From an uncultured Bacilli bacterium (lineage in GTDB: Bacteria > Bacillota_I > Bacilli_A > RF39 > UBA660): a stretch of DNA of 64,000 nucleotides. The stretch lies in NCBI GenBank assembly GCA_949451605.1, contig CASTSB010000007.1, positions 1-64,000 on the forward strand, given 5' to 3'. Every line of letters starts with the position of its first letter. The stretch's first letter is position 1. Shown here one piece after another: positions 1 to 64,000 of the stretch. The position numbers and the translations under genes were made by a program. The notes under the pieces are model-generated. The model searched no databases and was not told where the DNA came from. It was given only the letters and a program-made list of their open reading frames with translations.

Positions 1-338
<338 letters not shown>

Positions 339-359
339 TTTTTAGAAAGGAATGATAAT

Positions 360-851
360 ATGAATCCATCAGGATATCAAATAGACTTTACTATCCCACA
401 AGGACCTACTGGTGCTACTGGACCTGCAAATGGACTAAATGCTTATGGTGGAAAATATAATAATACTACCCAAACTTTAAATTTAAGTATTGGTACTCAA
501 ACACAAATTCCACTAGCAAACAATTTACCAGATAAAAATGTTACTTATACTCCTGCAAATAGTATTACTGTAGAGCAAGCTGGTACATATGAAATCAACT
601 ATTTTAGCAATGTATCTGCTGCGATTGGAACAACAGTTACTACAGCAGTAAGAGTTAATGGTACTAATGTACCATCAACAGTAACTTCTAGAGCTCTATC
701 AGTGGGAGTAGGATCAATTTATAATGGAAGCACAATTGTAACATTAGCTGCTGGAGATGTGGTTGATATGGCTATATCAGCATTACTAGCAGTAGGAGTT
801 ACACTAGGTAGTGGAATAAATGCTTCTTTATCCGTAAAAAAACTAAATTAG
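360..851 (+). CDS. collagen-stub protein with BclA/C1q-like C-terminal domain
   Basis: This 163-residue protein has a short collagen stub (PQGPTGATGPA, about residues 14-24). A beta-rich, Asn/Thr-rich domain of about 135 residues follows. Its pattern (tyrosine-glycine start, 'VEQAGTYEINY', 'VRVNGT', 'STIVTLAAGDVVDM') matches the BclA C-terminal/TNF-C1q jelly-roll family. Such domains trimerise and cap collagen stalks on Firmicute exosporia. The ATG at 360 follows a good ribosome site (AGAAAGGA). It sits 21 bases after the collagen-like gene, probably in one operon. Family level is fairly sure; spore location is inferred. Confidence 0.75.
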   Translation: MNPSGYQIDFTIPQGPTGATGPANGLNAYGGKYNNTTQTLNLSIGTQTQIPLANNLPDKNVTYTPANSITVEQAGTYEINYFSNVSAAIGTTVTTAVRVNGTNVPSTVTSRALSVGVGSIYNGSTIVTLAAGDVVDMAISALLAVGVTLGSGINASLSVKKLN

Positions 852-861
852 AACATAATAA

Positions 862-894
862 AAAAAGAATAATTCCTCATGAATTATTCTTTTT
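862..894. terminator. bidirectional terminator between convergent genes
   Basis: A 14-bp inverted repeat (arms 862-875 and 881-894) with A-run on one side and T-run on the other. It serves the collagen-stub gene and the convergent dehydrogenase gene. Confidence 0.85.
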
Positions 895-901
895 ATTAAT
901 T

Positions 902-1927
902 TTACTTATTAGGATCAACTAATATTTTTACTGCAGAATCATTTCCAGAAGTTAATCTTTCATAAGACCTTTGTACTTCTTCAAGTCCAACAATATCATC
1001 TACAAATTTATTAACATCAATCTTTTTTGTTTCAATTAACTTTAAAGTAGTTTCAAATTCTTCTTTAGTATATCCAATTGAACCTTGAACAGTAACCTCA
1101 TTCATTACTGCAACAACTGTTGGAATTGTAACTGTGCCTAAAGAAACTCCAGCTAAAACTACTCTTCCACCTGGGCGAACTGTCGCCAAAGCAGTAGTAA
1201 CTGCAGGCGAATTACCACAACAATCAATTACTACATCAAACCCACCTTTTGTTTCAACTTTTAAAGTTTCAATCATTTTAGTATCTTTAGCATCATACCA
1301 AGAATCTGCAACTCCAAGCCTTACCGCTTTCAAACCTCTTTCCTTATTAGGCTCAGAAATAACTACTGAACTAGCACCTTCCATCTTTGCAAACATTGCA
1401 GTTACAAGCCCAATAATACCAGCACCTATAACTAAAACTCTTTCCCCTACTTTTATATTAGCAAGATGAACTGAATGCAAACCAACTGAAGCAGGCTCAA
1501 CCATAGCAGCCTCTTCATCACTTACTGTATCAGGAACTTTTATAACCATATCAGATCTTACTTTTATCTTAGGAGCCAAACCACCTGGACAAGTAAGTGA
1601 AAGCCCAACAGCATTACTCCAAGTTTCTGGACAATATTGAGGATTACCTGTCAAACAAGCAGGACAATTACCACATGGAGAAATTGGAAGAGCAGTTACT
1701 CTATCTCCAGCTCTCAAATCACTTCTATTTCCCGGATCAGTTACAACACCACAAAATTCATGTCCCATTACTAATCCAGCAGGCTCACCAGCAACCCAAT
1801 AATGTATATCAGAGCCACAAATACCTGTTTTTTTAACATCTATTAAAACACTTTCACCATCAGCTACCGGTTCTAATATGTCTTTAATTTCAAACTTTTT
1901 AACATCTTTTATCGCAACACATTTCAT
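902..1927 (-). CDS. zinc-dependent alcohol/polyol dehydrogenase (MDR family)
   Basis: A 341-residue medium-chain dehydrogenase, the usual length for the sorbitol/threonine dehydrogenase group. Catalytic-zinc residues are visible as Cys37 (GICGSD) and His56-Glu57 (GHE). The structural-zinc lobe CGNCPACLTGNPQYC lies near residues 84-99. The Rossmann NAD(P) motif is VIGAGIIGLV, near residue 165. It probably oxidises or reduces a sugar alcohol or similar secondary alcohol; the substrate cannot be read from sequence. The ATG follows GGAGG. It is monocistronic, with no carbohydrate transporter nearby to narrow the role. Confidence 0.9.
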   Translation of the reverse strand: MKCVAIKDVKKFEIKDILEPVADGESVLIDVKKTGICGSDIHYWVAGEPAGLVMGHEFCGVVTDPGNRSDLRAGDRVTALPISPCGNCPACLTGNPQYCPETWSNAVGLSLTCPGGLAPKIKVRSDMVIKVPDTVSDEEAAMVEPASVGLHSVHLANIKVGERVLVIGAGIIGLVTAMFAKMEGASSVVISEPNKERGLKAVRLGVADSWYDAKDTKMIETLKVETKGGFDVVIDCCGNSPAVTTALATVRPGGRVVLAGVSLGTVTIPTVVAVMNEVTVQGSIGYTKEEFETTLKLIETKKIDVNKFVDDIVGLEEVQRSYERLTSGNDSAVKILVDPNK

Positions 1928-2019
1928 AAAAAAAATACCTCCTATTATTAATCTAATTATATCATAAAAATAATTAAATTAAAATTATTATCATATATTA
2001 AAAAGAAAGGGGTTTTAAA

Positions 2020-3096
2020 TTGAAAGTATGTGTATACGCAATTACTAAAAATGAAGAAAAATTTGTTAATAGATGGTATGAGTCAATGAAAGAAGCAGAC
2101 GAAATATATGTCTTAGACACAGGTTCTTCAGACAATACTGTAAGTTTATTAAAAGAACTAGGAGTAAATGTTACAGTTAAAGAAATAAATCCTTGGAGAT
2201 TTGATGTTGCTAGAAATGAATCTCTAAATTTAGTTCCAGAAGATACTGATATTTGTGTTTGTACCGATCTAGATGAAGTTTTTGAATCTGGCTGGAGAAA
2301 AGAACTTGAGAAAAATTGGAAGTCAGATACTACAAGAGCAAGATATAACTATAATTGGAAATTAGATGAAAATAATAAACCATTAGTTAATTTTTATATT
2401 GAAAAAATTCATAAAAGACAAGGCTATACTTGGACGCATCCAGTTCATGAAGTTTTATCTTATAAAGATTTATATGAAAATAAAATAACTATAAATACTA
2501 TAACTGTTAATCATTATCCAGATAATAAAAAGTCTAGGTCTTCATATCTTCCACTCTTAGAACTATCTGTACAAGAAGATCCAAATGATGATAGAAATAT
2601 GCATTATTTAGGTCGAGAATATATGTTTTATGAAAAGTATGAAGACGCAATAAAAACTTTAAAAAAACACTTAAAATTAGAAAGAGCTACTTGGAAAGAT
2701 GAACGAGCAGCTTCTATGAGATTTATTGGTAGATGCTATAGTAGATTAAAAGATTATGAAAATGCGTCTATTTGGTATGATAAAGCTATTGAAGAAGCAC
2801 CTTACCTAAGAGATGGCTATGTTGAAAAGGCAATGCTCTATTATGAACAAAAAAATTATAAAAAAATAGAAGAATATTGTTTAAAAGCTTTAAAAGTACG
2901 AACACATACAAAATCTTACATTAACGAAACTTTTAGTTGGAATGAAACAATATATGATTTATTATCAATTGCAACATTTTATTTAGAAAAATATGATTAT
3001 TCTCTTTTATTTGTAAATCTTGCACTTGAAATAAATCCTAAAAATGAAAGACTAATTAATAATAAAATTCTAATAGAAAAACGATTAAATAATTAA
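2020..3096 (+). CDS. family 2 glycosyltransferase with C-terminal TPR repeats
   Basis: The 358-residue protein begins with a GT-A fold: 'AITKNEEKFV', 'LDTGSSDNTV' and a DxD-type metal/nucleotide-sugar motif 'CTDLDEVF' near residue 85. From about residue 190 it changes to helical TPR-like repeats ('DRNMHYLGREYMFYEKYEDA', 'FIGRCYSRLKDYENAS', 'KAMLYYEQKNYKKIE'). This GT2-TPR layout is common for cytoplasmic glycosyltransferases acting on proteins or peptides (SunS-like) or on surface glycans. The start is TTG at 2020 after AAGAAAGGGG; no ATG fits better. Acceptor and sugar are unknown. Confidence 0.85.
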   Translation: MKVCVYAITKNEEKFVNRWYESMKEADEIYVLDTGSSDNTVSLLKELGVNVTVKEINPWRFDVARNESLNLVPEDTDICVCTDLDEVFESGWRKELEKNWKSDTTRARYNYNWKLDENNKPLVNFYIEKIHKRQGYTWTHPVHEVLSYKDLYENKITINTITVNHYPDNKKSRSSYLPLLELSVQEDPNDDRNMHYLGREYMFYEKYEDAIKTLKKHLKLERATWKDERAASMRFIGRCYSRLKDYENASIWYDKAIEEAPYLRDGYVEKAMLYYEQKNYKKIEEYCLKALKVRTHTKSYINETFSWNETIYDLLSIATFYLEKYDYSLLFVNLALEINPKNERLINNKILIEKRLNN

Positions 3097-3105
3097 TCGT
3101 TTTTT
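3078..3105. terminator. bidirectional terminator overlapping both stop codons
   Basis: The inverted repeat ACGATTAA/TTAATCGT has a T-run on the plus side and an A-run on the minus side. It overlaps the ends of the glycosyltransferase and the convergent mscS-type gene. Confidence 0.8.
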
Positions 3106-3979
3106 AATCTCCTAAATATAAATTAATTTTTCCTTCTTTGTAAGCATTATAAATTTTATTCCAAATTACACTTTCAATATACCTTGATTTCTTAGGATAC
3201 ATTAAATATCTAACAGTAAGCTCAGCATGTTTATCTACTATTTTTGTATAAATAATAGGATCATACTGATTAAAATATATACGATTAGTATTATTAAGCG
3301 CATTTATTTCAGCTTTCATTTTCTTTGGAATATTTTTAATAGTTTCGATTTCATTTACAATTTTATAAAGTTCTTGCTTATTAGTTACTAAGTCTCCTTC
3401 TAAATCTATTCTAACAGATATCTCATTCCATACAAATTTAAATCCTTTGGTAATATTTTTAACAGGTTTTGAAAAAACTAGTGAATTAGGAACCGTAACT
3501 ACAACACCAGTAGATTGTCCATTTACTTCCTTATTAGATACTTCTAACACTTCAAAATCAAGCGTAGAAATATTCATAACATCACCTTTTAAATCATCTA
3601 TTTGAATTCTATCTTCTACTTTAAAAGGCTTTTTCATTTTTATATAAAGTCCACAGAAAAAATTAAGTATTATTTCTCTTAAAGCAATGGTCATTGCTGC
3701 TGAAACAACACTAATTAAAGTCATTAAACTTTTAATATAGTCATCCCATACAAATAATAAACAAAAGACCTCTAAAACATTTAATAAAACTAAATATGTT
3801 TGAGTAATAAAAAATGCTTTTCTACCATCAGTTTTCTTTCCAATTATTTTTTGTCCATATTTACGAAGTAATAAAAAGAAAAAAATAACAATAGTAGTCG
3901 CAAGTATTAATTGAAAATAAGATTCATCAATTGTTGTAATTTTACTTAAATATTTACAAAAATCATTAAATAACTTCAT
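3104..3979 (-). CDS. MscS-family small-conductance mechanosensitive channel
   Basis: A 291-residue membrane protein. Three N-terminal hydrophobic segments (about 20-38, 55-78, 85-115) include the pore-lining helix and the 'ALREIILNFFCGLYI' stretch. The beta domain (PFKVEDRIQIDDLKGDVMNI) and a soluble C-terminal domain follow, as in MscS. The family opens under membrane tension and releases solutes on osmotic downshock. ATG follows GAGGGGAA. It stands alone in its transcript. Family assignment is firm; conductance and gating class are not readable. Confidence 0.9.
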   Translation of the reverse strand: MKLFNDFCKYLSKITTIDESYFQLILATTIVIFFFLLLRKYGQKIIGKKTDGRKAFFITQTYLVLLNVLEVFCLLFVWDDYIKSLMTLISVVSAAMTIALREIILNFFCGLYIKMKKPFKVEDRIQIDDLKGDVMNISTLDFEVLEVSNKEVNGQSTGVVVTVPNSLVFSKPVKNITKGFKFVWNEISVRIDLEGDLVTNKQELYKIVNEIETIKNIPKKMKAEINALNNTNRIYFNQYDPIIYTKIVDKHAELTVRYLMYPKKSRYIESVIWNKIYNAYKEGKINLYLGD

Positions 3980-4088
3980 ACTAATTCCCCTCTTTAACGG
4001 TTACTTATCATAACATAATTATATGTATTAATCATTAATATGGAATAACAAAAGTCCCAACTATACATACACTTTACATATAAAATAA

Positions 4089-4337
4089 CTATTCTTCATC
4101 TAATATTTTAACTAATTGTTTAAACAAAAATTCTTGAACTTTTTCATCATCTTCAGATTTAATTTTATCGGCTAACTCTTTTAGTTTATTCTTCTTTTTT
4201 GTATCTATATTTATATAATCAAGCTTATCTTCAAAAAAATCTATTCTCTCTCTAAGCGTTAATTCTTCTTCCTCATCTTTTGCAAGCATCATATGTAATA
4301 TACCTGTTTTTTGTAATTGTTCTTCTGACATACTCAT
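4089..4337 (-). CDS. small acidic helical protein, unknown function
   Basis: An 82-residue, highly charged protein predicted to be mostly helical (runs such as 'EEELTLRERIDFFEDKLDYI' and 'KLKELADKIKSEDDEKV'). No signal peptide or membrane segment. A good ribosome site (AGAGGTAA) supports it. It lies 18 bases downstream of the S66 peptidase gene, so the two are probably co-transcribed. Not recognised. Confidence 0.6.
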   Translation of the reverse strand: MSMSEEQLQKTGILHMMLAKDEEEELTLRERIDFFEDKLDYINIDTKKKNKLKELADKIKSEDDEKVQEFLFKQLVKILDEE

Positions 4338-4355
4338 AAAATTACCTCTACTTTC

Positions 4356-5342
4356 TTACTTTAATTCTAATTGAATACTACCTTTATTACCTATACATTC
4401 TACTGTTGCGAAACTTCCATTTATAATAGTCATTTTTGGAAAAACGTGACCTATATCAGCTTCCATAATAATTGGCAAATTACCAAATATTTTTTCTAAT
4501 GCATCTTTATAATTAAAGTCTTCATTAAATTGTTGTGGAAACATTATTCTTCCTAAAATTACTGCTTTAATATTTTTAAACCAACCAGCTAAATGCATTT
4601 GATATAAAGTCAAATATAAATCTTCACTGCTTAATGAAAAAACATCAAAATACCATATTATTCCATCGCTTGAATATTTATCAACAAATTTTGCCGTATA
4701 GTCATATGGAGTTCCAAGTAGATTTCTTAAAACATCTATACAACCTCCTATTATTCTTCCACTTACTTTAACATTTCCATTTATTGCTTGCCATTTAACT
4801 TTTTCAACAAGGTTTCTTTTTTTAGAATTGAAACTTTTATCTTTTTCGTAAAAAGAAAAACTATTTTGTCTTACTATATTTCCTTTTAAAATTTCTAAAT
4901 TATTAAATTGACAATCATGTAATGGATTATCATCATAACTTGTTGAATTCAAACCATATAATGTAGCAATATCCAAAGCAGTTGTTATAAGATATAAAAT
5001 TGAAGTAGGATCAGATGCTCCCTGAATAAATTTTGGATTTTTATTAATCAGCTCAAAATCAATATATGGTAAAACATCTAAACAAAAGTCTCCTCCAGTA
5101 GCACACATTATCATATCAACTTTTTCATCCACATAAAGTTTGTTAAATTCTTCTCCACGAATTTTAGATGTATTAGAAACATAACCACTATTTCTTACAC
5201 TTTCACTTTCTAAAATGCTATAGCCTTGTGATTTTAAAGTTTCTATCGACTTTTCATAATCTTCAATTCTATTCCCAATTCCAGCAGATACTGCACTAAC
5301 ACCTATTGTAGAATTGTTTTTAAGAAACTGTGGATACCTCAT
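4356..5342 (-). CDS. S66-family peptidase (LD-carboxypeptidase / MccF-like)
   Basis: A 328-residue protein with the S66 serine peptidase layout. The N-terminal half carries the nucleophile-elbow equivalent 'FIQGASDPTSIL' near residue 108; the family form is GxSD(I/P)T. The C-terminal half carries the catalytic His in 'DIGHVFPKMTI'. S66 enzymes either trim tetrapeptides in peptidoglycan recycling (LdcA) or cleave microcin C-type nucleotide peptides (MccF). Length and the GASDPT form lean to the MccF-like branch, but this is not certain. It overlaps the upstream membrane-protein gene by 23 bases, with ribosome site GGAGG, so they form an operon. Confidence 0.85.
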   Translation of the reverse strand: MRYPQFLKNNSTIGVSAVSAGIGNRIEDYEKSIETLKSQGYSILESESVRNSGYVSNTSKIRGEEFNKLYVDEKVDMIMCATGGDFCLDVLPYIDFELINKNPKFIQGASDPTSILYLITTALDIATLYGLNSTSYDDNPLHDCQFNNLEILKGNIVRQNSFSFYEKDKSFNSKKRNLVEKVKWQAINGNVKVSGRIIGGCIDVLRNLLGTPYDYTAKFVDKYSSDGIIWYFDVFSLSSEDLYLTLYQMHLAGWFKNIKAVILGRIMFPQQFNEDFNYKDALEKIFGNLPIIMEADIGHVFPKMTIINGSFATVECIGNKGSIQLELK

Positions 5343-6177
5343 CAGTTTCTACCTCCTCTATTTTGCTTTTATTACTAATATAATTAGAAATTATTTTACG
5401 AACAACGATCAAAATAATACCAACTATAATAGAAATAATTGAAAATACAATAAGGTTAGAAAGACTAATATCAACTGTAATATTTTCCTCAGCTAATAAA
5501 GATGTAATAACAGTATTAATTAAAATTGCTAGTATTAATAAAGTAACTCCACTAGTTACCATAGCTCTACCTAATATTGCAAACCAATTGTATAAAGACC
5601 ATTGAATTAACATAATAAGTAATACATCTACTACCATTAAAACAATAATTAGAATTTTAAAATTAGTTGAAGTAATAAATCCATATAATTTGATTGCCGT
5701 TTTAGAATTTTCATCCATAGAAACACTAGATTCATTAAAAGTTTCGGCAATATCTTGTGTTAACTGTTTATACTCTTCACTATCTCTTAACTTTTCAAAC
5801 TCACTCATATCAATAGAAGAACCCACTACTTCTTCTATAGCACTCTTATTAGAAATTATATGATCAAATAAATTATCAATTACTTTTGAATCAAATTCTT
5901 TTTCTTCATCAGTCATTGTTAACATTACTTCTTCAACAATTGAAGAAACTATTTCATTAACTTCTGGGTTATCAATAACTTTTTTAATTTCATCTTTTTT
6001 ATCAGGTTCTATATTCATTTCAGATGTGAAATTTTCCACTAAACTTTCTTTCACAACATTAGAAATGATATTTTCTTGTAATATTTCCTTTAAAGAAAAA
6101 CTAATTACTAGACATCCAAATAAATTAACTAAAATAAATCCTAAAATAAAAACTAAAAACTTCTTTAATATTTTCAT
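5320..6177 (-). CDS. four-pass membrane protein with acidic external loop, unknown
   Basis: About 285 residues. One membrane segment lies near residues 5-27. An acidic helical region of roughly 130 residues follows ('NIEPDKKDEIKKVIDNPEVN', 'SVSMDENSK'), then three C-terminal membrane segments. I place the start at the second ATG (6177) because GGAGG directly abuts the first. The large acidic loop is probably outside the membrane. It is co-transcribed with the S66 peptidase, which suggests an envelope role, but I do not recognise the family. Confidence 0.6.
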   Translation of the reverse strand: MKILKKFLVFILGFILVNLFGCLVISFSLKEILQENIISNVVKESLVENFTSEMNIEPDKKDEIKKVIDNPEVNEIVSSIVEEVMLTMTDEEKEFDSKVIDNLFDHIISNKSAIEEVVGSSIDMSEFEKLRDSEEYKQLTQDIAETFNESSVSMDENSKTAIKLYGFITSTNFKILIIVLMVVDVLLIMLIQWSLYNWFAILGRAMVTSGVTLLILAILINTVITSLLAEENITVDISLSNLIVFSIISIIVGIILIVVRKIISNYISNKSKIEEVETDEVSTVS

Positions 6178-6220
6178 AAACATCCTCCAATATTATTATA
6201 TCATAATAAATATTTAATCA

Positions 6221-6255
6221 GAAAAAAAACATATCAAAATTAAAATGATATGTTT
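6221..6255 (-). terminator. intrinsic terminator after SDR gene
   Basis: AACATATCA/TGATATGTT hairpin followed on the minus strand by a run of eight T. It ends the SDR transcript. Confidence 0.8.
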
Positions 6256-6259
6256 TAAG

Positions 6260-7180
6260 TTATCCCATTATTTCTCCACCATTAACATGGATTATTTGCC
6301 CTGTCATATAAGAAGAATCATCACTAGCTAGAAAAACATATGTAGGAGCAAGTTGATATGGCATAGCACCATGACCAACAGCAGCATTAGCACCTAGCGT
6401 TGGAATTTTATCAGCTACCCAACAATTAGGCTGTAGTGGAGTCCAAAAAACTCCTGGTGCAATAGCATTAACACGAATATTTTTTAAAGCCAAGCTTCTA
6501 GCCAAAGATCTAGTAAATCCAACAATTCCACCTTTTGTAGTTACATAGTCAATAAGTTGGGGCTCACCTTCAAAAGTAGTTATAGATGTTAAATTAATAA
6601 TTGATGCCCCACTTTTTAGATAGGGTAAACATTCTTTAGTTAAATAAAACATACCATATAAATTAACCTTTAAAGTCCAATCGAATTGTTCATCACTAAT
6701 TTCCTCTAAACTATCACTTTGATATTGAACACCTGCATTATTTACTAAAATATCAATTTTACCAAATCTTTTTATTGCTTCTTTTACTATTTTTTCACAA
6801 AAAGATTTATCACTAATATCACCTGATAAAATTAAACAACTTCTATTATAAGATTCAATTATTTGCTTTGTCTCATTAGCATCGATATGTTCATTATAAT
6901 AAGGTATGACAATATCAGCGCCTTCCTTAGCAAAGGCTATAGCAGCTGCTCTACCAAGCCCAGAATCTCCTCCAGTAATAATAGCAACTTTGCCTTCTAA
7001 CTTACCAGATGCTTTATAATTAGGATCATCAAATATAGGTCTAGGATTCATAATACATTCTACTCCGACTATTCCATCTTGTTTTTGAGGAGGTGCCATA
7101 GGAGTATAGCTAGAAATCTTCACACCATTTTTATTATCATAAATATAAGTATCTCTTCCAAAAGTATATTCATTTTTCAT
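6260..7180 (-). CDS. short-chain dehydrogenase (general-stress/YhdF-like branch)
   Basis: A 306-residue SDR with an N-terminal extension of about 45 residues ahead of the Rossmann motif ('ITGGDSGLGRAAA'). That extension is typical of the YhdF/glucose-dehydrogenase-like stress branch. Catalytic residues are visible: Asn in 'LVNNAG', Ser in 'NLTSITTF', and Tyr-x-x-x-Lys in 'YVTTKGG'. The C-terminus 'YMTGQIIHVNGGE' is also typical. It uses NAD(P)H on an unknown substrate. ATG follows AAGGAGG. It is flanked by its own terminator. Confidence 0.88.
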   Translation of the reverse strand: MKNEYTFGRDTYIYDNKNGVKISSYTPMAPPQKQDGIVGVECIMNPRPIFDDPNYKASGKLEGKVAIITGGDSGLGRAAAIAFAKEGADIVIPYYNEHIDANETKQIIESYNRSCLILSGDISDKSFCEKIVKEAIKRFGKIDILVNNAGVQYQSDSLEEISDEQFDWTLKVNLYGMFYLTKECLPYLKSGASIINLTSITTFEGEPQLIDYVTTKGGIVGFTRSLARSLALKNIRVNAIAPGVFWTPLQPNCWVADKIPTLGANAAVGHGAMPYQLAPTYVFLASDDSSYMTGQIIHVNGGEIMG

Positions 7181-7222
7181 AAATTTCCTCCTTTATTATT
7201 CTATGTATATTTATTTTAGAAG

Positions 7223-7250
7223 TTAAAAAAAAGCTTAAAATCTTAAGCCT
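7223..7250 (-). terminator. intrinsic terminator
   Basis: GCTTAA/TTAAGC hairpin followed by a long T-run on the minus strand. It ends the transcript of the 155-residue protein gene. Confidence 0.75.
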
Positions 7251-7255
7251 TTCTT

Positions 7256-7714
7256 TTATTTAATATATAATGAGTCATCTATTTCATCTGATAAAAACTT
7301 AAAGTCTTCATTTTTAGTAAATTCTAAGTTATCATTTGAAAAATATCCCATTATATAGTCTTTAGGAATTATACCTTCATAATAACTACCATCTACAAAA
7401 CCATCAAAATTAGAAACTATATTAGTTTTCTTAATTTTAGGGGCACCAATTATAATCATTTCCGATGTATCTCTAACTCCTAAGTTCTTAGTTTCATCAA
7501 TTAGAAATTCTTTAAACTGATTGTTGGTTAAAACCATATCTTCAGTTAATGGTAAGGCAGTTGTCTCTACTAAATTATTTGTATTTATTATATTATTGCC
7601 ATCAACATATAAACCTTTTTGAGAAATAGACTCAGCTTTTCCACTGCCAGTTACATGATAAAAATAATCATTTTCCTTAAAATCTAAAGTTTTAATAAAT
7701 TTATCTATTGTCAT
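7256..7714 (-). CDS. unknown protein with ADP-ribosyltransferase-like N-terminal motif
   Basis: About 152 residues, soluble, no signal peptide. The N-terminal stretch 'FYHVTGSGKAESISQKGLYV' recalls the 'YHxT...I...GL' start of the ART/RNA 2'-phosphotransferase fold; a later acidic part could hold a catalytic residue, but I cannot place one firmly. I prefer the ATG at 7714 because the GGGTGAG ribosome-site-like sequence lies just upstream. It sits between two terminators, so it is a single-gene unit. Function is not assigned; the fold resemblance is only suggestive. Confidence 0.55.
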   Translation of the reverse strand: MTIDKFIKTLDFKENDYFYHVTGSGKAESISQKGLYVDGNNIINTNNLVETTALPLTEDMVLTNNQFKEFLIDETKNLGVRDTSEMIIIGAPKIKKTNIVSNFDGFVDGSYYEGIIPKDYIMGYFSNDNLEFTKNEDFKFLSDEIDDSLYIK

Positions 7715-7737
7715 TCCACTCACCCATTCAATTATAA

Positions 7738-7770
7738 CAAAAAAAAGAACACTAACATAGTGCTCTTTAA
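7738..7770 (-). terminator. intrinsic terminator after tRNA-His
   Basis: GAGCACTA/TAGTGTTC hairpin followed by a T-run on the minus strand, directly after the tRNA. Confidence 0.85.
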
Positions 7771-7781
7771 TATTACATCAA

Positions 7782-7858
7782 TGGGGCGTCATAAGAGAAT
7801 CGAACTCTTGCATACTAGTGCCACAAACTAGCGTGTTAACCACTTCACCAATGGCGCC
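7782..7858 (-). tRNA. tRNA-His (GTG)
   Basis: The minus strand folds as a full cloverleaf. The anticodon stem CTAGT/ACTAG encloses the loop TTGTGGC, giving anticodon GTG. The T arm is AAGAG/CTCTT with TTCGATT. The extra G at -1 opposite C73, a hallmark of tRNA-His, is encoded, as is the 3' CCA. The acceptor stem has a C4:A69 mismatch. Confidence 0.95.
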
Positions 7859-7876
7859 ATTTCAATTGACTTCTTT

Positions 7877-7905
7877 ATTTTATTACAAAATATAGAAAAA
7901 TGCAA
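7877..7905 (-). promoter_or_regulatory. promoter of tRNA-His
   Basis: On the minus strand, -35 TTGCAT (7905-7900), a 17-bp spacer and -10 TAAAAT (7882-7877), ending 19 bases before the tRNA. Confidence 0.65.
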
Positions 7906-7933
7906 GAGTTTTCCATACAATTAATAAATTTTA

Positions 7934-7962
7934 TTGACCATGAATAAAATTAAATATATAAT
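7934..7962 (+). promoter_or_regulatory. promoter of the 7989 gene
   Basis: -35 TTGACC (7934-7939), a 17-bp spacer and -10 TATAAT (7957-7962). It predicts a leader of about 20 bases before the ATG at 7989. Confidence 0.75.
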
Positions 7963-7988
7963 TAAAAATTGAAGAGGTGTTTTATTTT

Positions 7989-8579
7989 ATGAAGAATAAC
8001 AAAAGTTATTTGACAGGAATTTTAGGTGGTTTAGTAGGAGGATTCATAGCTTCTGTTCCATGGATACTAATGTATGTTTATGGAAACATGATACTTTCAC
8101 TTCTTGCAATAATTATTGCTATGGGTGCATTAAAAGGTTATCAACTATGTAAAGGTAAAGTAAATAAATCATTACCATTAATTATTACAATTATTTCTTT
8201 AATTTGTGTAACAGTATCAACTCTTGTAATTATCCCAGTTCTTTTAATAGAAAAACAAGGAGCTAATGTAAGTATTGATACATTAAAATTCTTATATTCT
8301 TATGGTGATTTTACAACAGCAATCATGAAAGATTATATTATTTCAGTATTATTTACATTCTTAGGAATTAGTGGCGTTATTTCAAATATTAAAAAACAAC
8401 TAAATGATGGCGCAACAGAAAACATTAAAGCAAATTTAAAAGAAGAAAAAGTTGAAATTAAAACTGAAGAAAAAACTGAGGAAGCAAAAGAAGAAGTTAA
8501 AGAAGAAATAAAAGAAGAAAAGAAAAAAACTACAAAATCTACTAAATCTAAAAATTCAAAGAAAAAAGAAGAAAAGTAA
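7989..8579 (+). CDS. four-pass membrane protein with Lys/Glu-rich tail, unknown
   Basis: About 196 residues. Four hydrophobic segments cover roughly residues 6-30, 32-52, 60-85 and 110-130. A cytoplasmic tail of about 60 residues made largely of E and K repeats ('KEEVKEEIKEEKKK') follows. A longer frame begins with GTG at 7977, but that GTG lies inside the GAGGTG ribosome site, so ATG 7989 is the real start. The tail resembles low-complexity charged tails that bind nucleic acid or partner proteins; no family is recognised. Confidence 0.65.
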   Translation: MKNNKSYLTGILGGLVGGFIASVPWILMYVYGNMILSLLAIIIAMGALKGYQLCKGKVNKSLPLIITIISLICVTVSTLVIIPVLLIEKQGANVSIDTLKFLYSYGDFTTAIMKDYIISVLFTFLGISGVISNIKKQLNDGATENIKANLKEEKVEIKTEEKTEEAKEEVKEEIKEEKKKTTKSTKSKNSKKKEEK

Positions 8580-8585
8580 TAGAAA

Positions 8586-8615
8586 AAGGATTGATATATT
8601 TTCAATCTTTTTTTG
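8586..8615 (+). terminator. intrinsic terminator
   Basis: GGATTGA/TCAATC hairpin followed by seven T, directly after the stop of the four-pass protein. Confidence 0.8.
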
Positions 8616-8687
8616 TTTACTATTTTCTAGGCATATGACCATACCAATATATGACAAAGACATAGATTAAAGAGAAAGGAGATAATT

Positions 8688-9074
8688 ATGAATTATAATT
8701 ATTATAGAAATAGTTCTAATCTTTTTAATCCAGAAGAAGGATATAACTTAGGTAATATGTTTGCAGATCTTTATAAAGGCTACAAAAACTATAAACCTGC
8801 TAAATTAACTGGTAGAACACCAGAAGAAAAAAGTTTTCTAGAACTATCACGTATTGGTTTCGCAATGCACGAAATGAATTTATATTTAGATCTTCATCCT
8901 GAAGACAGAACAATTCAGCAATTATTTAACGACTACAGGAAAATGTTTCTTGAGTTAGAAGAAAAGTATGAACAAAATTATGGCCCTATAACTATCACTA
9001 GTGATACGTTAGAAAAAAGTCCATTTGCTTGGGTTAAAGACGAATGGCCTTGGGAAGGAGGACGCAATGTTTAG
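8688..9074 (+). CDS. cotJB: spore coat protein CotJB with N-terminal CotJA-like segment
   Basis: 128 residues, about 40 longer than typical CotJB. The C-terminal two thirds match CotJB: 'SRIGFAMHEMNLYLDLHP', 'LEEKYEQNYGPITI', and the aromatic end 'WVKDEWPWE'. The first 40 residues ('NLFNPEEGYNLGNMFADLYKGYK') resemble CotJA, which normally is a separate small gene ahead of cotJB. CotJ proteins form an inner spore-coat layer made in the mother cell. The gene overlaps the next one, CotJC, by 8 bases, as in classic cotJ operons. ATG follows AAAGGAG. CotJB is confident; the CotJA fusion is inferred by eye. Confidence 0.85.
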   Translation: MNYNYYRNSSNLFNPEEGYNLGNMFADLYKGYKNYKPAKLTGRTPEEKSFLELSRIGFAMHEMNLYLDLHPEDRTIQQLFNDYRKMFLELEEKYEQNYGPITITSDTLEKSPFAWVKDEWPWEGGRNV

Positions 9075-9825
9075 TTATCAAAAAAGACTTCAATATCCTG
9101 TAAATATTAAAAAGAAAGACTTAAGACTAGCTAAATACCTAGTAACACAATATGGTGGTGCAAATGGTGAGCTTGCAGCTGCATTAAGATACTTAAATCA
9201 AAGATTTACTATGCCTGATAATAAAGGGAAAGCTCTTTTAACAGATATTGGAACTGAAGAGTTAGCTCATATAGAAATGTTAGAAACAATGATATATCAA
9301 TTAATGAAAGATGCAACTCTTGAAGAAATAAAAGAAGCAGGTCTTGATACTCACTATGCTGAACATGCTAAAGCCCTATTCCCAACTGATGCATCAGGAG
9401 TACCATTCACTACTACTTACTTTGCTACTACTGGTGATCCTCTAGCTGATTTATCTGAGGATATGGCAGCAGAACAAAAAGCTCGTGCTGTATATGAAAA
9501 TTTAATTGATTTAACTGATGATCCAGATGTAATAGGACCTCTACTTTGGTTAAGACAAAGAGAAATAGTTCACTATGCAAGATTCAAAGAATTATTTGAA
9601 TATTATGAAAAAAAACAAAATGATAATTCTAATAAACCAGGTAATGATATAATGTTTGCAAACAGCATGGAAAATAATCAACTACCAAATAATATGAAAA
9701 ATAATCAAGCTTTTTCTAATCAACAACCATTTGATGCCGAATACTTAAATAATATCTTTAAAAATATTGATTTAAATAGAAATTACATTCGTGGTTTAGA
9801 ACAAAAGAACTCTATATTTATATAG
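9067..9825 (+). CDS. cotJC: spore coat protein CotJC, manganese-catalase family
   Basis: The longest frame opens at 9025, but the start is ATG 9067: AAGGAGG lies at 9055-9061 and the protein then begins MFSYQKRLQYPV as CotJC does. It is 252 residues with the ferritin-like Mn-catalase fold: metal-ligand helices 'GTEELAHIEMLE' (E/H ligands) and 'RQREIVHYARFKE'. The core is followed by an Asn-rich tail of about 65 residues, longer than usual. CotJC sits in the spore coat and may detoxify peroxide. It overlaps cotJB by 8 bases and is followed by a strong terminator. Confidence 0.92.
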   Translation: MFSYQKRLQYPVNIKKKDLRLAKYLVTQYGGANGELAAALRYLNQRFTMPDNKGKALLTDIGTEELAHIEMLETMIYQLMKDATLEEIKEAGLDTHYAEHAKALFPTDASGVPFTTTYFATTGDPLADLSEDMAAEQKARAVYENLIDLTDDPDVIGPLLWLRQREIVHYARFKELFEYYEKKQNDNSNKPGNDIMFANSMENNQLPNNMKNNQAFSNQQPFDAEYLNNIFKNIDLNRNYIRGLEQKNSIFI

Positions 9826-9837
9826 AGCTCTTTTTTT
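9806..9837. terminator. bidirectional terminator after cotJ operon
   Basis: AGAACTCTATA/TATAGAGCTCT hairpin followed by a T-run on the plus strand, flanked by A on the minus strand. It also serves the convergent lipoprotein gene. Confidence 0.85.
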
Positions 9838-11209
9838 ATATTATTTCATCATCAAAATATTCATCAAATTTTCCTGATTTTTTATTATTTTTTTTGATAT
9901 TTTGATTATTTTTACTATTCTTTTTTGTTTTATTATTTTTATACTGATTATTATTTCGACTTTTATTATTTTTGTAATTTTTGTTCTTATTTTGATTTTT
10001 ATTTCTATTTGTATTTTTATTATTAGGCTTTCTTATTTTGGAATCAGTTTCTATTTTTCTTAATACTTCTTCTTCATTTATATAGCTATTACTAAATAAA
10101 TTTTTATAAATTTCAATTACTTTATTAGCAATTCCTTTGATTATTTTAATTAAGCCTCCAAACATTACATTTAATACTTCTCCATAACTAACATCAATAT
10201 CTGATGTATTTTTATAGCTTAAGTTACCTTTTTTTCTCTGTTTTCTTATTTCCTTTTCTATTTGCTTTCTTATATTTTTTTTATTTATTGAAAACTTTAT
10301 AAAGAATAAAATAATTAGTAATACTAAAATAGCTGTCAATATCATAGTTCTATAGTTGTAAAGTTCAAATTCAAAATTAATATATTGAGCACCAGCTTCA
10401 ACTGTTATCCATTCTAATTTTTTATCATCTTCTTTAGAATAAGTAGCATTATTCTTTAATGCAGAATAAGGTAATTCAACATTAAATTTAAGATCTATTG
10501 GACTTGAAGAATATATATCATCTATTCCAGGATCACTGCCCCTTCTAGTTAATCTTAAAACCCTAGAAGTATTTGGAATAAAAGATTGTCTTTCTACTTC
10601 TCCTTTAGAAGGTGCTCTATTTACTGCTGAATTGGCATTTCCATTTTTTATATCTTCATCCTCATCTTTATTTGAGCTTGCACCTTTTTCACTCTGAATA
10701 GACTCTTCTAAATTGTCTTCAGATCCAGAAGAAGGACTCATAACAGGTTCAGTAGCAAATAATTCCCCGCCATTTCTTAAATCATTTAATCTTGTATCGG
10801 CCGCATCTAATTTAAATTTAGCCGTATACTTATTTTTAAGAAAACTTTTCTCCACTTTAAATAATTTAAAATTAAAATTTTCATCAAATATTTCTAACAA
10901 ATTAATACGAACGTTTTCCTTAGTACTCAATGAATCAATATTTTTTATTTTATAGATAAGTTTATAGCCTTTATAATTATCTTTTTCATATTCACTAATT
11001 TTAAAGCCTTTCTTTTTTAACCTATCAATATCTTTTTTAGTAACATATTCTTTATCATTTAAATAACTTTGATCAACACCTACAAATAAAGTTAAATTAG
11101 CTGACTTATTTTTATTTATTTTTAAATCGCCTTCATACTTACCACAACCAGTTAAACATAATAGTATTAAAAATAAAATAATTAATTTACCCTTTTTTAT
11201 AACTTTCAT
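9836..11209 (-). CDS. membrane-anchored lipoprotein with Asn/Lys-rich cytoplasmic tail
   Basis: About 457 residues from the ATG at 11209; the longer frame's first ATG overlaps the GGAGGA ribosome site. A lipoprotein signal ends in lipobox LTGC near residue 21. An extracellular region follows ('GDLKINKNKSANLTLFVGV') reminiscent of LppM/DUF3153-like domains. A second membrane segment lies near 290-310 ('MILTAILVLLIILFFI'). The C-terminal tail of about 60 residues is almost only N and K. Function unknown; such tails are unstructured and basic, perhaps interacting with nucleic acid or phospholipid headgroups. Confidence 0.65.
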   Translation of the reverse strand: MKVIKKGKLIILFLILLCLTGCGKYEGDLKINKNKSANLTLFVGVDQSYLNDKEYVTKKDIDRLKKKGFKISEYEKDNYKGYKLIYKIKNIDSLSTKENVRINLLEIFDENFNFKLFKVEKSFLKNKYTAKFKLDAADTRLNDLRNGGELFATEPVMSPSSGSEDNLEESIQSEKGASSNKDEDEDIKNGNANSAVNRAPSKGEVERQSFIPNTSRVLRLTRRGSDPGIDDIYSSSPIDLKFNVELPYSALKNNATYSKEDDKKLEWITVEAGAQYINFEFELYNYRTMILTAILVLLIILFFIKFSINKKNIRKQIEKEIRKQRKKGNLSYKNTSDIDVSYGEVLNVMFGGLIKIIKGIANKVIEIYKNLFSNSYINEEEVLRKIETDSKIRKPNNKNTNRNKNQNKNKNYKNNKSRNNNQYKNNKTKKNSKNNQNIKKNNKKSGKFDEYFDDEII

Positions 11210-11257
11210 AGCTTCCTCCATTATATATTTACAATAAATTAATTATAACACAAAAGA

Positions 11258-11284
11258 AAAAAACTAGATATACTCTAGTCTCTT
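11258..11284 (-). terminator. intrinsic terminator
   Basis: ACTAGA/TCTAGT hairpin with T-run on the minus strand, overlapping the stop of the Bax-inhibitor gene. Confidence 0.75.
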
Positions 11285-11919
11285 TCTTTTGCAAATAATT
11301 TTAATAAATCTAAGAACAAATTAATAAAATCTAAATATAACTGAAATGCCGCAATTATAGCCATATTATCATTTGTAGCTTCAGCTTCTATCATTCTTCT
11401 AACATTTTGCATATCATATGCAGTATATCCTAAGAATAAAACTATTGATACTATACACAAAGTCATATCTAAAGAATTATTCATTATAAACATATTTACT
11501 ATTCCTAAAATTATTATAGCAAGTAATCCCATAAAAAGATAAACATGAAATTTGCTTAAATCAATCTTTGTAGATTTTCCAACAATAGCAAATATACCAA
11601 ATAAAATTGCTGTAATTGCAAATACATATATTATAGAATCAAGTGCAAACATAAAAAATATTGCAGAAAATGTAAGTCCAGTTAAACAGCAATAACCAAT
11701 ATAAGTTATTTTCGCAGTCTGTGAACTCATCTTATAAATTCTAGCACTTAAAAATATACAAAGCACTAACTGTAATATAAAAATTATCCAATAACCATTA
11801 TTTGAAAAAACCATTTTTAGTAGTGTTGGATTATATAGTACTATTGCTCCAGTTCCAAATGTTGCCAAAAGTCCAACAAATAACCATAAAAATACTTTAG
11901 AATAAAAATCGTTATTCAT
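11275..11919 (-). CDS. Bax inhibitor-1/YccA family membrane protein
   Basis: 214 residues with seven hydrophobic segments and a final acidic/basic end (KLFAKERD). The last segments, 'LFLGYTAYDMQNVRRMIEA' and 'AAFQLYLDFINLFLDLLKLF', match the BI-1 family signature, which includes the paired Asp residues of the di-aspartyl pH sensor. Family members are proton-gated calcium leak channels or membrane-protease regulators. Its ATG overlaps the upstream stop (TAATG), so it is translationally coupled to the preceding anchored protein. Confidence 0.9.
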   Translation of the reverse strand: MNNDFYSKVFLWLFVGLLATFGTGAIVLYNPTLLKMVFSNNGYWIIFILQLVLCIFLSARIYKMSSQTAKITYIGYCCLTGLTFSAIFFMFALDSIIYVFAITAILFGIFAIVGKSTKIDLSKFHVYLFMGLLAIIILGIVNMFIMNNSLDMTLCIVSIVLFLGYTAYDMQNVRRMIEAEATNDNMAIIAAFQLYLDFINLFLDLLKLFAKERD

Positions 11920-12596
11920 TATTTATCACTTTCCTTCTTTTCATTAATTATACTTTTTAAATAATACTTATCCCCATCTTTAGAATAAGTATAAATTTGA
12001 CTAGTAGCAGAATCCATTAAAATATTTTCATTTTCCTTATCATAATCTGCAAATACTTCGTCATTTAAATTATATAACTTACCCTCTTTTTTATATGCAA
12101 CTTTTATATTAACTATAAGTTCATTATTATTATATGTATATCCATATAATTTAGATATATATTCTTTGTCTCCACATGTACCTTTAGTTCTAGTAATTTT
12201 TTTACCATCAGATGAATAACTGTATCCATCATATTCATAATTAGAAAATTCTTCTGGTATAGCTTTTCCATCTTTAATTACATTTTTAGCTGCATTTTTA
12301 AAATCTTTTATACTAATTTCATCATCAAGTTCATCCTCATTATTAAGTTTTGAAAATACAACATATAAAATAGTATTATCTGATAATTTACTTTCATTAA
12401 TATTACCAACATATGTACAGCTAGTATTCTTTACCGCTTTATATAATTCATCTACTGTATTATGTTTAACTACTACTTTCTTTTCAGTTTTAAAGAAAAT
12501 GCTATGAATAAAAAATGCAAGTATAATTAAAACAAGTACAACTAAAGCTACTGCAATAATTAAATTCTTTCTATTTTTTAAATCTATTTTTTTCAT
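11919..12596 (-). CDS. single-pass membrane-anchored protein, unknown
   Basis: 225 residues. Basic N-terminus, one membrane segment at about 13-33 ('LIIAVALVVLVLIILAFFI') and an external beta-rich domain with two Cys at about 59 and 141 that might form a disulfide. It overlaps the Bax-inhibitor gene. Not recognised; the pairing hints at a shared envelope role. Confidence 0.6.
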   Translation of the reverse strand: MKKIDLKNRKNLIIAVALVVLVLIILAFFIHSIFFKTEKKVVVKHNTVDELYKAVKNTSCTYVGNINESKLSDNTILYVVFSKLNNEDELDDEISIKDFKNAAKNVIKDGKAIPEEFSNYEYDGYSYSSDGKKITRTKGTCGDKEYISKLYGYTYNNNELIVNIKVAYKKEGKLYNLNDEVFADYDKENENILMDSATSQIYTYSKDGDKYYLKSIINEKKESDK

Positions 12597-12666
12597 TAAT
12601 CTCTATCTCCTTATAAAAATATTCTATCACATTATAACTATAAAATAAATATGAAAAATAAGTTTA

Positions 12667-13095
12667 CTATTTTGATATTTTCTCCAAATCACCTTTTAAT
12701 ATTATAGGATTAAAACCTCTAATTTCATCATAAAGCATACTACTTTTATCTAACTCATTAAAAATATATATTTCTTTTCCATGCATAAAAGCTTCATACA
12801 TTTCTAAAAAAGTAGAAGCACCAATATAATTTTTGTAAATAGTCCCATTCTTTTCTTTATCAAAGTTTAATACTAAACAACAATCAACTTTATTTATCTT
12901 TTCTCTACTTTCTAAATACATTGATTTAAAAAAACTAATATATTCAAGTTCACTCATATTTTCATAAGATTCATTAGTAACATTATCCAAATAACAGTTT
13001 GGCATCACTAGTTCAAAATCTTTATTAAGAGCTTTATCAATATTTTCTATTTTAGAATAAAAACTACTACTACATATAATAAGTAACTTTTTCAT
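12667..13095 (-). CDS. nucleoside 2-deoxyribosyltransferase-like protein
   Basis: About 142 residues from ATG 13095. The longer TTG start lies before the AAGGAGG site and is unlikely. The core 'CCLVLNFDKEKNG...YIGASTFLEMYEAFMHGKEIYIFNE' fits the nucleoside 2-deoxyribosyltransferase-like fold, where a Gly-Ala-x-Thr loop and a Glu in 'FLEMYEA' act on the N-glycosidic bond. Whether it cleaves nucleosides or only binds nucleotides is unclear. Divergent from the 13182 gene, with which it shares an intergenic promoter region. Confidence 0.6.
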   Translation of the reverse strand: MKKLLIICSSSFYSKIENIDKALNKDFELVMPNCYLDNVTNESYENMSELEYISFFKSMYLESREKINKVDCCLVLNFDKEKNGTIYKNYIGASTFLEMYEAFMHGKEIYIFNELDKSSMLYDEIRGFNPIILKGDLEKISK

Positions 13096-13127
13096 AATAA
13101 CCTCCTTCTCCAAATATAATATATAAG

Positions 13128-13156
13128 TTGAAAAAAGTAAATTAATATGCTATAAT
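13128..13156 (+). promoter_or_regulatory. promoter of the 13182 gene
   Basis: -35 TTGAAA (13128-13133), a 17-bp spacer and -10 TATAAT (13151-13156). Confidence 0.7.
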
Positions 13157-13181
13157 AAGCTCGCATTAAGGGGTGAAGTAT

Positions 13182-13763
13182 ATGGATGATTCAAGACAAA
13201 AAAACTTTTTCTTGATTGGCTTTTTATTTATAGTTATTATTTTTATTAATGTTTTTATAAAAAGCGTTGACTTATCAGCAAAACCTACTAAATCATCTTC
13301 ATTAGAAACAAACAATAATTCTGTTATACCAAATAAAGAAATTGAAAATAGTAATAACAATGAAATTACTAATAACAAACCAGAAGATTCTTTCGAAGAA
13401 AAAAGCTATACTAATAATTCTAATTCAAAGTATTTTTATAGTAGTGATGACAAATATTATTTAATATTAACAGAAAATGAAAGATCATTTTCAAACGAAG
13501 AAATGGGAAAAACTGACAGTAGATATATTTTAAATATCGATGAATATTATTCTACTAACTCTTTTACGGGAAAATATAAAATTGAAAATGGAAAAATAAC
13601 CCTATTTATTGAAGCAGGTTGCAAAAACGAAAAAGGCGAATTTAATTGTGTAATTCCAGATGGAATAAAAATTAATAAGATAGATAATATTAATACTATG
13701 ACATTAGATTATAATGATTCAGAAATATATTTAGGTAATATAAAATTATCTCTTAAAAATTAA
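13182..13763 (+). CDS. signal-anchored Asn/Ser-rich surface protein, unknown
   Basis: About 193 residues from ATG 13182; the GTG at 13173 lies inside the AAGGGGTG ribosome site. One membrane segment lies near residues 8-28. A Ser/Asn-rich linker ('NNNSVIPNKEIENSNNNEI') follows, then a C-terminal domain with a Cys pair near 153/161 ('EAGCKNEKGEFNCVI'). It ends overlapping the convergent transporter gene by 4 bases. No family recognised. Confidence 0.6.
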   Translation: MDDSRQKNFFLIGFLFIVIIFINVFIKSVDLSAKPTKSSSLETNNNSVIPNKEIENSNNNEITNNKPEDSFEEKSYTNNSNSKYFYSSDDKYYLILTENERSFSNEEMGKTDSRYILNIDEYYSTNSFTGKYKIENGKITLFIEAGCKNEKGEFNCVIPDGIKINKIDNINTMTLDYNDSEIYLGNIKLSLKN

Positions 13764-14659
13764 ATATCTAAAATACCAAGTATTAAAATACCCATAAGTA
13801 CTAAGAATATTGCAAAATATTCTTTTTTTGTTAAAATCTCTTTTAAAAATATTCTAGAAAGAATCATCGATAAAATACAATAAGATCCTACAATAGGAGC
13901 TGCAATTACACTAAAACCAGCCATCGCAAAAACATAAAAGAATTGTCCAAGAGTTTCAAATAAGGCTGCAAAAATTTTAGTTTTTTCCTTAAAAAGATTA
14001 AGTTTTTCTCCTTTTATATTCAAATAAATATATGTAATAAAACTATAAACTAAAAAAGTATATTCATAAGCAATCAAAGCTGTATCTTCGTTTATTATTT
14101 GTCCATAATCTAAATATATTGCATCTAAAAATGTCCCCATGCCATCAATAAGACAATATGTAAGTGGAAAAATAATTGTTAATTTCAAAATATTACCAAA
14201 AGTATTTCTTTTGTTAAATTCTTCTCTTGCTGTCTTACTATTATTAAGCTCAATTTTTGAAAGTATAAAAATACCAACAAAAATTAGAAAAAAAGCTATA
14301 TAACAATAAACAGATAATTTCTCTTTAAAGAATATAAGTAAAAGTAAGGCTGTAATTACCCCACTAGTATTTTGTATAGGACTAGCAATTGAAAGCTCCA
14401 AGTACTTTAAGCCTTTATATCCAATTACCATGCTCGCTATATAACAAAGAGATACAGGTAAATATTTTAAAATATCGATAAATTCTATTTTCACACTATT
14501 AAGAAGCAAATAAAAAGTAGCATGAATACCCATTATAAGTCCAACTATCAATCCTGTTTTTAAATGATTATACTTATCGTTACTTTTATTTCCAATTTTA
14601 TAAAATAAATCTGCAATACCCCAACTAATAAAAGTTAAAAAAGCACATAATAGCCACAT
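13760..14659 (-). CDS. EamA/DMT-family transporter
   Basis: About 299 residues with ten hydrophobic segments in two five-helix halves, the EamA drug/metabolite-transporter architecture ('WGIADLFYKIG' at the start, 'SPIQNTSGVITALLLLIFF' in the first repeat, 'APIVGSYCILSMILSRIFL' in the second). Start is the ATG at 14659, just after AGGAGTG; the GTG nine bases upstream is in that site. Substrate unknown; related proteins carry sugars, amino acids or metabolites. Confidence 0.85.
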   Translation of the reverse strand: MWLLCAFLTFISWGIADLFYKIGNKSNDKYNHLKTGLIVGLIMGIHATFYLLLNSVKIEFIDILKYLPVSLCYIASMVIGYKGLKYLELSIASPIQNTSGVITALLLLIFFKEKLSVYCYIAFFLIFVGIFILSKIELNNSKTAREEFNKRNTFGNILKLTIIFPLTYCLIDGMGTFLDAIYLDYGQIINEDTALIAYEYTFLVYSFITYIYLNIKGEKLNLFKEKTKIFAALFETLGQFFYVFAMAGFSVIAAPIVGSYCILSMILSRIFLKEILTKKEYFAIFLVLMGILILGILDI

Positions 14660-14705
14660 AAACTTCACTCCTAAAAAACAACTAAATTATAACACAAACA
14701 AACAA

Positions 14706-14742
14706 AATAGAATAGTATTTCTACTATTCTACTGTTACAGAT
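14706..14742 (-). terminator. terminator of glmS
   Basis: AGAATAGTA/TACTATTCT hairpin overlapping the glmS stop, followed by a T-rich stretch on the minus strand. Confidence 0.75.
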
Positions 14743-16478
14743 TTAGCCAAGTTTCTAGGTTTATCTATGTCACAACCTCTAAGTAGTGCTACATAATAAC
14801 CAATATATTGTAATGTTGGAACTATAAGAATAGGTTGTAATAATTTACTTACCTTAGGAACAACAATCTTAAACTCTCCTTCTAAAATTGCTTCATCATT
14901 ACTGACAGTAATTATTTTAGCTCCCCTACTTTTTACTTCAATTATATTTGAAATAGTTTTATCCTTAATATTCTCATCACTTATAACTGCAAAGACAGGA
15001 ACATCCTTTTCTATTAATGAAATAGTACCATGTTTTAACTCACCTGCTTGATATGCCTCACTATGTGTATAAGCAACTTCTTTTAATTTCAAACTTCCTT
15101 CCAAACAAATTGCATAGTCAATTCCTCTACCTATAAAAAAGGCATCTTTACTATTAGCTATTTCATTAGCAATATTTTTTAATACTTCTTTCTTATTTAA
15201 AATATCTGTAAGAAGTCCAGGCAATCTTTTAGCATCATCTATAAAACTTTTATCTTTACCTCCTGAGGATCTATAAGCGAGTAATGAAAGTATAGCAACT
15301 TGCAATAAATAAGCTTTAGTTGTAGCAACTGCAATTTCAGGACCAGCTTCAATAAATAATTTAAAATCACATTCTCTAGCAATTGTCGATGTTTTTACAT
15401 TAACTATTGCTAATGTATCAATACTATTTTCTTTTGCTTTACGCATAGCAGCAATTGTATCAGCAGTTTCTCCTGATTGAGAAATAAGTATAACTAGCGT
15501 TTTTCTATCATAAATTACTTTTTTATATCTATATTCACTAGCGCACTCAACATAGCACTTTAAATTAGCATACTCTTCAAATAATGTTTTACCAATCATT
15601 CCAGCATACATTGCAGACCCACAAGCAACAAAATGAATCTCTTCATATTTACTTAAATCTGGAATAATATCAATATCATCTAAATATGGAGCAAGTGTCT
15701 TCATAAGAACAGCAGGCTCTTCCATTATTTCTTTTTCCATATAATGATTATATCCACATTTATCACTATCATCTTGTGAAATATCAGTAACAATTATTTG
15801 TTTTTCAATAACTTTTCCTTCTTTTGTAACTATTACCTTATCTTTAGTAATTTCTGCAATCTCTCCTTCTTCAAGTAATATATATTTATTTGTATATTCT
15901 ATTATTGCAGCAATGTCACTTGCTATAAAGTTTTCATTCTCTCCTATGCCAACAATTAAAGGAGAATCTTTCCTAACAGCGTATAATTTTTCATTATCAT
16001 CAAACAAAATACCAAATGCATAAGATCCCTTTATTTCACTAATAGCTTTATTAATTGCACTTAAAGCATCACCTTTATAATACTTGTTAATTAATGCACA
16101 AGCTACTTCCGTATCTGTTTCACTTATAAAATTAACACTTGATAATTTTTCTTTTAACTCGCTTGCATTCTCAATTATTCCATTATGAACTAAAGTAACC
16201 ATTCCCACTTTATGAGGATGCGCATTAACTTCATTTGCCCTACCATGAGTTGCCCATCTAGTATGAGCAATCCCAATATTACTCTCAATAATTTCTAGAA
16301 TATTTACCTTTTCTTCTAAATCTTTTATTTTACCTTTACTTTTAATTATTTGAATATCGCTTCTATTTTTCAAAGCAATCCCACTAGAGTCATATCCCCT
16401 ATACTCTAATCTTTTTAAACCGTTAATTAATATTTCTTTTGGATGTTTTTCACCAACATATCCAATTATTCCACACAT
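14724..16478 (-). CDS. glmS: glutamine-fructose-6-phosphate aminotransferase (isomerising)
   Basis: 584 residues. It makes glucosamine-6-phosphate from fructose-6-phosphate and glutamine, the entry to peptidoglycan and teichoic-acid amino sugars. The start is ATG 16478, giving the mature N-terminus MCGIIGYVG with the nucleophile Cys2 of the glutaminase domain. A frame extension up to 16619 reads through the ribozyme and is not protein. 'LVHNGIIENA' and 'SETDTEVA' mark the glutaminase domain. Two SIS domains ('CGSAMYAGMIGK', 'SQSGETADTIAAM', 'GRGIDYAICLEGSLKLKE') and the C-terminus 'RNLAKSVTVE' complete it. Ribosome site GGAGG. Expression is probably set by the upstream self-cleaving glmS ribozyme. 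Confidence 0.98.
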   Translation of the reverse strand: MCGIIGYVGEKHPKEILINGLKRLEYRGYDSSGIALKNRSDIQIIKSKGKIKDLEEKVNILEIIESNIGIAHTRWATHGRANEVNAHPHKVGMVTLVHNGIIENASELKEKLSSVNFISETDTEVACALINKYYKGDALSAINKAISEIKGSYAFGILFDDNEKLYAVRKDSPLIVGIGENENFIASDIAAIIEYTNKYILLEEGEIAEITKDKVIVTKEGKVIEKQIIVTDISQDDSDKCGYNHYMEKEIMEEPAVLMKTLAPYLDDIDIIPDLSKYEEIHFVACGSAMYAGMIGKTLFEEYANLKCYVECASEYRYKKVIYDRKTLVILISQSGETADTIAAMRKAKENSIDTLAIVNVKTSTIARECDFKLFIEAGPEIAVATTKAYLLQVAILSLLAYRSSGGKDKSFIDDAKRLPGLLTDILNKKEVLKNIANEIANSKDAFFIGRGIDYAICLEGSLKLKEVAYTHSEAYQAGELKHGTISLIEKDVPVFAVISDENIKDKTISNIIEVKSRGAKIITVSNDEAILEGEFKIVVPKVSKLLQPILIVPTLQYIGYYVALLRGCDIDKPRNLAKSVTVE

Positions 16479-16489
16479 ATAATTTCCTC

Positions 16490-16642
16490 CACTATTAAAA
16501 ATTAGTGAAGATATATGCTTTGTTATAATTTTAATTTTATTTTTTAACAATATATCTAACGAATCACTTAGTCCGTAGTAGTACCCGCCGAAAATTTCGA
16601 TAACTACTAACCTCGTCAACTTTTAATAGTTCAGGCGCTCAA
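16490..16642 (-). ncRNA. glmS ribozyme/riboswitch
   Basis: The minus strand carries the conserved glmS ribozyme core. Cleavage is expected between A16639 and G16638, at A|GCGCC. Then come AGCGCCTGAACT, the partner AGTTGACGAGG, and TTATCGAAATTTTCGGCGGG with the catalytic/pseudoknot segment, followed by paired arms (GATATAT/ATATATC) that run down towards the glmS ribosome site. The ribozyme binds glucosamine-6-phosphate and cuts its own mRNA, which lowers GlmS synthesis. Motif match is near the consensus; the 3' boundary is approximate. Confidence 0.95.
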
Positions 16643-16682
16643 AAATTAGTCTACAACCTTTCTTGACTATCATTCTACTTAT

Positions 16683-16712
16683 ATTATATGCAGAAAAAAA
16701 AGCCTTTGACAA
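16683..16712 (-). promoter_or_regulatory. promoter of the glmS transcript
   Basis: -35 TTGTCA (16712-16707), an 18-bp spacer and -10 TATAAT (16688-16683) on the minus strand. Predicted start lies some 35 bases before the ribozyme cleavage site. It overlaps the upstream terminator. Confidence 0.7.
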
Positions 16713-16740
16713 GAAAAGCAAACAAAAAACTGTCAAGCTT
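16689..16740 (-). terminator. intrinsic terminator before glmS promoter
   Basis: Stem AAGCTTGACAG with CTTGTCAAAGGCTT (one bulge), followed by a T-run on the minus strand. It ends the 126-residue gene. Confidence 0.7.
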
Positions 16741-17119
16741 AACACAAGACAGCATTTGTATAACTAAATAAATATTCATTGATAATTTGCATATCATAAA
16801 TATTATTTAAAAAGCAGTATCTAAGAATTAAGTCAAAATCATTAGTAGTGCTTAGACTATATCCAGCACTTTCTAATAACTCATTTGTATCATTTAAATC
16901 AAGCTTCAAAGATACACATAATTTTAGAATATTTTCCTTTTTTAAATTATAGCTTTCGCTACATCTAATCTTAGAAAATAACCTTCTATCGATACCAGCC
17001 CTATTGTAAACATCTGAATCTTTTTCTCCACTTCTATCTATAAAAGAAAAAAGTAAATCACGAAAATTCATAGTTTTACTTTGATTTAGATAATTTAACA
17101 ATTGATGATTTTCATTCAT
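16739..17119 (-). CDS. small helical HTH-like protein, unknown
   Basis: 126 residues. The pattern 'DSDVYNRAGIDRRLFSKIR', followed by 'SLKLDLNDTNELLESAGYSL' and 'DLILRYCFLNNIYD', is a recurrent module in Firmicutes. It often stands alone or is fused behind macro or kinase-like domains, and resembles a helix-turn-helix of the XRE type. It may bind DNA or a protein partner; no target is readable. Ribosome site AGGAGG. It lies upstream of glmS but is separated from it by a terminator. Confidence 0.6.
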   Translation of the reverse strand: MNENHQLLNYLNQSKTMNFRDLLFSFIDRSGEKDSDVYNRAGIDRRLFSKIRCSESYNLKKENILKLCVSLKLDLNDTNELLESAGYSLSTTNDFDLILRYCFLNNIYDMQIINEYLFSYTNAVLC

Positions 17120-17224
17120 ATTAATACCTCCTAATAAATAATCTTATTAATAGTTAATATAAACTGCTTCAATATATAAATTTCCAAATCACTTAGATAA
17201 TATCACTGATTGAAAAAAGTGTCA

Positions 17225-17256
17225 ACAAAAAAAGAGAACTTTAAAAGCCCTCTCAA
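17225..17256 (-). terminator. intrinsic terminator
   Basis: GAGAACTTT/GCCCTCTC imperfect hairpin followed by a T-run on the minus strand, after the camelysin-like gene. Confidence 0.65.
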
Positions 17257-17262
17257 TTATTT

Positions 17263-17916
17263 TTAATCAACTGTTCTGTATTCTAATGATACATCACCAA
17301 AAGCAACTGTAAAATCACCATCAGCGATATCACCACCTGTTACATATTCAATTGTAACTGCAACTGTATCAGCTGCAGCTTTAGCTAAACTATGACCAGT
17401 AATTCCAGATTTAGTACCTGTAACTGCTGCTTCACTTCCAACTTTTACAGATAATCTAATATCATCACAAGCTGCTTGTACTAAACTATCAGTAGTTCCA
17501 GTTTTAGCAGTACAGATTTTACTAGATGCTTGTCCACTAACATTAGCATAAGTAATGTTTTTTAAATAAGCAACATATTGTCCTGCATTATAAGCGTAGA
17601 AAGTATATACTGCTTTTTGTCCAGGTTCTGTAAATGTTGCTGACAAACCAGATATTGTTGGATTAGCTGAGTTATCTATAGTTGCATCAGTTGCTGTTAA
17701 TGTTGTTGGAGTAAGTGTTGGTGTAACTGTTCCAGCAGTTACTGCACTATCAGATGTTGAAAAATCAACATTGAATGTAGAAGCATCTGGATTTACTGTA
17801 GCACTTGATCTAATACTTAAAGTATTTGAAAAAGCTGCATAACCAACAGTTAAACCTATAACACCTATTAATAATGCTGCAATAGCAACTAACTTAGTCT
17901 CTCTTTCTCTTTGCAT
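17263..17916 (-). CDS. SipW-dependent, TasA/camelysin-like secreted protein
   Basis: 217 residues. The N-terminus has a charged start and a membrane-type signal 'LVAIAALLIGVIGLTVGYAAFS', with a cleavage-like Ala-Ala-Phe-Ser, the form seen in SipW-processed TasA/CalY proteins. The mature part is Thr/Ala/Ser-rich, beta-type, with two Cys ('SKICTAKTG', 'VQAACDDIRLS') that could form a disulfide. TasA-like proteins form extracellular fibres in biofilms. A SipW-type peptidase lies at 56.4-57.7 kb, far from this gene rather than beside it. ATG follows AAGGAGGTG. Fibre formation is inferred. Confidence 0.75.
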   Translation of the reverse strand: MQRERETKLVAIAALLIGVIGLTVGYAAFSNTLSIRSSATVNPDASTFNVDFSTSDSAVTAGTVTPTLTPTTLTATDATIDNSANPTISGLSATFTEPGQKAVYTFYAYNAGQYVAYLKNITYANVSGQASSKICTAKTGTTDSLVQAACDDIRLSVKVGSEAAVTGTKSGITGHSLAKAAADTVAVTIEYVTGGDIADGDFTVAFGDVSLEYRTVD

Positions 17917-18026
17917 TGTTTCACCTCCTTAAATAACAGCACATGACACCCACGTACTATCTATTCTTATATCCATTATATCACAGTAATTTTAATAGAA
18001 AAGAAAAATCGTAAAAAAAATGACAA

Positions 18027-18983
18027 CTATTCATAGCTATCACTTAATCTTTCATATTGAGTTGTTTCTTTAGAACATTCTTTTACTTGTTCTTCAAAAA
18101 TAATATCAAATTCAGGAATTGATTTTTTTATTACATCAGGATATATATTTTTACTATTTAAAATAGCATTTCTAAAATCAAGTACATTAACTTCTCTTCT
18201 ATTATCAAATAAGGCATTTGAAAAAGCTTGTTGAACTATTGTTAAAGATACATCAGGATATCTAGATCCAATTTCATAAATTCTTTTATATTCACTAGTA
18301 ATATCAGTAACAAATTCCATTATTTTCTTTTGAATATATGCCGTATATAACATCTTAGCTCCTGTTCTTTTTTCAATCTTTGGTAAAGTTCCAATTAAAA
18401 TCTGAACATTTTCATCTCTTGTAGGTTCTTCTATCTCAACCTTTTGAAAACGTCTAACAAAAGCTTTATCTCTTAAAATATATCTTTCATATTCTTCAGT
18501 TGTAGTTGCTCCAATTACTTTAATATCTCCTCTATCAAGAGCTGGCTTAAACATATTAGCAAAATCAAGTGCTTCTCCTTTTGAACCCATTAAAGTATGT
18601 ATTTCATCTATAAATAAAATCAATTTAGACTCATTTTTTAATTCATCAAGAAGGATTTGTACTTTTGCCTCCCCTGTTACTGGATCAACACCAAGAAGTG
18701 AAGAAGTATTAATTTTTACAACACTATAACCCTTTAATACATCTGGAACAAGTCCCATTTGAATACGATATGCAATTCCTTCAACTGTTGCAGTTTTACC
18801 TACACCAGGTTTACCAACAAGTACAGCAGACTTATCTGGAGTAAGTAAAATCAAAATCAATTGCTTAATTTGCTCATCTCTACCAATTGCTGGATTAGTT
18901 ATATAATTCTTATCTTGAAAATTTTCTCCATAAGTTTTCAAAACATTCATTCTTTTACTTTTTATATCAATAGCTTCTTGCAT
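18027..18983 (-). CDS. single-domain ClpA/ClpB D1-like AAA+ ATPase
   Basis: 318 residues with one AAA+ domain of the ClpA/B D1 class: 'ITNPAIGRDEQIKQL', Walker A GKPGVGKT (about 57-64), Walker B 'LILFIDEIH', 'GATTTEEYERYI' sensor region and 'AFVRRFQKVEIEEP' arginine-finger region. There is no Clp N-domain, no second AAA domain and no ClpP loop tail. It ends in an unstructured acidic region. It could act on a dedicated substrate, or as a partner of another ATPase. It sits ahead of rdgB without an obvious functional link. ATG follows GGAGTGATAAT. Confidence 0.85.
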   Translation of the reverse strand: MQEAIDIKSKRMNVLKTYGENFQDKNYITNPAIGRDEQIKQLILILLTPDKSAVLVGKPGVGKTATVEGIAYRIQMGLVPDVLKGYSVVKINTSSLLGVDPVTGEAKVQILLDELKNESKLILFIDEIHTLMGSKGEALDFANMFKPALDRGDIKVIGATTTEEYERYILRDKAFVRRFQKVEIEEPTRDENVQILIGTLPKIEKRTGAKMLYTAYIQKKIMEFVTDITSEYKRIYEIGSRYPDVSLTIVQQAFSNALFDNRREVNVLDFRNAILNSKNIYPDVIKKSIPEFDIIFEEQVKECSKETTQYERLSDSYE

Positions 18984-19004
18984 ATTATCACTCCATACAA
19001 CTAA

Positions 19005-19556
19005 TTATATCATACTTTTTAATTGTTTAACTGCCAAATATCTAGCACTAATCTTATTTTTTTCCTCACTACTAAGTTCTGCTAAAGTTCTTCCATCTAG
19101 TAGTTCAACTATAGGATCAAATCCAAAACCATTTTCTCCTCGAGGACTAAGTGTAATAGTACCATCTATTATTCCTTTTGATGATATAACTCTTTCTCCA
19201 TCATAGTAAACTAGCTCACAAACTACTTGACATTTTCTATTAGAAATTCCATCTAACTTATCAATTATATATTTATTTCTATCTTCACTTGTTGCATCTT
19301 CTCCTAAAAATCTAGCTGTAGTTACACCGGGAAAACCATCCAAATAATCTATACATAATCCAGAATCATCCGCAATTACCTCTTCATGGCACAATTCATA
19401 GATTTCCTTTGCTTTCTTTAAAGCATTATCATAAAATGTTTCACCATCTTCTAAAACTTCAACATCAATAAAAACATCTTCTAAAGACTTAACATCATCG
19501 CCTAATATACTTCTAATCTCTTTTAACTTACCCTTGTTATTGCTTGCAAAAACCAT
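19005..19556 (-). CDS. rdgB: dITP/XTP pyrophosphatase (RdgB/HAM1)
   Basis: 183 residues, the usual length minus a short tail. It begins 'MVFASNNKGKLKEIRSILG', the HAM1 signature, with 'VIADDSGLCIDYLDGFPG' carrying the metal-binding Asp pair and 'GENGFGFDPI' the nucleotide loop. The enzyme hydrolyses non-canonical purine nucleoside triphosphates, releasing pyrophosphate and cleaning the nucleotide pool. ATG follows AGGAGGAG. It lies 9 bases after the CDF transporter gene, so they are co-transcribed. Confidence 0.95.
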   Translation of the reverse strand: MVFASNNKGKLKEIRSILGDDVKSLEDVFIDVEVLEDGETFYDNALKKAKEIYELCHEEVIADDSGLCIDYLDGFPGVTTARFLGEDATSEDRNKYIIDKLDGISNRKCQVVCELVYYDGERVISSKGIIDGTITLSPRGENGFGFDPIVELLDGRTLAELSSEEKNKISARYLAVKQLKSMI

Positions 19557-19565
19557 ATACTCCTC

Positions 19566-20426
19566 CTACATTGGATTCACATGAATCACGGTTAAATATA
19601 CCTCATCTATATTTTTATCTATATCTTTTTCTAAACTATTAGCTATATTATGACTTTCAAATGTTGACATATTTCCATCTACAAAAATTGTAAAAGAAAT
19701 CTGATACTGATACCCTACAGGAGTAGAATTAAAATGTGTTACTTTACAGACTTCACTATACTTACTAACAAGCTCTAATACTTTATCCTTAACATCATCA
19801 CTAATTGCCTTATCCATTAAAACGTCATAACTTTCTATAAATATTTTTAACGAAGAATAAAAAATCCATAAAGCTATAAAAATTCCTACAATACTATCCA
19901 CATACTTAATATTATAATAAGTTAAAATACAAGCTACTAAGTTCAAAAAAGTAAGTAAACAATCATTCCTATGATCAATACTATTAGTTTTAATTAAAAT
20001 ATTATTATATTTTTTATATAAATAATTGGTATAAACAAAAAGACAAAACTTTATTAATATAGTAATTATACATACTATAATTAAAAAATTAGAATAAATA
20101 TAATTGCCACTATTAAAGATTGCTAAAACAGAGTCTTTAACTATTTTATAAGTCATTAAAAACATAACTATACTTATTAACATTGAATAAATATATTCTG
20201 CCTTTCCATGACCTAAATTATGATCGTTGTCAGCCGCCTGACTAGCAACTCTATTTCCTATAAAAGTCATAATTGATGAAAAGATATCACCTGCACTATT
20301 TATTGCATCCGCCATCATTGACTGACTATTTGTTAAAAATCCAATAATGCCCTTTATTACTAACAAAAACAAATTACCTATTATGCCTAATATACTAGCT
20401 ATTTTTACTGCCCTAAATTTATTCAT
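19566..20426 (-). CDS. cation diffusion facilitator (CDF) metal exporter
   Basis: 286 residues with six membrane segments. The CDF ligand pattern is present: 'MMADAINSAGDIFSS' in helix 2 and 'IKTNSIDHRNDCLLTFLNL' in helix 5. A soluble C-terminal domain follows ('KVTHFNSTPVGYQYQISF'). The family exports divalent metals (Zn, Mn, Fe) in exchange for protons; the DxxxD helix-5 form HRND is often seen in Mn or Fe exporters, but I do not assign the metal. Co-transcribed with rdgB. Confidence 0.9.
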   Translation of the reverse strand: MNKFRAVKIASILGIIGNLFLLVIKGIIGFLTNSQSMMADAINSAGDIFSSIMTFIGNRVASQAADNDHNLGHGKAEYIYSMLISIVMFLMTYKIVKDSVLAIFNSGNYIYSNFLIIVCIITILIKFCLFVYTNYLYKKYNNILIKTNSIDHRNDCLLTFLNLVACILTYYNIKYVDSIVGIFIALWIFYSSLKIFIESYDVLMDKAISDDVKDKVLELVSKYSEVCKVTHFNSTPVGYQYQISFTIFVDGNMSTFESHNIANSLEKDIDKNIDEVYLTVIHVNPM

Positions 20427-20492
20427 TTTTAATCACCTAACTTTTTTCCACTCTAATATTATAATATGAATATTAATATTAGAAAAGAAAAA

Positions 20493-20524
20493 AAAACTAC
20501 AAGCACTACCACTTGTAATTTTAG
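20493..20524 (-). terminator. terminator of the cold-shock gene
   Basis: TACAAG/CTTGTA hairpin followed by a T-run on the minus strand. Confidence 0.7.
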
Positions 20525-20730
20525 AAACTAGCACCTAATTGACAAACATCTCTTGCTTGTAATCCTTTAGGAGTTGTAATAAGTTCAAATTCAACTAATT
20601 CATCACTTTTTAATGTTTTATAACCATCAATATTTATAGCAGAATAATGCACAAATATATCATCATATTCTTTATAACTTATAAATCCATAACCCTTCTC
20701 ATTATTAAACCATTTTACTTTTCCAATCAT
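20521..20730 (-). CDS. cold-shock domain protein (CspA/B family)
   Basis: 69 residues, one OB fold. RNP1 'KGYGFISY' and RNP2 'DIFVHYSAI' are intact, and the start 'MIGKVKWFNNEKGYG' is canonical. It binds single-stranded RNA/DNA and acts as an RNA chaperone. Ribosome site AGAGAGG. The leader is only about 20 bases, not the long structured leader typical of cold-induced csp genes, and an inverted repeat sits in its promoter (next entry). Confidence 0.95.
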   Translation of the reverse strand: MIGKVKWFNNEKGYGFISYKEYDDIFVHYSAINIDGYKTLKSDELVEFELITTPKGLQARDVCQLGASF

Positions 20731-20751
20731 TTTTTATAACCTCTCTTTCTT

Positions 20752-20781
20752 CTTATACAGAATTGATTGCTTTCTGTACAA
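20752..20781 (-). promoter_or_regulatory. promoter with inverted-repeat operator for the cold-shock gene
   Basis: On the minus strand, -35 TTGTAC (20781-20776), an 18-bp spacer and -10 TATAAG (20757-20752). The perfect 7-bp inverted repeat TACAGAA/TTCTGTA (20778-20772 and 20762-20756) is separated by 9 bases. It spans the spacer and touches both hexamers, a position typical of a repressor operator. Confidence 0.6.
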
Positions 20782-20839
20782 TAAAGATAGTAACATGTTT
20801 TAAATTAAAATTGTAAAAAGAGTGCTGAATGGTAGCTCT

Positions 20840-22162
20840 TTAGTGATTTTTGGTATTTTCCAAAACTTCATCTAATTTTAAAGTCACAGTTTGAATAAAA
20901 AAGTTGTCGATTATACTCGGTTTACAACCAAGTTTTTCGCTCTTACGAGTTATATCTTTTACAAGTGTTAAACCTACACCGTGTCCTCCACCTTTAGTTG
21001 TATATCCTAGCTTAAACAATTTATCAATATCTATATATCCATCAAAATTATTAGCAAACTCTCCATAGACAATATTATCTTCTATATAAATATTAATACT
21101 CGCAAGTTTTACATTCATTTCCTTTAAAGATTCTATCATATTATCTAAAACAACACCTAAAATAGTATTTAAATCATTATATAAACAAGAAGAAAGATTC
21201 AAAGATTTAGTATTTTCTATCTCACTACTTACATACACCTCTATAGATGCACCTAACTCATGCAATTCAATCAATTTATGATTCAAAAAATTTTTAATAC
21301 CTGAAAATGGTATATAAGATAAATCACTAATCCAATAGTTTCTTATATCACTATTATGATTTTCTAATAACTCATCAATATATTTATTAATTTCTTTTTT
21401 CTTACTACCGCTTAACATGCTTTTAATAATTAAAAGTTGATTCTTATTTTCATGCACTTTTTTTCTATAATCAAAATTAATTTCATCACTGAGTCTAGAA
21501 TACTCAAATACCTCAGCATAATACCTACTAATTGAATTTAATTTAGAATCTCTATCTAATAAATATAAAAAGCCAACCAACATAGATAAAAATAATATAG
21601 AATCAATTAGATTATAAATATTTAAATCATTTATTGGATATCTAAAAAATATAGCTAAAATAAAATTAATAATAAAGAAAGAAAGTATCTCAATATAAAA
21701 ATGATTACATTTAAATGATTTTTCTATAAACTTTACAATAAACTTTTTCAAAATAAAAATTAAAATAAGACTTATCAATATAGAAAATAGATTAATAATA
21801 AATTTTAAAAAAGTATAATCAGTAAATAAAAATATTTTATACATATAACTATTAGAAACAAATAAAAAGGAGGCTTTAACTAAAACTCTAATTAAATTTA
21901 TTACTAAAGAAAAAATAGTAATTGATATCATATCTTTATCAAAATACATTTTAATAAATATAATTGAAAGAAAAGTTAAAGCAAGAGAAAATAACATTTC
22001 ATTAATATGAAAAATAATAAAATAATAAGCAATAAAAAATATTAAAAACAAAAATAACAAATTTTTATTAATTTTTTTCTTTTCACCCAAAATTAGTTGA
22101 CTAGAAATAAAAGTATATAACATGAAAAGTAAAGCACTTAAAATTTTAAAAACTACTAACAT
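20840..22162 (-). CDS. AgrC-like sensor histidine kinase (GHKL)
   Basis: 440 residues. Six to seven membrane segments fill residues 1-200. The dimerisation/His region 'YRKKVHENKNQLLIIKSML' has the phosphorylated His near residue 235. A GHKL ATPase follows: 'LNTILGVVLDNMIES' N box and 'GGGHGVGLTLVKDI' G box. Family members sense cyclic or linear signalling peptides. It overlaps the upstream response-regulator gene by 17 bases. No agrB/agrD-like maturation gene or peptide precursor is visible beside it, so the signal is unknown. Confidence 0.9.
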   Translation of the reverse strand: MLVVFKILSALLFMLYTFISSQLILGEKKKINKNLLFLFLIFFIAYYFIIFHINEMLFSLALTFLSIIFIKMYFDKDMISITIFSLVINLIRVLVKASFLFVSNSYMYKIFLFTDYTFLKFIINLFSILISLILIFILKKFIVKFIEKSFKCNHFYIEILSFFIINFILAIFFRYPINDLNIYNLIDSILFLSMLVGFLYLLDRDSKLNSISRYYAEVFEYSRLSDEINFDYRKKVHENKNQLLIIKSMLSGSKKKEINKYIDELLENHNSDIRNYWISDLSYIPFSGIKNFLNHKLIELHELGASIEVYVSSEIENTKSLNLSSCLYNDLNTILGVVLDNMIESLKEMNVKLASINIYIEDNIVYGEFANNFDGYIDIDKLFKLGYTTKGGGHGVGLTLVKDITRKSEKLGCKPSIIDNFFIQTVTLKLDEVLENTKNH

Positions 22163-22880
22163 TTTTGCAACTCATCTTTTCCATTAATTTTTTCTTATTA
22201 CTTCTAGACAAAAGATTTGTTTCAGAATCTTTGAAAAATATTATTCCTCTATCATAATCAATTTTTAATATTTTATTTATGTTTACTATACAGCTTCTAT
22301 GTGTTTTAAAAAAGCTAGTATTTTCAAGTTCTAAAGCAATAGAAGAAATTGTTTTTCTTACAACATACTCATCATTTTCACAAACAATAATACTATTATT
22401 ATCATTCAAACTTTTTTCAAAATAAATTATTTCATCCAGTGGAATAGAATAATATTGTCCTTTGTAGCTAAACTTATAAAATGGCTTCCCACAAGTTATT
22501 TCTAAAGCAACTGATAAAGCATCAATTAAGCTTCCCATGACATTATCATTTTTAGTAATAAAATCTAACATTAATATCTTGCCAGTAAAACCTACTGTCT
22601 TAAACTCTTCATGAGATGTAACAATTATAATTGGACTAGTCCAATCTCCACCTTTTCTTATTTCTCTTGCTAGATCAAGACCATTCTTACCAGGTACTTC
22701 GATATCTAAAATATATATTTTATTACCTATAATATTTTTCAGTTTTTTATTACTATATTCATCATAATTATTTATTTTTAATACTTCATAATCAACCTTT
22801 GAATTTAACATTACTTTTGTAATAGCTTCTTGATAGCAATTTATAAATTCATTATCATCCTCATAAAGAATAAAATTCAT
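22146..22880 (-). CDS. LytTR-family response regulator (AgrA-like)
   Basis: 244 residues. The receiver domain has the phospho-acceptor Asp in 'KIYILDIEVPGKNGLDLA' and a Lys in 'FITKNDN'. The C-terminal LytTR DNA-binding domain runs from about 140 to 235 ('IPLDEIIYFEKSLN', 'FFKTHRSCIVNINKI'). It should bind paired direct repeats in target promoters. Pairs with the kinase gene that follows. ATG follows GTGAGGG. Confidence 0.92.
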   Translation of the reverse strand: MNFILYEDDNEFINCYQEAITKVMLNSKVDYEVLKINNYDEYSNKKLKNIIGNKIYILDIEVPGKNGLDLAREIRKGGDWTSPIIIVTSHEEFKTVGFTGKILMLDFITKNDNVMGSLIDALSVALEITCGKPFYKFSYKGQYYSIPLDEIIYFEKSLNDNNSIIVCENDEYVVRKTISSIALELENTSFFKTHRSCIVNINKILKIDYDRGIIFFKDSETNLLSRSNKKKLMEKMSCKNVSSF

Positions 22881-22901
22881 ATTTTTCCCTCACGTTCTGT
22901 T

Positions 22902-23288
22902 CTAATTATTAAATCTTAGTAAATACCCATCTGGATCTTGAATTAAAAATTCTTTATCATCATAAACTTTATCATTAACTCGATAAGAATGAGTTTCTAA
23001 AGTTTTGAACAACTTGATATCATCCTCTACAATTCTAGCATATACTTCCTCTATATTGTCAATACTCATGCTAATATTTATCCCTCTACCAAATGGATAC
23101 TCTAAAGGAGCAACTTCCCAGTTACTATTAACTTCCTCTAACATTATTTGATTCCCATCCATTTCTACAAAACAAAATTTATTTTCTTCTCTCTCATACA
23201 TAATTTTAAAACCTAAATCTAAATAAAATTTCTTACTAACATTAATATCTCTCACAGATAATTCAGGTATTAATTTATTAAATTGCAT
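22902..23288 (-). CDS. VOC/glyoxalase-bleomycin resistance family protein
   Basis: 128 residues with the paired beta-alpha-beta-beta-beta modules of the VOC superfamily: 'LIPELSVRDINVSKKFYLDL' and 'FLIQDPDGYLLRF'. Metal-ligand His/Glu positions are only partly recognisable, with Glu in 'MLEEV'. It may bind bleomycin-like drugs or catalyse an unknown metal-dependent step. ATG follows GAGGTGG. It lies 21 bases upstream of the response regulator in the same direction, possibly co-transcribed. Confidence 0.85.
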   Translation of the reverse strand: MQFNKLIPELSVRDINVSKKFYLDLGFKIMYEREENKFCFVEMDGNQIMLEEVNSNWEVAPLEYPFGRGINISMSIDNIEEVYARIVEDDIKLFKTLETHSYRVNDKVYDDKEFLIQDPDGYLLRFNN

Positions 23289-23318
23289 TTATACCACCTC
23301 GAGAAAAAATTATAGCAC

Positions 23319-23347
23319 AAAAAAATAGATAATAAAAATTATCTACT
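23319..23347 (-). terminator. intrinsic terminator
   Basis: TAGATAAT/ATTATCTA hairpin followed by seven T on the minus strand. Confidence 0.8.
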
Positions 23348-23348
23348 T

Positions 23349-24032
23349 TTATCTTGTTTTACACTTTTCTTTAACTTTATATTTCAATCGACCTGGTAAC
23401 TTTTTATAAATTCTTTCTAAATATGATTCTATATCCATATTTTCAACACTTAAATCAACTTTTTTATAAGTATCAAACCACATTGAAAATATCATTTCAA
23501 TAGAATAATTTAAACTAGAAATATTATCCTCTTTTGGATTATAATCTACTCTTTTATAACCACATGTATCAACCGCAATTAACTTTTCACCATCAAATAA
23601 AACATTAAAAGGAAAATCATACATCAAAATTCCTTCATCAGATAAAGTAAGAACATCAGCTGCCATCTCATTATAAGCCTTTGCTAAGTTCTTAAAATTA
23701 ATTGTATCAATTGTTGAAATATAAGTAGTATTATCAGGTCTAAATAAATCATTTTCCACTAAGATTGTCTTATATCCTCTAAGTTCATTATTTACTCCAT
23801 AAAGTTCTTTTGGAAAAGCAAAAGAAGGTAAATCAATGTCTTCTGTAGTTATAATATTTTCTATTTCATAGCCTCTTCCAAAACTAACTCCAGGATCAAT
23901 TTGCTTATAAGCATACCCATCCTTACCTCTAAGACATATTCCTTCACTACCTCTTCCCATTTCACTAATTGTATGACTTCTTATAAAATTAAACAATTGA
24001 TCATCACAATCAAAATTCTTAATATGACTCAA
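23349..24032 (-). CDS. divergent protein-kinase-like protein
   Basis: 227 residues. 'MGRGSEGICLRGKDGYAYKQI' looks like a glycine-rich loop plus a VAIK-type Lys. 'GILMYDFPFNVLFDGEKLI', followed by 'AVDTCGYKRV', aligns with the catalytic-loop (xDxxxxN) and DFG-like Asp of small kinases and phosphotransferases. The canonical His of HxD is absent (Tyr), and the protein is short. It may be a pseudokinase or an unusual small-molecule kinase. Start is TTG at 24032 after GGGGGATGG; no better ATG. Single-gene unit. Confidence 0.6.
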   Translation of the reverse strand: MSHIKNFDCDDQLFNFIRSHTISEMGRGSEGICLRGKDGYAYKQIDPGVSFGRGYEIENIITTEDIDLPSFAFPKELYGVNNELRGYKTILVENDLFRPDNTTYISTIDTINFKNLAKAYNEMAADVLTLSDEGILMYDFPFNVLFDGEKLIAVDTCGYKRVDYNPKEDNISSLNYSIEMIFSMWFDTYKKVDLSVENMDIESYLERIYKKLPGRLKYKVKEKCKTR

Positions 24033-24076
24033 CTAAACCATCCCCCAATAGTTGTTTAATTATATCATATTTTTAA

Positions 24077-25180
24077 TTAAAATTCAACTTTTCTTTCCCA
24101 TGGAAGATCATCTTTACCAAAATGGCCATAATTACTAGTCAATCTATAAATAGGCTTTTTAAGTTCTAAATAATTAATAATTCCTAATGGAGTAAGATCA
24201 AAGCTTTTTCTTATTTTAGCAATTATCTCATCAGCTGATATAGTCTCTGTTCCAAAAGTATTAACAAAAATTGAAACAGGTTCACTAACACCTATTGCAT
24301 AAGAAAGTTGTATTTCACATTTTCTTGCATATCCATTAGCAACAACATTCTTAGCAAGAAACCTCGCCATATAAGCAGCAGATCTATCTACCTTAGTCGC
24401 ATCCTTTCCAGAAAATGCTCCTCCACCATGTCTTCCAGCACCACCATAAGTATCAACAATTATCTTTCTACCTGTAAGACCACTATCTCCCATTGGACCA
24501 CCTATTACAAATCTACCCGTTGGATTAATCAAATACTTAGTATTAATTAATAGCTTTTTATCAATTACTTTTTCTATGACAAAATTAATAATGTCTTTTT
24601 CTATTTGTTCATTACTAACCTCTTCTAAATGTTGGCAAGATACTACAACCGTATCAACTCGTACTGGAATATCCCCATCATACTCAACGGTTACTTGAAC
24701 TTTTCCATCAGGTCTTAAGTAATCTACTACTTTTTCTACCCTTACTTCTTCAAGTCTTCTAGCAAGGCTATGGGCAAGACTAATAGGAAGTGGCATTAGT
24801 TCGGGTGTTTCTAAACAAGCATATCCAAACATCATCCCCTGATCTCCTGCTCCATTAAAATCCACTCCACGTGAAATATCATCTGATTGCTTTGAAATAT
24901 TAACTATTACTTTACAAGTTTTATAATCAATATCAGTTAATGCATTATCATAGCCAATATCTCTTAATACTTTCCTTACAATACTTTCAATATCAACTAC
25001 CCCATTCGATGTAATTTCTCCAGTTACATAAACTTCACCTTTACTAATTAAACAATCACATGCAACTCTAGAATTTGGATCAATTTCTAAATACGCATCT
25101 AATACACTATCCGAAATTAAATCACAAACCTTGTCAGGATGTCCACAAGTAACACTCTCTGACGTAAATAAATACTTCAT
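24077..25180 (-). CDS. metK: S-adenosylmethionine synthetase
   Basis: 367 residues, slightly short for MetK. It makes S-adenosylmethionine from methionine and ATP. Signatures visible: '[18 protein letters not shown]' at the N-terminus, '[12 protein letters not shown]' in the middle, and '[20 protein letters not shown]' near the end. The C-terminus '[19 protein letters not shown]' is canonical. ATG follows GAGGAG. The leader carries a SAM riboswitch with terminator, so high SAM should shut the gene off. Confidence 0.98.
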
Positions 25181-25210
25181 AAACTCCTCATCTTTCTATA
25201 TGCTAACAAG

Positions 25211-25240
25211 AAAAAAAGCCCTTGCAAAGTACAAGGACTA
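25211..25240 (-). terminator. riboswitch-controlled terminator before metK
   Basis: Stem AGTCCTTG/CAAGGGCT followed by seven T on the minus strand, between the SAM aptamer and the metK start. It is the expected output of an OFF-type attenuator. Confidence 0.85.
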
Positions 25241-25277
25241 ATAATTAAGATAAAATTATCATCCAAAGTACTTAATA

Positions 25278-25354
25278 CTTTGTCGGTCTTAGCACCTAAA
25301 CTAATAGGTTGCTGTGGAGTCATAAAGCCGAATCTCTCGTCCACTCTTGATAAC
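25278..25354 (-). ncRNA. SAM riboswitch (S-box/SAM-I type)
   Basis: The minus strand reads TTATCAAGAG, a P2 stem GTGGA/TCCAC, the conserved CAGCAACC, a P3 hairpin AACCTA/TAGGTGC, and GGTGCTAA. A pseudoknot between TCGG in the P2 loop and CCGA after P3 is visible, as in SAM-I aptamers. It is followed by a hairpin and a terminator before metK. It should end transcription when SAM is plentiful. Confidence 0.92.
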
Positions 25355-25364
25355 ATATACGTTG

Positions 25365-25393
25365 ATTATATTAATTATTTATTTAAATGTCAA
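25365..25393 (-). promoter_or_regulatory. metK promoter, overlapping the upstream stop codon
   Basis: -35 TTGACA (25393-25388), a 17-bp spacer and -10 TATAAT (25370-25365), all consensus. The TGA stop of the upstream transglutaminase-like gene lies inside the TTGACA. Confidence 0.85.
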
Positions 25394-26361
25394 TGATAAA
25401 TATCATCATTATAGCTAGGCCCACATAAAGGCAAATTAATCGATAAACTATTTCTAGAATGAGTATTTGATATTTCTAAATCACTCTTATTAAAATATTC
25501 ATAACTATTATCTCCAGTATTATCCCAAGTTAAATCAACATTAAAATATTCATTATCTATTTTAACAATATTCCAAGCATGATTACCTGAAGATTCACCC
25601 ACCACATAATAGCACGGAATATTTAGCCTCATTAAAATATATTGAAAAGCGCGTGAATAACCTGCACATACTGAAACCTTGTTAACTAAAGCACTATAGG
25701 CACTTTGATTTAAAGTCGCATTTTCATCATAAACTAATTTATTAACTAAATAATTATGAACATATTTTTCCTTTTCTAAATCACTTTTATATTTTGAAGC
25801 TTTTAAAATTATATCATCTACTGCTTTTTTAAAATTACGATTACTATTTTCTAAATTGTTTGCTAATTCATTAAATTTTAAAATTACTTGTACACAAATA
25901 CCACTTATATTATATTTAAATGAATAATTATTATCTAAAAAGTAAAGTTCAGGGTGATCATAAACTACTGCTTCAATAACTTGAGACATTTCTTCACTAT
26001 TTATTTTTATAATTGGAGAAAAAGTTTTTTTCAAATTAACTGCATTTGCATAAATTTGTTTATAAAGTTTTTGCTTTTCTAAGTCAAGCATTCCATAATA
26101 TGGATAAAATTCAGTATCAAAATTATACTCTTCTCCTAAACTACCATTATCAAATAAATTGTCATTTTCACCTATTAAACTTCCAATTCCTTTAATATCG
26201 TAATTGCCACCACTTAAAGCGCTTACTAATAAAGTTCCATCATCTTTAACCTTTGTAAAAAAACTATTAGCATATAAAGAAATATTAGAAAAATTAAAAT
26301 AAACAAAAAAAGCTATAAGAAAGAAAGCTACCAAGTTTACAATTTTTTTAAGTATTCTCAA
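25390..26361 (-). CDS. membrane-anchored transglutaminase-like protein
   Basis: About 323 residues. I place the start at TTG 26361, seven bases after GGAGGG; the longer TTG start at 26376 overlaps that site. One N-terminal membrane anchor. The C-terminal half holds a transglutaminase-like papain fold with the catalytic triad: Cys in 'NKVSVCAGYSRAFQYIL', His in 'SSGNHAWNIV' and Asp in 'FNVDLTWDNT'. Such extracellular domains act as peptidases or cross-linkers on the cell surface. One of only two genes here that stop at TGA. Confidence 0.85.
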   Translation of the reverse strand: MRILKKIVNLVAFFLIAFFVYFNFSNISLYANSFFTKVKDDGTLLVSALSGGNYDIKGIGSLIGENDNLFDNGSLGEEYNFDTEFYPYYGMLDLEKQKLYKQIYANAVNLKKTFSPIIKINSEEMSQVIEAVVYDHPELYFLDNNYSFKYNISGICVQVILKFNELANNLENSNRNFKKAVDDIILKASKYKSDLEKEKYVHNYLVNKLVYDENATLNQSAYSALVNKVSVCAGYSRAFQYILMRLNIPCYYVVGESSGNHAWNIVKIDNEYFNVDLTWDNTGDNSYEYFNKSDLEISNTHSRNSLSINLPLCGPSYNDDIYH

Positions 26362-26446
26362 ATAGCATCCCTCCAATATAGCTTATTATAGTACTATAAA
26401 TTTAATTACAATTGTCTATAATTTACAAATCTTTACAGTATTATTT

Positions 26447-26923
26447 TTAATCAGATTCTTCTAAATTATTCAACCAATCTTCAAATTCATAAGTACTAAC
26501 TAATCTATTTTCATCAAATTTTAAGCTAATAGAGTTTTTAATTTTACATCCTGTAAGTTTTTCTATGTTTTCAAAAGTTCTTCCTAGCCACCCACCATTA
26601 GTCGCAACTGGAATAATTGTCTTATCCTTCAAAATATAAGTATGTAAAAATGTGTTTACTGGACTCGCAACACTATACCACCATACAGGAGTACACAAAA
26701 TGATTTCATCATATAAATTTAAATCAATATTTATGTCTTCTATATCAGGTTGATAATCCATAGGGACTAACTTTTCTTCTGATTGAAGTACTAAATTATA
26801 ATCTTCTGAATAAGCTTCCTTAGTTTTTATTTCTACACAATCATAATTGTATTTATCTTGAATTTCTTTAGCAATACCTCTTGTATTATTACTATAAGAA
26901 TAGAAAACAATTAATCTTTTCAT
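26447..26923 (-). CDS. flavodoxin-family protein
   Basis: 158 residues. The FMN phosphate loop is 'YSYSNNTRGIAKEI', and the isoalloxazine loops are 'CTPVWWYSVASPV' and 'ATNGGWLGRTFENI'. These fit the flavodoxin_4 group seen in anaerobes, which carry electrons or reduce small substrates. ATG follows GGAGGAG. Its redox partner is not obvious; the PFOR at 40-43 kb is a possible electron source. Confidence 0.88.
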   Translation of the reverse strand: MKRLIVFYSYSNNTRGIAKEIQDKYNYDCVEIKTKEAYSEDYNLVLQSEEKLVPMDYQPDIEDINIDLNLYDEIILCTPVWWYSVASPVNTFLHTYILKDKTIIPVATNGGWLGRTFENIEKLTGCKIKNSISLKFDENRLVSTYEFEDWLNNLEESD

Positions 26924-26961
26924 ACAAACTCCTCCATATATCGATTATTATACCACGATTT

Positions 26962-27702
26962 TTAGCCGAAACATACATCTAATATCATCATTACCAAAAA
27001 TCCTAGTGCTAAAAAGATTGGGGAATACTTATAATCATCTCTTCCTTCAGGAATTAATTCATCACAAACAACATATACCATAGCACCTGATGCAAAGCTT
27101 AATAAATATGGTAATATAGGAACTACTATCCCAGTTAGTAAAATAGTTAAAAATGCAAATATAGGCTCTACTATTCCTGATAAAGTACCGTAAATAAATG
27201 CCTTCAATTTACTACAACCACTACTTCTAAGTGGCATAGAAATTATTGCTCCCTCTGGAATATTTTGTATCGCAATACCTAACGAAAAAACAAAAGCAGA
27301 AGTAAGAGAAACTAAATCCTTCGTAGCCAAGAAGTATGCAAAACAAACACCTACGGCCATTCCCTCCGGAATATTATGTAAAGTAATTGCAAATATCATT
27401 TTTGATGTTTTCTTATTACTTTTTTCTAATTTCTCCGTAGCATAATTAATAAAAAACAAAAACAAAACACCAAGAAAAAAACCAAAAGCCGCTGGAAAGA
27501 AAGCAAATCTACCATATCCTTCTGACATATCAATTGCTGGTAAAAGAAGCGACCAAACTGATGCTGCAATCATTACACCAGCCGCAAAACTAAGAAGCAT
27601 CTTTTCTTTACTTTTCTTAATGTTTCCTCTCATAAAGAAAACAAAGAAAGATCCAATCATTGTACCCAAAAAAGGTATCATAATACCAAGTAGTATATTC
27701 AT
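26962..27702 (-). CDS. ZIP-family metal transporter (ZupT-like)
   Basis: 246 residues, eight membrane segments. The two metal-site motifs are 'ITLHNIPEGMAVGVCFAY' (HNxPEG) and 'GIAIQNIPEGAIISMPL' (QNIPEG). The family imports zinc, iron or manganese. The second motif has Gln where classic ZIPs have His, as in many bacterial ZupT. ATG follows AAGGAGG. Single transcript with its own terminator region downstream. Confidence 0.9.
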   Translation of the reverse strand: MNILLGIMIPFLGTMIGSFFVFFMRGNIKKSKEKMLLSFAAGVMIAASVWSLLLPAIDMSEGYGRFAFFPAAFGFFLGVLFLFFINYATEKLEKSNKKTSKMIFAITLHNIPEGMAVGVCFAYFLATKDLVSLTSAFVFSLGIAIQNIPEGAIISMPLRSSGCSKLKAFIYGTLSGIVEPIFAFLTILLTGIVVPILPYLLSFASGAMVYVVCDELIPEGRDDYKYSPIFLALGFLVMMILDVCFG

Positions 27703-27728
27703 ATATTTCCTCCTTTAGTAATATATGA

Positions 27729-27755
27729 AAAAAAGTAGATTGCTCTACTTTTACT
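27729..27755 (-). terminator. intrinsic terminator between metal transporter and small gene
   Basis: AAGTAGA/TCTACTT hairpin followed by T-run on the minus strand. It lies between the 86-residue gene and the metal transporter. Confidence 0.7.
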
Positions 27756-27763
27756 TTTCTTCT

Positions 27764-28024
27764 TTATTGAATCTCTTTTAATTTTGTATCTATTTTATTA
27801 TTTATTTTTTCTAAAAATTCTTCAGTTAAACCTGCCAAAAAAGCATTAGGCAAATAGTTAACATCGTTATAACCTAAAACGTCATCATAAGTCGCAAGAT
27901 ATTCATCACTTCTAAGAAAATTCAAATAATCTTCATACTCAAGTAGTTGCATTAATTCACTCAATTTTTCATCAATTAAATCAATCATCTCTAGTTGTTT
28001 ATCATTTAAAACTCTATCTTCCAT
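27764..28024 (-). CDS. small acidic protein, unknown
   Basis: 86 residues, helical and acidic ('KLSELMQLLEYEDYLNFL', 'YLATYDDVLGYNDVNY'). No membrane segment. Ribosome site AGGAAGAG. Lies between the map and ZIP genes. Not recognised. Confidence 0.55.
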   Translation of the reverse strand: MEDRVLNDKQLEMIDLIDEKLSELMQLLEYEDYLNFLRSDEYLATYDDVLGYNDVNYLPNAFLAGLTEEFLEKINNKIDTKLKEIQ

Positions 28025-28092
28025 AATATATCTCTTCCTTAAAACTACATTACTACTTAAATTTTATCATAAATATTTAATAAAACAAGAAA

Positions 28093-28845
28093 TTAATCAA
28101 GTCTTGGAGTCAAAATTTCATAACCATCTTTAGTTACTAACACGGTATGTTCATAATGTGCTGCTGGACTACCATCATCAGTCTTAACTGTCCAACCATC
28201 TTCTAATTGATAAATATATCTTTTTCCAAATGTAAGCATTGGCTCAATACAAATAACCATACCTTCTTTAAGTCTTGGACCCACTCCAGGAATTCCATAA
28301 TTTGGAACCTCAGGATCCTCATGCATATCTCTTCCAATACCATGCCCACATAATTCTCTAACTACTCCTAAATTATGACTTTCTGCATATTTTTGCACAG
28401 CATTTGAAATATCACCTATTCTATTACCAACTTTTACCTCTTTTAATCCTTCATATAATGCTTTTTCAGTATGTTCCATTAAATATTTTTTATCATTATC
28501 AACTTCTCCAACAACATAAGTCCAAGCAGCATCTCCTTGATAACCTTTATATCCAATAACCATATCAATAGTTATAATATCTCCATTTTTAAGTTTATAA
28601 TTATCTGGTATACCATGAACAACTGTATCATTAACACTAGTACAAAGTGTTGCAGGATAACCTTCATAACCTTTACAAGTTGGAACTCCACCATGTTTTA
28701 CAATAAACTCTTCGGCTAGTCTATCAAGTTCCTTTGTAGTAATACCTTCTTTTATAAAAGACTTTAAATATTTATGAGTTTTAGAAACTAACATTCCAGC
28801 TTCTCTCATTAAAGCAATTTCTCTTTCACTTTTTATAGTTATCAT
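28093..28845 (-). CDS. map: type I methionine aminopeptidase
   Basis: 250 residues. It removes the initiator Met from new proteins. Metal ligands are visible: Asp in 'ITIDMVIGYKGYQGDAAWT', His in 'GHGIGRDMHEDP' and Glu in 'VICIEPML' plus the final 'HYEHTVLVT'. 'NDTVVHGIPDNY' holds the substrate His. Typical length and ends. ATG follows GGAGTT. Essential housekeeping gene. Confidence 0.97.
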   Translation of the reverse strand: MITIKSEREIALMREAGMLVSKTHKYLKSFIKEGITTKELDRLAEEFIVKHGGVPTCKGYEGYPATLCTSVNDTVVHGIPDNYKLKNGDIITIDMVIGYKGYQGDAAWTYVVGEVDNDKKYLMEHTEKALYEGLKEVKVGNRIGDISNAVQKYAESHNLGVVRELCGHGIGRDMHEDPEVPNYGIPGVGPRLKEGMVICIEPMLTFGKRYIYQLEDGWTVKTDDGSPAAHYEHTVLVTKDGYEILTPRLD

Positions 28846-28897
28846 TTATTAACTCCACCTCAATCGCTAATTATATCATAAAAATAATTTTTATTCA

Positions 28898-30316
28898 CTA
28901 TTTCTTTCTAAGATCTATAAATAGTGCTAACATAGGAAAAATCTCTAGTCTTCCAAAAAGCATTCCAACACTCAATAAAACTTTAGATAAATCACTAAAT
29001 AAACTAAAATTAGAAATTTCAAAACATAGTCCTACATTCGCAAATGTTGTAAAAACAGCATTTATTGTAGTCTCTAAAGAAAAACCATCAAAACTTACAA
29101 TAAACATAATAAAAACTATTAATATTATATATAAAATTAAAAACTTATTATTATTTCTAACTGTATCTTCTGGAACTTTTTTTCCTTCAAACTTAATAGT
29201 ATCTACACTATTTGGATAAATAATTTTAATAAATCCCCTTTTAATACTCTTATATGCAATTATAAGTCGAGAAATCTTAAATCCTCCACAAGTACTACCA
29301 GCACATGCACTAATAAGCATAAGCATTAGTAATATAATCCTAGAACTAGTTGGATAAATATTAATATCTCCTATTGAAAAACCAGTACTAGACATAATAC
29401 TACTAACATGGAAAAAAGCTTCTAATAAACCATCAAAAGCAGATAAAAATAAATTATAAGTATTAAAAAACACTATAATAATAGAAGTGATAAATAAGAA
29501 AAAATATACTCTTAACTCTTCACTTTTTAAAATATGTTTACCATTCTTCATCATTATAAGAAAATAAATATTAAAATTAACTCCGAATAAAAACATAAAT
29601 ATTCCTATTACAATTTTATTAAATAATGAATATGTAGCAATCGATGAGTTAAGTAAAGAAAAACCACCTGTACCTGCAGTACTAAAGGATATAAGTAAAC
29701 TATCAAAAACAGAACAACCACCAATTAAAAGTAAAATAAATTCAATAAATGTCAAAGCTAAATAAATAAAATATAAATAAAATAATGTTTTTTTAATACT
29801 GGGTACAAGTTTTCCCACACTAGGTCCGGGCATTTCTGCTTTTAATAAATGCATAGACTTGTCTTTAGAAGATAAAGGTATAATAGCCATTACAAAAGCT
29901 AGAACCCCCATACCACCAATAAAATGAGTAAAACTTCTCCAAAACAAAATACTTTTAGAAAGTTTTTCTACATCATTAAATATAGTTGCTCCTGTTGTCG
30001 TAAAACCTGAAACAGTTTCAAAAAAAGCATCAACTGGATCACATAAACCACTAATTATAAAAGGTAAAGAACCAATAAGACTTATAATTATCCAAGATAA
30101 AGAAACAATTAAAAGTCCATCCTTTGCAAACAAAGAGCCATCATTTACTTTAATTCTATTAAGTATAAGTCCCAATAAGAGAGATACTAATTGTGGAATT
30201 AAAAAAGGTATCACAGAATTTTTATAAATCAAAGCTATTAATATAGGAAAAACAAAAAGGCTAGAAAACCCAATTAATACTTTACCAATAAACTTATAAA
30301 CAATTTTCTTTCTCAT
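28898..30316 (-). CDS. trkH: TrkH/KtrB-type potassium transporter, membrane subunit
   Basis: 472 residues with about ten membrane segments. The four pore loops of the Trk/Ktr/HKT family are recognisable: 'TVSGFTTTGATIF', 'SFSTAGTGGFSLL', 'HVSSIMSSTGFSIG' and 'TTFANVGLCFEI', with conserved glycines for the selectivity filter. It imports K+ and is gated by the cytoplasmic TrkA ring encoded 3 bases upstream. ATG follows GGAGTAAG. Confidence 0.92.
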   Translation of the reverse strand: MRKKIVYKFIGKVLIGFSSLFVFPILIALIYKNSVIPFLIPQLVSLLLGLILNRIKVNDGSLFAKDGLLIVSLSWIIISLIGSLPFIISGLCDPVDAFFETVSGFTTTGATIFNDVEKLSKSILFWRSFTHFIGGMGVLAFVMAIIPLSSKDKSMHLLKAEMPGPSVGKLVPSIKKTLFYLYFIYLALTFIEFILLLIGGCSVFDSLLISFSTAGTGGFSLLNSSIATYSLFNKIVIGIFMFLFGVNFNIYFLIMMKNGKHILKSEELRVYFFLFITSIIIVFFNTYNLFLSAFDGLLEAFFHVSSIMSSTGFSIGDINIYPTSSRIILLMLMLISACAGSTCGGFKISRLIIAYKSIKRGFIKIIYPNSVDTIKFEGKKVPEDTVRNNNKFLILYIILIVFIMFIVSFDGFSLETTINAVFTTFANVGLCFEISNFSLFSDLSKVLLSVGMLFGRLEIFPMLALFIDLRKK

Positions 30317-30319
30317 AAC

Positions 30320-31672
30320 TTACTCCAAAATATCATTTATATCTTTTAACTTTTTATTTTTATTAATAACAACTATTTCATCTTTATCTTGAATAACATC
30401 ATTACCAGTTGGAAATATTATATTTTTCTCTCTTCTTATTACTCCTATTAAAATACCTTTCTTTAACTTTAAATCTTTAATTTTAACATTAATTGCTTTA
30501 AAATCATTTAACACGCTAAACTCTGTCATCTCAAAAACATTATCATATTTATAAACCGCAAGGCAACTACTTCCCCCACGATTTTGTAAAGCTCTAACAT
30601 ATCTAACAACTTGATTAGCTGCAACTTTATGAGGAGCCACAACTGCATCAATATTTGATTTTTCAATCAACCCATTTAACTTAATATGATTAACTTTAGT
30701 AATAATTTTAGGAACCTTTTGCAATGATGCAAACATTGAATATACTATATTTTCTTCATCAATGCTAGTTAAAGAAACAAATGCATCACACTCATCAATT
30801 CCTGCCTCATACAATACTTTTTCACTAGAAGCATCGCCATTAATAATCAAAGCTTTAGGTAATAAACTACTAAGTTCATTACATCGTTCCTTACCCATTT
30901 CAATAATTCTAACCGCCATTCCCAAATCAATTAATATCTTTGATAAATAAACACAAACACTAGAACCTCCAATAATAAGAACCTTTTTAGTCTTTTCACT
31001 AATTAAGCCTAATACTTTTAAAAAAGCATTAATATCTTTTCTAGTACCAGAAATATAAATCTTATCCCCAATTAACAATTTTGTAGAGCCATCAGGAATT
31101 ATAGTATCCCCAACCCTTTCAATAGCAAAAACTTTTATATTAGCTCCAAACTTTTTAGAAATTGAGTCTACTGAAACTTTATCAAGTTTAGATTTCTCTT
31201 TGATTTTAAGAGCAATTACTTCGATTCTTCCTTTTAAAAAAGTGGTAGCATCTATTGCACTTGGAATATTTAAAGTTCTAGCAATAGATGATGCCATCAT
31301 CATTTCAGGATTAATAACCATTGAAAGACCTAAATCTTCTTTTAACAAATTAATAGAATTAGAATATTCAAGGGTTCTTATCCTTGCTATTGTATGCTTT
31401 GCTCCAAGTTTTTTACCTATTAAAGAACACATCAGATTTTGTTCATCTTTATTCATAACACTTATTAAGATATCTGCGTTAACAACATTAGCATCAATCA
31501 AAATATTAGAGTCAAGTCCATTACCTTCAACATAATTAACATCTAAATTATTTATAATATCCTCTTTAGCACTAAAAGAATTATCCACTAAAGTCACTTC
31601 ATGATCTTCATCTACTAATTGCTTTGCTAAATATGCACCAAGCTTTCCTACTCCAACAATTATTATTTTCAT
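30320..31672 (-). CDS. trkA: TrkA, NAD-binding regulatory subunit of Trk potassium uptake
   Basis: 450 residues with two RCK units in tandem, each with an N-terminal Rossmann motif ('IIVGVGKLGAYLAKQL', 'LIIGGSSVCVYLSKIL') and a TrkA-C domain. It binds NAD(H)/ATP and opens TrkH. It precedes trkH by 3 bases in one operon. Full two-repeat length distinguishes it from single-repeat KtrA. Confidence 0.93.
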   Translation of the reverse strand: MKIIIVGVGKLGAYLAKQLVDEDHEVTLVDNSFSAKEDIINNLDVNYVEGNGLDSNILIDANVVNADILISVMNKDEQNLMCSLIGKKLGAKHTIARIRTLEYSNSINLLKEDLGLSMVINPEMMMASSIARTLNIPSAIDATTFLKGRIEVIALKIKEKSKLDKVSVDSISKKFGANIKVFAIERVGDTIIPDGSTKLLIGDKIYISGTRKDINAFLKVLGLISEKTKKVLIIGGSSVCVYLSKILIDLGMAVRIIEMGKERCNELSSLLPKALIINGDASSEKVLYEAGIDECDAFVSLTSIDEENIVYSMFASLQKVPKIITKVNHIKLNGLIEKSNIDAVVAPHKVAANQVVRYVRALQNRGGSSCLAVYKYDNVFEMTEFSVLNDFKAINVKIKDLKLKKGILIGVIRREKNIIFPTGNDVIQDKDEIVVINKNKKLKDINDILE

Positions 31673-31734
31673 ATCTCAATCACCATAAAGTATATTATAA
31701 CAAAACAAACAAAAATATTAAATAAAAATAAAAG

Positions 31735-31755
31735 AAGAGTTTCCCCTTCTATATT
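31735..31755 (-). terminator. weak intrinsic terminator
   Basis: AGAAG/CTTCT hairpin with a T-rich tail on the minus strand, at the stop of the NERD gene. Confidence 0.5.
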
Positions 31756-32492
31756 TCTCTTGTATATTTACACTCAGGATAATTACTACAACCTAAGAAA
31801 TCTCCATATTTTCCATTCCTTTTTACTAATTTACTACCACATTTAGGGCACTTATTATCAATAACTCTTTTCTTATTATCAACTTTTTTATCTGCTAAAG
31901 GAATATTCTTTTCTTTTATAATATTTGCTTCTTTAATTTTATTAGCCATTTCACTTAGTCCATATTTTAAGACTTCTTTATGATAATTTTTAATACAATC
32001 ATCTAAAATTTCTAACTTAGTAGTTTTATCCTTTATCTCAGTACAAATGACTGCATCATTTGAAAAACAAATAATAGGTATAAAAAATCTTTGATCAATT
32101 TCTAAAAGTTCAGATAACATTCTGATACTACTATGATTTTTATGAGTAGGATTCTTAAAATATTTTTTCTTAGTTCCATTTAGTTCAATCCACTCATCAC
32201 TTCTATCATCACCATAAACTTTGCCACTAACATCAACAAATTCAATTACAAATATTCCAAATTTCGATATAACTAAATTATCAATTATATATACTTTTCT
32301 AGCAGACTTTATAGTCACATCATTAAGAAGAATATAATTGTCTTTTGGTAGTTTCCTTAAAACTTTTTTAATTGATGCTTCACCAAAAAGATGTTTTATC
32401 TCCCTAGAAAAAATTATTATCAGAATGATCCCAACCAACAATATCCAAAATAATATATTATTAATAATATAAGTTCCAATAATCTCTCTCAT
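31749..32492 (-). CDS. NERD-domain protein with topoisomerase-type zinc finger
   Basis: About 247 residues from ATG 32492, after AGGTGAAG. N-terminal membrane segment, then a NERD (nuclease-related) domain ('KVYIIDNLVISKFGIFVIEF', 'KVYGDDRSDEW'), and a C-terminal four-cysteine finger 'CPKCGSKLVKRNGKYGDFLG' ending 'CSNYPECKY', as in topoisomerase I. NERD domains are predicted nucleases. The finger suggests single-stranded DNA binding. The membrane anchor is unusual for a DNA repair role and may point to DNA uptake or degradation. Confidence 0.85.
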   Translation of the reverse strand: MREIIGTYIINNILFWILLVGIILIIIFSREIKHLFGEASIKKVLRKLPKDNYILLNDVTIKSARKVYIIDNLVISKFGIFVIEFVDVSGKVYGDDRSDEWIELNGTKKKYFKNPTHKNHSSIRMLSELLEIDQRFFIPIICFSNDAVICTEIKDKTTKLEILDDCIKNYHKEVLKYGLSEMANKIKEANIIKEKNIPLADKKVDNKKRVIDNKCPKCGSKLVKRNGKYGDFLGCSNYPECKYTREI

Positions 32493-32520
32493 AAACTTCA
32501 CCTATAATATCAATTATAAC

Positions 32521-33288
32521 TTATTTTAAAAACTTAGAAAATAAATAACTATAATTTTCTATAAAACTTATAATAATATTATTAATTAATAAATCAACTT
32601 CATCTGTACTAAAAATATTAAATGATGAATTATCATCTTTTGCTTCTTCATAAAACATTTTTAAATCTTTTAAAAGTAAAGGAAAATTTTTAATATCAAT
32701 TTCCTCTATCTTATTAACAAATAAAGATGAATTAAAAAAAGACAAAATATCTTGATAATTAAAATTAAAGCTATATTTATCAATTAAATATTTATTTAGA
32801 GCAGAATAATCATGATATATTCCTTTAGGATTTTTTTTACTCCAAAAATTTTCTACAGTTATTATTTCATTAGTTTTTATTATCTTAATAAAACAATTAT
32901 TTTCTTTTTTAGAAGTTTCTTTATATTCTTTATCTAAAAAAATTATAATTTTTGGAAGGAATACAGAAAAGTAATAAAAATCAGTATATAAATGAAAAAA
33001 ATAACCAAAGACTGTTAAATCTTCAATTAGTTTTCCATAAGTTTTTAAAAATAAATCTAAATCAGGATACTCCAAAATATCTTGTTCATTATTTCTAAAA
33101 TGAGTAACTCGCTTTTCTTTTTGAATAAGCTTTCTGATTTCTTGATCACTTAAGTTGTCAGCGTAAACATTTTGTTTAATATCTGGAAGCAAATTAGCAA
33201 TAAAAAATTTTTTTGAATCTTCATCACTAAATTTTAGTTTTTTACAAAGCTCTCTTCCTACTATACTATGAATAATAAAAGAAGGCAT
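32521..33288 (-). CDS. zinc-dependent phospholipase C-like protein
   Basis: 255 residues. 'MPSFIIHSIVGRELCKKL', 'NLLPDIK', 'THFR' and 'YFFHLYTDFYYF' supply the His/Asp residues in the spacing of the zinc-dependent phospholipase C/S1-P1 family used by many Firmicutes. It may act on phospholipids or other phosphodiesters. No signal peptide, so it is likely cytoplasmic or substrate-diverged. Its ATG overlaps the stop of the 106-residue gene (TAATG), so they are coupled. Confidence 0.7.
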   Translation of the reverse strand: MPSFIIHSIVGRELCKKLKFSDEDSKKFFIANLLPDIKQNVYADNLSDQEIRKLIQKEKRVTHFRNNEQDILEYPDLDLFLKTYGKLIEDLTVFGYFFHLYTDFYYFSVFLPKIIIFLDKEYKETSKKENNCFIKIIKTNEIITVENFWSKKNPKGIYHDYSALNKYLIDKYSFNFNYQDILSFFNSSLFVNKIEEIDIKNFPLLLKDLKMFYEEAKDDNSSFNIFSTDEVDLLINNIIISFIENYSYLFSKFLK

Positions 33289-33608
33289 TAGATAACAAAC
33301 TTATTAGCGACTGCTCCCACTAATACTCCAAATAAAGATATAAACATGTACCAAACTGCATGAATTAATGCACTACTATTATAATAAAGAAAAACCGAAG
33401 GTATAAATACTAATAAAACAAATATTGGATATAAATATTTTAATCTAGTCTCAGAAAGCAAAGTAATAGAACATGATAAAATAAATGTTATCGCAAACAT
33501 AAATAATACCATTCCAATTACATCAAAAGATCTTAATAATAAAGGTATAAGATAAAAAAGTACTACTTGACATAATAAAATAATAATTTCTTTTAAATAT
33601 TTTTTCAT
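33288..33608 (-). CDS. small four-pass membrane protein, unknown
   Basis: 106 residues, four hydrophobic segments, no recognisable motif. Translationally coupled to the phospholipase-C-like gene. Ribosome site GGGAGAG. Confidence 0.55.
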   Translation of the reverse strand: MKKYLKEIIILLCQVVLFYLIPLLLRSFDVIGMVLFMFAITFILSCSITLLSETRLKYLYPIFVLLVFIPSVFLYYNSSALIHAVWYMFISLFGVLVGAVANKFVI

Positions 33609-33624
33609 AATTTAATCTCTCCCA

Positions 33625-33882
33625 TTAATTCTTATCTTTAAAGTCCCACCATTTTAATTTTTCTCTCTCTGGACTTTCACTTTCAGCATATTTAACAGCC
33701 ATTCTAAATACATATAATTGACATCTATCCTCTTGATAACCTTTATACTTACAATCTTCTAAATATAATTCTTCTGGATCTTTACCTTTTAAATCTTCAA
33801 CACATCTTATTCCAATATTAATTAAATCTTCTCTAGTATTTTTCCCCACATATGGAATTTTTATTAAATTAGTTTTATCCAT
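33625..33882 (-). CDS. helix-hairpin-helix protein (Cdd1/pathogenicity-locus family)
   Basis: 85 residues from ATG 33882; the first in-frame ATG lies before the GAGGTG site. 'IPYVGKNTREDLINIGIRCV' is a helix-hairpin-helix and 'DCKYKGYQEDRCQLYVFRMA' matches the Cdd1 family. HhH motifs bind DNA non-specifically. Role unknown. Confidence 0.75.
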   Translation of the reverse strand: MDKTNLIKIPYVGKNTREDLINIGIRCVEDLKGKDPEELYLEDCKYKGYQEDRCQLYVFRMAVKYAESESPEREKLKWWDFKDKN

Positions 33883-33902
33883 GTTACACCTCACCATTAT
33901 TA

Positions 33903-33935
33903 TAACACGAAAAAAGCAAATTACTTAATTTGCTT
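33903..33935 (-). terminator. intrinsic terminator
   Basis: AAGCAAATTA/TAATTTGCTT hairpin followed by T-run on the minus strand, after the DUF5661 gene. Confidence 0.75.
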
Positions 33936-34194
33936 CCTTTTCTTTATTTTCTAAAAATCTTTCAAATGCTCTTAAACCATAAACTGGATCATAATAATTA
34001 TAATGCTCATTTAAATGAGCTAACGCAATTTTAGCAGTAACGATTAAATTATCATTAGTAACATTTGTTTTAGGATCTACTGTACCATGCTCTAACTCAA
34101 TATTTATACCATCTAAAAACTCTTCAACTGTATATTTATCAAAAGTTACTCCAAGAACAGATGCAGCATATAATGCATCATGAATATTAAACAT
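33925..34194 (-). CDS. DUF5661 family protein
   Basis: 89 residues. 'VEEFLDGINIELEHGT', 'TNVTNDNLIVTAKIALAHLN' and 'YDPVYGLRAFE' match the DUF5661 pattern, a widespread small protein family of unknown function often found in phages and their hosts. Cytoplasmic, acidic. Ribosome site GGTGAG. Confidence 0.7.
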   Translation of the reverse strand: MFNIHDALYAASVLGVTFDKYTVEEFLDGINIELEHGTVDPKTNVTNDNLIVTAKIALAHLNEHYNYYDPVYGLRAFERFLENKEKEAN

Positions 34195-34241
34195 ATTTTA
34201 CTCACCAATAAATTATATGTTTAAATACTTAACTTTATTAA

Positions 34242-34598
34242 TTAGTTCATATAAGGATCAAAATCTTTAAGTTTGACTCCACCTAAGTAACCATTTTCAT
34301 ATTTAAAACTAAATAACATACCATCTTCATCATAAGATAAATCTTTTATTTTATTTGTATTCAAATATTCATTTAATAAATCTCTCATACAATTAATTTG
34401 TTCTTTTTCATTTAATTCTTTAAATTCTTTCGAATTAGTGCATTCTTTAATACCTTGATTTACATCATTTTTATTATTTTGATAGGCAATATTACAATAT
34501 TTCAAAGAAATACCTTTATTTGTATAAAAATAATTAAAATATATAAAACAAGCAATAATTAAAGAAGAAACTATTATAATTAAAATATTCTTTTTCAT
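34242..34598 (-). CDS. small membrane-anchored protein, unknown
   Basis: 118 residues from ATG 34598. One N-terminal anchor ('NILIIIVSSLIIACFIYF') and an external domain with three Cys ('LKYCNIAYQ', 'GIKECTNSK', 'INCMRDLL'). Begins at the stop of the FabG-like gene, so it is co-transcribed. Not recognised. Confidence 0.55.
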   Translation of the reverse strand: MKKNILIIIVSSLIIACFIYFNYFYTNKGISLKYCNIAYQNNKNDVNQGIKECTNSKEFKELNEKEQINCMRDLLNEYLNTNKIKDLSYDEDGMLFSFKYENGYLGGVKLKDFDPYMN

Positions 34599-34600
34599 CA

Positions 34601-35338
34601 CTAACTTCTTGCTGCTCCATCTACAGATAAAACGACACCTGTTATATAACTTGCCATATCACTTGCTAAAAATAAGAAAGCATTAGCTATATCTCTAGGT
34701 TCTCCTATTCTACCAAGTGGAATAGTTTTTATCAAAGGTTCAATCATCTCTTTAGGAAGATTAGCAACCATATCTGTATTAGTAATACCAGGAGCTACCG
34801 CGTTAACTCTAATATTAAATGGAGCAAGCTCTCTCGCTAATGACTTAGTAAGACCATTAACCGCAAACTTACTAGCAGGATATCCAACTCCACTAGGTTG
34901 TCCATAAATACTAACCATTGAACTAGTATTTAAAACCACTCCTCCACCATTTTTCTTCATATAAGGAACTACTGCTTTTGTCATATTAAAAACAGCATTT
35001 ACATTTAAATCAATAATTTTTGAAAAATCATCACTACTAGTATCCTCAATTTTCTTATTGGCAGAAATTCCAGCATTATTTACTAAAATATCGATATGAC
35101 CATATTTATCGTATATTTCTTTAATAACTTTTTCTATTTCACTAATACTATTTAAATTAGGAAAATAACCTTCTACTTTCATTCCTTCTTCTTTTAAAGA
35201 TTCAACAGCACTTTTAACAGTTTCTTCTCTTGAACCGAATAAAATAACTTCTGCTTTATTTTCTTTAAATAATTTAACAGTCTCAAGACCAATTCCTCTA
35301 GTTCCTCCAGTAATAATCACAACTTTTTCCTCTAACAT
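34601..35338 (-). CDS. FabG-like 3-oxoacyl-ACP reductase (SDR)
   Basis: 245 residues, the standard FabG length. NADP-binding 'ITGGTRGIGLETVKLF', Asn in 'LVNNAGISANK', Ser in 'LNTSSMVSIYG' and Tyr-x-x-x-Lys in 'YPASKFAVNG' form the SDR catalytic set. The C-terminus 'DMASYITGVVLSVDGAA' is FabG-type. Because it stands apart from other fatty-acid genes it may reduce another keto group; the symbol fabG is therefore not given. Confidence 0.85.
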   Translation of the reverse strand: MLEEKVVIITGGTRGIGLETVKLFKENKAEVILFGSREETVKSAVESLKEEGMKVEGYFPNLNSISEIEKVIKEIYDKYGHIDILVNNAGISANKKIEDTSSDDFSKIIDLNVNAVFNMTKAVVPYMKKNGGGVVLNTSSMVSIYGQPSGVGYPASKFAVNGLTKSLARELAPFNIRVNAVAPGITNTDMVANLPKEMIEPLIKTIPLGRIGEPRDIANAFLFLASDMASYITGVVLSVDGAARS

Positions 35339-35358
35339 ATTTATCTACCTCCTTTATT

Positions 35359-35386
35359 ATCATATAACAATGTCCATATATGTCAA
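35359..35386 (-). promoter_or_regulatory. promoter of the FabG-like gene
   Basis: -35 TTGACA (35386-35381), a 16-bp spacer and -10 TATGAT (35364-35359) on the minus strand. Confidence 0.7.
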
Positions 35387-35445
35387 TATAAATAGTAAAT
35401 TTAAAATATATGATATAATTTACTTATAAGGTACAGGTGAAATAA

Positions 35446-36594
35446 ATGAGTAATTATATAAACTATTATTTTGATGAAGAAGGTAAATTTGCTGCCAAAA
35501 TACATAATAACGGTAAATATCGAATTGTTAAAAATGAAAAGAATTTATTAAAATTATTAGAAATATCTCGGAAATACGGTTATAAAATAAATAAAGAAGG
35601 AAAAATTTCTAAAAAAGCTAAAGAAATAACTAAAGAATATGATAAATATCAAAAAAGAAAAAAAAGACTTCAGATTTTAGGACATATTGCCGAAAATATG
35701 ATTTTAAGTAGAAAAAATAAAGCTCTTGGAAAAACAGTTTTAATAGCTAGTATTTTAACAACAATCGCAATATCAGGAGCATCAAAAAAAGGTGCTGAAG
35801 CACACGACGAAGTTCCAACAACTTCATATCAAGCAGTTCAAACAGTTGAAGAAAATTTTGCCTCAAGTATTGATATGCTAGATAGTTATGAATTTAACCA
35901 AATAGATGAAACAACTGAAAATAAAAATGAGCTTGATTTAATGCTTCAAGATGAATCTTTTCATTTTTCTTATGAAGATAGAACAAGTAAAGAAGCTTTG
36001 ACAAATGCCAAAAGATATGAAGACTTATTTGAAAAATATGCTAATCGTTATGGATTAGATAAAAACTTACTTATTGCTTTAGCTTCTCAAGAAAGTTCAG
36101 GAGAACACTATAAAAACTTAGAAAGAGGTCCAGCAGCAGGCATAATGCAAATAGAAAAGAAAATTCATATAGGTACTACCGTATCTGCTTATAACTTTGA
36201 AACTAAAGAAATTGAAAAAATAAAAGTAACAGAAGATAATTTAAAAGATATTGAATCAAATATTCAAATTGGTTCAATGATTTTAAGAGGTTATATAGAA
36301 AACAATAATTATAATATTCCTCTTGCTTTACAAACATATAACTTTGGACCTGGAAATATGCAAAAAGTACTAAATACTTGCAGTAGCTTAGAAAATGAAA
36401 ATATAAAAGATATGAGAAATAATCCAACCAATAATGCATGGCTTAAATATCGTGCTCATTTAAATATAGGAGATGCAAAATACGTAGAACATGTCTTTAG
36501 CTTTTTAGAAAACAATTCAAATCTAACAGTTAAAACTAGAGACAATAAAAATATTTCAGTTAATATTACAAATGATTTAGTAAATACAAAATAA
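35446..36594 (+). CDS. membrane-anchored lytic transglycosylase (SLT domain)
   Basis: 382 residues. A basic cytoplasmic N-terminal region of about 95 residues, one membrane segment ('KTVLIASILTTIAISGAS') and an external SLT domain from about residue 195. 'LIALASQESSGEH' carries the catalytic Glu, with 'GPAAGIMQIE' and 'ALQTYNFGPGNM' as the next motifs. It cleaves peptidoglycan glycan strands. The long basic cytoplasmic segment before the anchor is unusual. ATG follows AGGTGA. Confidence 0.88.
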   Translation: MSNYINYYFDEEGKFAAKIHNNGKYRIVKNEKNLLKLLEISRKYGYKINKEGKISKKAKEITKEYDKYQKRKKRLQILGHIAENMILSRKNKALGKTVLIASILTTIAISGASKKGAEAHDEVPTTSYQAVQTVEENFASSIDMLDSYEFNQIDETTENKNELDLMLQDESFHFSYEDRTSKEALTNAKRYEDLFEKYANRYGLDKNLLIALASQESSGEHYKNLERGPAAGIMQIEKKIHIGTTVSAYNFETKEIEKIKVTEDNLKDIESNIQIGSMILRGYIENNNYNIPLALQTYNFGPGNMQKVLNTCSSLENENIKDMRNNPTNNAWLKYRAHLNIGDAKYVEHVFSFLENNSNLTVKTRDNKNISVNITNDLVNTK

Positions 36595-36621
36595 AAAGGC
36601 ATATAGCCTTTTTTTTATGCC
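36593..36621. terminator. bidirectional terminator
   Basis: AAAAGGC/GCCTTTT hairpin with T-run on plus and A-run on minus, between convergent genes. Confidence 0.85.
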
Positions 36622-37094
36622 TCTTCTGGTTCAACATATGCAACATCTACTCTACAGCTAGATACAAATGTAATATTATTTCTTGCTGGATTATTAACAA
36701 CCAACATTCCTGGTTGATTTTCTATAATATCTCCCTGTGTAGTTATTTGAGTATTAGTTACAATATTGACCCCAGTAGTACCTACAGGCAAAATATCACG
36801 CATAACTGCATCACAATCAGAACAACAACCTGTCAAAGCGGGATCTGGAGCTGGTAAATATGTTATGTTATCATTATAAGTCGCTCCATTTATAGTAATA
36901 GTATCGATACTACAAATAGAAATATATTGTCTAAAAGTACCAACAGACTGAATTAACTCAAATACACCTGATTCTCCATTTGGACCTAATCTTATCCCAC
37001 CTGAAGTACCAATTACAGCATCACCACTATCCAAAGAAATAAATAATTGATTATTTGGATATAATGTTATTATTTGTTCAATAAAATTTCTCAT
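36615..37094 (-). CDS. spore-surface-type hypothetical partner of collagen-like protein
   Basis: About 159 residues. I use ATG 37094; GTG at 37103 would overlap the end of the upstream gene. Beta-rich, with a Cys cluster 'TGCCSDCDAV' in the middle and another Cys in 'SSCRVDV'. No signal peptide. It starts within the stop region of the collagen-like gene with no ribosome site, so it was probably translated by coupling. Cys-rich, signal-less proteins next to collagen-like genes are typical of spore coat/exosporium layers. Not otherwise recognised. Confidence 0.6.
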   Translation of the reverse strand: MRNFIEQIITLYPNNQLFISLDSGDAVIGTSGGIRLGPNGESGVFELIQSVGTFRQYISICSIDTITINGATYNDNITYLPAPDPALTGCCSDCDAVMRDILPVGTTGVNIVTNTQITTQGDIIENQPGMLVVNNPARNNITFVSSCRVDVAYVEPEEA

Positions 37095-37099
37095 TTGTC

Positions 37100-37399
37100 T
37101 CACACAAAAACAGCAAAAATCATCTCACTATTACCATTAAATCCACGTGGAATAACAAAATCTAACACATGATTTGGACCACCACTAACATCAATAACCG
37201 ATGCAGGTGTTCCAGGCTCTCATGTTGTTACAGTTCCTATAGAAATAGTATCAGATATCCCAGCAGGGACAGTTGGACCAATTTCACCTTGAATACCTTG
37301 TGGACCGGTTGGGCCTGTAGCTCCCAAACAATAAACATATTTTACTACTTTATTTTTATCTTCTAAATTATCTTGTCTACAATTAAAATTACAATTCAT
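37100..37399 (-). pseudogene. collagen-like protein gene interrupted by in-frame TGA
   Basis: From ATG 37399 (ribosome site AAAGGAG) the frame reads 100 codons to TGA 37102-37100. An in-frame TGA lies at codon 60 (37222-37220). The product before it has a Cys-containing head (MNCNFNCRQDN), a short collagen stretch ([18 protein letters not shown]) and 'ISIGTVTT'. At the stop, homologues, including the gene at the left edge of this window, have Gly. After it the frame stays intact ('EPGTPASVIDVSGGPNHVLD' and a Pro-Arg-Gly motif) and keeps the overlap with the next gene. A single GGA-to-TGA change would explain it. Confidence 0.75.
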
Positions 37400-37465
37400 A
37401 ATATACTCCTTTCATAATAAAATATGCTTTTTATCACTAAGAAACTATTATGAATGCTTTAAAAA

Positions 37466-37490
37466 CAAAAAAATGGAGCCTTTCGGCTCC
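37466..37490 (-). terminator. terminator of the 37.5-kb structured RNA
   Basis: GGAGCC/GGCTCC with a GAAA tetraloop, followed by seven T on the minus strand. Confidence 0.9.
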
Positions 37491-37564
37491 TTCAGGGGGT
37501 TCGGTTGAATATATCTCACATATATACCGTGAGAAATATCTACGTGATATTTATACCATCACGC
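37466..37564 (-). ncRNA. candidate structured small RNA or leader upstream of collagen-like operon
   Basis: A consensus promoter (next entry) predicts a transcript of about 100 nt. It has two tandem hairpins, CGTGAT/ATCACG (37563-37543) and TCTCAC/GTGAGA (37534-37514), whose loops are nearly identical (GGTATAAAT and GGTATATAT). A single-stranded ACCCCCTGA (37500-37492) and a GAAA-loop terminator follow. No ORF of note. The collagen-like gene begins 67 bases after the terminator. It could be a stand-alone RNA or an attenuating leader; I know no Rfam family that fits. Confidence 0.6.
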
Positions 37565-37570
37565 ATCTTA

Positions 37571-37599
37571 ATCATATAAGAAAAAACTGTAAATGTCAA
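37571..37599 (-). promoter_or_regulatory. promoter of the 37.5-kb structured RNA
   Basis: -35 TTGACA (37599-37594), a 17-bp spacer and -10 TATGAT (37576-37571) on the minus strand. Confidence 0.8.
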
Positions 37600-37629
37600 T
37601 TAATTAAAATAAATTTATTTTGCTTTACA

Positions 37630-39624
37630 CTATCCTTCTGTAATAGATGCAATTAACTTCTTTTTTAAAATATCATTATCAGTTTCCTCATTTAATAAAT
37701 ATTCTTCAGAATCTGTCTTTGCTTGTAAAAGTATTTTATAATCAGATTTAATATCTGCAATTTTAAAACTCATATCTCCACTTTGCTTTGTTCCAAATAA
37801 GTCTCCATGACCACGAAGTTTAAAATCCTCTTCACTTATTACAAAACCATCATCAACTGTTTCCATTATTTTAAGTCTAGCTGCATCACTATCACTAATC
37901 AAAATACATTGAGATTTAGAAGTACCCCTTCCAACACGTCCTCTTAATTGATGTAGAGTTGAAAGACCAAAACGATCAGCATCAAAAATAACTATTGTAG
38001 TTGCATTAGGAACATCAACACCTACTTCTACAACTGTTGTTGAAATAAGAATTTGTACTTCATTATTCTTAAATTGTTCCATAATATTGTCTTTAGCGCC
38101 ACTTGCCATTTTACCATGAACAATATCTATCTTATAATGCTCTCCAAACGCAAGCCTCATCTGATCTTTTAGTTTACATACAGTAGTTAAATCAGAATTT
38201 TCACTATCCTCAATTAAAGGAGCAATAACATACACCTGATGCTTTTCCTTTAATTCTTTATACATCATTTCAAGAACATCTTTTATTTCACTATTTTTTT
38301 TGACAAAAGTATCAATTTTTTGTCTTCCCTTTGGTCTTTCTTTTATTATTGATACATCCATATCTCCATAAATAGTTAAAGCATAAGTTCTAGGAATAGG
38401 AGTAGCACTCATATATAAAACATCAGGTTTAATACCTTTATTTTGTAAATTAGCTCTTTGATGTACTCCAAATCTATGTTGCTCATCAGTAATAACTAAT
38501 CCTAAATTACTATACTCAACTTCATCTTGAATTAAAGCATGAGTACCAACTACCATACTAATAGTTCCATTCTTTAATCCCTTATATATTTCTTGCTTTT
38601 CCTTTTTAGTAGTTGATCCAGTAAGAAGCGCAATACCTATATTCTCACCTTCTAGAAAGTTTACTAAATTATTATAATGCTGAGTAGCTAAAATCTCTGT
38701 AGGAGCCATTAAAGCACTTTGATAACCACTATAATGATTCGCAAGCATTCCAATAAAAGAAACTATAGTTTTACCACTACCAACATCTCCTTGTAATAAT
38801 CTATTCATTCGATAAGGAGAATTTAAGTCCTTTACCATTTCATCAATTGCTTTTAATTGATCATTAGTCAAAGTAAAAGGAATTTTCTTAATAAATTTAT
38901 TAAGTAAATCTTTATCTATATTTCTAGAAAGTCCAGTTCTTTCTTTTTTATTTTGATACTTCAAATAATTTATTTTAAACATAAACTCAAAAAACTCTTC
39001 ATATTTAAGTCTTATTTTAACCTCTTTAAGTTTCTCAGCTGTACTTGGATTATGAATAATATTTAAAGCAGTTTTTTTATTTAAAAAGTGATACTTATCA
39101 ATATAATACTCTGGAATATAATCAAATACATCTTTTCCATATACTAGTAATGCCATATTAATATAAGAAGACATATTCTTATTAGTAAGTCCACTAGTAC
39201 AATGATATACAGGCTCAATCTTTACTTTATTAGTTAGAGCACCCATTTTAATATCACTAGCAGTTATAATATTTTTAGTCTTATCTAATTTCCCAATTAC
39301 AGTAATAGAAGTGCCTACTAATAACTGACTCTTAAGAAAGGCTCTATTAAAAATAGAAACTCCTACCACTCCAGAAGGAGTAACTAATCTAAAGTTCATC
39401 TTATTTAGACCAGCTTTAAATCTCATAAGCATAGGAACACTTTCTACTTTTCCATCTATAACAATTCTCTCCCCATCTTCCACTAAAGATAAATTATTTC
39501 TTTCTAAAATATCATATCTAAAAGGATAATGAGTAAGTAAATCTTCAACAGTATTTATATTTATTTTATTTAATAAAGAAAGAGACTTGGGTCCAATACC
39601 TTTTACGGACTTTAACTCAGTCAT
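37630..39624 (-). CDS. recG: ATP-dependent DNA helicase RecG
   Basis: 664 residues. N-terminal wedge/OB domain ('LEDGERIVIDGKVESVP' region, written in the protein as LVEDGERIVIDGKVESVP), Walker A 'GDVGSGKTIV', Walker B 'ITDEQHRFGVHQRANLQNKG', and helicase motifs 'MSATPIPRTYALTIYGDMD', 'STTVVEVGVDVPNAT' and 'QLRGRVGRG'. It remodels stalled replication forks and Holliday junctions. No operon partner; its downstream end is close to the structured RNA promoter. Confidence 0.97.
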   Translation of the reverse strand: MTELKSVKGIGPKSLSLLNKININTVEDLLTHYPFRYDILERNNLSLVEDGERIVIDGKVESVPMLMRFKAGLNKMNFRLVTPSGVVGVSIFNRAFLKSQLLVGTSITVIGKLDKTKNIITASDIKMGALTNKVKIEPVYHCTSGLTNKNMSSYINMALLVYGKDVFDYIPEYYIDKYHFLNKKTALNIIHNPSTAEKLKEVKIRLKYEEFFEFMFKINYLKYQNKKERTGLSRNIDKDLLNKFIKKIPFTLTNDQLKAIDEMVKDLNSPYRMNRLLQGDVGSGKTIVSFIGMLANHYSGYQSALMAPTEILATQHYNNLVNFLEGENIGIALLTGSTTKKEKQEIYKGLKNGTISMVVGTHALIQDEVEYSNLGLVITDEQHRFGVHQRANLQNKGIKPDVLYMSATPIPRTYALTIYGDMDVSIIKERPKGRQKIDTFVKKNSEIKDVLEMMYKELKEKHQVYVIAPLIEDSENSDLTTVCKLKDQMRLAFGEHYKIDIVHGKMASGAKDNIMEQFKNNEVQILISTTVVEVGVDVPNATTIVIFDADRFGLSTLHQLRGRVGRGTSKSQCILISDSDAARLKIMETVDDGFVISEEDFKLRGHGDLFGTKQSGDMSFKIADIKSDYKILLQAKTDSEEYLLNEETDNDILKKKLIASITEG

Positions 39625-39721
39625 TGTATCACTTCCTTCCTGACATATTATAACATATTTTTACAATTTCTTCCAAAGAAAATAATCTAAATTATTTTTT
39701 TCATTTTTTTTGGTTTTTTTG

Positions 39722-39750
39722 TTGACAAATCAGTAACTTTAGATTAGTAT
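39722..39750 (+). promoter_or_regulatory. promoter of the 39.8-kb structured RNA
   Basis: -35 TTGACA (39722-39727), a 17-bp spacer and -10 TAGTAT (39745-39750). Confidence 0.75.
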
Positions 39751-39756
39751 AAGAAC

Positions 39757-39899
39757 TACCAATTCGGTATTAGGCGAATTGGTCGCTAGTATCACACTAG
39801 CCAACCCCTTTTTATTCTTTTTGGAGGTCGTCTCTCAGGGGGTACGACCTCTTAGATTAAAAGTTAAAAGAGATACATTATGCCTTGTATCTCTTTTTT
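39757..39899 (+). ncRNA. candidate orphan structured small RNA (about 140 nt)
   Basis: Downstream of a near-consensus promoter the sequence forms four clear hairpins: ACCAATTCG/CGAATTGGT (39758-39783), GCTAGT/ACTAGC (39785-39801), GAGGTCGT/ACGACCTC (39824-39851), and a terminator stem AAAGAGATACA/TGTATCTCTTT with T-run (39867-39899). The third hairpin's 12-nt loop contains TCAGGGGGT. ACCCC at 39804-39808 could pair with it as a pseudoknot. No ORF with a ribosome site. Its shape does not fit 6S RNA, SRP RNA, tmRNA or T-box RNAs as I know them. Confidence 0.65.
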
Positions 39900-39907
39900 A
39901 ATATAAA

Positions 39908-39937
39908 AAATGTTAGAGAATTTTCTCTAGCATTTTT
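39908..39937 (-). terminator. terminator of nifJ
   Basis: ATGCTAGAGAA/TTCTCTAACAT hairpin followed by T-run on the minus strand. Confidence 0.8.
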
Positions 39938-39940
39938 CTT

Positions 39941-42900
39941 TTATTTAATCCCAACTAAAGATTCATAATACTTATATCTTTCTTCAGCATTTTTTTGATT
40001 ATCTTCTAAAATATCTTTAGACTTTTTATTTAATTTAGATAAAGACTTATACCTATCTTCTCCTAAAATAAATTCTTTATATTTACTAAAGTCAGCCTTA
40101 CTATCAAGCTTAAATTCAGAATTTACTGGATTATAATGGAATAGTGGAAAATACCCAGATAAAGTTGCATTCTTCTCCTCTTGAATACTACTCTTCATCC
40201 CTTTAATTATACCTTGTGCAATACATGGAGCATAAGCAATTATAATTGATGGTCCATCATATGCTTCTGCTTCTTTTAGCACTTTAACGGCCTGTTGTGG
40301 ATTAGCACCTATTGATATGGTACCTACATAAACATGAGGATAAGTAAGCGCAATCTTTGCTAAATCCTTTTTTGCAGTATTCTTTCCAACTGATGCAAAT
40401 TTAGCAACAGCTCCAAGTCTTGTAGATTTAGAAGATTGACCGCCTGTATTAGAATAAACTTCTGTATCAAGTACTAAGATATTAACGTTTTCATGATTTG
40501 ATAAAACATGATCTATTCCATTGTAACCAATATCATAAGCCCATCCGTCTCCACCTATTAACCAAACTGATTTAGGCATTATAAAATCTTTAAGTTTTAA
40601 TAACTCTTCTATTCTAGTCTCATCAATTACACTCATAAGTTCTTTTGCAGTATCATCATTAATTTCATTTGCATAAGCTTTATAAATTGGTACTTCACTT
40701 TTCTTTACTAACTTTATATTATTATTAATTAAAGTTACAATTCTATTTTTCATAGCAAGATCAGCTATTTTCATTCCATATCCAAATTCAGCATTATCTT
40801 CAAATAAAGAATTACTCCAAGGCACACTATAAGCAAGAGATGGCATACTAGCACTATAAATAGATGAACAACCAGTCGCATTCGCAACTACCATCTTCTC
40901 ACCAAATAACTGAGAAACTAATTTAATATAAGCAGTTTCTCCACATCCTGCACAAGCTCCAGGAAATTCAAATTTAGGAGTTTTAAACTGACTACCTTTA
41001 ACTGTATTAGTAGGCATAACATCTTTTTTCTCACTAACCTCTGTAAATAGATATTTATAATCCTCATCTTGTTTTGAAGCCTTAAGCTCCTCTTTCATTT
41101 TCATAACAAGAGCCTTAGCTCCCTTTTTACCAGGACAAACATCTACACACAACGAACAACCAGTACAATCAGGTAAACTAGCTCCTATACTAAACTTATA
41201 ATTTTGATCTTTTATATTAGCATCTATTAAATTCTTTCCTAATGAATCTGGTGCATCAATTACTTCCTTTTCATTAAGTAAAAATGGTCTAATTACGCCA
41301 TGAGGACATACTAAAGAACACAAATTGCAAGAAATACAATTTTCACTACAATAACTAGGAGCAGTATCACTACTATCTCTCTTATCTAACTTAGTAGTAC
41401 CACCATCATATGCACCATCTGGATTCTTAATAAAAGTACTAACTGGAAGACTATCACCTTCCATTGCGTCAATAACTTGGAATAAATTTTTCTTAACACC
41501 AAGCTCCTCATCAAAATCAACATAAGGCAATTTCACTTGTATTAAACCATAAAGTGACATATCAATAGCTTTAATATTTTTATTTACAATATCTCCGCCT
41601 TTATTAGCAAATTTAACATTTAGATTCTCTTTAATTTTCGCAACTGCAAAACTAAAATCAATAATTTTGCCCATTTTAAATATTAAAGTTTCCATAATAG
41701 TACTTATCTTTCCACTTAATCCAACTTCATTTGCAATTTTAGAGGCATCAATAATATACATTTTAATATTTCTTGTTTGTAGTATTTTCTTATCATGGGA
41801 AGTCATAATGCTCAATATCTCATCACTTGATTTATTAGTATTTACTATAAATATTCCATTATTCTTAATTTTTTCTAGCATTCTTAGTTTTTTTAGATAT
41901 GAGTCTTTTGTACATACAACAAGACCAGCTCTTTCAACATAATAAGTAGATCTAACAGGCTTCTTACTAAACCTTAAATTAGAAATAGTAACTCCACCAC
42001 TTTTTTTAGAATCATATTGATAATAACCTTGAACATAAGCATTAGTATATGTACCTGTAATTTTCATTAAGTCCTTACAAGCAGATACCATACCATCACT
42101 ACCATAACCATATACTAAAAATTCTATATTATTGTTTGGCAAAATAAATTTTTCATCATAAGGAACAGATAAATTAGTAACATCATCTTTAATTCCCAAA
42201 GTAAAGTTATTATGTACATCACGTGTATCCAAGAAATCAAATAATCCCTTAATCATAGCAGGAGTAGTATTTTTACTAGAAAGACCAAATCTTCCTCCAT
42301 ATACTGCTACCTTAGCATCTATTTCTTTTATAGTTTTTACAACATCTAAGTATAAAGGTTCACCATTACCACCAGCTTCTTTAGTTCTATCTAAAACAGC
42401 TATTTTCTTAACAGTCTTTGGTAAAGCTTTTAAAAAGTATTTTGTACTAAAAGGTCTATATAAATGAACTTCAATAAGTCCTATATTTTCATTTTTATTT
42501 TCTACTAAATAATCAATTGTTTCTTTAACTGTTTCACAAACAGATCCCATCGCAACAATTATTTTAGTTGCAGTTGGACTACCATAATAATTAAATGGCT
42601 TATAATCAGATCCTGTGATTTTATTAACTTCTTCCATATAAGAATTAACAATATCAGGAACTTCGTCATAATATTTGTTTCTAATTTCTGTTGACTGAAA
42701 ATAAATATCTTCATTTTGAGCAGTACCACGAGTCATTGGTCTATTATTATTCATAGCTCGAGTTCTAAATTCATCAAGTGCTTTTTTATCGATTAATTTT
42801 TTTAATTTATCCGTATCAATTAACTCAACTTTTTGTATTTCATGACTTGTTCTAAAACCATCAAAAATATTCATAAAAGGTATACTTGATTTAATAGTTG

Positions 42901-43366
42901 ATAAGTGAGCTACTCCTGTCAAATCCATTACTTGTTGAACTGATGAAGATGCAAGCATTGCAAATCCCGTACTTCTTGCTGCATATATATCTTGATGATC
43001 TCCAAATATTGATAATGCATGAGTAGCTAAACTTCTTGCCGCAACATTAATAACACATGGAAGTAACTCACCAGCAATCTTATACATATTAGGAATCATA
43101 AGTAATAACCCTTGACTAGCTGTATAAGTAGTTGTAAGGCAACCAAGTTGTAATGAACCATGAATCATACCTGCTGCTCCTGCTTCACTTTCCATTTCAA
43201 CTACTTTTACAGGAGTATCAAAATAGTTGAGTTTTCCTTCATTACTCCACTTATCAGTAAGTTCCGCCATAGGAGATGCTGGAGTTATAGGATAAATTCC
43301 CGCTACCTCAGTAAAATTATAAGATACATAAGCTGCTGCTTCATTACCATCCATTATTTTCTTCAT
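39941..43366 (-). CDS. nifJ: pyruvate:ferredoxin oxidoreductase (PFOR)
   Basis: 1141 residues, the single-chain homodimeric PFOR. It converts pyruvate and CoA to acetyl-CoA and CO2, reducing ferredoxin. Domain I starts 'MDGNEAAAYVSYNFTEVAGI' (PYR/TPP binding). Two [4Fe-4S] motifs are visible: 'CISCNLCSLVCPHG' and 'CTGCSLCVDVCPG'. The C-terminal TPP domain has 'GACAGCGETAYIKL', 'IGGDGWAYDIGYNGIDH' and the proximal cluster Cys. ATG follows AAAGGTG. It is alone in its transcript and is the main anaerobic marker of the window. Confidence 0.97.
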   Translation of the reverse strand: MKKIMDGNEAAAYVSYNFTEVAGIYPITPASPMAELTDKWSNEGKLNYFDTPVKVVEMESEAGAAGMIHGSLQLGCLTTTYTASQGLLLMIPNMYKIAGELLPCVINVAARSLATHALSIFGDHQDIYAARSTGFAMLASSSVQQVMDLTGVAHLSTIKSSIPFMNIFDGFRTSHEIQKVELIDTDKLKKLIDKKALDEFRTRAMNNNRPMTRGTAQNEDIYFQSTEIRNKYYDEVPDIVNSYMEEVNKITGSDYKPFNYYGSPTATKIIVAMGSVCETVKETIDYLVENKNENIGLIEVHLYRPFSTKYFLKALPKTVKKIAVLDRTKEAGGNGEPLYLDVVKTIKEIDAKVAVYGGRFGLSSKNTTPAMIKGLFDFLDTRDVHNNFTLGIKDDVTNLSVPYDEKFILPNNNIEFLVYGYGSDGMVSACKDLMKITGTYTNAYVQGYYQYDSKKSGGVTISNLRFSKKPVRSTYYVERAGLVVCTKDSYLKKLRMLEKIKNNGIFIVNTNKSSDEILSIMTSHDKKILQTRNIKMYIIDASKIANEVGLSGKISTIMETLIFKMGKIIDFSFAVAKIKENLNVKFANKGGDIVNKNIKAIDMSLYGLIQVKLPYVDFDEELGVKKNLFQVIDAMEGDSLPVSTFIKNPDGAYDGGTTKLDKRDSSDTAPSYCSENCISCNLCSLVCPHGVIRPFLLNEKEVIDAPDSLGKNLIDANIKDQNYKFSIGASLPDCTGCSLCVDVCPGKKGAKALVMKMKEELKASKQDEDYKYLFTEVSEKKDVMPTNTVKGSQFKTPKFEFPGACAGCGETAYIKLVSQLFGEKMVVANATGCSSIYSASMPSLAYSVPWSNSLFEDNAEFGYGMKIADLAMKNRIVTLINNNIKLVKKSEVPIYKAYANEINDDTAKELMSVIDETRIEELLKLKDFIMPKSVWLIGGDGWAYDIGYNGIDHVLSNHENVNILVLDTEVYSNTGGQSSKSTRLGAVAKFASVGKNTAKKDLAKIALTYPHVYVGTISIGANPQQAVKVLKEAEAYDGPSIIIAYAPCIAQGIIKGMKSSIQEEKNATLSGYFPLFHYNPVNSEFKLDSKADFSKYKEFILGEDRYKSLSKLNKKSKDILEDNQKNAEERYKYYESLVGIK

Positions 43367-43404
43367 AAATTCACACCTTTCACTACTTTTAATTATATAA
43401 CAAA

Positions 43405-43456
43405 AACAAAAAAAAAAGAAGCCATTGCTATACTAAACGTATATTAAAGCTTCATT
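43405..43456 (-). terminator. terminator upstream of nifJ
   Basis: GAAGC/GCTTC stem with a 26-nt loop and a run of ten T on the minus strand, ending the glycosidase transcript before nifJ. Confidence 0.65.
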
Positions 43457-43459
43457 TAA

Positions 43460-44593
43460 TTATTTCATATTACACCCTGAACATGCTTTATTGTTCTTAT
43501 TAGTAACAATAAAGGCATTAGAAACTGTTCTTCCACCATATTCTCCACCAGCACTAGGTCTATTAAACAATTTACCATTAACAGACATTGTAGAAGATGC
43601 ACCACCATCTAAATTAGCAGCCGTATAAGCACCATACCTTAATAGAATTTCTATAACATCATTCATTGTGGCACCAAGACTATATCCAGGAAGACGACCT
43701 TCTATTATTAAAAATAGAACAATTCCATCTTGTCTTTGAGCTATAACTGTACGAGGAGCTGTTCCCCATCCACCATCACCATGGATTTTAGAGACCTTAC
43801 CATTAACAATTAAGTTAGGACCGAATTCAACAGCATTCATCATACCTTTCTTGATGGCATCTTCTGGTTTATCAGGAGTAAGCAACAGCTTATGATCTTT
43901 AGTAAAACCAACTAAAGTACCAGATCCACCAGGATGATTCCAAACAAGTTCACCATCTTTAATGATAGCACCTAGTGGAACAGACCCATTACCCCAACCA
44001 TCTAGGTCTTCGAATCCTCCACCATTAATACCAACATATCCACCGTATTTTTTACACATACTACTAACACTATAACCAGCTTTTCCTAATTTCCAAGAAA
44101 CTGCTAAATCAACATCACTTGGATCATAGATTACAGTCAAATAACCTTTATATTTTCCTTCATCTAATTTAATAATCTTATAAAGATCATTTCCTTCATC
44201 TCTTGTATATAAATCTTTCTCATACTTACTAGAATAATGACTTTTCTCTTTAGTATTACCTATTACAATATCATCTAAATTAACACTATCTGTATTTTGC
44301 TCTATATAGTTTTGACTCATTATTTTATTAATTGTATCTTCATTATATAAAGTATATGCAAAATACTTATGATTCATTGTTGTCATCGCAGTAGGAATCC
44401 AAAAAGTCTTAAATTTATCAGTATTAATAATAACTAAAACAATAATTACAAAAATATCTAATAAAACAGTGAATATTGTGAATTTATGAATATAAAACTT
44501 TTTCTTTTCTTTTTTACTTTTAGATTTTTTTTCTGATTTTGCTTTTTTACTTTTAGTTTCCAATAATTTATCTTCACTTTTTTCTCTTGCCAT
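43460..44593 (-). CDS. membrane-anchored phosphodiester glycosidase (NAGPA/DUF2233), copy 1
   Basis: 377 residues. A Lys/Glu-rich cytoplasmic start, one membrane segment (about 33-55) and an external NAGPA domain: 'YGGYVGINGGGFEDLDG', 'GAIIKDGELVWN', 'GWGTAPRTVIAQRQDGIVLF' and 'AANLDGGASSTMSVNG'. NAGPA-type domains remove sugars held by phosphodiester links, for example on teichoic acids or glycoproteins. It shares the 'TAMTTMNH' region after the anchor with the copy at 46.6 kb. Co-transcribed with the 44.6-kb gene. Confidence 0.88.
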   Translation of the reverse strand: MAREKSEDKLLETKSKKAKSEKKSKSKKEKKKFYIHKFTIFTVLLDIFVIIVLVIINTDKFKTFWIPTAMTTMNHKYFAYTLYNEDTINKIMSQNYIEQNTDSVNLDDIVIGNTKEKSHYSSKYEKDLYTRDEGNDLYKIIKLDEGKYKGYLTVIYDPSDVDLAVSWKLGKAGYSVSSMCKKYGGYVGINGGGFEDLDGWGNGSVPLGAIIKDGELVWNHPGGSGTLVGFTKDHKLLLTPDKPEDAIKKGMMNAVEFGPNLIVNGKVSKIHGDGGWGTAPRTVIAQRQDGIVLFLIIEGRLPGYSLGATMNDVIEILLRYGAYTAANLDGGASSTMSVNGKLFNRPSAGGEYGGRTVSNAFIVTNKNNKACSGCNMK

Positions 44594-44596
44594 ATC

Positions 44597-45979
44597 CTAC
44601 CTCACTATATATGGACTATCAACTGTACCATTTCCTTCTTTAATATCAATTGTCTCTGCATTCAAACTTATTACAGGAATAATACCCCTCGCATCATCAA
44701 TTGTAGTTTCTTCTAGCATTCCATAATTATGATAAACATAAACCATTTTACCAACACTGGATGTAGTATTTGACAAATAATAATTATCTAATCCTAAATT
44801 ATGATAATCAAATAAGTTTAACATTCCTACTTTACTAGTTACAAAAGATGAATAAATATTTGTAAAGCTAAGAGATGTATCATTACTAACTTCACCTGTA
44901 TAAACATTAAAATCTAACAATTTATCTTTATAAGCCAAACTATTCAATAAATTTTTATTTAATTTAAACGCAATATTATATCTATTAGTTGGATCAAAAA
45001 GACTAGTTTTTTTACTATAAAATTCAGTAGATGTAAAATTAGTATATGCTAGTTTTACTATACCATCTTTATGAGCAAAAACTTTCCATATATCACCAGA
45101 AATATTTACATAACTATCAACTAAATTAACACTATTATCTTGTTTTATTACATAAGGATTATCCTTGGTTCCATCCCCACCACTAATTTGTAAATCCTTC
45201 TTAAAAGTAAATACACTTCTTACACCATATGACTGATATAAAGAACCAGTAAGCAGTGAACCATCTTCACTTACATAATAATTATTCTGACTTTTATCTA
45301 TTCCATTAATCCAAAAATATTTATTAATGTTCAAATAACTATTCTTTCCATTAGCCAAAGAATAATCTTTAATACTTAAAGTTGTAATATAATCTTTATA
45401 ACTATCCTTTCCTTTTGATACTTTTCCCTCATCAAAAGTATCAATAGAATAATGAGTTTTAACTAAAAAGTCATTTGGATAAGGAATAGTATCATAATAA
45501 ATACCAGACTGTTCTATCTTTTCATCTTTTGTTAACCAAGTTCTTATATTAGAAGTTAAATAACTAGACTCATCTCCATACATAAACTCAGATACAATAT
45601 CATCACTAACTACTTTAGTTGTTCCATCATTATTAACACGAATTATTCTAAAAATACGATTTCCAAATTTAACATAATTATTTGAAACATTTCCCTTAAA
45701 GTAATATCCATCTACATCTTGATGAAGACCTTCACCATCTGTTACAGGTTTAACTAAAGTAACACTTCCATTTAATGTATGAACAGCTTCCGCAAGTCTC
45801 ATATTTTGTTTACTATAATAATAAAAGCTTCTTCCACCATAATAAAGACCAATCCCTATAATTAAAATAATGCTTATAATATTAAAAGCTAATTCCTTCT
45901 TATTATAAGGAACTAACTTATCTTTGTTCTTTAATTTATATAAAATATTTACCTTATTATTCTTTTTTAGTTTTTTCAT
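44597..45979 (-). CDS. membrane-anchored protein with repeated 'W/FRIIRV' modules, unknown
   Basis: 460 residues, one N-terminal membrane segment (about 30-50). The external part contains repeated small beta modules such as 'YVKFGNRIFRIIRVNNDGTT' and 'IWKVFAHKDGIVKLAY', followed by 'GDGTKDNPYVI' / 'GNGTVDSPYIV' end repeats. Such modules recur in surface proteins of gut Firmicutes. It lies 3 bases from the phosphodiester glycosidase gene, so a partner role in surface glycan handling is likely. Not recognised further. Confidence 0.7.
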   Translation of the reverse strand: MKKLKKNNKVNILYKLKNKDKLVPYNKKELAFNIISIILIIGIGLYYGGRSFYYYSKQNMRLAEAVHTLNGSVTLVKPVTDGEGLHQDVDGYYFKGNVSNNYVKFGNRIFRIIRVNNDGTTKVVSDDIVSEFMYGDESSYLTSNIRTWLTKDEKIEQSGIYYDTIPYPNDFLVKTHYSIDTFDEGKVSKGKDSYKDYITTLSIKDYSLANGKNSYLNINKYFWINGIDKSQNNYYVSEDGSLLTGSLYQSYGVRSVFTFKKDLQISGGDGTKDNPYVIKQDNSVNLVDSYVNISGDIWKVFAHKDGIVKLAYTNFTSTEFYSKKTSLFDPTNRYNIAFKLNKNLLNSLAYKDKLLDFNVYTGEVSNDTSLSFTNIYSSFVTSKVGMLNLFDYHNLGLDNYYLSNTTSSVGKMVYVYHNYGMLEETTIDDARGIIPVISLNAETIDIKEGNGTVDSPYIVR

Positions 45980-46030
45980 ACTACAACTCCACTCTAAATA
46001 AAATTATAACAAATACCGAATTTTCATTCA

Positions 46031-46065
46031 AGAAAAAAAGTAGTTTAATTAAATTAAACTACTTA
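46031..46065 (-). terminator. intrinsic terminator
   Basis: AAGTAGTTTAAT/ATTAAACTACTT hairpin with T-run on the minus strand, downstream of the 46.2-kb gene. Confidence 0.8.
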
Positions 46066-46181
46066 TTAAGATACTTTATTAAATCTATTTATATAGTCAT
46101 TTTTCTTGATTTTATAAAAATTTTAACAAATACAAAAATACACGTCTATTATCATATTTTACAAAATTTACATAGAACAAA

Positions 46182-46550
46182 TTATTCAACCACTTTTGTT
46201 TGAGAATCATCATAAGAATTATTATAATTTGCTTTATCCCCAGTATTATTATAGTTTCTAGCATAATTCCAACAAGAAGCTATTGAATAGTTTTGATCAA
46301 GCATTCCCATTACTGCATTAATAATAAATGGTAAAAAGAAAAACATAATAAAAGCCATAAGCCAGTTTTTAAAACCAGTTTTTAATTTTTTATTTTCTGG
46401 ATCAACTAATAGCTTAGTTAATAATTTTACAAGTGCAATAATAGCAATTATAGGAACTATTATTTGCATAATTGTCATTACCTTTTGAATAATACTTAAT
46501 ATATTAGCAAGAGCATAATCATTACACAATTCAACTATACCTAAAAACAT
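46182..46550 (-). CDS. small two-pass membrane protein, VirB2/pilin-like layout
   Basis: 122 residues with two long hydrophobic segments (about 20-45 and 60-85) and a polar Asn-rich tail. The layout 'LSIIQKVMTIMQIIVPIIAI' then 'NWLMAFIMFFFLPFI' resembles TrbC/VirB2 or small pilin-like membrane proteins, but I see no secretion genes. It may be an accessory of the surface-glycan locus. Ribosome site GAGGTGA. Confidence 0.55.
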   Translation of the reverse strand: MFLGIVELCNDYALANILSIIQKVMTIMQIIVPIIAIIALVKLLTKLLVDPENKKLKTGFKNWLMAFIMFFFLPFIINAVMGMLDQNYSIASCWNYARNYNNTGDKANYNNSYDDSQTKVVE

Positions 46551-46613
46551 ATAATCACCTCAATAAATTTCAATGTAGTTATCATAACATAACTTTATAA
46601 ATTAATCTATAAA

Positions 46614-47657
46614 TTATTTAACTATCCAAAATGTAGACATATCTCTAAGGCCATTTTTCCCTCCAGCAACTGGAGTGTTTATTATCTCATTATTTATAAC
46701 TAGCTCAGAAGAACTTCCTCCATCTAAATTAGCTGCATTAACGGCTCCATAATTTTCCATAACATCACATAAGTCTGACATATCAGCACCTATACTATTA
46801 GCAAGTCTTCCATTAATTACTAAAAACAAAACAATGCCATCTACTCTTTGACCAATAGCAGTTCTAGGAGCAATTCCCCAACCGCCATTTCCAGATACAA
46901 AACTACGCTTACCATTAATAATTAAATAAGGTCCAAATTCAACCGCATCACGAACACCTTTATTTAAAGCTTCATTTGCACTCATTTTTCCAAGAATCAA
47001 TTTATTTTCATTTGTAAAGCCAATTATTCCACCACCTACATTGGCAGGAACATAACTACTAACAAGCTTACCATTTTTTATAACAGTTCCATGAGGAAGT
47101 GCTCCATTACTGTTCCAATCAGGATCATAGAATCCACCTGCATTCATCGCAATAATCGCTTTTTCTCTTTTAGAAACAGTTAAAATGCTTTCTCCTCTAA
47201 CTCCTAAATAGTTAGTAGTTGCGATGCTTATTCTAGATGGATCATAAATCGCAACCAAAAATCCTTTATAAGAAGTTCCATTAATTGGAATTACTTTATA
47301 TAAATCATTTTCCTCATCTTTAGTCAAAACTTCTTTATCATATTTATTTTTATAAATGCTAGAAGTATATTTTTTAAATTTAATTACACTTGTATCTGTC
47401 ATCTCATCAATTTCAAAAACCTTATTTCTAGAAAGAACTTTTTGAATATATTCATCACTATAAAGCCAAGTTGCCAAATATCTATGATTCATTGTTGTCA
47501 TAGCACTAGTTATCCAAAAATCTTTAAAGCTTTCAATTGGTCCATAAAAAAGAAAAAGAAAACTAAATATTAATAGACAAAATATACTACAAATAGATAC
47601 AATTATCTTTTTTTTCAAACTCCACTTCTTACTTTTCATCTTTTTCTTCACGGCCAT
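46614..47657 (-). CDS. membrane-anchored phosphodiester glycosidase (NAGPA/DUF2233), copy 2
   Basis: About 347 residues from ATG 47657, six bases after AAGG; upstream ATG 47675 and downstream 47639 are alternatives. One membrane segment and an NAGPA domain: 'IIAMNAGGFYDPDWNSNG', 'GAL PHGTVIKNGKLVS', 'GGWGIAPRTAIGQRVDGIVL' and 'AANLDGGSSSELVIN'. Paralogue of copy 1, about 2 kb away. The start overlaps the upstream lipoprotein-type gene. Same predicted role: release of phosphodiester-linked sugars at the surface. Confidence 0.88.
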   Translation of the reverse strand: MAVKKKMKSKKWSLKKKIIVSICSIFCLLIFSFLFLFYGPIESFKDFWITSAMTTMNHRYLATWLYSDEYIQKVLSRNKVFEIDEMTDTSVIKFKKYTSSIYKNKYDKEVLTKDEENDLYKVIPINGTSYKGFLVAIYDPSRISIATTNYLGVRGESILTVSKREKAIIAMNAGGFYDPDWNSNGALPHGTVIKNGKLVSSYVPANVGGGIIGFTNENKLILGKMSANEALNKGVRDAVEFGPYLIINGKRSFVSGNGGWGIAPRTAIGQRVDGIVLFLVINGRLANSIGADMSDLCDVMENYGAVNAANLDGGSSSELVINNEIINTPVAGGKNGLRDMSTFWIVK

Positions 47658-48210
47658 CAAATACCTTATCACCATTAAAATCTATAAATTTCTTAGAAGT
47701 TTTGTAAGAGGATACTAAATTAGGATTTCCTAAAGAAGTTGCATATTTATTGTAATCATCCATAGACTTATTATAAAAATTAATATCAGTCACAAAACAA
47801 TTAACTACTTGTTCATAAATAGTTTTATAATTACTACATTTTGAATTAATAGAACTATCAGGATAATAAGCATCATCACAAAGTTTATCTAAATTAATTC
47901 TTTTCTTATTTATCTGATCTACTAAAGCTTCATAATTAGAAAGTCTAGTTTTAACAATTTTGTCTTCACTAAAAACAGTATCATAAAAGAAACTACTTAA
48001 GACTTCTCCATATAATAAATCTCTTTGTTCTTCAAAAATACTTACTTCTGTACTAAAATCTTCAAAAACTGAAGAAACATCTTCCATTCTGGAACGAACA
48101 TTTTCTTGATCGTTTCTAAGACCAATTACAAAAGATGATACACATCCAGAAAATATCATTACTAAACTTACTCCAATTAAAACTAACGCTACACTTCGTA
48201 TCTTTTCCAT
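47629..48210 (-). CDS. lipoprotein-like coiled-coil protein, unknown
   Basis: 193 residues. N-terminal hydrophobic segment ending in a lipobox-like 'IFSGC' at about residue 22, then a helical, coiled-coil-like external region. Overlaps the start of glycosidase copy 2, so translationally coupled. Not recognised; likely a surface partner of the glycosidase. Confidence 0.6.
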   Translation of the reverse strand: MEKIRSVALVLIGVSLVMIFSGCVSSFVIGLRNDQENVRSRMEDVSSVFEDFSTEVSIFEEQRDLLYGEVLSSFFYDTVFSEDKIVKTRLSNYEALVDQINKKRINLDKLCDDAYYPDSSINSKCSNYKTIYEQVVNCFVTDINFYNKSMDDYNKYATSLGNPNLVSSYKTSKKFIDFNGDKVFDGREEKDEK

Positions 48211-48239
48211 ACTACTATCACCCTATAATAAATTATAAC

Positions 48240-48282
48240 AAAAAGAAAAAGACTTTGTACACAATTTAACAAAATCTTTTTA
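48240..48282 (-). terminator. intrinsic terminator of the glycosyltransferase operon
   Basis: AAGATTTTGT/ACAAAGTCTT hairpin followed by T-run on the minus strand. Confidence 0.6.
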
Positions 48283-48284
48283 AT

Positions 48285-49109
48285 TTATTTTCTAAAAATT
48301 ACAAATTTATTACATAAATAGCTAATTACAAAAATTAATAAGACTGATATTAATAAAGAATCTGCATTAGATAAAATCACAATAATCATAAAATTAATAA
48401 ATATATATAATATAAATTCAAATACTGTTAATAAACCCTTACTTTTATTATTAAATACTAAAAACTTATTTATAAGATAATGAACAACTAACATTCCAAA
48501 TAACATTGAGTAATAAATTGGCTTATTTAAAAATATATGTTCTCTTAAAATATTAGCCACCAAATATAAAATAATAAAAAATAAAGCATACTTAATTAAT
48601 TCTAAAGATTTATTAAACCAAGAAACATGATTATCTTTTTCTATATAATCACTTATTAATTTAATCATATTATTTGTATTACTCTTATATTTTTTAGGTT
48701 TAAAATTCTTAGCTTTTTCCAAAACTTTTGATAACTTTGAAAAATCACTTAATTCTAAAATATATCCTTGCTTAGAAAATTCTGAAACAAGCTCAATTTG
48801 ATGATCATTAGTATGTTCTTCATATTGCTTTAACCTTGCGGCAGCTATAACTGTTTTTCCCTTCTTTATAGCCGATAAAATAGAACCAGCACCCCCATGA
48901 GTAATTATCAAATCAGCTTCATCCATTAATTTGTCAAATTCATCCATAGGAATTAAATCAAATATTTCCATATTTTTAGAAGAATATTTAGTAAGTCCAG
49001 CTTGTACTACTACTCTATCTTTAATATTTCCTTTTGATATTTCCTTATCTATAGCTTTTAAAAGTCTTTCAAATGATTTATCTTGTGTTCCAAGTGTTAC
49101 AAATATCAT
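48285..49109 (-). CDS. Alg13/PssE-like glycosyltransferase fused to GtrA-like membrane domain
   Basis: About 274 residues. Start is ATG 49109, overlapping the stop of the Alg14-like gene (TAATG), after GGGGGTGG. Residues 1-150 are an Alg13/GT28-C fold ('MIFVTLGTQDKSFERLLKAI', 'ADLIITHGGAGSI', 'GKTVIAAARLKQYEEHTNDH'). Residues 165-274 carry four membrane segments ending 'YLCNKFVIFRK', which is the GtrA/DPMS ending. Alg13-Alg14 pairs add a sugar to lipid-linked carriers; a GtrA tail would join the transferase to a lipid-sugar flippase-like module. The fusion is unusual. Confidence 0.8.
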   Translation of the reverse strand: MIFVTLGTQDKSFERLLKAIDKEISKGNIKDRVVVQAGLTKYSSKNMEIFDLIPMDEFDKLMDEADLIITHGGAGSILSAIKKGKTVIAAARLKQYEEHTNDHQIELVSEFSKQGYILELSDFSKLSKVLEKAKNFKPKKYKSNTNNMIKLISDYIEKDNHVSWFNKSLELIKYALFFIILYLVANILREHIFLNKPIYYSMLFGMLVVHYLINKFLVFNNKSKGLLTVFEFILYIFINFMIIVILSNADSLLISVLLIFVISYLCNKFVIFRK

Positions 49110-49582
49110 TAGAAAATCCACCCCCCATAAACACTAGATGGATATAACTCTTTTAAGCTTTCCCATTGAATAATAAACTTATCACTTATAGGATATAATA
49201 GTTTTCCTGTAACTGTTTTTGAATTTATATTCGCAAAAGTTTCTATATATATAATACGTGTTCCAAAAATCTTTCCAAAACAACATATAGGACCTGCAGT
49301 ATGAACACCTGTTGTCACAATATAGTCTGGATGAATTTTAAAATACAAATATATACTTTTTAAAATATTATAAAAAAGTTTAAAAGGATAAGTAATCATA
49401 TGATCTTTAGTACCATATACTAAGTAATCTATTTTCTTACCATATGATTTTTTTAAAGCCAAATTAGATTTAGTTTTTTCAGTAATTAAATGATAATCAT
49501 ATAAAGAAAACATACTTTCAAGTTGCATTAATTCCTTTAAATGACCACCAGTACTTGCTACAAACAATACTTTCTTTTTCAT
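49109..49582 (-). CDS. Alg14/PssD-like membrane-anchoring glycosyltransferase subunit
   Basis: 157 residues. 'VLFVASTGGHLKELMQLESM' and 'YIVTTGVHTAGPICCFGKIF' match the Alg14/PssD family, which pairs with an Alg13/PssE catalytic subunit. Together they probably add the second sugar to a lipid-linked surface-glycan precursor. It is coupled to the Alg13-like gene by TAATG and follows the GT4 gene by 1 base. Confidence 0.88.
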   Translation of the reverse strand: MKKKVLFVASTGGHLKELMQLESMFSLYDYHLITEKTKSNLALKKSYGKKIDYLVYGTKDHMITYPFKLFYNILKSIYLYFKIHPDYIVTTGVHTAGPICCFGKIFGTRIIYIETFANINSKTVTGKLLYPISDKFIIQWESLKELYPSSVYGGWIF

Positions 49583-49583
49583 C

Positions 49584-50723
49584 TTACTTCTCCTCTTTTA
49601 AAATATCATACCATAACTTTATAACTTCGCTTCCAGTATACTTTTTGACACTCGTATAAGCTTCTTGACCTAATTTATCCCTTTTATCTTTATTATTAAT
49701 TAAATAAGATACCCTTTCTACATATGAAGAATAATCCCTATTATCTACTAAATAACCATTAACACCATCTTCAATCAACTCTCTAGCTCCTTCAGCAGAT
49801 GAAAAAGCAATACAAGGGACACCATGCGACATAGCTTCTATCAAAACAATTCCAAAAGATTCAGTATAAGAAGTCATTAAATAAATAGAAGATTCATGCA
49901 ATAGATTATCAATATAATCTTTATCTCTAAACCCATGTAACCTAACTTTATCACTTAAATTATTAGAGTCAATAAATTCTTGTAATTCAGTCCTTAATGG
50001 ACCATCACCTATAATATCAAGACACCAATCTTCATGTTTTATTGTTAATTTCTTATATATTTCTAATAAATCATAAAATCCTTTTTCTTCTGAAAGTCTT
50101 CCTACGCTAATTAGTCTTTTCTTATTTAAATGAGATAAGTATTTAGGAAGTTTATCGATAATATTTGGAATATATACACATCTACATTTAGAACCATCTA
50201 AACTAGCTTTATAAAAATCTTTTAATTCATTAGAAACAAGTACTAAGAAGTCTAACCTTTTTGCATACTTAATAATTTTATTTGCATATTTCAAATTACC
50301 ATGATAATGATTATGTTCCCAGCCAATTTTTAAAACAGAATCTTTTCCATATTTACCTAACCAATTATCAAATATATCTCGTGTTGAAATAATAATTTCA
50401 CTATCAGTGTTTTTTATATAATCAACCATTGTTTGTTTTCTAAGCTTGAGAATTTTAAAACTTTTAAAGCCTTCTTTTAAGATATTACCGACTTTTTTCT
50501 TCTTAACTGCATCTTTAAAATCATCCTTATTTGGTACAACATCATTAGTTAAATATTTTACTTTGATTTTCTTATCTAGATTAAAGGCTGGCTTATCATA
50601 TAGACAATAAGTACATGCTATTTCAACTTCATACTTCTGACATAACAAATTAGCAAGCGCAATAATTGACTTTTCTATTCCGCCATAACCTAAATGTAAA
50701 GATAAAATTGATACCTTTTTCAT
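49584..50723 (-). CDS. family 4 glycosyltransferase (GT-B)
   Basis: About 379 residues. Three ATG codons follow the TAGGTG site; I take the one nearest the coding region as ATG 50723. 'HLGYGGIEKSIIALANLL' is the acceptor loop; 'LISVGRLSEEKGFYDLL', 'IIGDGPLRTEL' and 'EAMSHGVPCIAFSSAEGA' are the nucleotide-sugar motifs. It transfers sugars to a surface-glycan precursor. Forms a three-gene operon with the Alg14-like and Alg13-GtrA genes. Confidence 0.88.
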   Translation of the reverse strand: MKKVSILSLHLGYGGIEKSIIALANLLCQKYEVEIACTYCLYDKPAFNLDKKIKVKYLTNDVVPNKDDFKDAVKKKKVGNILKEGFKSFKILKLRKQTMVDYIKNTDSEIIISTRDIFDNWLGKYGKDSVLKIGWEHNHYHGNLKYANKIIKYAKRLDFLVLVSNELKDFYKASLDGSKCRCVYIPNIIDKLPKYLSHLNKKRLISVGRLSEEKGFYDLLEIYKKLTIKHEDWCLDIIGDGPLRTELQEFIDSNNLSDKVRLHGFRDKDYIDNLLHESSIYLMTSYTESFGIVLIEAMSHGVPCIAFSSAEGARELIEDGVNGYLVDNRDYSSYVERVSYLINNKDKRDKLGQEAYTSVKKYTGSEVIKLWYDILKEEK

Positions 50724-50761
50724 CATCATCACCTAAAACTATTATAACATATAATGCTAGG

Positions 50762-50787
50762 CAAAAAAAAAGCATTTTCATGCTTTT
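50762..50787 (-). terminator. intrinsic terminator
   Basis: AAGCAT/ATGCTT hairpin with GAAA loop and a run of nine T on the minus strand. Confidence 0.9.
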
Positions 50788-50790
50788 ATA

Positions 50791-51693
50791 TTATTGATTA
50801 TTTCCTGGTTGTACAGGTTGTACTACTGGTGTTACAGCTGGTTGTACACTAGGAGTAACAGGAGTAACTGCTGGAGTTACCACTGGTGCTACTTCTACTG
50901 GAGCTTGTGTAACTGGAGTTACTTGTGGAATACTTTGTGTATTTTCTAATGGATCAGCACCACCATAAATTTGATGTGAAGCATTAGGATTTACATCAAC
51001 TGGAGGAACAACTGGACTTACACCACCATAAATTGTAGTTGATGCACTTTGAACTGGTGTTACAGCAGGAGTAACTTCTGGAGTTACAACTGGAGCAACT
51101 TCTACTGGAGTTGGCATAACAGGAGTTACAACCTCAGGTGTAACAACTGGTGCCTCAACTGGTTGAACGTTTTCCTCAACTATTGGTTTAATATCTAATG
51201 GTGGAGGTGTCATAGGTTGAACATCTACTTGTGGAGCCCCAACTTCAGCTGGAGCAACAACTGGCGCATCAAAATCACTTGGAGTTGGTGCAGGTATAAC
51301 TGGAACTGCAGGTGCCATATCAGTATTAGCAGTAGCAGCCATTACTTGTGCAGGATCTACTACTTGAGTAGCAGCATCTACACTATTTGTCATAACCTCA
51401 GGTTGAATAGCAGGATTAACATTTAAATTAGTATCCATTGCTACACCAAGTTGTGCAACACTATTATCAACAACATTTTGTTGAGGCATTGCAACAGCAT
51501 CATTAGTAACTACTGCATCAGTTGCTTGAGGTGCTACTGGGCTAGCAGCACTATTATCCATAGGATTTTTTTCTTTCTTAGCTTTTTTATTAGTTACTAT
51601 TAAAATAATTAACGCAATTATTAGTAATATAACACCACCAGTAATAAACATTCCAGGTAATGTTAAAAACCATCCAAAATCAAAACTCATCAT
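50791..51693 (-). CDS. Pro/Val/Thr-rich anchored protein with degenerate repeats
   Basis: 300 residues, very low complexity. One membrane segment (residues 15-36), then a long Pro/Val/Thr/Ala-rich stalk. Repeats on 'VAPVVTPE', 'TPVTP' and 'QIYGG'/'TIYGG' with 'VDVNPNAS' recur. It is likely an extended cell-wall-spanning stalk or cytoplasmic low-complexity tail depending on topology. Function unknown. Ribosome site GGAG. Confidence 0.65.
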   Translation of the reverse strand: MMSFDFGWFLTLPGMFITGGVILLIIALIILIVTNKKAKKEKNPMDNSAASPVAPQATDAVVTNDAVAMPQQNVVDNSVAQLGVAMDTNLNVNPAIQPEVMTNSVDAATQVVDPAQVMAATANTDMAPAVPVIPAPTPSDFDAPVVAPAEVGAPQVDVQPMTPPPLDIKPIVEENVQPVEAPVVTPEVVTPVMPTPVEVAPVVTPEVTPAVTPVQSASTTIYGGVSPVVPPVDVNPNASHQIYGGADPLENTQSIPQVTPVTQAPVEVAPVVTPAVTPVTPSVQPAVTPVVQPVQPGNNQ

Positions 51694-51737
51694 TATAATC
51701 AGACTCCTTTTATTCTCTATAATCTATATTCATAATA

Positions 51738-51772
51738 ACAAAAAAATGTTTAGATTGCAAACATTTTATTTA
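51738..51772 (-). terminator. intrinsic terminator after pseudouridine synthase gene
   Basis: AAATGTTT/AAACATTT hairpin with T-run on the minus strand. Confidence 0.75.
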
Positions 51773-51781
51773 TATTTTACT

Positions 51782-52444
51782 CTATATTGTAAATAGTGTC
51801 CAATAGCCTTTTTTTGGAGGCTTTATTTCAAATTCTAAAGTCTCATGATTAATTGGATGTTCAAAGGACAAGCGATAAGCAAATAAAGCAATTTGTGTAT
51901 TATCTAACACTTTACCATATCTTTGATCACCACAAAGAGCATGATTTCGACTAGCAAATTGTACTCTAATCTGATGATGCCTTCCTGTTTTTAAATTAAT
52001 TCTAACCAAACTTTTATCTTCTTTTTTATTATATTCTAGTACTTCATACTCAAGTAAAGAATCTTTACCTTCGCAAGATATAACACTATTGCCATCTGGA
52101 AGCTTTAAAATCTTATCCGAAAGAGTTCCTTGTTCTTTATCCATTTTCCCATTGATAACAGCTAAATAAGTTTTTTGAATTTTCCTAGACTGAACCTGTT
52201 TAGTGAGTCTTGCAGCAGCCTTACTACTTCTTGCAAAAACCATAACTCCCCCAACAACTCTATCAAGTCTATGAATAAGTCCTATATATACATTACCTGG
52301 TTTATTATATTTTATCTTTACATAATTTTTAACCATATTAAGTAAATCTAAATCTCCTGTTGCATCACCTTGGCTAAGAACATTTATTGGTTTTTCTACA
52401 ACTATAACATGATTATCTTCATATAAAACATTTAATTTATTCAT
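51782..52444 (-). CDS. RluD/RsuA-superfamily pseudouridine synthase
   Basis: 220 residues from ATG 52444, which overlaps the stop of the upstream methyltransferase by 8 bases. Catalytic Asp in 'GLIHRLDRVVGGVMVFARSS' (HRLD). 'LKTGRHHQIRVQFA' and 'LFAYRLSFEHP' complete the RluA-type signature. It isomerises uridine in rRNA or tRNA; the site cannot be read. Lacks the S4 domain found in RluD. Translationally coupled to a methyltransferase, so both probably act on RNA. Confidence 0.9.
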   Translation of the reverse strand: MNKLNVLYEDNHVIVVEKPINVLSQGDATGDLDLLNMVKNYVKIKYNKPGNVYIGLIHRLDRVVGGVMVFARSSKAAARLTKQVQSRKIQKTYLAVINGKMDKEQGTLSDKILKLPDGNSVISCEGKDSLLEYEVLEYNKKEDKSLVRINLKTGRHHQIRVQFASRNHALCGDQRYGKVLDNTQIALFAYRLSFEHPINHETLEFEIKPPKKGYWTLFTI

Positions 52445-53309
52445 TGCTTTCCCATCTTCCATAAATACCACAAGGTAATACTAAATCACTATCTTTAATT
52501 GGTATCCCAACTTCTCCACATGATAATTTTCCAACATATTTAGAGTTAACAGTTAAATTCAAAATATTTTTTAAAACATGAGAAGAAAGACCTGTTGTAT
52601 AAGAATTAATTAAAAAGAATAAAGGATTATCAGATAATATTTGAGAGCAAATTGAAACTAAATAATTCAAATTTTTTTCAATGTCCCAAACTTCACCATT
52701 TGCACCTCTTCCATAACTAGGTGGATCCATAATAATAGCATCATATTTATTACCACGTCTAATTTCTCTTTGCACAAATTTTACAACATCATCAACAATA
52801 TATCTTATTTTATCTCCTTGATAACCACTATCGTTAACATTTTCTTTACACCAGTCCACCATACCACGAGAAGAATCTACATGAGTAACACTTGCTCCTG
52901 CAGACAAACACACAACAGTAGCACCACCAGTATAAGCAAATAAGTTTAATACTTTAATACTTCTTTTACTATTCTTTATTTTATTAATCATAAAATCCCA
53001 ATTTACAGCCTGTTCAGGAAAAAGACCAGTATGTTTAAATCCCATTTGCTTTATATTAAAAGTCAAATTATCATACTTTATTTTCCAAGATGCAGGTGTT
53101 GATTTAATATTCTCCCAAGCTCCTCCACCTTTATTACTTCTGTGATATACAGCATTTACTTTATCTTTATATTTATCAAGTAAATTACCATTATCCCAAA
53201 CAATTTGAGGATCTGGTCTAAGTAAATAAATATCTCCCCATCTTTCAAACTTTTCACCACATGATGCATCTATAAGTTCATAATCTTTCCATTTATCTGC
53301 TAATAACAT
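52437..53309 (-). CDS. class I SAM-dependent RNA methyltransferase (RlmI/K-like)
   Basis: 290 residues. SAM-binding motif 'VLNLFAYTGGATVVCLSAGA', acidic loop 'VTHVDSSRGMVDWCKEN' and catalytic motif IV 'IIMDPPSYGRGANG', as in the RlmI/RlmK rRNA m5C/m7G enzymes, but without the N-terminal PUA domain. Coupled to the pseudouridine synthase. RNA substrate inferred. ATG follows AGGAGTG. Confidence 0.88.
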   Translation of the reverse strand: MLLADKWKDYELIDASCGEKFERWGDIYLLRPDPQIVWDNGNLLDKYKDKVNAVYHRSNKGGGAWENIKSTPASWKIKYDNLTFNIKQMGFKHTGLFPEQAVNWDFMINKIKNSKRSIKVLNLFAYTGGATVVCLSAGASVTHVDSSRGMVDWCKENVNDSGYQGDKIRYIVDDVVKFVQREIRRGNKYDAIIMDPPSYGRGANGEVWDIEKNLNYLVSICSQILSDNPLFFLINSYTTGLSSHVLKNILNLTVNSKYVGKLSCGEVGIPIKDSDLVLPCGIYGRWESNE

Positions 53310-53319
53310 AACTTCACTC

Positions 53320-54150
53320 CTATATTTTATTTTTCTTTTTTGTTTTACCTATTTCTTTATTAATAACTTTAATTGATAGCAAAGAATATTCTTTAAGTTG
53401 AGAAAGCAATTGATTACTAGACTTTAAATCTAGTACTTTAGACATTTTATTAATATGATAAGTTATTTCTTCTTCACCTACATTATTATTAAAAGATTTC
53501 TTTACTAATTCATAATTTTCATAAACAATATCAAAAACTCTATCTATTTCTTGTTCACTACAATTCTTACAAAGATCGAGTATTTTTAATTGATATGCTA
53601 TAAAACTATTTCTAACTAATAAATCACTTCTTTGATATTTAGATTCAAAAGTCTCATTACCATTTAATTCTTTATCAAAAAGAAAAATTTCAAAGTCATC
53701 AACTATTTCTCCAAAAATCTCGAATTTATTACCTAATACATATGAACTTAATAACGATTCATTTATTTTATTTCTATCATCAACATAAGTAAAATTTACA
53801 TTATATAACTTTTCTCTAGATGAATTAATACTTAATTCTTTATAGTTTGAATAAATCTTTTCGTACATTTTTCTATAATTCAACTCGTTCTCTCTAGATG
53901 CACTTTCTCTTCTTCTAAAAGTTTTTTTCCAATAATCACACATTTCAAAATCAAAAGCAGTAGGAAAAATCAAAAGCATTAGAGCTTTTTTTTGTTTATC
54001 ATATTTATTTTTTGCATCTCTTGTAGCTGCATTCAACTCAACTTGATCATTATTCAAATCTAGTAATTTAAAATAAGCCTTTGAAAACTCTTCTAGCTTA
54101 ACAAAATTATCTCTGCCAATTACCTCATCTATCAAATTCATATATAGCAT
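53320..54150 (-). CDS. helical cytoplasmic protein, unknown
   Basis: About 276 residues from ATG 54150, after AGAGGTGAG. Rich in charged helices ('LNAATRDAKNKYDKQKKALM', 'KTFRRRESASRENELNYRKM'). No signal, no metal or nucleotide motif. It precedes the methyltransferase by 10 bases, so it is part of that operon. Not recognised. Confidence 0.6.
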   Translation of the reverse strand: MLYMNLIDEVIGRDNFVKLEEFSKAYFKLLDLNNDQVELNAATRDAKNKYDKQKKALMLLIFPTAFDFEMCDYWKKTFRRRESASRENELNYRKMYEKIYSNYKELSINSSREKLYNVNFTYVDDRNKINESLLSSYVLGNKFEIFGEIVDDFEIFLFDKELNGNETFESKYQRSDLLVRNSFIAYQLKILDLCKNCSEQEIDRVFDIVYENYELVKKSFNNNVGEEEITYHINKMSKVLDLKSSNQLLSQLKEYSLLSIKVINKEIGKTKKKNKI

Positions 54151-54254
54151 AAAGCTCACCTCTTTTAGCAGTTGTATTATATCATTAAATAAGTAAAAGA
54201 AAAAGCATTTAAGTAAAGAGCCTGTTTTTTTATCTTAAACTTCTGCAATTATAT

Positions 54255-54297
54255 TAAAAAGGTGAAGCTGTGTATTTCACATTTTCACCTATAAATT
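54255..54297 (-). terminator. intrinsic terminator
   Basis: AGGTGAA/TTCACCT hairpin followed by T-run on the minus strand, downstream of the 54.3-kb lipoprotein gene. Confidence 0.75.
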
Positions 54298-54308
54298 TAA
54301 AAATATTA

Positions 54309-55133
54309 TCAATTATTAACAGTAAATATTTTTGAATAAGTACTAAGAAGAGAAGAACCATTATATGCTAATATTCTTTTATAACTATCGGTTAATCCTC
54401 TATCTATATCCATTTTATACTTACAGCTTACATCTGCATATTTATAACACTCTTCACTATTTTCAATTAACATTCTAAAAAAAGTAGTTTCAGTTTTAAT
54501 AAAAGTTGTACTACTTGATCCATTATAATTAAAATCAACTATTCGTCCACCATAATCCTCACTACTATATATTTTAATAACACTATCTAAATTATAATTT
54601 TGATTATTTTTACTTATATTAAATTGATAAACATTACCATCAGTTTTTAATACATAATATATTCCACTCTTAGAATTAACACAAATTGCTTTTAAAATAG
54701 AGCTCTCACCTAGTAAAATTTTATACAAATTATATTCATCATCAGTCTGAGGAACTTCTGCATATAAAGGTATTCCTTCAGAAGCATTTAAATAATAAAA
54801 CTTATTATCAACACCCTTCACAATATTTGCTCCATAAACTGCAGACACTTTAACAGGAATGTCAGCTTTTCTACAGTTCATATTATTAGAATAAAGTTTA
54901 CTAAGACTTGTCTCAAATAAATTACCATTTTCTGTTATTAAATATGTTCCAGCATAAAATTTAACAGGATCTAAAACTTGATCTTTAGAAAATAGCGTAT
55001 CACACTTAAACTTACTACTTGCTAAAGTAAAACCACTATGCCTAATACTCCTTGTAGTAGATGCATATTTATAACTACATCCACAACAAATTAAAACAAA
55101 TAAAAAAAGTACTATATATTTTATTTTTTTCAT
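54309..55133 (-). CDS. lipoprotein, unknown (beta-propeller-like repeats)
   Basis: About 274 residues from ATG 55133, after AGGTGG. Lipobox 'LICCGC' near residue 20. The external part repeats beta segments ('YLITENGNLFETSLSKLY', 'FYYLNASEGIPLY', 'YYVLKTDGNVYQFNIS'), suggesting a small beta-propeller. Several Cys may form disulfides. Surface-attached. Not recognised. Confidence 0.6.
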   Translation of the reverse strand: MKKIKYIVLFLFVLICCGCSYKYASTTRSIRHSGFTLASSKFKCDTLFSKDQVLDPVKFYAGTYLITENGNLFETSLSKLYSNNMNCRKADIPVKVSAVYGANIVKGVDNKFYYLNASEGIPLYAEVPQTDDEYNLYKILLGESSILKAICVNSKSGIYYVLKTDGNVYQFNISKNNQNYNLDSVIKIYSSEDYGGRIVDFNYNGSSSTTFIKTETTFFRMLIENSEECYKYADVSCKYKMDIDRGLTDSYKRILAYNGSSLLSTYSKIFTVNN

Positions 55134-55220
55134 AAAACCACCTATATTATAAATAAAATATATCATACTTTAATTAAATTTTAAAGAAGTTCTTCAAGGT
55201 ATTATAAATCTCTAATACCT

Positions 55221-56024
55221 CTAAATTATCTTCACCAACATATTTACTAAGTACTGATTCAATACTTCCTGTTGAATTTTTTTACCCAATTGCTTCTTCA
55301 AATCTTTTGTAACTATTTCAATACTTTCTATATCACTAATAAATTTACTTGATTCAATCTGCATAATTCCTAAACATCTTTTCTTAGAATCAATCTTAAA
55401 TAAAATATTATCTAATTTTCTTTGAAAAGAATTTCTTTTACTATTGTGATAAATCATTAAGGAATAAACTGCAAGTTCTAGCCTCATATCACTTATATTG
55501 ATATCATCTAAGTAGATTTTTCTAAGCTTAGTATACATAGTAATTATGTTATCTCTTCCTAAATATTTAGAAGTATTATAACTCTTTTTCAAAACATCAT
55601 TTTCTACTATAAACTTATACATAAATACAATTAATAACGTCCATATAATAAGTCGCAAATCCTCGCCACTTAAAAAGACTTCTTCTACTCTATTAATATA
55701 AAGATTATTTATAAAATAAGAAATAAATATTAAGAAAAGATAATAAAGTGTATTTTTATCATTCTTATTAAAAAAATCAACCTCTTGAATATAAGTACTA
55801 AAAATAAAATCAAATATAAATAAAAATATATTTATTATAAAAATATTAGAAACAACCTCATTAATCCCATAACTAGAAAAAATAGAAGCATAAATTATCA
55901 ATAAAAAAATAGAAAATATCCCATTATATAATCTACTTATTTTATACTTGTTTCTTAAAAGAAATAATATAAAAAATGAAAGAAAACCTAAAAAGATATA
56001 AGTAATAAAACATAATAGATTCAT
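55221..56024 (-). CDS. multi-pass membrane protein, unknown
   Basis: 267 residues, about five or six hydrophobic segments in residues 1-150, then a cytoplasmic helical end. No transporter motif recognised. Ribosome site GAGGTGA. Lies upstream of the lipoprotein gene in the same direction. Confidence 0.55.
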   Translation of the reverse strand: MNLLCFITYIFLGFLSFFILFLLRNKYKISRLYNGIFSIFLLIIYASIFSSYGINEVVSNIFIINIFLFIFDFIFSTYIQEVDFFNKNDKNTLYYLFLIFISYFINNLYINRVEEVFLSGEDLRLIIWTLLIVFMYKFIVENDVLKKSYNTSKYLGRDNIITMYTKLRKIYLDDINISDMRLELAVYSLMIYHNSKRNSFQRKLDNILFKIDSKKRCLGIMQIESSKFISDIESIEIVTKDLKKQLGKKIQQEVLNQYLVNMLVKII

Positions 56025-56083
56025 ATAATCACCTCTAAATGTCTTTTATTATAATCGTTTTAGTAATTTTTAACAATCATTAT

Positions 56084-56392
56084 TTAAAAATTATCTTTTG
56101 TATCTAATTGTTGTAATTTATTTTTTACTAAAAATACAACTTCCATAGAAGCATTTATTTTATTTAATACAATAAGTAAATCTTGAAGTTTTACCCTATC
56201 ACTAACATTATCTAAAACATCATTTGCTTCATTATAAAGATTAAAACCATCTACATTATTTACTGAAATAAAATTCTCTATATAATTTTTTATATCTTGT
56301 AAGATAAATTCTTTTAAAGGATATTCATCCATTAAACACATGCCATAATATCCACCAACCAAATATCTAAATTGATCTTTTAAAGTATTCAT
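56084..56392 (-). CDS. small acidic helical protein, unknown
   Basis: 102 residues, helical ('YPLKEFILQDIKNYIENF', 'LQDLLIVLNKINASMEVV'). No motif recognised. Ribosome site AGGTGA. Same direction as the flanking genes. Confidence 0.5.
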   Translation of the reverse strand: MNTLKDQFRYLVGGYYGMCLMDEYPLKEFILQDIKNYIENFISVNNVDGFNLYNEANDVLDNVSDRVKLQDLLIVLNKINASMEVVFLVKNKLQQLDTKDNF

Positions 56393-56434
56393 AAATTATC
56401 ACCTACCACTATAATATAAAATAAATCTTTATAA

Positions 56435-56468
56435 TAAACAAGGATATGTTATTTACTAACATATCCTC
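56435..56468 (-). terminator. hairpin at the end of the SipW-type gene
   Basis: GGATATGTTA/TAACATATCC overlapping the stop, followed by T-rich sequence on the minus strand. Confidence 0.6.
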
Positions 56469-57702
56469 TAATTTTTACAAGTCTTTCAATCCTATCTAAT
56501 TCAAATACATTTTTATTATCATAATTATTAGGAATTTTTTGCATAAAACTAATCAATAATTTTAATTGTTTTTTACCATAAGAATCGTCTTTTTTTATAC
56601 TTTTAAAATTATTATTTTTATCTATTAATATTTTATATTTCATTATTTTAAAAACACCATCAAAGAATTCTTCATCATTATATAGTATGACATAACAAAG
56701 TATTTTCAAAAAGAAATATATTGGCATTTCATATAATCTATTTCTTAAATTGTCATATAATCCTACCTTATCTAGATCGTAATCATAAATTTCTTTAAAT
56801 GTCGGATGTTTTACTTGTTCTTCCAAATTATCATTATCAGAAATATTAACAATATTAACTAAAGTATAAACATATTTATATTTTTCCAGCCACTTTTTAT
56901 TAATCTTCGTTGTTTTTAAAGAATCATTCTTTACTCTTAATAAATTAACAATAAGTTCAATTAATTCCTTTTCTCTATCTTTTCTAGAATTATTTTCTTT
57001 AATTACAATTCGATTACTTTCAACATCTATTACTTCTTCACCTATAACTTCTAGTTCTTCTTCATATGCAACTTCTTCCTGAGACTTTTTCATTTTTTCA
57101 ATATCTTCCATTGGAATTGAAACAGTAAGACCAGTTGACTTTTCTTCTCCCTTTTTTTTAGGACTACTAAAAACATCTTCTGGTAAGACATCATAATGCC
57201 TTATGTTATTATTATCAATAACTTCTTCATCTAATAAATACTTTTTTATAAATTTATCAAAATTAATTAACAATAAAAATATAATAACAATAAATATTGC
57301 GGCGATAAGTTTAAATAAAAAACTAGGAGAAAAAATAAATATAACCTTTCCAATTACTGATTCCAATTTTACAGCATCATCTTGTGTATTATTCGCATCA
57401 CCTTGAGTAATAATTTCATTACCCTTTTTACTTATAAGTCTGTGAGTAACAACTTCTCCTCTTTTATCTACAAAAGAAACAACCTCATTCTCATTAACAT
57501 CCTTTGTAACTTTTACAATAATAAAATCATTAACTTCAATTGTTCCTGTCATACTTGCAGTTTTAACTTTAAAAAAGCTATATCCAAAAACATTAGTATA
57601 TTTATTACCAAGTATTTGAGTTGATACAAATGTATATAAAGTTAATGAAACAATAACTGTAAGTAAACTATAACCAATAACTTTTAAAATCTTCTTAATC
57701 AT
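56449..57702 (-). CDS. SipW/ER-type signal peptidase I with large C-terminal extension
   Basis: 417 residues; typical SipW is about 190. The peptidase part is N-terminal: one membrane anchor, nucleophile Ser50 in 'KTASMTGTIEVNDF', His87 in 'VVTHRLISKK' (His in place of the bacterial Lys, as in ER-type enzymes) and Asp102 in 'TQGDANN', then a second membrane segment (about 125-145). Residues 150-417 are a cytoplasmic acidic/helical extension without recognised domain. SipW enzymes process TasA/CalY-type proteins, such as the one at 17.3 kb. ATG follows GAGGTA. Confidence 0.85.
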   Translation of the reverse strand: MIKKILKVIGYSLLTVIVSLTLYTFVSTQILGNKYTNVFGYSFFKVKTASMTGTIEVNDFIIVKVTKDVNENEVVSFVDKRGEVVTHRLISKKGNEIITQGDANNTQDDAVKLESVIGKVIFIFSPSFLFKLIAAIFIVIIFLLLINFDKFIKKYLLDEEVIDNNNIRHYDVLPEDVFSSPKKKGEEKSTGLTVSIPMEDIEKMKKSQEEVAYEEELEVIGEEVIDVESNRIVIKENNSRKDREKELIELIVNLLRVKNDSLKTTKINKKWLEKYKYVYTLVNIVNISDNDNLEEQVKHPTFKEIYDYDLDKVGLYDNLRNRLYEMPIYFFLKILCYVILYNDEEFFDGVFKIMKYKILIDKNNNFKSIKKDDSYGKKQLKLLISFMQKIPNNYDNKNVFELDRIERLVKIRGYVSK

Positions 57703-57730
57703 ACTAATACCTCTATTTATCCTATATCAA

Positions 57731-57739
57731 ATTATATCA
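57731..57739 (-). promoter_or_regulatory. extended -10 promoter element for the SipW-type gene
   Basis: TGATATAAT on the minus strand, an extended -10 (TGnTATAAT). Its TGA is the stop codon of the upstream hypermodification-family gene. No clear -35 is seen. Confidence 0.5.
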
Positions 57740-58684
57740 TAATTTCCATTTAGGTGGGTATATATATTCAATAGTTTTATTTTTTGAAACATATTTTTTC
57801 TTAATCTTAGTTCTATTAGATTTCAGATTTGGAATTTTTTCTCGACAATATTTATCTAATTCACAAAATATATTTTGACAATCAATTAGCTGTAATTTTC
57901 GATTTGGTAGACCAAAAAACTTAAGATTTAATCTTTCAAATTCACTATCTTGATGTTTATACATATACATTATAATTTCTTCATAAGAATAATTACCTCT
58001 ACTTATAAAACACTTATCTATTCCCCTTTTTGATCCAGGACCAACAACACAAAATTCATCTTCAGAGAAATTAACCACTTCACTATAGTTAATATCAGTA
58101 ATTAATTGATAAGCCATAAAGTCTCCAATTAAGGGATAAGACTTTATTATATTAAAAGCTTCTTTCATACTTTTACTATTAACAATAGAATAATCAATAT
58201 TATCTTCTATAAACATTTTATAAAGTAGTGCCAAATGATTATCATGCTTTCTATCATAACCAAATGCCTTGGTTGCACAAGAAATATAAGCATCATTATA
58301 AATTTTAATATTATGAGTAATCGCATTATTTAATAATTTAGAACATTTTCTAAAGTCAAAACTTTCTAATGTAATATCTCCAAATTCTAAGGTAATTAAT
58401 TCCCAAGTAGATTCTTTATTAAATAACTTAAAAAGTATAATTCTAAAAATCATATCGCGATCACTATATTTTCTTCCATTATAAATAACATTTCTCAAAA
58501 GATATTGACTTACTCTATCATTAACTCTATAAGAATTGCAAAATTTATAGTTTTGCAATATTTCGTCTTTAGTCCAAGGAGCAGGTAATCCACTCTTCTT
58601 CTTATTAAATATATTTTGTCTTTCACACGCAAAATACCAATATAAATCGTAAATATTTTCTCTTTTTATTAATTCTTTCTTCAT
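57737..58684 (-). CDS. HMUDK/ADDT family protein (phage thymine-hypermodification family)
   Basis: 315 residues matching the family annotated as 5-hmdU DNA kinase helical domain / alpha-glutamyl-putrescinyl-thymine pyrophosphorylase. Visible blocks: 'YWYFACERQNIFNKKKSGLP' then PWTKDEIL, 'NSYRVNDRVSQYLLRNVIY', 'FRIILFKLFNKESTWELI', 'MAYQLITDINYSEVVNFSED', 'VVGPGSKRGIDKCF' and 'LIDCQNIFCELDKYCRE'. In phages such proteins help make hypermodified thymines. The fold is helical, related to DNA glycosylases. Stops at TGA, unlike almost all other genes here. ATG follows AAAGGAG. Family is firm; role in this cell is unknown. Confidence 0.85.
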   Translation of the reverse strand: MKKELIKRENIYDLYWYFACERQNIFNKKKSGLPAPWTKDEILQNYKFCNSYRVNDRVSQYLLRNVIYNGRKYSDRDMIFRIILFKLFNKESTWELITLEFGDITLESFDFRKCSKLLNNAITHNIKIYNDAYISCATKAFGYDRKHDNHLALLYKMFIEDNIDYSIVNSKSMKEAFNIIKSYPLIGDFMAYQLITDINYSEVVNFSEDEFCVVGPGSKRGIDKCFISRGNYSYEEIIMYMYKHQDSEFERLNLKFFGLPNRKLQLIDCQNIFCELDKYCREKIPNLKSNRTKIKKKYVSKNKTIEYIYPPKWKL

Positions 58685-58752
58685 AATTATTCTCCTTTAA
58701 AAAAATTATTTTCAAAAATCTAATAAAAAGTCAAACATTTTTATAAAAATAA

Positions 58753-58783
58753 ACAAAAAGAAAAAGGATAATAAATTATCCTA
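58753..58783 (-). terminator. intrinsic terminator
   Basis: GGATAATT/AATTATCC hairpin followed by T-run on the minus strand, after the 58.8-kb anchored protein gene. Confidence 0.8.
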
Positions 58784-59566
58784 TCTTCCTTGAGCTTTTG
58801 AAACTTCTGATGATAAGTCATAAAAACTTCCATCTTTTTTAGCAGCTATAGTAGTTACTCCACCGCCACCCATAGATGTTGACATATTAGCAGTATAAAG
58901 TTTTATTACATCATTTACTCCTGCCGCAGTAGCTGAAACTGTAAAATCAGAGTTATTACTATAATTCATTACAAAATATAAATTTCCTTTAGTATCTGTT
59001 TTTCTAACAAACATAGGTGTAAATTGAACTGTTCCATCACTCATTATATAAAATAATGTTATACCCATAGCATCTTGTCCGATACCACCAACAAAAGTAT
59101 CTTTAATTTCTTTATTAAATCCAGTTATTTGATAAGTTTTAACTTCTGGAGCATAAGCAGATGCTGTAGATAAAGGACCAAACTTATTCCAATCTATTGT
59201 TAATGTAATACTTTTTTTATCAGTATTTATTTGCATTGCTAATCCATAGTTACCAGGAATATCAGATGGATCTGAGTAATTTGCACTACTATTTAAACAT
59301 TTAGTAAGATCAAGTGGTTTAACTACATCATCTTGAACATTACTGTTTCCTACTTTATCATCACTACTATTTTTATCTTTTTCCTTTTCTTTTTCTGATT
59401 CTTCATTTGGATTTTTTAAATTACTATCTCCAAATATTATCCCTTTGTCATAACAAATATAACCGGCCATCGCAATAATTATAATTACTAAAATAGTTAC
59501 TAATATTGCCATTCCTTTATTCTTTTTCTTTCCACTATTATCTTGAAAATTAAAATTATCTTCCAT
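58781..59566 (-). CDS. single-pass anchored protein with beta-rich external domain, unknown
   Basis: About 261 residues from ATG 59566, just after GGAGAGTG. Cytoplasmic basic start, membrane segment near 20-42, charged Lys/Glu/Asp linker ('EESEKEKEKDKNSSDD') and an external beta domain ('ITLTIDWNKFGPLSTASAYA', 'YFVMNYSNNSDFTVSATAAG'). Not recognised. Similar anchored architectures occur several times in the window. Confidence 0.6.
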   Translation of the reverse strand: MEDNFNFQDNSGKKKNKGMAILVTILVIIIIAMAGYICYDKGIIFGDSNLKNPNEESEKEKEKDKNSSDDKVGNSNVQDDVVKPLDLTKCLNSSANYSDPSDIPGNYGLAMQINTDKKSITLTIDWNKFGPLSTASAYAPEVKTYQITGFNKEIKDTFVGGIGQDAMGITLFYIMSDGTVQFTPMFVRKTDTKGNLYFVMNYSNNSDFTVSATAAGVNDVIKLYTANMSTSMGGGGVTTIAAKKDGSFYDLSSEVSKAQGR

Positions 59567-59654
59567 AAAACACACTCTCCTATCATCATAATAATAACCT
59601 ATTTAATAAGAAATTTAAAGATTATTGGAAAACTTCTTAATATTGACAGTAAAG

Positions 59655-60485
59655 CTATTTTTTCTTTTTAAAAAAGCCGAATGGATCATCAAAGCCATCA
59701 AATACTCCAAAAAAGTCAGCTATTTCAAATTCATCTTCTAAACCAACTTCAGTATTTTTAATATTTGTTCTTTGTTTAATAAAAGGCTTAAACGCAGCTT
59801 CCTTCTTACCAGTATAAAGACTATATTTTACAAGTGTAAACATACTATTAGCTTTTTCTTCAAAATTATCATAATCATCAAAAATACTACTTTTAATCTT
59901 TTCAATAATATATGGTTTATCCTCACTCGCAATCATACCAGGTTCTTTTTGACGTAGTTTTATTTCTGATAGCTTTTTATCAGTTTTCATTTTTGTATTA
60001 TCATTAAAATATTCATAAACAATATTACCTACTAAAATATTGTAGACAGTATTTTTAATTTCTTTATCCATTCCATATTTCAATTCAACAAAAGCATCAT
60101 ACTTATAATTGCTTTTCTTTGCTTTTTCAATTTCATCTTTATAAAAGTTTTTTAATACATATATTTCCATAGATGATAAAAACAAACTTTTGCTTTCTAA
60201 CTTTTTAATTTCATCATCAAGGAATTGTTGATTATTATTACACATCTTAATTAACATTTCATATTCTAAATAAATATTTTGATTATCATTTTGTTTAGTT
60301 TTTATAATATCATTATAATAATTTTTATTTCCAAATCTTACTAATTCTTCTAAAACATAAATTTCATATAGATTAAGACTAGTAGGATTATTTATATAAT
60401 TATCTTCTTTTTGTTTTCTATACTCTTCATCATTCTTATATTTTTGCCATATTTCAAATATTTTTAATTGTTCTTCATCTGCCAT
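59655..60485 (-). CDS. charged helical cytoplasmic protein, unknown
   Basis: 276 residues, mostly helical and Lys/Glu-rich ('MADEEQLKIFEIWQKYKNDE', 'IYVLEELVRFGNKNYYND'). The C-terminus is a Phe/Asp/Gly-rich tail ('FGVFDGFDDPFGFFKKKK'). No motif recognised. Ribosome site AGGAGA. Confidence 0.55.
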   Translation of the reverse strand: MADEEQLKIFEIWQKYKNDEEYRKQKEDNYINNPTSLNLYEIYVLEELVRFGNKNYYNDIIKTKQNDNQNIYLEYEMLIKMCNNNQQFLDDEIKKLESKSLFLSSMEIYVLKNFYKDEIEKAKKSNYKYDAFVELKYGMDKEIKNTVYNILVGNIVYEYFNDNTKMKTDKKLSEIKLRQKEPGMIASEDKPYIIEKIKSSIFDDYDNFEEKANSMFTLVKYSLYTGKKEAAFKPFIKQRTNIKNTEVGLEDEFEIADFFGVFDGFDDPFGFFKKKK

Positions 60486-60517
60486 AATTATCTCCTATCT
60501 AACTAATACAATTATAA

Positions 60518-60545
60518 CACAAAAAAAGTTATCATTCAGATAACT
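60518..60545. terminator. hairpin near the left side of the toxin-antitoxin region
   Basis: AGTTATC/GATAACT hairpin followed by seven T on the minus strand, just upstream of the 276-residue gene. No minus-strand gene ends directly before it. Confidence 0.55.
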
Positions 60546-60660
60546 AATTATTATAATAATTTAAATAGTTTGCCACTTCTTCTAATAAAATAAAAACTTT
60601 TACTCAATTTATTAGTAAATTTTTTTTGTTCTTATTGTGGATAATGCGAATAATATAATA

Positions 60661-60890
60661 GGAACATTTAATAAGTTGGGTGGAGCCTATCTTCTATGAA
60701 GGGAGGCGATAATATGAACAAGAAGGATTTTCTAATTCTATCTTTAGTAATAATTATTTTCCTTTTATTATTTTTACTATTTATAGTTTTAATATAAAAG
60801 AAATCCACCTAACTCAGCAATGATTTAGGTGGATACCAACATAATTGGGCAACACTCAACATGCGATTATTGAATGTTCCTTTTTATTTT
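60661..60890 (+). ncRNA. predicted toxin mRNA with inhibitory structure, copy 1
   Basis: The segment encodes the 27-residue peptide (60714-60797). The 5' end GGAACATTTAATAA (60661-60674) can pair over 14 bp with TTATTGAATGTTCC (60867-60880). AGTTGGGTGG (60674-60683) can pair with CCACCTAACT (60805-60814). GCCTATCTTC/GAAGGGAGGC (60685-60707) buries the ribosome site GGGAGG in a stem. The 3' end is followed by a T-rich run. These are hallmarks of type I toxin mRNAs. The exact ends are inferred. Confidence 0.7.
60714..60797 (+). CDS. type I toxin-like hydrophobic peptide, copy 1
   Basis: 27 residues: MNKKD followed by a single uninterrupted hydrophobic helix (FLILSLVIIIFLLLFLLF) and IVLI, with TAA stop. 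Ribosome site GGGAGG lies 8 bases upstream but inside a stem. Small, charged at the N-terminus and otherwise membrane-spanning, it fits the membrane-damaging toxin class (Ldr/Ibs/TxpA/Fst-like layout), although I do not match it to a named family. An antisense RNA overlaps its 3' end. An identical peptide is encoded 362 bases downstream. Confidence 0.8.
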   Translation: MNKKDFLILSLVIIIFLLLFLLFIVLI

Positions 60891-60907
60891 ATGCAAGTTT
60901 CCTTGAC
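60795..60907 (-). ncRNA. predicted antitoxin antisense RNA, copy 1
   Basis: Transcribed from the promoter at 60942-60914 towards the toxin gene. About 110 nt, ending at a strong terminator ATCCACCTAA/TTAGGTGGAT (60834-60803) followed by a T-rich tail. It overlaps the 3' part of the toxin mRNA, including the strand that pairs with the 5' leader. Convergent overlap of this kind is the layout of TxpA/RatA and Fst-type modules. Confidence 0.7.
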
Positions 60908-60913
60908 AAATAC

Positions 60914-60942
60914 ATAATAACATATAAGTATAATAATATCAA
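60914..60942 (-). promoter_or_regulatory. promoter of antitoxin RNA, copy 1
   Basis: -35 TTGATA (60942-60937), a 17-bp spacer and -10 TATTAT (60919-60914) on the minus strand. Confidence 0.7.
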
Positions 60943-61022
60943 GTTAGCATATTTGCTTAAATATTTTAATTTAATTAATTCTCTTTTCGATTATATACTA
61001 TATAATTCGTAATATATTTATA

Positions 61023-61253
61023 GGAACATTTAATAAGTTGGGTGGAGCCTATCTTCTATGAAGGGAGGCGATAATATGAACAAGAAGGATTTTCTAATTC
61101 TATCTTTAGTAATAATTATTTTCCTTTTATTATTTTTACTATTTATAGTTTTAATATAAAAGAAAACCACCTAACTCAGTTATGATTTAGGTGGAACCAA
61201 AATTTTGGCAACACTCAACATACGACTATTGAATGTTCCATTTTTTATTTTAT
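61023..61253 (+). ncRNA. predicted toxin mRNA with inhibitory structure, copy 2
   Basis: Same organisation as copy 1: buried ribosome site, 5' leader complementary to CCACCTAACT and to TTGAATGTTCC in the 3' part. The leader and peptide are identical to copy 1; the 3' region carries point changes such as ATACGACTATTG instead of ATGCGATTATTG. Confidence 0.7.
61076..61159 (+). CDS. type I toxin-like hydrophobic peptide, copy 2
   Basis: The 27-residue peptide is identical to copy 1, nucleotide for nucleotide. Ribosome site GGGAGG again sits in a stem. An antisense RNA overlaps its 3' end. Perfect conservation of the coding part while the 3' part drifts suggests selection for the peptide or a very recent duplication. 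Confidence 0.8.
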   Translation: MNKKDFLILSLVIIIFLLLFLLFIVLI

Positions 61254-61268
61254 GCAAGTTTCCTTGAC
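61155..61268 (-). ncRNA. predicted antitoxin antisense RNA, copy 2
   Basis: About 110 nt from the promoter at 61303-61275. Terminator CCACCTAA/TTAGGTGG (61194-61167) with a different loop from copy 1, followed by a T-rich tail. Loop and nearby bases differ from copy 1, which could give each antitoxin a preference for its own toxin mRNA. Confidence 0.7.
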
Positions 61269-61274
61269 ATATTT

Positions 61275-61303
61275 AAAATATCATATAATTCTATTTTTTA
61301 CAA
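61275..61303 (-). promoter_or_regulatory. promoter of antitoxin RNA, copy 2
   Basis: -35 TTGTAA (61303-61298), a 17-bp spacer and -10 TATTTT (61280-61275) on the minus strand. Weaker than copy 1. Confidence 0.6.
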
Positions 61304-61342
61304 GAAAAGAAAAACTAAAATATATTTATAAAATAATTAGTT

Positions 61343-61891
61343 TTATCTATAACTTGCAACAGTACACTTTCCACTTTCGTTATTAAAAGTTGCACCTAAT
61401 CTTTGACCTGATTTATCTACCCAAGTATAAGAAAGAGAACCTTTTGATATAGTTGTTAATGTTCCTTCTCCACCAACTTTTTCAACTAACTCTTCATAAG
61501 TAAATGAACCATTATTTAAATCGTTTCTTAAATCAGTTGATGAAGGTAATTTTATTTTATCATCTTTTATACTTTCCTTATCAATTGTTGCCTGGATAGT
61601 AATATCATCATTTCCATAAGTTTTAAAACTTATCCAATTTTTAGAATCGAATTTCCATATTGGATCACTTCCAATCATAGCATCTGTAGTAGTTTCAAAT
61701 CCTATGATATTATTAATATCTTCTATAGTATTTGTTGCTTCAATTTGTTTCATACATTCTACTATAGAACAATTTGCTTTTACTTCCTCTTCTTTTGATT
61801 TTTCTTCCACTTTTTTCTCAGTACATCCAGTAATAAAACTTAATATTCCTACAAATAAAATAATATTTAATAATATTTTCTTTACTTTCAT
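61343..61891 (-). CDS. lipoprotein with BLIP/SmpA-like domain
   Basis: 182 residues. Lipobox 'FITGC' near residue 23, then a charged linker. The C-terminal part 'FTYEELVEKVGGEGTLTT' and 'YTWVDKSGQRLGATF' resembles the small alpha/beta folds of BLIP/SmpA/DUF3862-type lipoproteins of Firmicutes. Possibly a surface-binding protein. ATG follows AAGGAG. Confidence 0.65.
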   Translation of the reverse strand: MKVKKILLNIILFVGILSFITGCTEKKVEEKSKEEEVKANCSIVECMKQIEATNTIEDINNIIGFETTTDAMIGSDPIWKFDSKNWISFKTYGNDDITIQATIDKESIKDDKIKLPSSTDLRNDLNNGSFTYEELVEKVGGEGTLTTISKGSLSYTWVDKSGQRLGATFNNESGKCTVASYR

Positions 61892-61945
61892 TTTTTACTC
61901 CTTCTTTCTCCTAAATTATATCAAAAAAAATTTAATTATAAATAA

Positions 61946-61983
61946 AAACTCAAATTATCATTAAAAGAATAACTCGAGTTTAT
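61946..61983 (-). terminator. terminator of the tRNA-Leu/tRNA-Thr transcript
   Basis: AAACTC/GAGTTT stem followed by T-rich tail on the minus strand, downstream of tRNA-Thr. Confidence 0.6.
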
Positions 61984-61991
61984 TATCAAAA

Positions 61992-62067
<76 letters not shown>

Positions 62068-62073
62068 AATTGT

Positions 62074-62159
62074 TGGTGCATGTGAAGGGACTTGAACCCA
62101 TACATAGTTACCTACTGCAGATTTTGAGTCTGCCGCGTCTACCATTCCGCCACACATGC
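62074..62159 (-). tRNA. tRNA-Leu (CAA)
   Basis: Minus-strand cloverleaf of 86 nt with long variable arm (class II). Acceptor GCATGTG/CACATGC, anticodon stem GCAGA/TCTGC with loop CTCAAAA giving anticodon CAA, which reads TTG. CCA is encoded. Six bases from tRNA-Thr. Confidence 0.95.
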
Positions 62160-62209
62160 AACTACAACAAAAATTATATTATAAATAATAAAAGTTGTAA
62201 ATACTTATT

Positions 62210-62788
62210 TTATACAGTCTCCTTATACTTTGATGTATAAAGATCCGTTTCTTCATCTTCAACCTCTTCACTTTCTTTATCAATATATTGTTCAATACTA
62301 GGTAAATCTTCTATAGTCGATAACCCAAAATAATCTAAAAATTCAGACGTTGTTTCATAAAGTATTGGCCTTCCTGGTAAATCACTTCTACCAGACTCTT
62401 TAATAAAACCTTTAGCCACTAATTTTCTAACAATAGATACACTGCTTACTCCTCTTAAAGCATCAATTTGTAGTCTAGTAATAGGTGCATTGTAAGCAAT
62501 AATTGCTAAAGTTTCAAGAGCAGCTTGACTTAAAACATTAGTTTCAGGATTCTCAATAAGTTTTTGAAAATATTCACGATGTTCACTTTTAGTAGTCAGC
62601 TTAAATCTGTTGCCTAAAAAATCTATTCTTATTCCTCTTTCATCATTTTCATAATCATGTTTAAGCTCTGTTAAAGTTTCCTTTGCTTCTTCTTCATTTA
62701 TTCCAATAACTTCTTCGATTTGATCTAATGTTAACCCATCCTCACCAACAACAAATAAAAGGCCTTCAAGTACTGCTTTACTCTTCAC
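62210..62788 (-). CDS. scpB: segregation and condensation protein B
   Basis: 192 residues. 'AVLEGLLFVVGEDGLTLDQI', 'AALETLAIIAYNAPITRLQI', 'GVSSVSIVRKLVAKGFIKES' and 'GRPILYETT' are the ScpB winged-helix signature. ScpB dimerises and joins ScpA and Smc in chromosome condensation. Start is GTG 62788, overlapping the scpA stop by 11 bases. Confidence 0.95.
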   Translation of the reverse strand: MKSKAVLEGLLFVVGEDGLTLDQIEEVIGINEEEAKETLTELKHDYENDERGIRIDFLGNRFKLTTKSEHREYFQKLIENPETNVLSQAALETLAIIAYNAPITRLQIDALRGVSSVSIVRKLVAKGFIKESGRSDLPGRPILYETTSEFLDYFGLSTIEDLPSIEQYIDKESEEVEDEETDLYTSKYKETV

Positions 62789-63509
62789 CTGTTACCACCT
62801 CACAAATAATATCTTCAAATTCCTTGTCTTGTTTTATTACCAGTTCCTTAGATTTAGCCATTTCAAGTACAGCAAGAAAAGTCGCAACAATATATTCTTT
62901 AGTAAATACTGGAAATAATTCAAAAAAAGAAATCTTCTTTTTACTACGTAATACATTTTTAATTTCATGTCTTCTTGAAGATACACTTATTTCATTAACT
63001 GTAACTTTTGTATTAACTGGGCGACTTTCTTTCTTCCTTAATAAATAATTTTTTAAAGCATTAACTAAATCATCTATCTCATATTCACATTGTACTATTA
63101 CTTCTCCATTACTATATTTAGAATAATCTTCTGGAATCTTAGTAAATACTTGATGTCTTATTTCTTCTTTTTCTTGTAAAACTTTAGTTATTTCTTTATA
63201 CGCTTGATATTCCAACAATCTTTTTACTAAATCATCTCTTGGATCCTCTTCTTCTTCATTATTAATCTCTTCGCTTTTTTGATTAGGAAGTAACAATTTA
63301 GATTTAATCTCTATTAGTTCAGAAGCTAAAACTAAATACTCGGAAGCTATTTCCAAATTCATTTTTTCTTGAGAATCCAAGTAAGACATATACTGTTCAG
63401 TGATTTTTTCTATCTCAATATCCATAATATCCATCTTAGATTCTTTAATCAAATGAAGTAATAAATCTAATGGACCTTCAAATTCATTTATTTTAAATTC
63501 AACACTCAT
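62778..63509 (-). CDS. scpA: segregation and condensation protein A (kleisin)
   Basis: 243 residues from ATG 63509, after GGAGTG. 'FEGPLDLLLHLIKESKMDIM' at the N-terminus and 'FFELFPVFTKEYIVATFLA' plus the winged helix at the C-terminus identify the kleisin that bridges Smc heads. Operon with scpB. Confidence 0.95.
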   Translation of the reverse strand: MSVEFKINEFEGPLDLLLHLIKESKMDIMDIEIEKITEQYMSYLDSQEKMNLEIASEYLVLASELIEIKSKLLLPNQKSEEINNEEEEDPRDDLVKRLLEYQAYKEITKVLQEKEEIRHQVFTKIPEDYSKYSNGEVIVQCEYEIDDLVNALKNYLLRKKESRPVNTKVTVNEISVSSRRHEIKNVLRSKKKISFFELFPVFTKEYIVATFLAVLEMAKSKELVIKQDKEFEDIICEVVTGEE

Positions 63510-63609
63510 CAAATCACTCCGAACTCTAATAATTATTATAACACAACGAAATAATGATTTTAAAGCAAATTATGATATAATAACATTAGTTATATAAAAA
63601 GGAGTAAAT

Positions 63610-63912
63610 ATGAAACAATTTAATATGATAGACGAAGCCTTTATTTGTGAAAATTGTAATGCTAAAGTAGAACCATTAAAATATAGTGCTAGAGACCATT
63701 GTCCTCATTGCCTTTGCTCAAAACACGTCGATATAAATCCAGGCGATAGAGCAAATAATTGTAAAGGAATATTAGATCCCATAGGAATAGAAAAATTTAA
63801 AGATACTTATAAAATTATTTATAAATGTAGAAATTGTAAACAGGAACATAAAAACATCATCGCAAAAGATGATGATATGGATATGATCATAAAAATATCT
63901 AAAATAAACTAA
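63610..63912 (+). CDS. RNHCP-domain zinc-ribbon protein
   Basis: 100 residues. Cys pairs 'FICENCNAKV', 'HCPHCLCSKHVD' and 'YKCRNCKQEH' form zinc-binding ribbons, and the central 'DINPGDRANNCKGILDPI' matches the RNHCP family. Role unknown; possibly RNA- or protein-binding. ATG follows AAGGAG. Divergent from scpA. Confidence 0.8.
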   Translation: MKQFNMIDEAFICENCNAKVEPLKYSARDHCPHCLCSKHVDINPGDRANNCKGILDPIGIEKFKDTYKIIYKCRNCKQEHKNIIAKDDDMDMIIKISKIN

Positions 63913-63942
63913 AAAAAGAATCACTAATGATTCTTTTTTTAC
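63912..63942. terminator. bidirectional terminator
   Basis: AAAAAGAATCA/TGATTCTTTTT hairpin at the end of the RNHCP gene, with T-run on plus and A-run on minus. Confidence 0.85.
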
Positions 63943-64000
63943 TAATGTTTAGGTTTAAAAAATAACGTTAAAATGCATGAGAATAATATTGCAGCAGTAA
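63942..64000 (-). CDS. C-terminal end of a membrane-type protein, cut by window edge
   Basis: Minus-strand frame entering at 64000 and stopping at TAG 63944-63942. The visible 18 residues end in a hydrophobic stretch (ILFSCILTLFF) plus a basic tail (KPKH). It sits just before a terminator, as expected for a real gene end. Too short to name. Confidence 0.4.
   Translation of the reverse strand, partial: TAAILFSCILTLFFKPKH

Follow-up and report, generated by a model that had tools for sequence, protein, structure and literature searches.

The 64,000-nucleotide stretch of DNA analyzed here (the window) encodes a protein of the HMUDK_hel family on its minus strand (window 57737..58684; ATG at 58684, stop codon ending at 57737). 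The gene stands alone, without a P-loop kinase domain, and it is probably an accessory gene whose product handles bases. In the explanation that we favor, to which as a whole we give a little less than an even chance, this is an intact gene under selection that encodes an HhH-GPD-like base-handling protein with a pocket for C5-substituted pyrimidines, and it confers an anti-phage benefit. We infer that the positively charged helical domain would have a glycosylase-like pocket, lined by invariant residues, in which it would bind a C5-substituted pyrimidine of the 5-hmdU type, whether this is part of DNA or a nucleotide; the bound base would then be acted on directly or presented to a partner enzyme. 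The benefit would likely be interference with phage DNA metabolism.

Family, integrity, and fold of the window protein

The open reading frame, on the minus strand of the window, has no internal stops and encodes an all-helical product of 315 aa with a pI of 9.1 and a net charge of about +13. The source genome of 1.33 Mb contains a single copy. An AAAGGAG ribosome-binding site lies immediately 5' of the ATG at 58684; it forms part of a putative leader (window 58686..58735, minus strand) that also includes two overlapping promoter-like sites, all of these elements being consensus matches. Based on Pfam analysis, residues 10-288 of the protein align to positions 2-280 of the 281-position profile PF18723, HMUDK_hel (5-hmdU DNA kinase, helical domain), with an E-value of 1.4e-101 and a score of 340 bits, where the cut-off is 25; the protein also matches phrog_2396 (E 1.6e-54). 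Judged by these profile scores, the family match is not due to chance, by a wide margin. A previous reading of this DNA from the sequence alone (hereafter, the sequence-only reading) had assigned the protein to the thymine-hypermodification family, and the full-length PF18723 match bears out that assignment; the four sequence blocks quoted at the time (PWTKDEIL, DRVSQYLLRNVIY, GPGSKRGIDKCF, and DCQNIFCELDKY) are all present. In the Pfam search, the protein consisted of the helical domain alone, with the fused P-loop kinase part absent, and PADLOC 2.0 returned no matches for it.

In phages, as the Pfam names also indicate, 5-hydroxymethyl-dU chemistry involves the HMUDK_hel module together with a P-loop kinase. 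The phage 5-hmdU DNA kinases (SP10, PhiW-14, Vi01, M6-like) resemble the window protein in that they match PF18723 over its full length, have a like fold, and share 15 invariant residues with it. However, the matching phage copies (443 records) are mostly ~21-30% identical to the window protein over long alignments, and the window protein has no fused or adjacent P-loop kinase, ADDT, radical SAM, or hydroxymethylase. In phage LKO4, a P-loop kinase gene (PF18748) precedes HMUDK_hel, and the genes nearby include a thymidylate synthase, an ADDT transferase, and one that weakly matches radical SAM; in phage Vi01, HMUDK_hel comes after a MazG-like gene. Whereas the phage pathway comprises a dUMP hydroxymethylase, a kinase, and an amino acid:DNA transferase, the window neighborhood contains none of these.

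We aligned 19 family members from gut Bacilli, Bacteroidetes, cyanobacteria, Proteobacteria, Actinomycetota, haloarchaea, and phages; this alignment identified 15 invariant positions, and the window protein has the invariant residue at all 15. These residues include R22, N50, R53, D56, K146, G187, D197, G215, G217, C274, E275, and K278. Gly187 is hairpin-like and is carried by a segment, YPLIG-F-AYQ, that looks like a helix-hairpin-helix. The invariant D197 is located 10 residues past Gly187. At E208, 21 residues past Gly187, 16 of the 19 members have Glu, whereas two archaea and one phage have Pro, then Asp, at this position. Using the Nei-Gojobori method, we obtained dN/dS values of 0.05-0.13 when close solo copies were compared in pairs and 0.09-0.11 for pairs of radical-SAM-linked copies; values for the window copy against its relatives were 0.17-0.23, with dS near saturation. 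On these sequence comparisons, the window gene is a working gene under purifying selection. The sequence-only reading had considered that it might be a remnant; because the protein retains all 15 invariants and purifying selection acts on its relatives (dN/dS 0.05-0.23), this suggestion is not upheld, and the intact frame likewise rules out a pseudogene.

AlphaFold2, using 56 sequences from the window and the related loci, predicted a structure composed entirely of helices (pLDDT 91.9, pTM 0.90). In a VIA-align comparison, the top structural match was QNG1/DUF2419, a queuosine-5'-monophosphate salvage enzyme (Z 11.6, rmsd 5.4, 236 residues). The second was PUGT, the 5-PmdU glycinyltransferase of phage PaMx11 (Z 9.6, rmsd 3.9, 215 residues), and a run of HhH-GPD DNA glycosylases followed (AGOG, OGG, Mag1, AlkA, and endonuclease III; Z 7-9.3); Z values of 8-12 are modest for a helical protein. 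QNG1 is the nearest fold, yet it is only 8% identical to the window protein. PUGT (gp46) has a similar fold with 7% identity, and the amino acid:DNA transferase domain is classified as PF18724, a separate Pfam family from HMUDK_hel. Foldseek identified nothing significant among solved structures (best E 0.14), and searches by sequence, with either a single sequence or a diverse profile, found no solved-structure relative; among viral models, the SP10 5-hmdU DNA kinase matched with E 2.9e-14 and TM 0.84. The all-helical model and the HhH-GPD matches lend moderate support to the earlier description of the protein as helical and DNA-glycosylase-like, which appears to be a fair fold label. The bacterial anti-phage DNA glycosylases Brig1, Brig2, and Brig3, which cut modified bases out of phage DNA (in the case of Brig2, modified thymine among them), provide a precedent. 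However, the best structural matches of Brig1 are uracil-DNA glycosylases; these are absent among the structural matches listed for the window model, although their absence excludes nothing.

Window neighborhood and operon partners of cellular relatives

The downstream neighbor (window 56449..57702, minus strand), which begins 34 nt past the HMUDK_hel stop codon, encodes a protein of 417 aa that weakly matches S24/S26 signal peptidases. We found no terminator-like site between the two genes, which are possibly co-transcribed; nevertheless, the signal-peptidase-like gene is context only, since a congener (G003) has it without HMUDK_hel. The upstream gene (window 58781..59575, minus strand) encodes a 264-aa membrane protein. 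With a weakly signal-peptidase-like protein on one side and a membrane protein on the other, the original description of the locus as lying between envelope-type genes is roughly right. Two tRNA genes (window 61995-62159, minus strand) are located between ScpB and the accessory genes and mark a possible integration hotspot.

Among the ten nearest neighbors, we found no hydroxymethylase, P-loop kinase, ADDT, radical SAM, or phage genes, and no integrase, prophage, or defense genes lie beside the window copy. PADLOC analysis of these ten neighbors identified one methyltransferase, by a generic-looking model (mad2). Within the source genome, profile searches, run without a positive-control genome, gave no match to the PF18748 kinase or to MazG_C, and the sole thymidylate synthase found is one unlinked ThyA-type gene on a different contig. 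The sequence-only reading had noted a chromosomal setting without the hydroxymethylase and kinase partners of the phage pathway, and both the neighborhood and the genome searches agree with it. An active prophage with the full pathway was rejected, as the ten nearest neighbors hold neither partner nor phage genes. Because the window gene has no dedicated partner, its product would either act alone on a C5-modified pyrimidine or use the host ThyA or Tmk, such that any partner in this genome would be a housekeeping enzyme.

Cellular relatives elsewhere are found in operons. The gene order HTH - ImmA/IrrE - thymidylate synthase - HMUDK_hel - MazG/MazG_C occurs in Rhizobium, Sinorhizobium, Nostoc, and Allocoleopsis, and the order patatin - HMUDK_hel - MazG_C - TIR occurs in Gloeothece; MazG_C was verified by Pfam in Allocoleopsis and Gloeothece, and record annotation was used for the other genomes. 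Parabacteroides has TIR - Nmad2 - HMUDK_hel - radical SAM, a Bacteroidetes MAG has TIR/MazG_C/TIR/SLOG/HMUDK_hel/ThsB-TIR/Nmad2 (with TIR found four times overall), and Haloarcula has a dTMP kinase with HMUDK_hel. In the records of these cellular operons, HMUDK_hel is annotated as “nucleotide kinase domain-containing protein” or “putative DNA base hypermodification protein.” The partners (thymidylate synthase, MazG, Nmad2, TIR, SLOG, and ImmA) are building blocks of nucleotide-centered conflict systems. The HMUDK_hel proteins of operons with thymidylate synthase, MazG/MazG_C, Nmad2, TIR, SLOG, or ImmA/IrrE belong to the same branch as the window copy; however, the window copy lacks those partners.

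Further arrangements were observed in individual records. On two alphaproteobacterial plasmids, HMUDK_hel is located between a DnaQ-type exonuclease gene and dnaE (L112:5318-10688 and L114:5309-11221), which suggests a plasmid-replication variant; the exonuclease - HMUDK_hel - dnaE order is found in Erythrobacter and Sphingosinicella. A contig from a viral collection (L136) has the order ACP-like - HTH - ImmA/IrrE - TS-like - [thymidylate-kinase-like + HMUDK_hel] - radical SAM, in which the ACP, HTH, and kinase names were assigned by eye. The bracketed gene (L136:7260-8954) encodes a 564-aa protein that joins a thymidylate-kinase-like P-loop region to HMUDK_hel; a phage 5-hmdU DNA kinase would be expected to have this architecture, which here occurs within a cellular-type operon. 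In the window's own subclade, a 1086-aa Mrr-nSTAND3 gene (L042:6739-9996) ends 1 nt before HMUDK_hel.

In the DefensePredictor study, a 5-hydroxymethyluracil kinase domain (PF18723 or PF18748) and thymidylate synthase are among the newly validated defense domains, and aGPT-Pplase, MazG, and MazG_C are predicted but unvalidated (PMC13092281). Using PADLOC, we found that near neighbors of gut-Bacilli copies match defense models no more often than far neighbors; with no defense neighbors and no such enrichment, a defense island at the window or at the gut-Bacilli copies was rejected. The sequence-only reading had raised the possibility of a defense factor acting on modified phage DNA, and by analogy to distant relatives such a role is plausible. 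The neighborhood survey divides on this point: distant cellular members, which occur in TIR, SLOG, MazG, Nmad, and ImmA operons, provide indirect evidence for defense, whereas the window locus and its gut-Bacilli kin lend it no support. More broadly, it is conceivable, though we would not expect it, that a bacterial immunity family that has so far escaped description is built around the cellular HMUDK_hel proteins and modifies bases or nucleotides. Such proteins would work solo with host ThyA/Tmk, as a radical-SAM pair, or in a full operon with thymidylate synthase, kinase, MazG, and radical SAM, and they would either introduce a C5-modified pyrimidine that is toxic to phage DNA metabolism or destroy bases of this kind.

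The alternative that survives best is a free-nucleotide enzyme that would hydrolyze or otherwise process a modified 5'-mononucleotide in the manner of QNG1, for salvage or signaling. This activity would suit the best structural neighbor (QNG1, Z 11.6) as well as the partners found elsewhere, which are nucleotide enzymes (thymidylate synthase, Tmk, MazG, dCTP deaminase, SLOG, and Nmad2). However, the strongly positive charge of the window protein points away from it, as do the phage members of the family, which are part of a DNA kinase (the SP10 match). In addition, the next fold, PUGT, is an amino acid:DNA transferase, and the substrate is not set by fold alone. We regard a free-nucleotide enzyme as rather unlikely.

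The radical-SAM/SPASM pair of gut Bacilli

One scan identified 137 bacterial relatives of the window protein, and the best 80 of these 137 come mostly from gut Bacilli and Clostridia MAGs, with 66-74% identity. In 36 of these 80 gut-Bacilli loci, a radical-SAM/SPASM gene is located directly upstream of HMUDK_hel on the same strand, and the gap between the two genes is usually 1-12 nt. The two genes form a tight unit in these 36 loci (among L006-L085), for example at L011:8986-9987. We describe this gene pair of gut Bacilli first-hand; no description of a radical-SAM/SPASM and HMUDK_hel pairing was found in the literature searched. The radical SAM protein of Parabacteroides (L091) scores 79 bits to the gut model, and that of the viral-collection operon (L136) scores 132 bits.

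The HMUDK_hel protein of the pair is close to that of the window, yet the window genome lacks the radical-SAM partner. A profile of the partner scores >640 bits in two paired genomes searched; with the same profile, the specific partner was absent from the window genome (E 0.001) and from the other solo genomes searched. The best radical-SAM scores in solo genomes were <50 bits and represent weak generic matches. An unlinked radical-SAM partner in the window genome was thereby ruled out at E 0.001.

The window gene could instead be the stripped-down rest of such a pair, which has lost its partner and whose function is now partial or changed, or which uses an unlinked enzyme. In the tree, paired and solo copies are interleaved, with 10 changes between the two states compared with 26 in shuffles; this pattern, the frequency of the pair among the best 80 of the 137 relatives, and the missing partner in the window and other solo genomes searched would all be expected if partners had been lost. 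Selection speaks against this alternative: solo copies are constrained to the same degree as paired copies (dN/dS about 0.05-0.13 in both), so the solo copies appear to be functional without the partner. We consider the lost-partner origin unlikely, and we retain the intact base-handling gene as the preferred explanation.

Distribution and mobility of cellular copies

HMUDK_hel is an accessory gene with a patchy distribution. The family is present in 4 of 60 relatives and in 4 of 392 genomes of the phylum; it was found in none of five congeners, four of which have genomes that are ≤82% complete. Relatives are carried by 22 plasmid records; copies on plasmids of other phyla are 37-49% identical to the window protein, and those of the cellular operons 37-53%. 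No homologue in E. coli was identified when the Acinetobacter copy served as query in a distant DNA search.

In a maximum-likelihood tree, a long supported branch (98/93) parts the cellular copies from four phage copies, although one archaeal copy falls outside the cellular group and both phages and archaea have very long branches. A single-sequence search of IMG/VR found no viral copies close to the gut clade; a profile search of IMG/VR identified eight contigs with cellular-type copies (37-49% identical). Three viral-collection contigs of 150-300 kb (L139, L140, and L141) carry a solo cellular-type HMUDK_hel; in L141, a phage-portal-like gene precedes it, and in L139, a dnaE-like gene is nearby. 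The presence of cellular-type copies on these contigs indicates that exchange with viruses occurs, whichever its direction. The sequence-only reading had suggested a domesticated phage gene. This origin is not established, as the cellular copies form their own branch and some viral contigs carry copies of the cellular type.

Congener G003 has the interval ScpB ... signal-peptidase-like - lipoprotein - methyltransferase - RluA - glycosyltransferase, from which HMUDK_hel is missing. A more distant genome (L050) does have HMUDK_hel in this ScpAB-to-methyltransferase interval, with the genes for the lipoprotein and the methyltransferase downstream of it; this copy is 73% identical to that of the window, and most of its neighbors are similar (60-80%). 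Taken together, G003 and L050 suggest a site that certain lineages have kept and that has repeatedly been lost or filled. Other solo copies are located at unrelated sites. In one of the gut-Bacilli loci (L029:3881-5105), HMUDK_hel is flanked by two serine-recombinase pieces, with a 15-nt perfect inverted repeat (CATAATAGCACCAAC) at the bounds; because the recombinase pieces overlap in different residues, a simple insertion that duplicated its target does not account for this arrangement.

That mobile elements or phages merely carry the gene along, without any role for it in the host, is very unlikely: its patchiness, its many unrelated sites, the recombinase-flanked copy with its inverted repeat, and the cellular-type copies on viral contigs (some >150 kb) are what cargo would leave, but the gene is under purifying selection, its GC content is like that of its surroundings, its neighbors include no integrase or prophage genes, and L050 holds a copy in the same interval.

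The thymine-hypermodification module of phages also has a separate, strongly conserved cellular branch. Its smallest versions, namely the solo form and the pair of gut Bacilli, are hence the easiest to test, and they could reveal whether bacteria counter phages by making, reading, or removing modified thymine.
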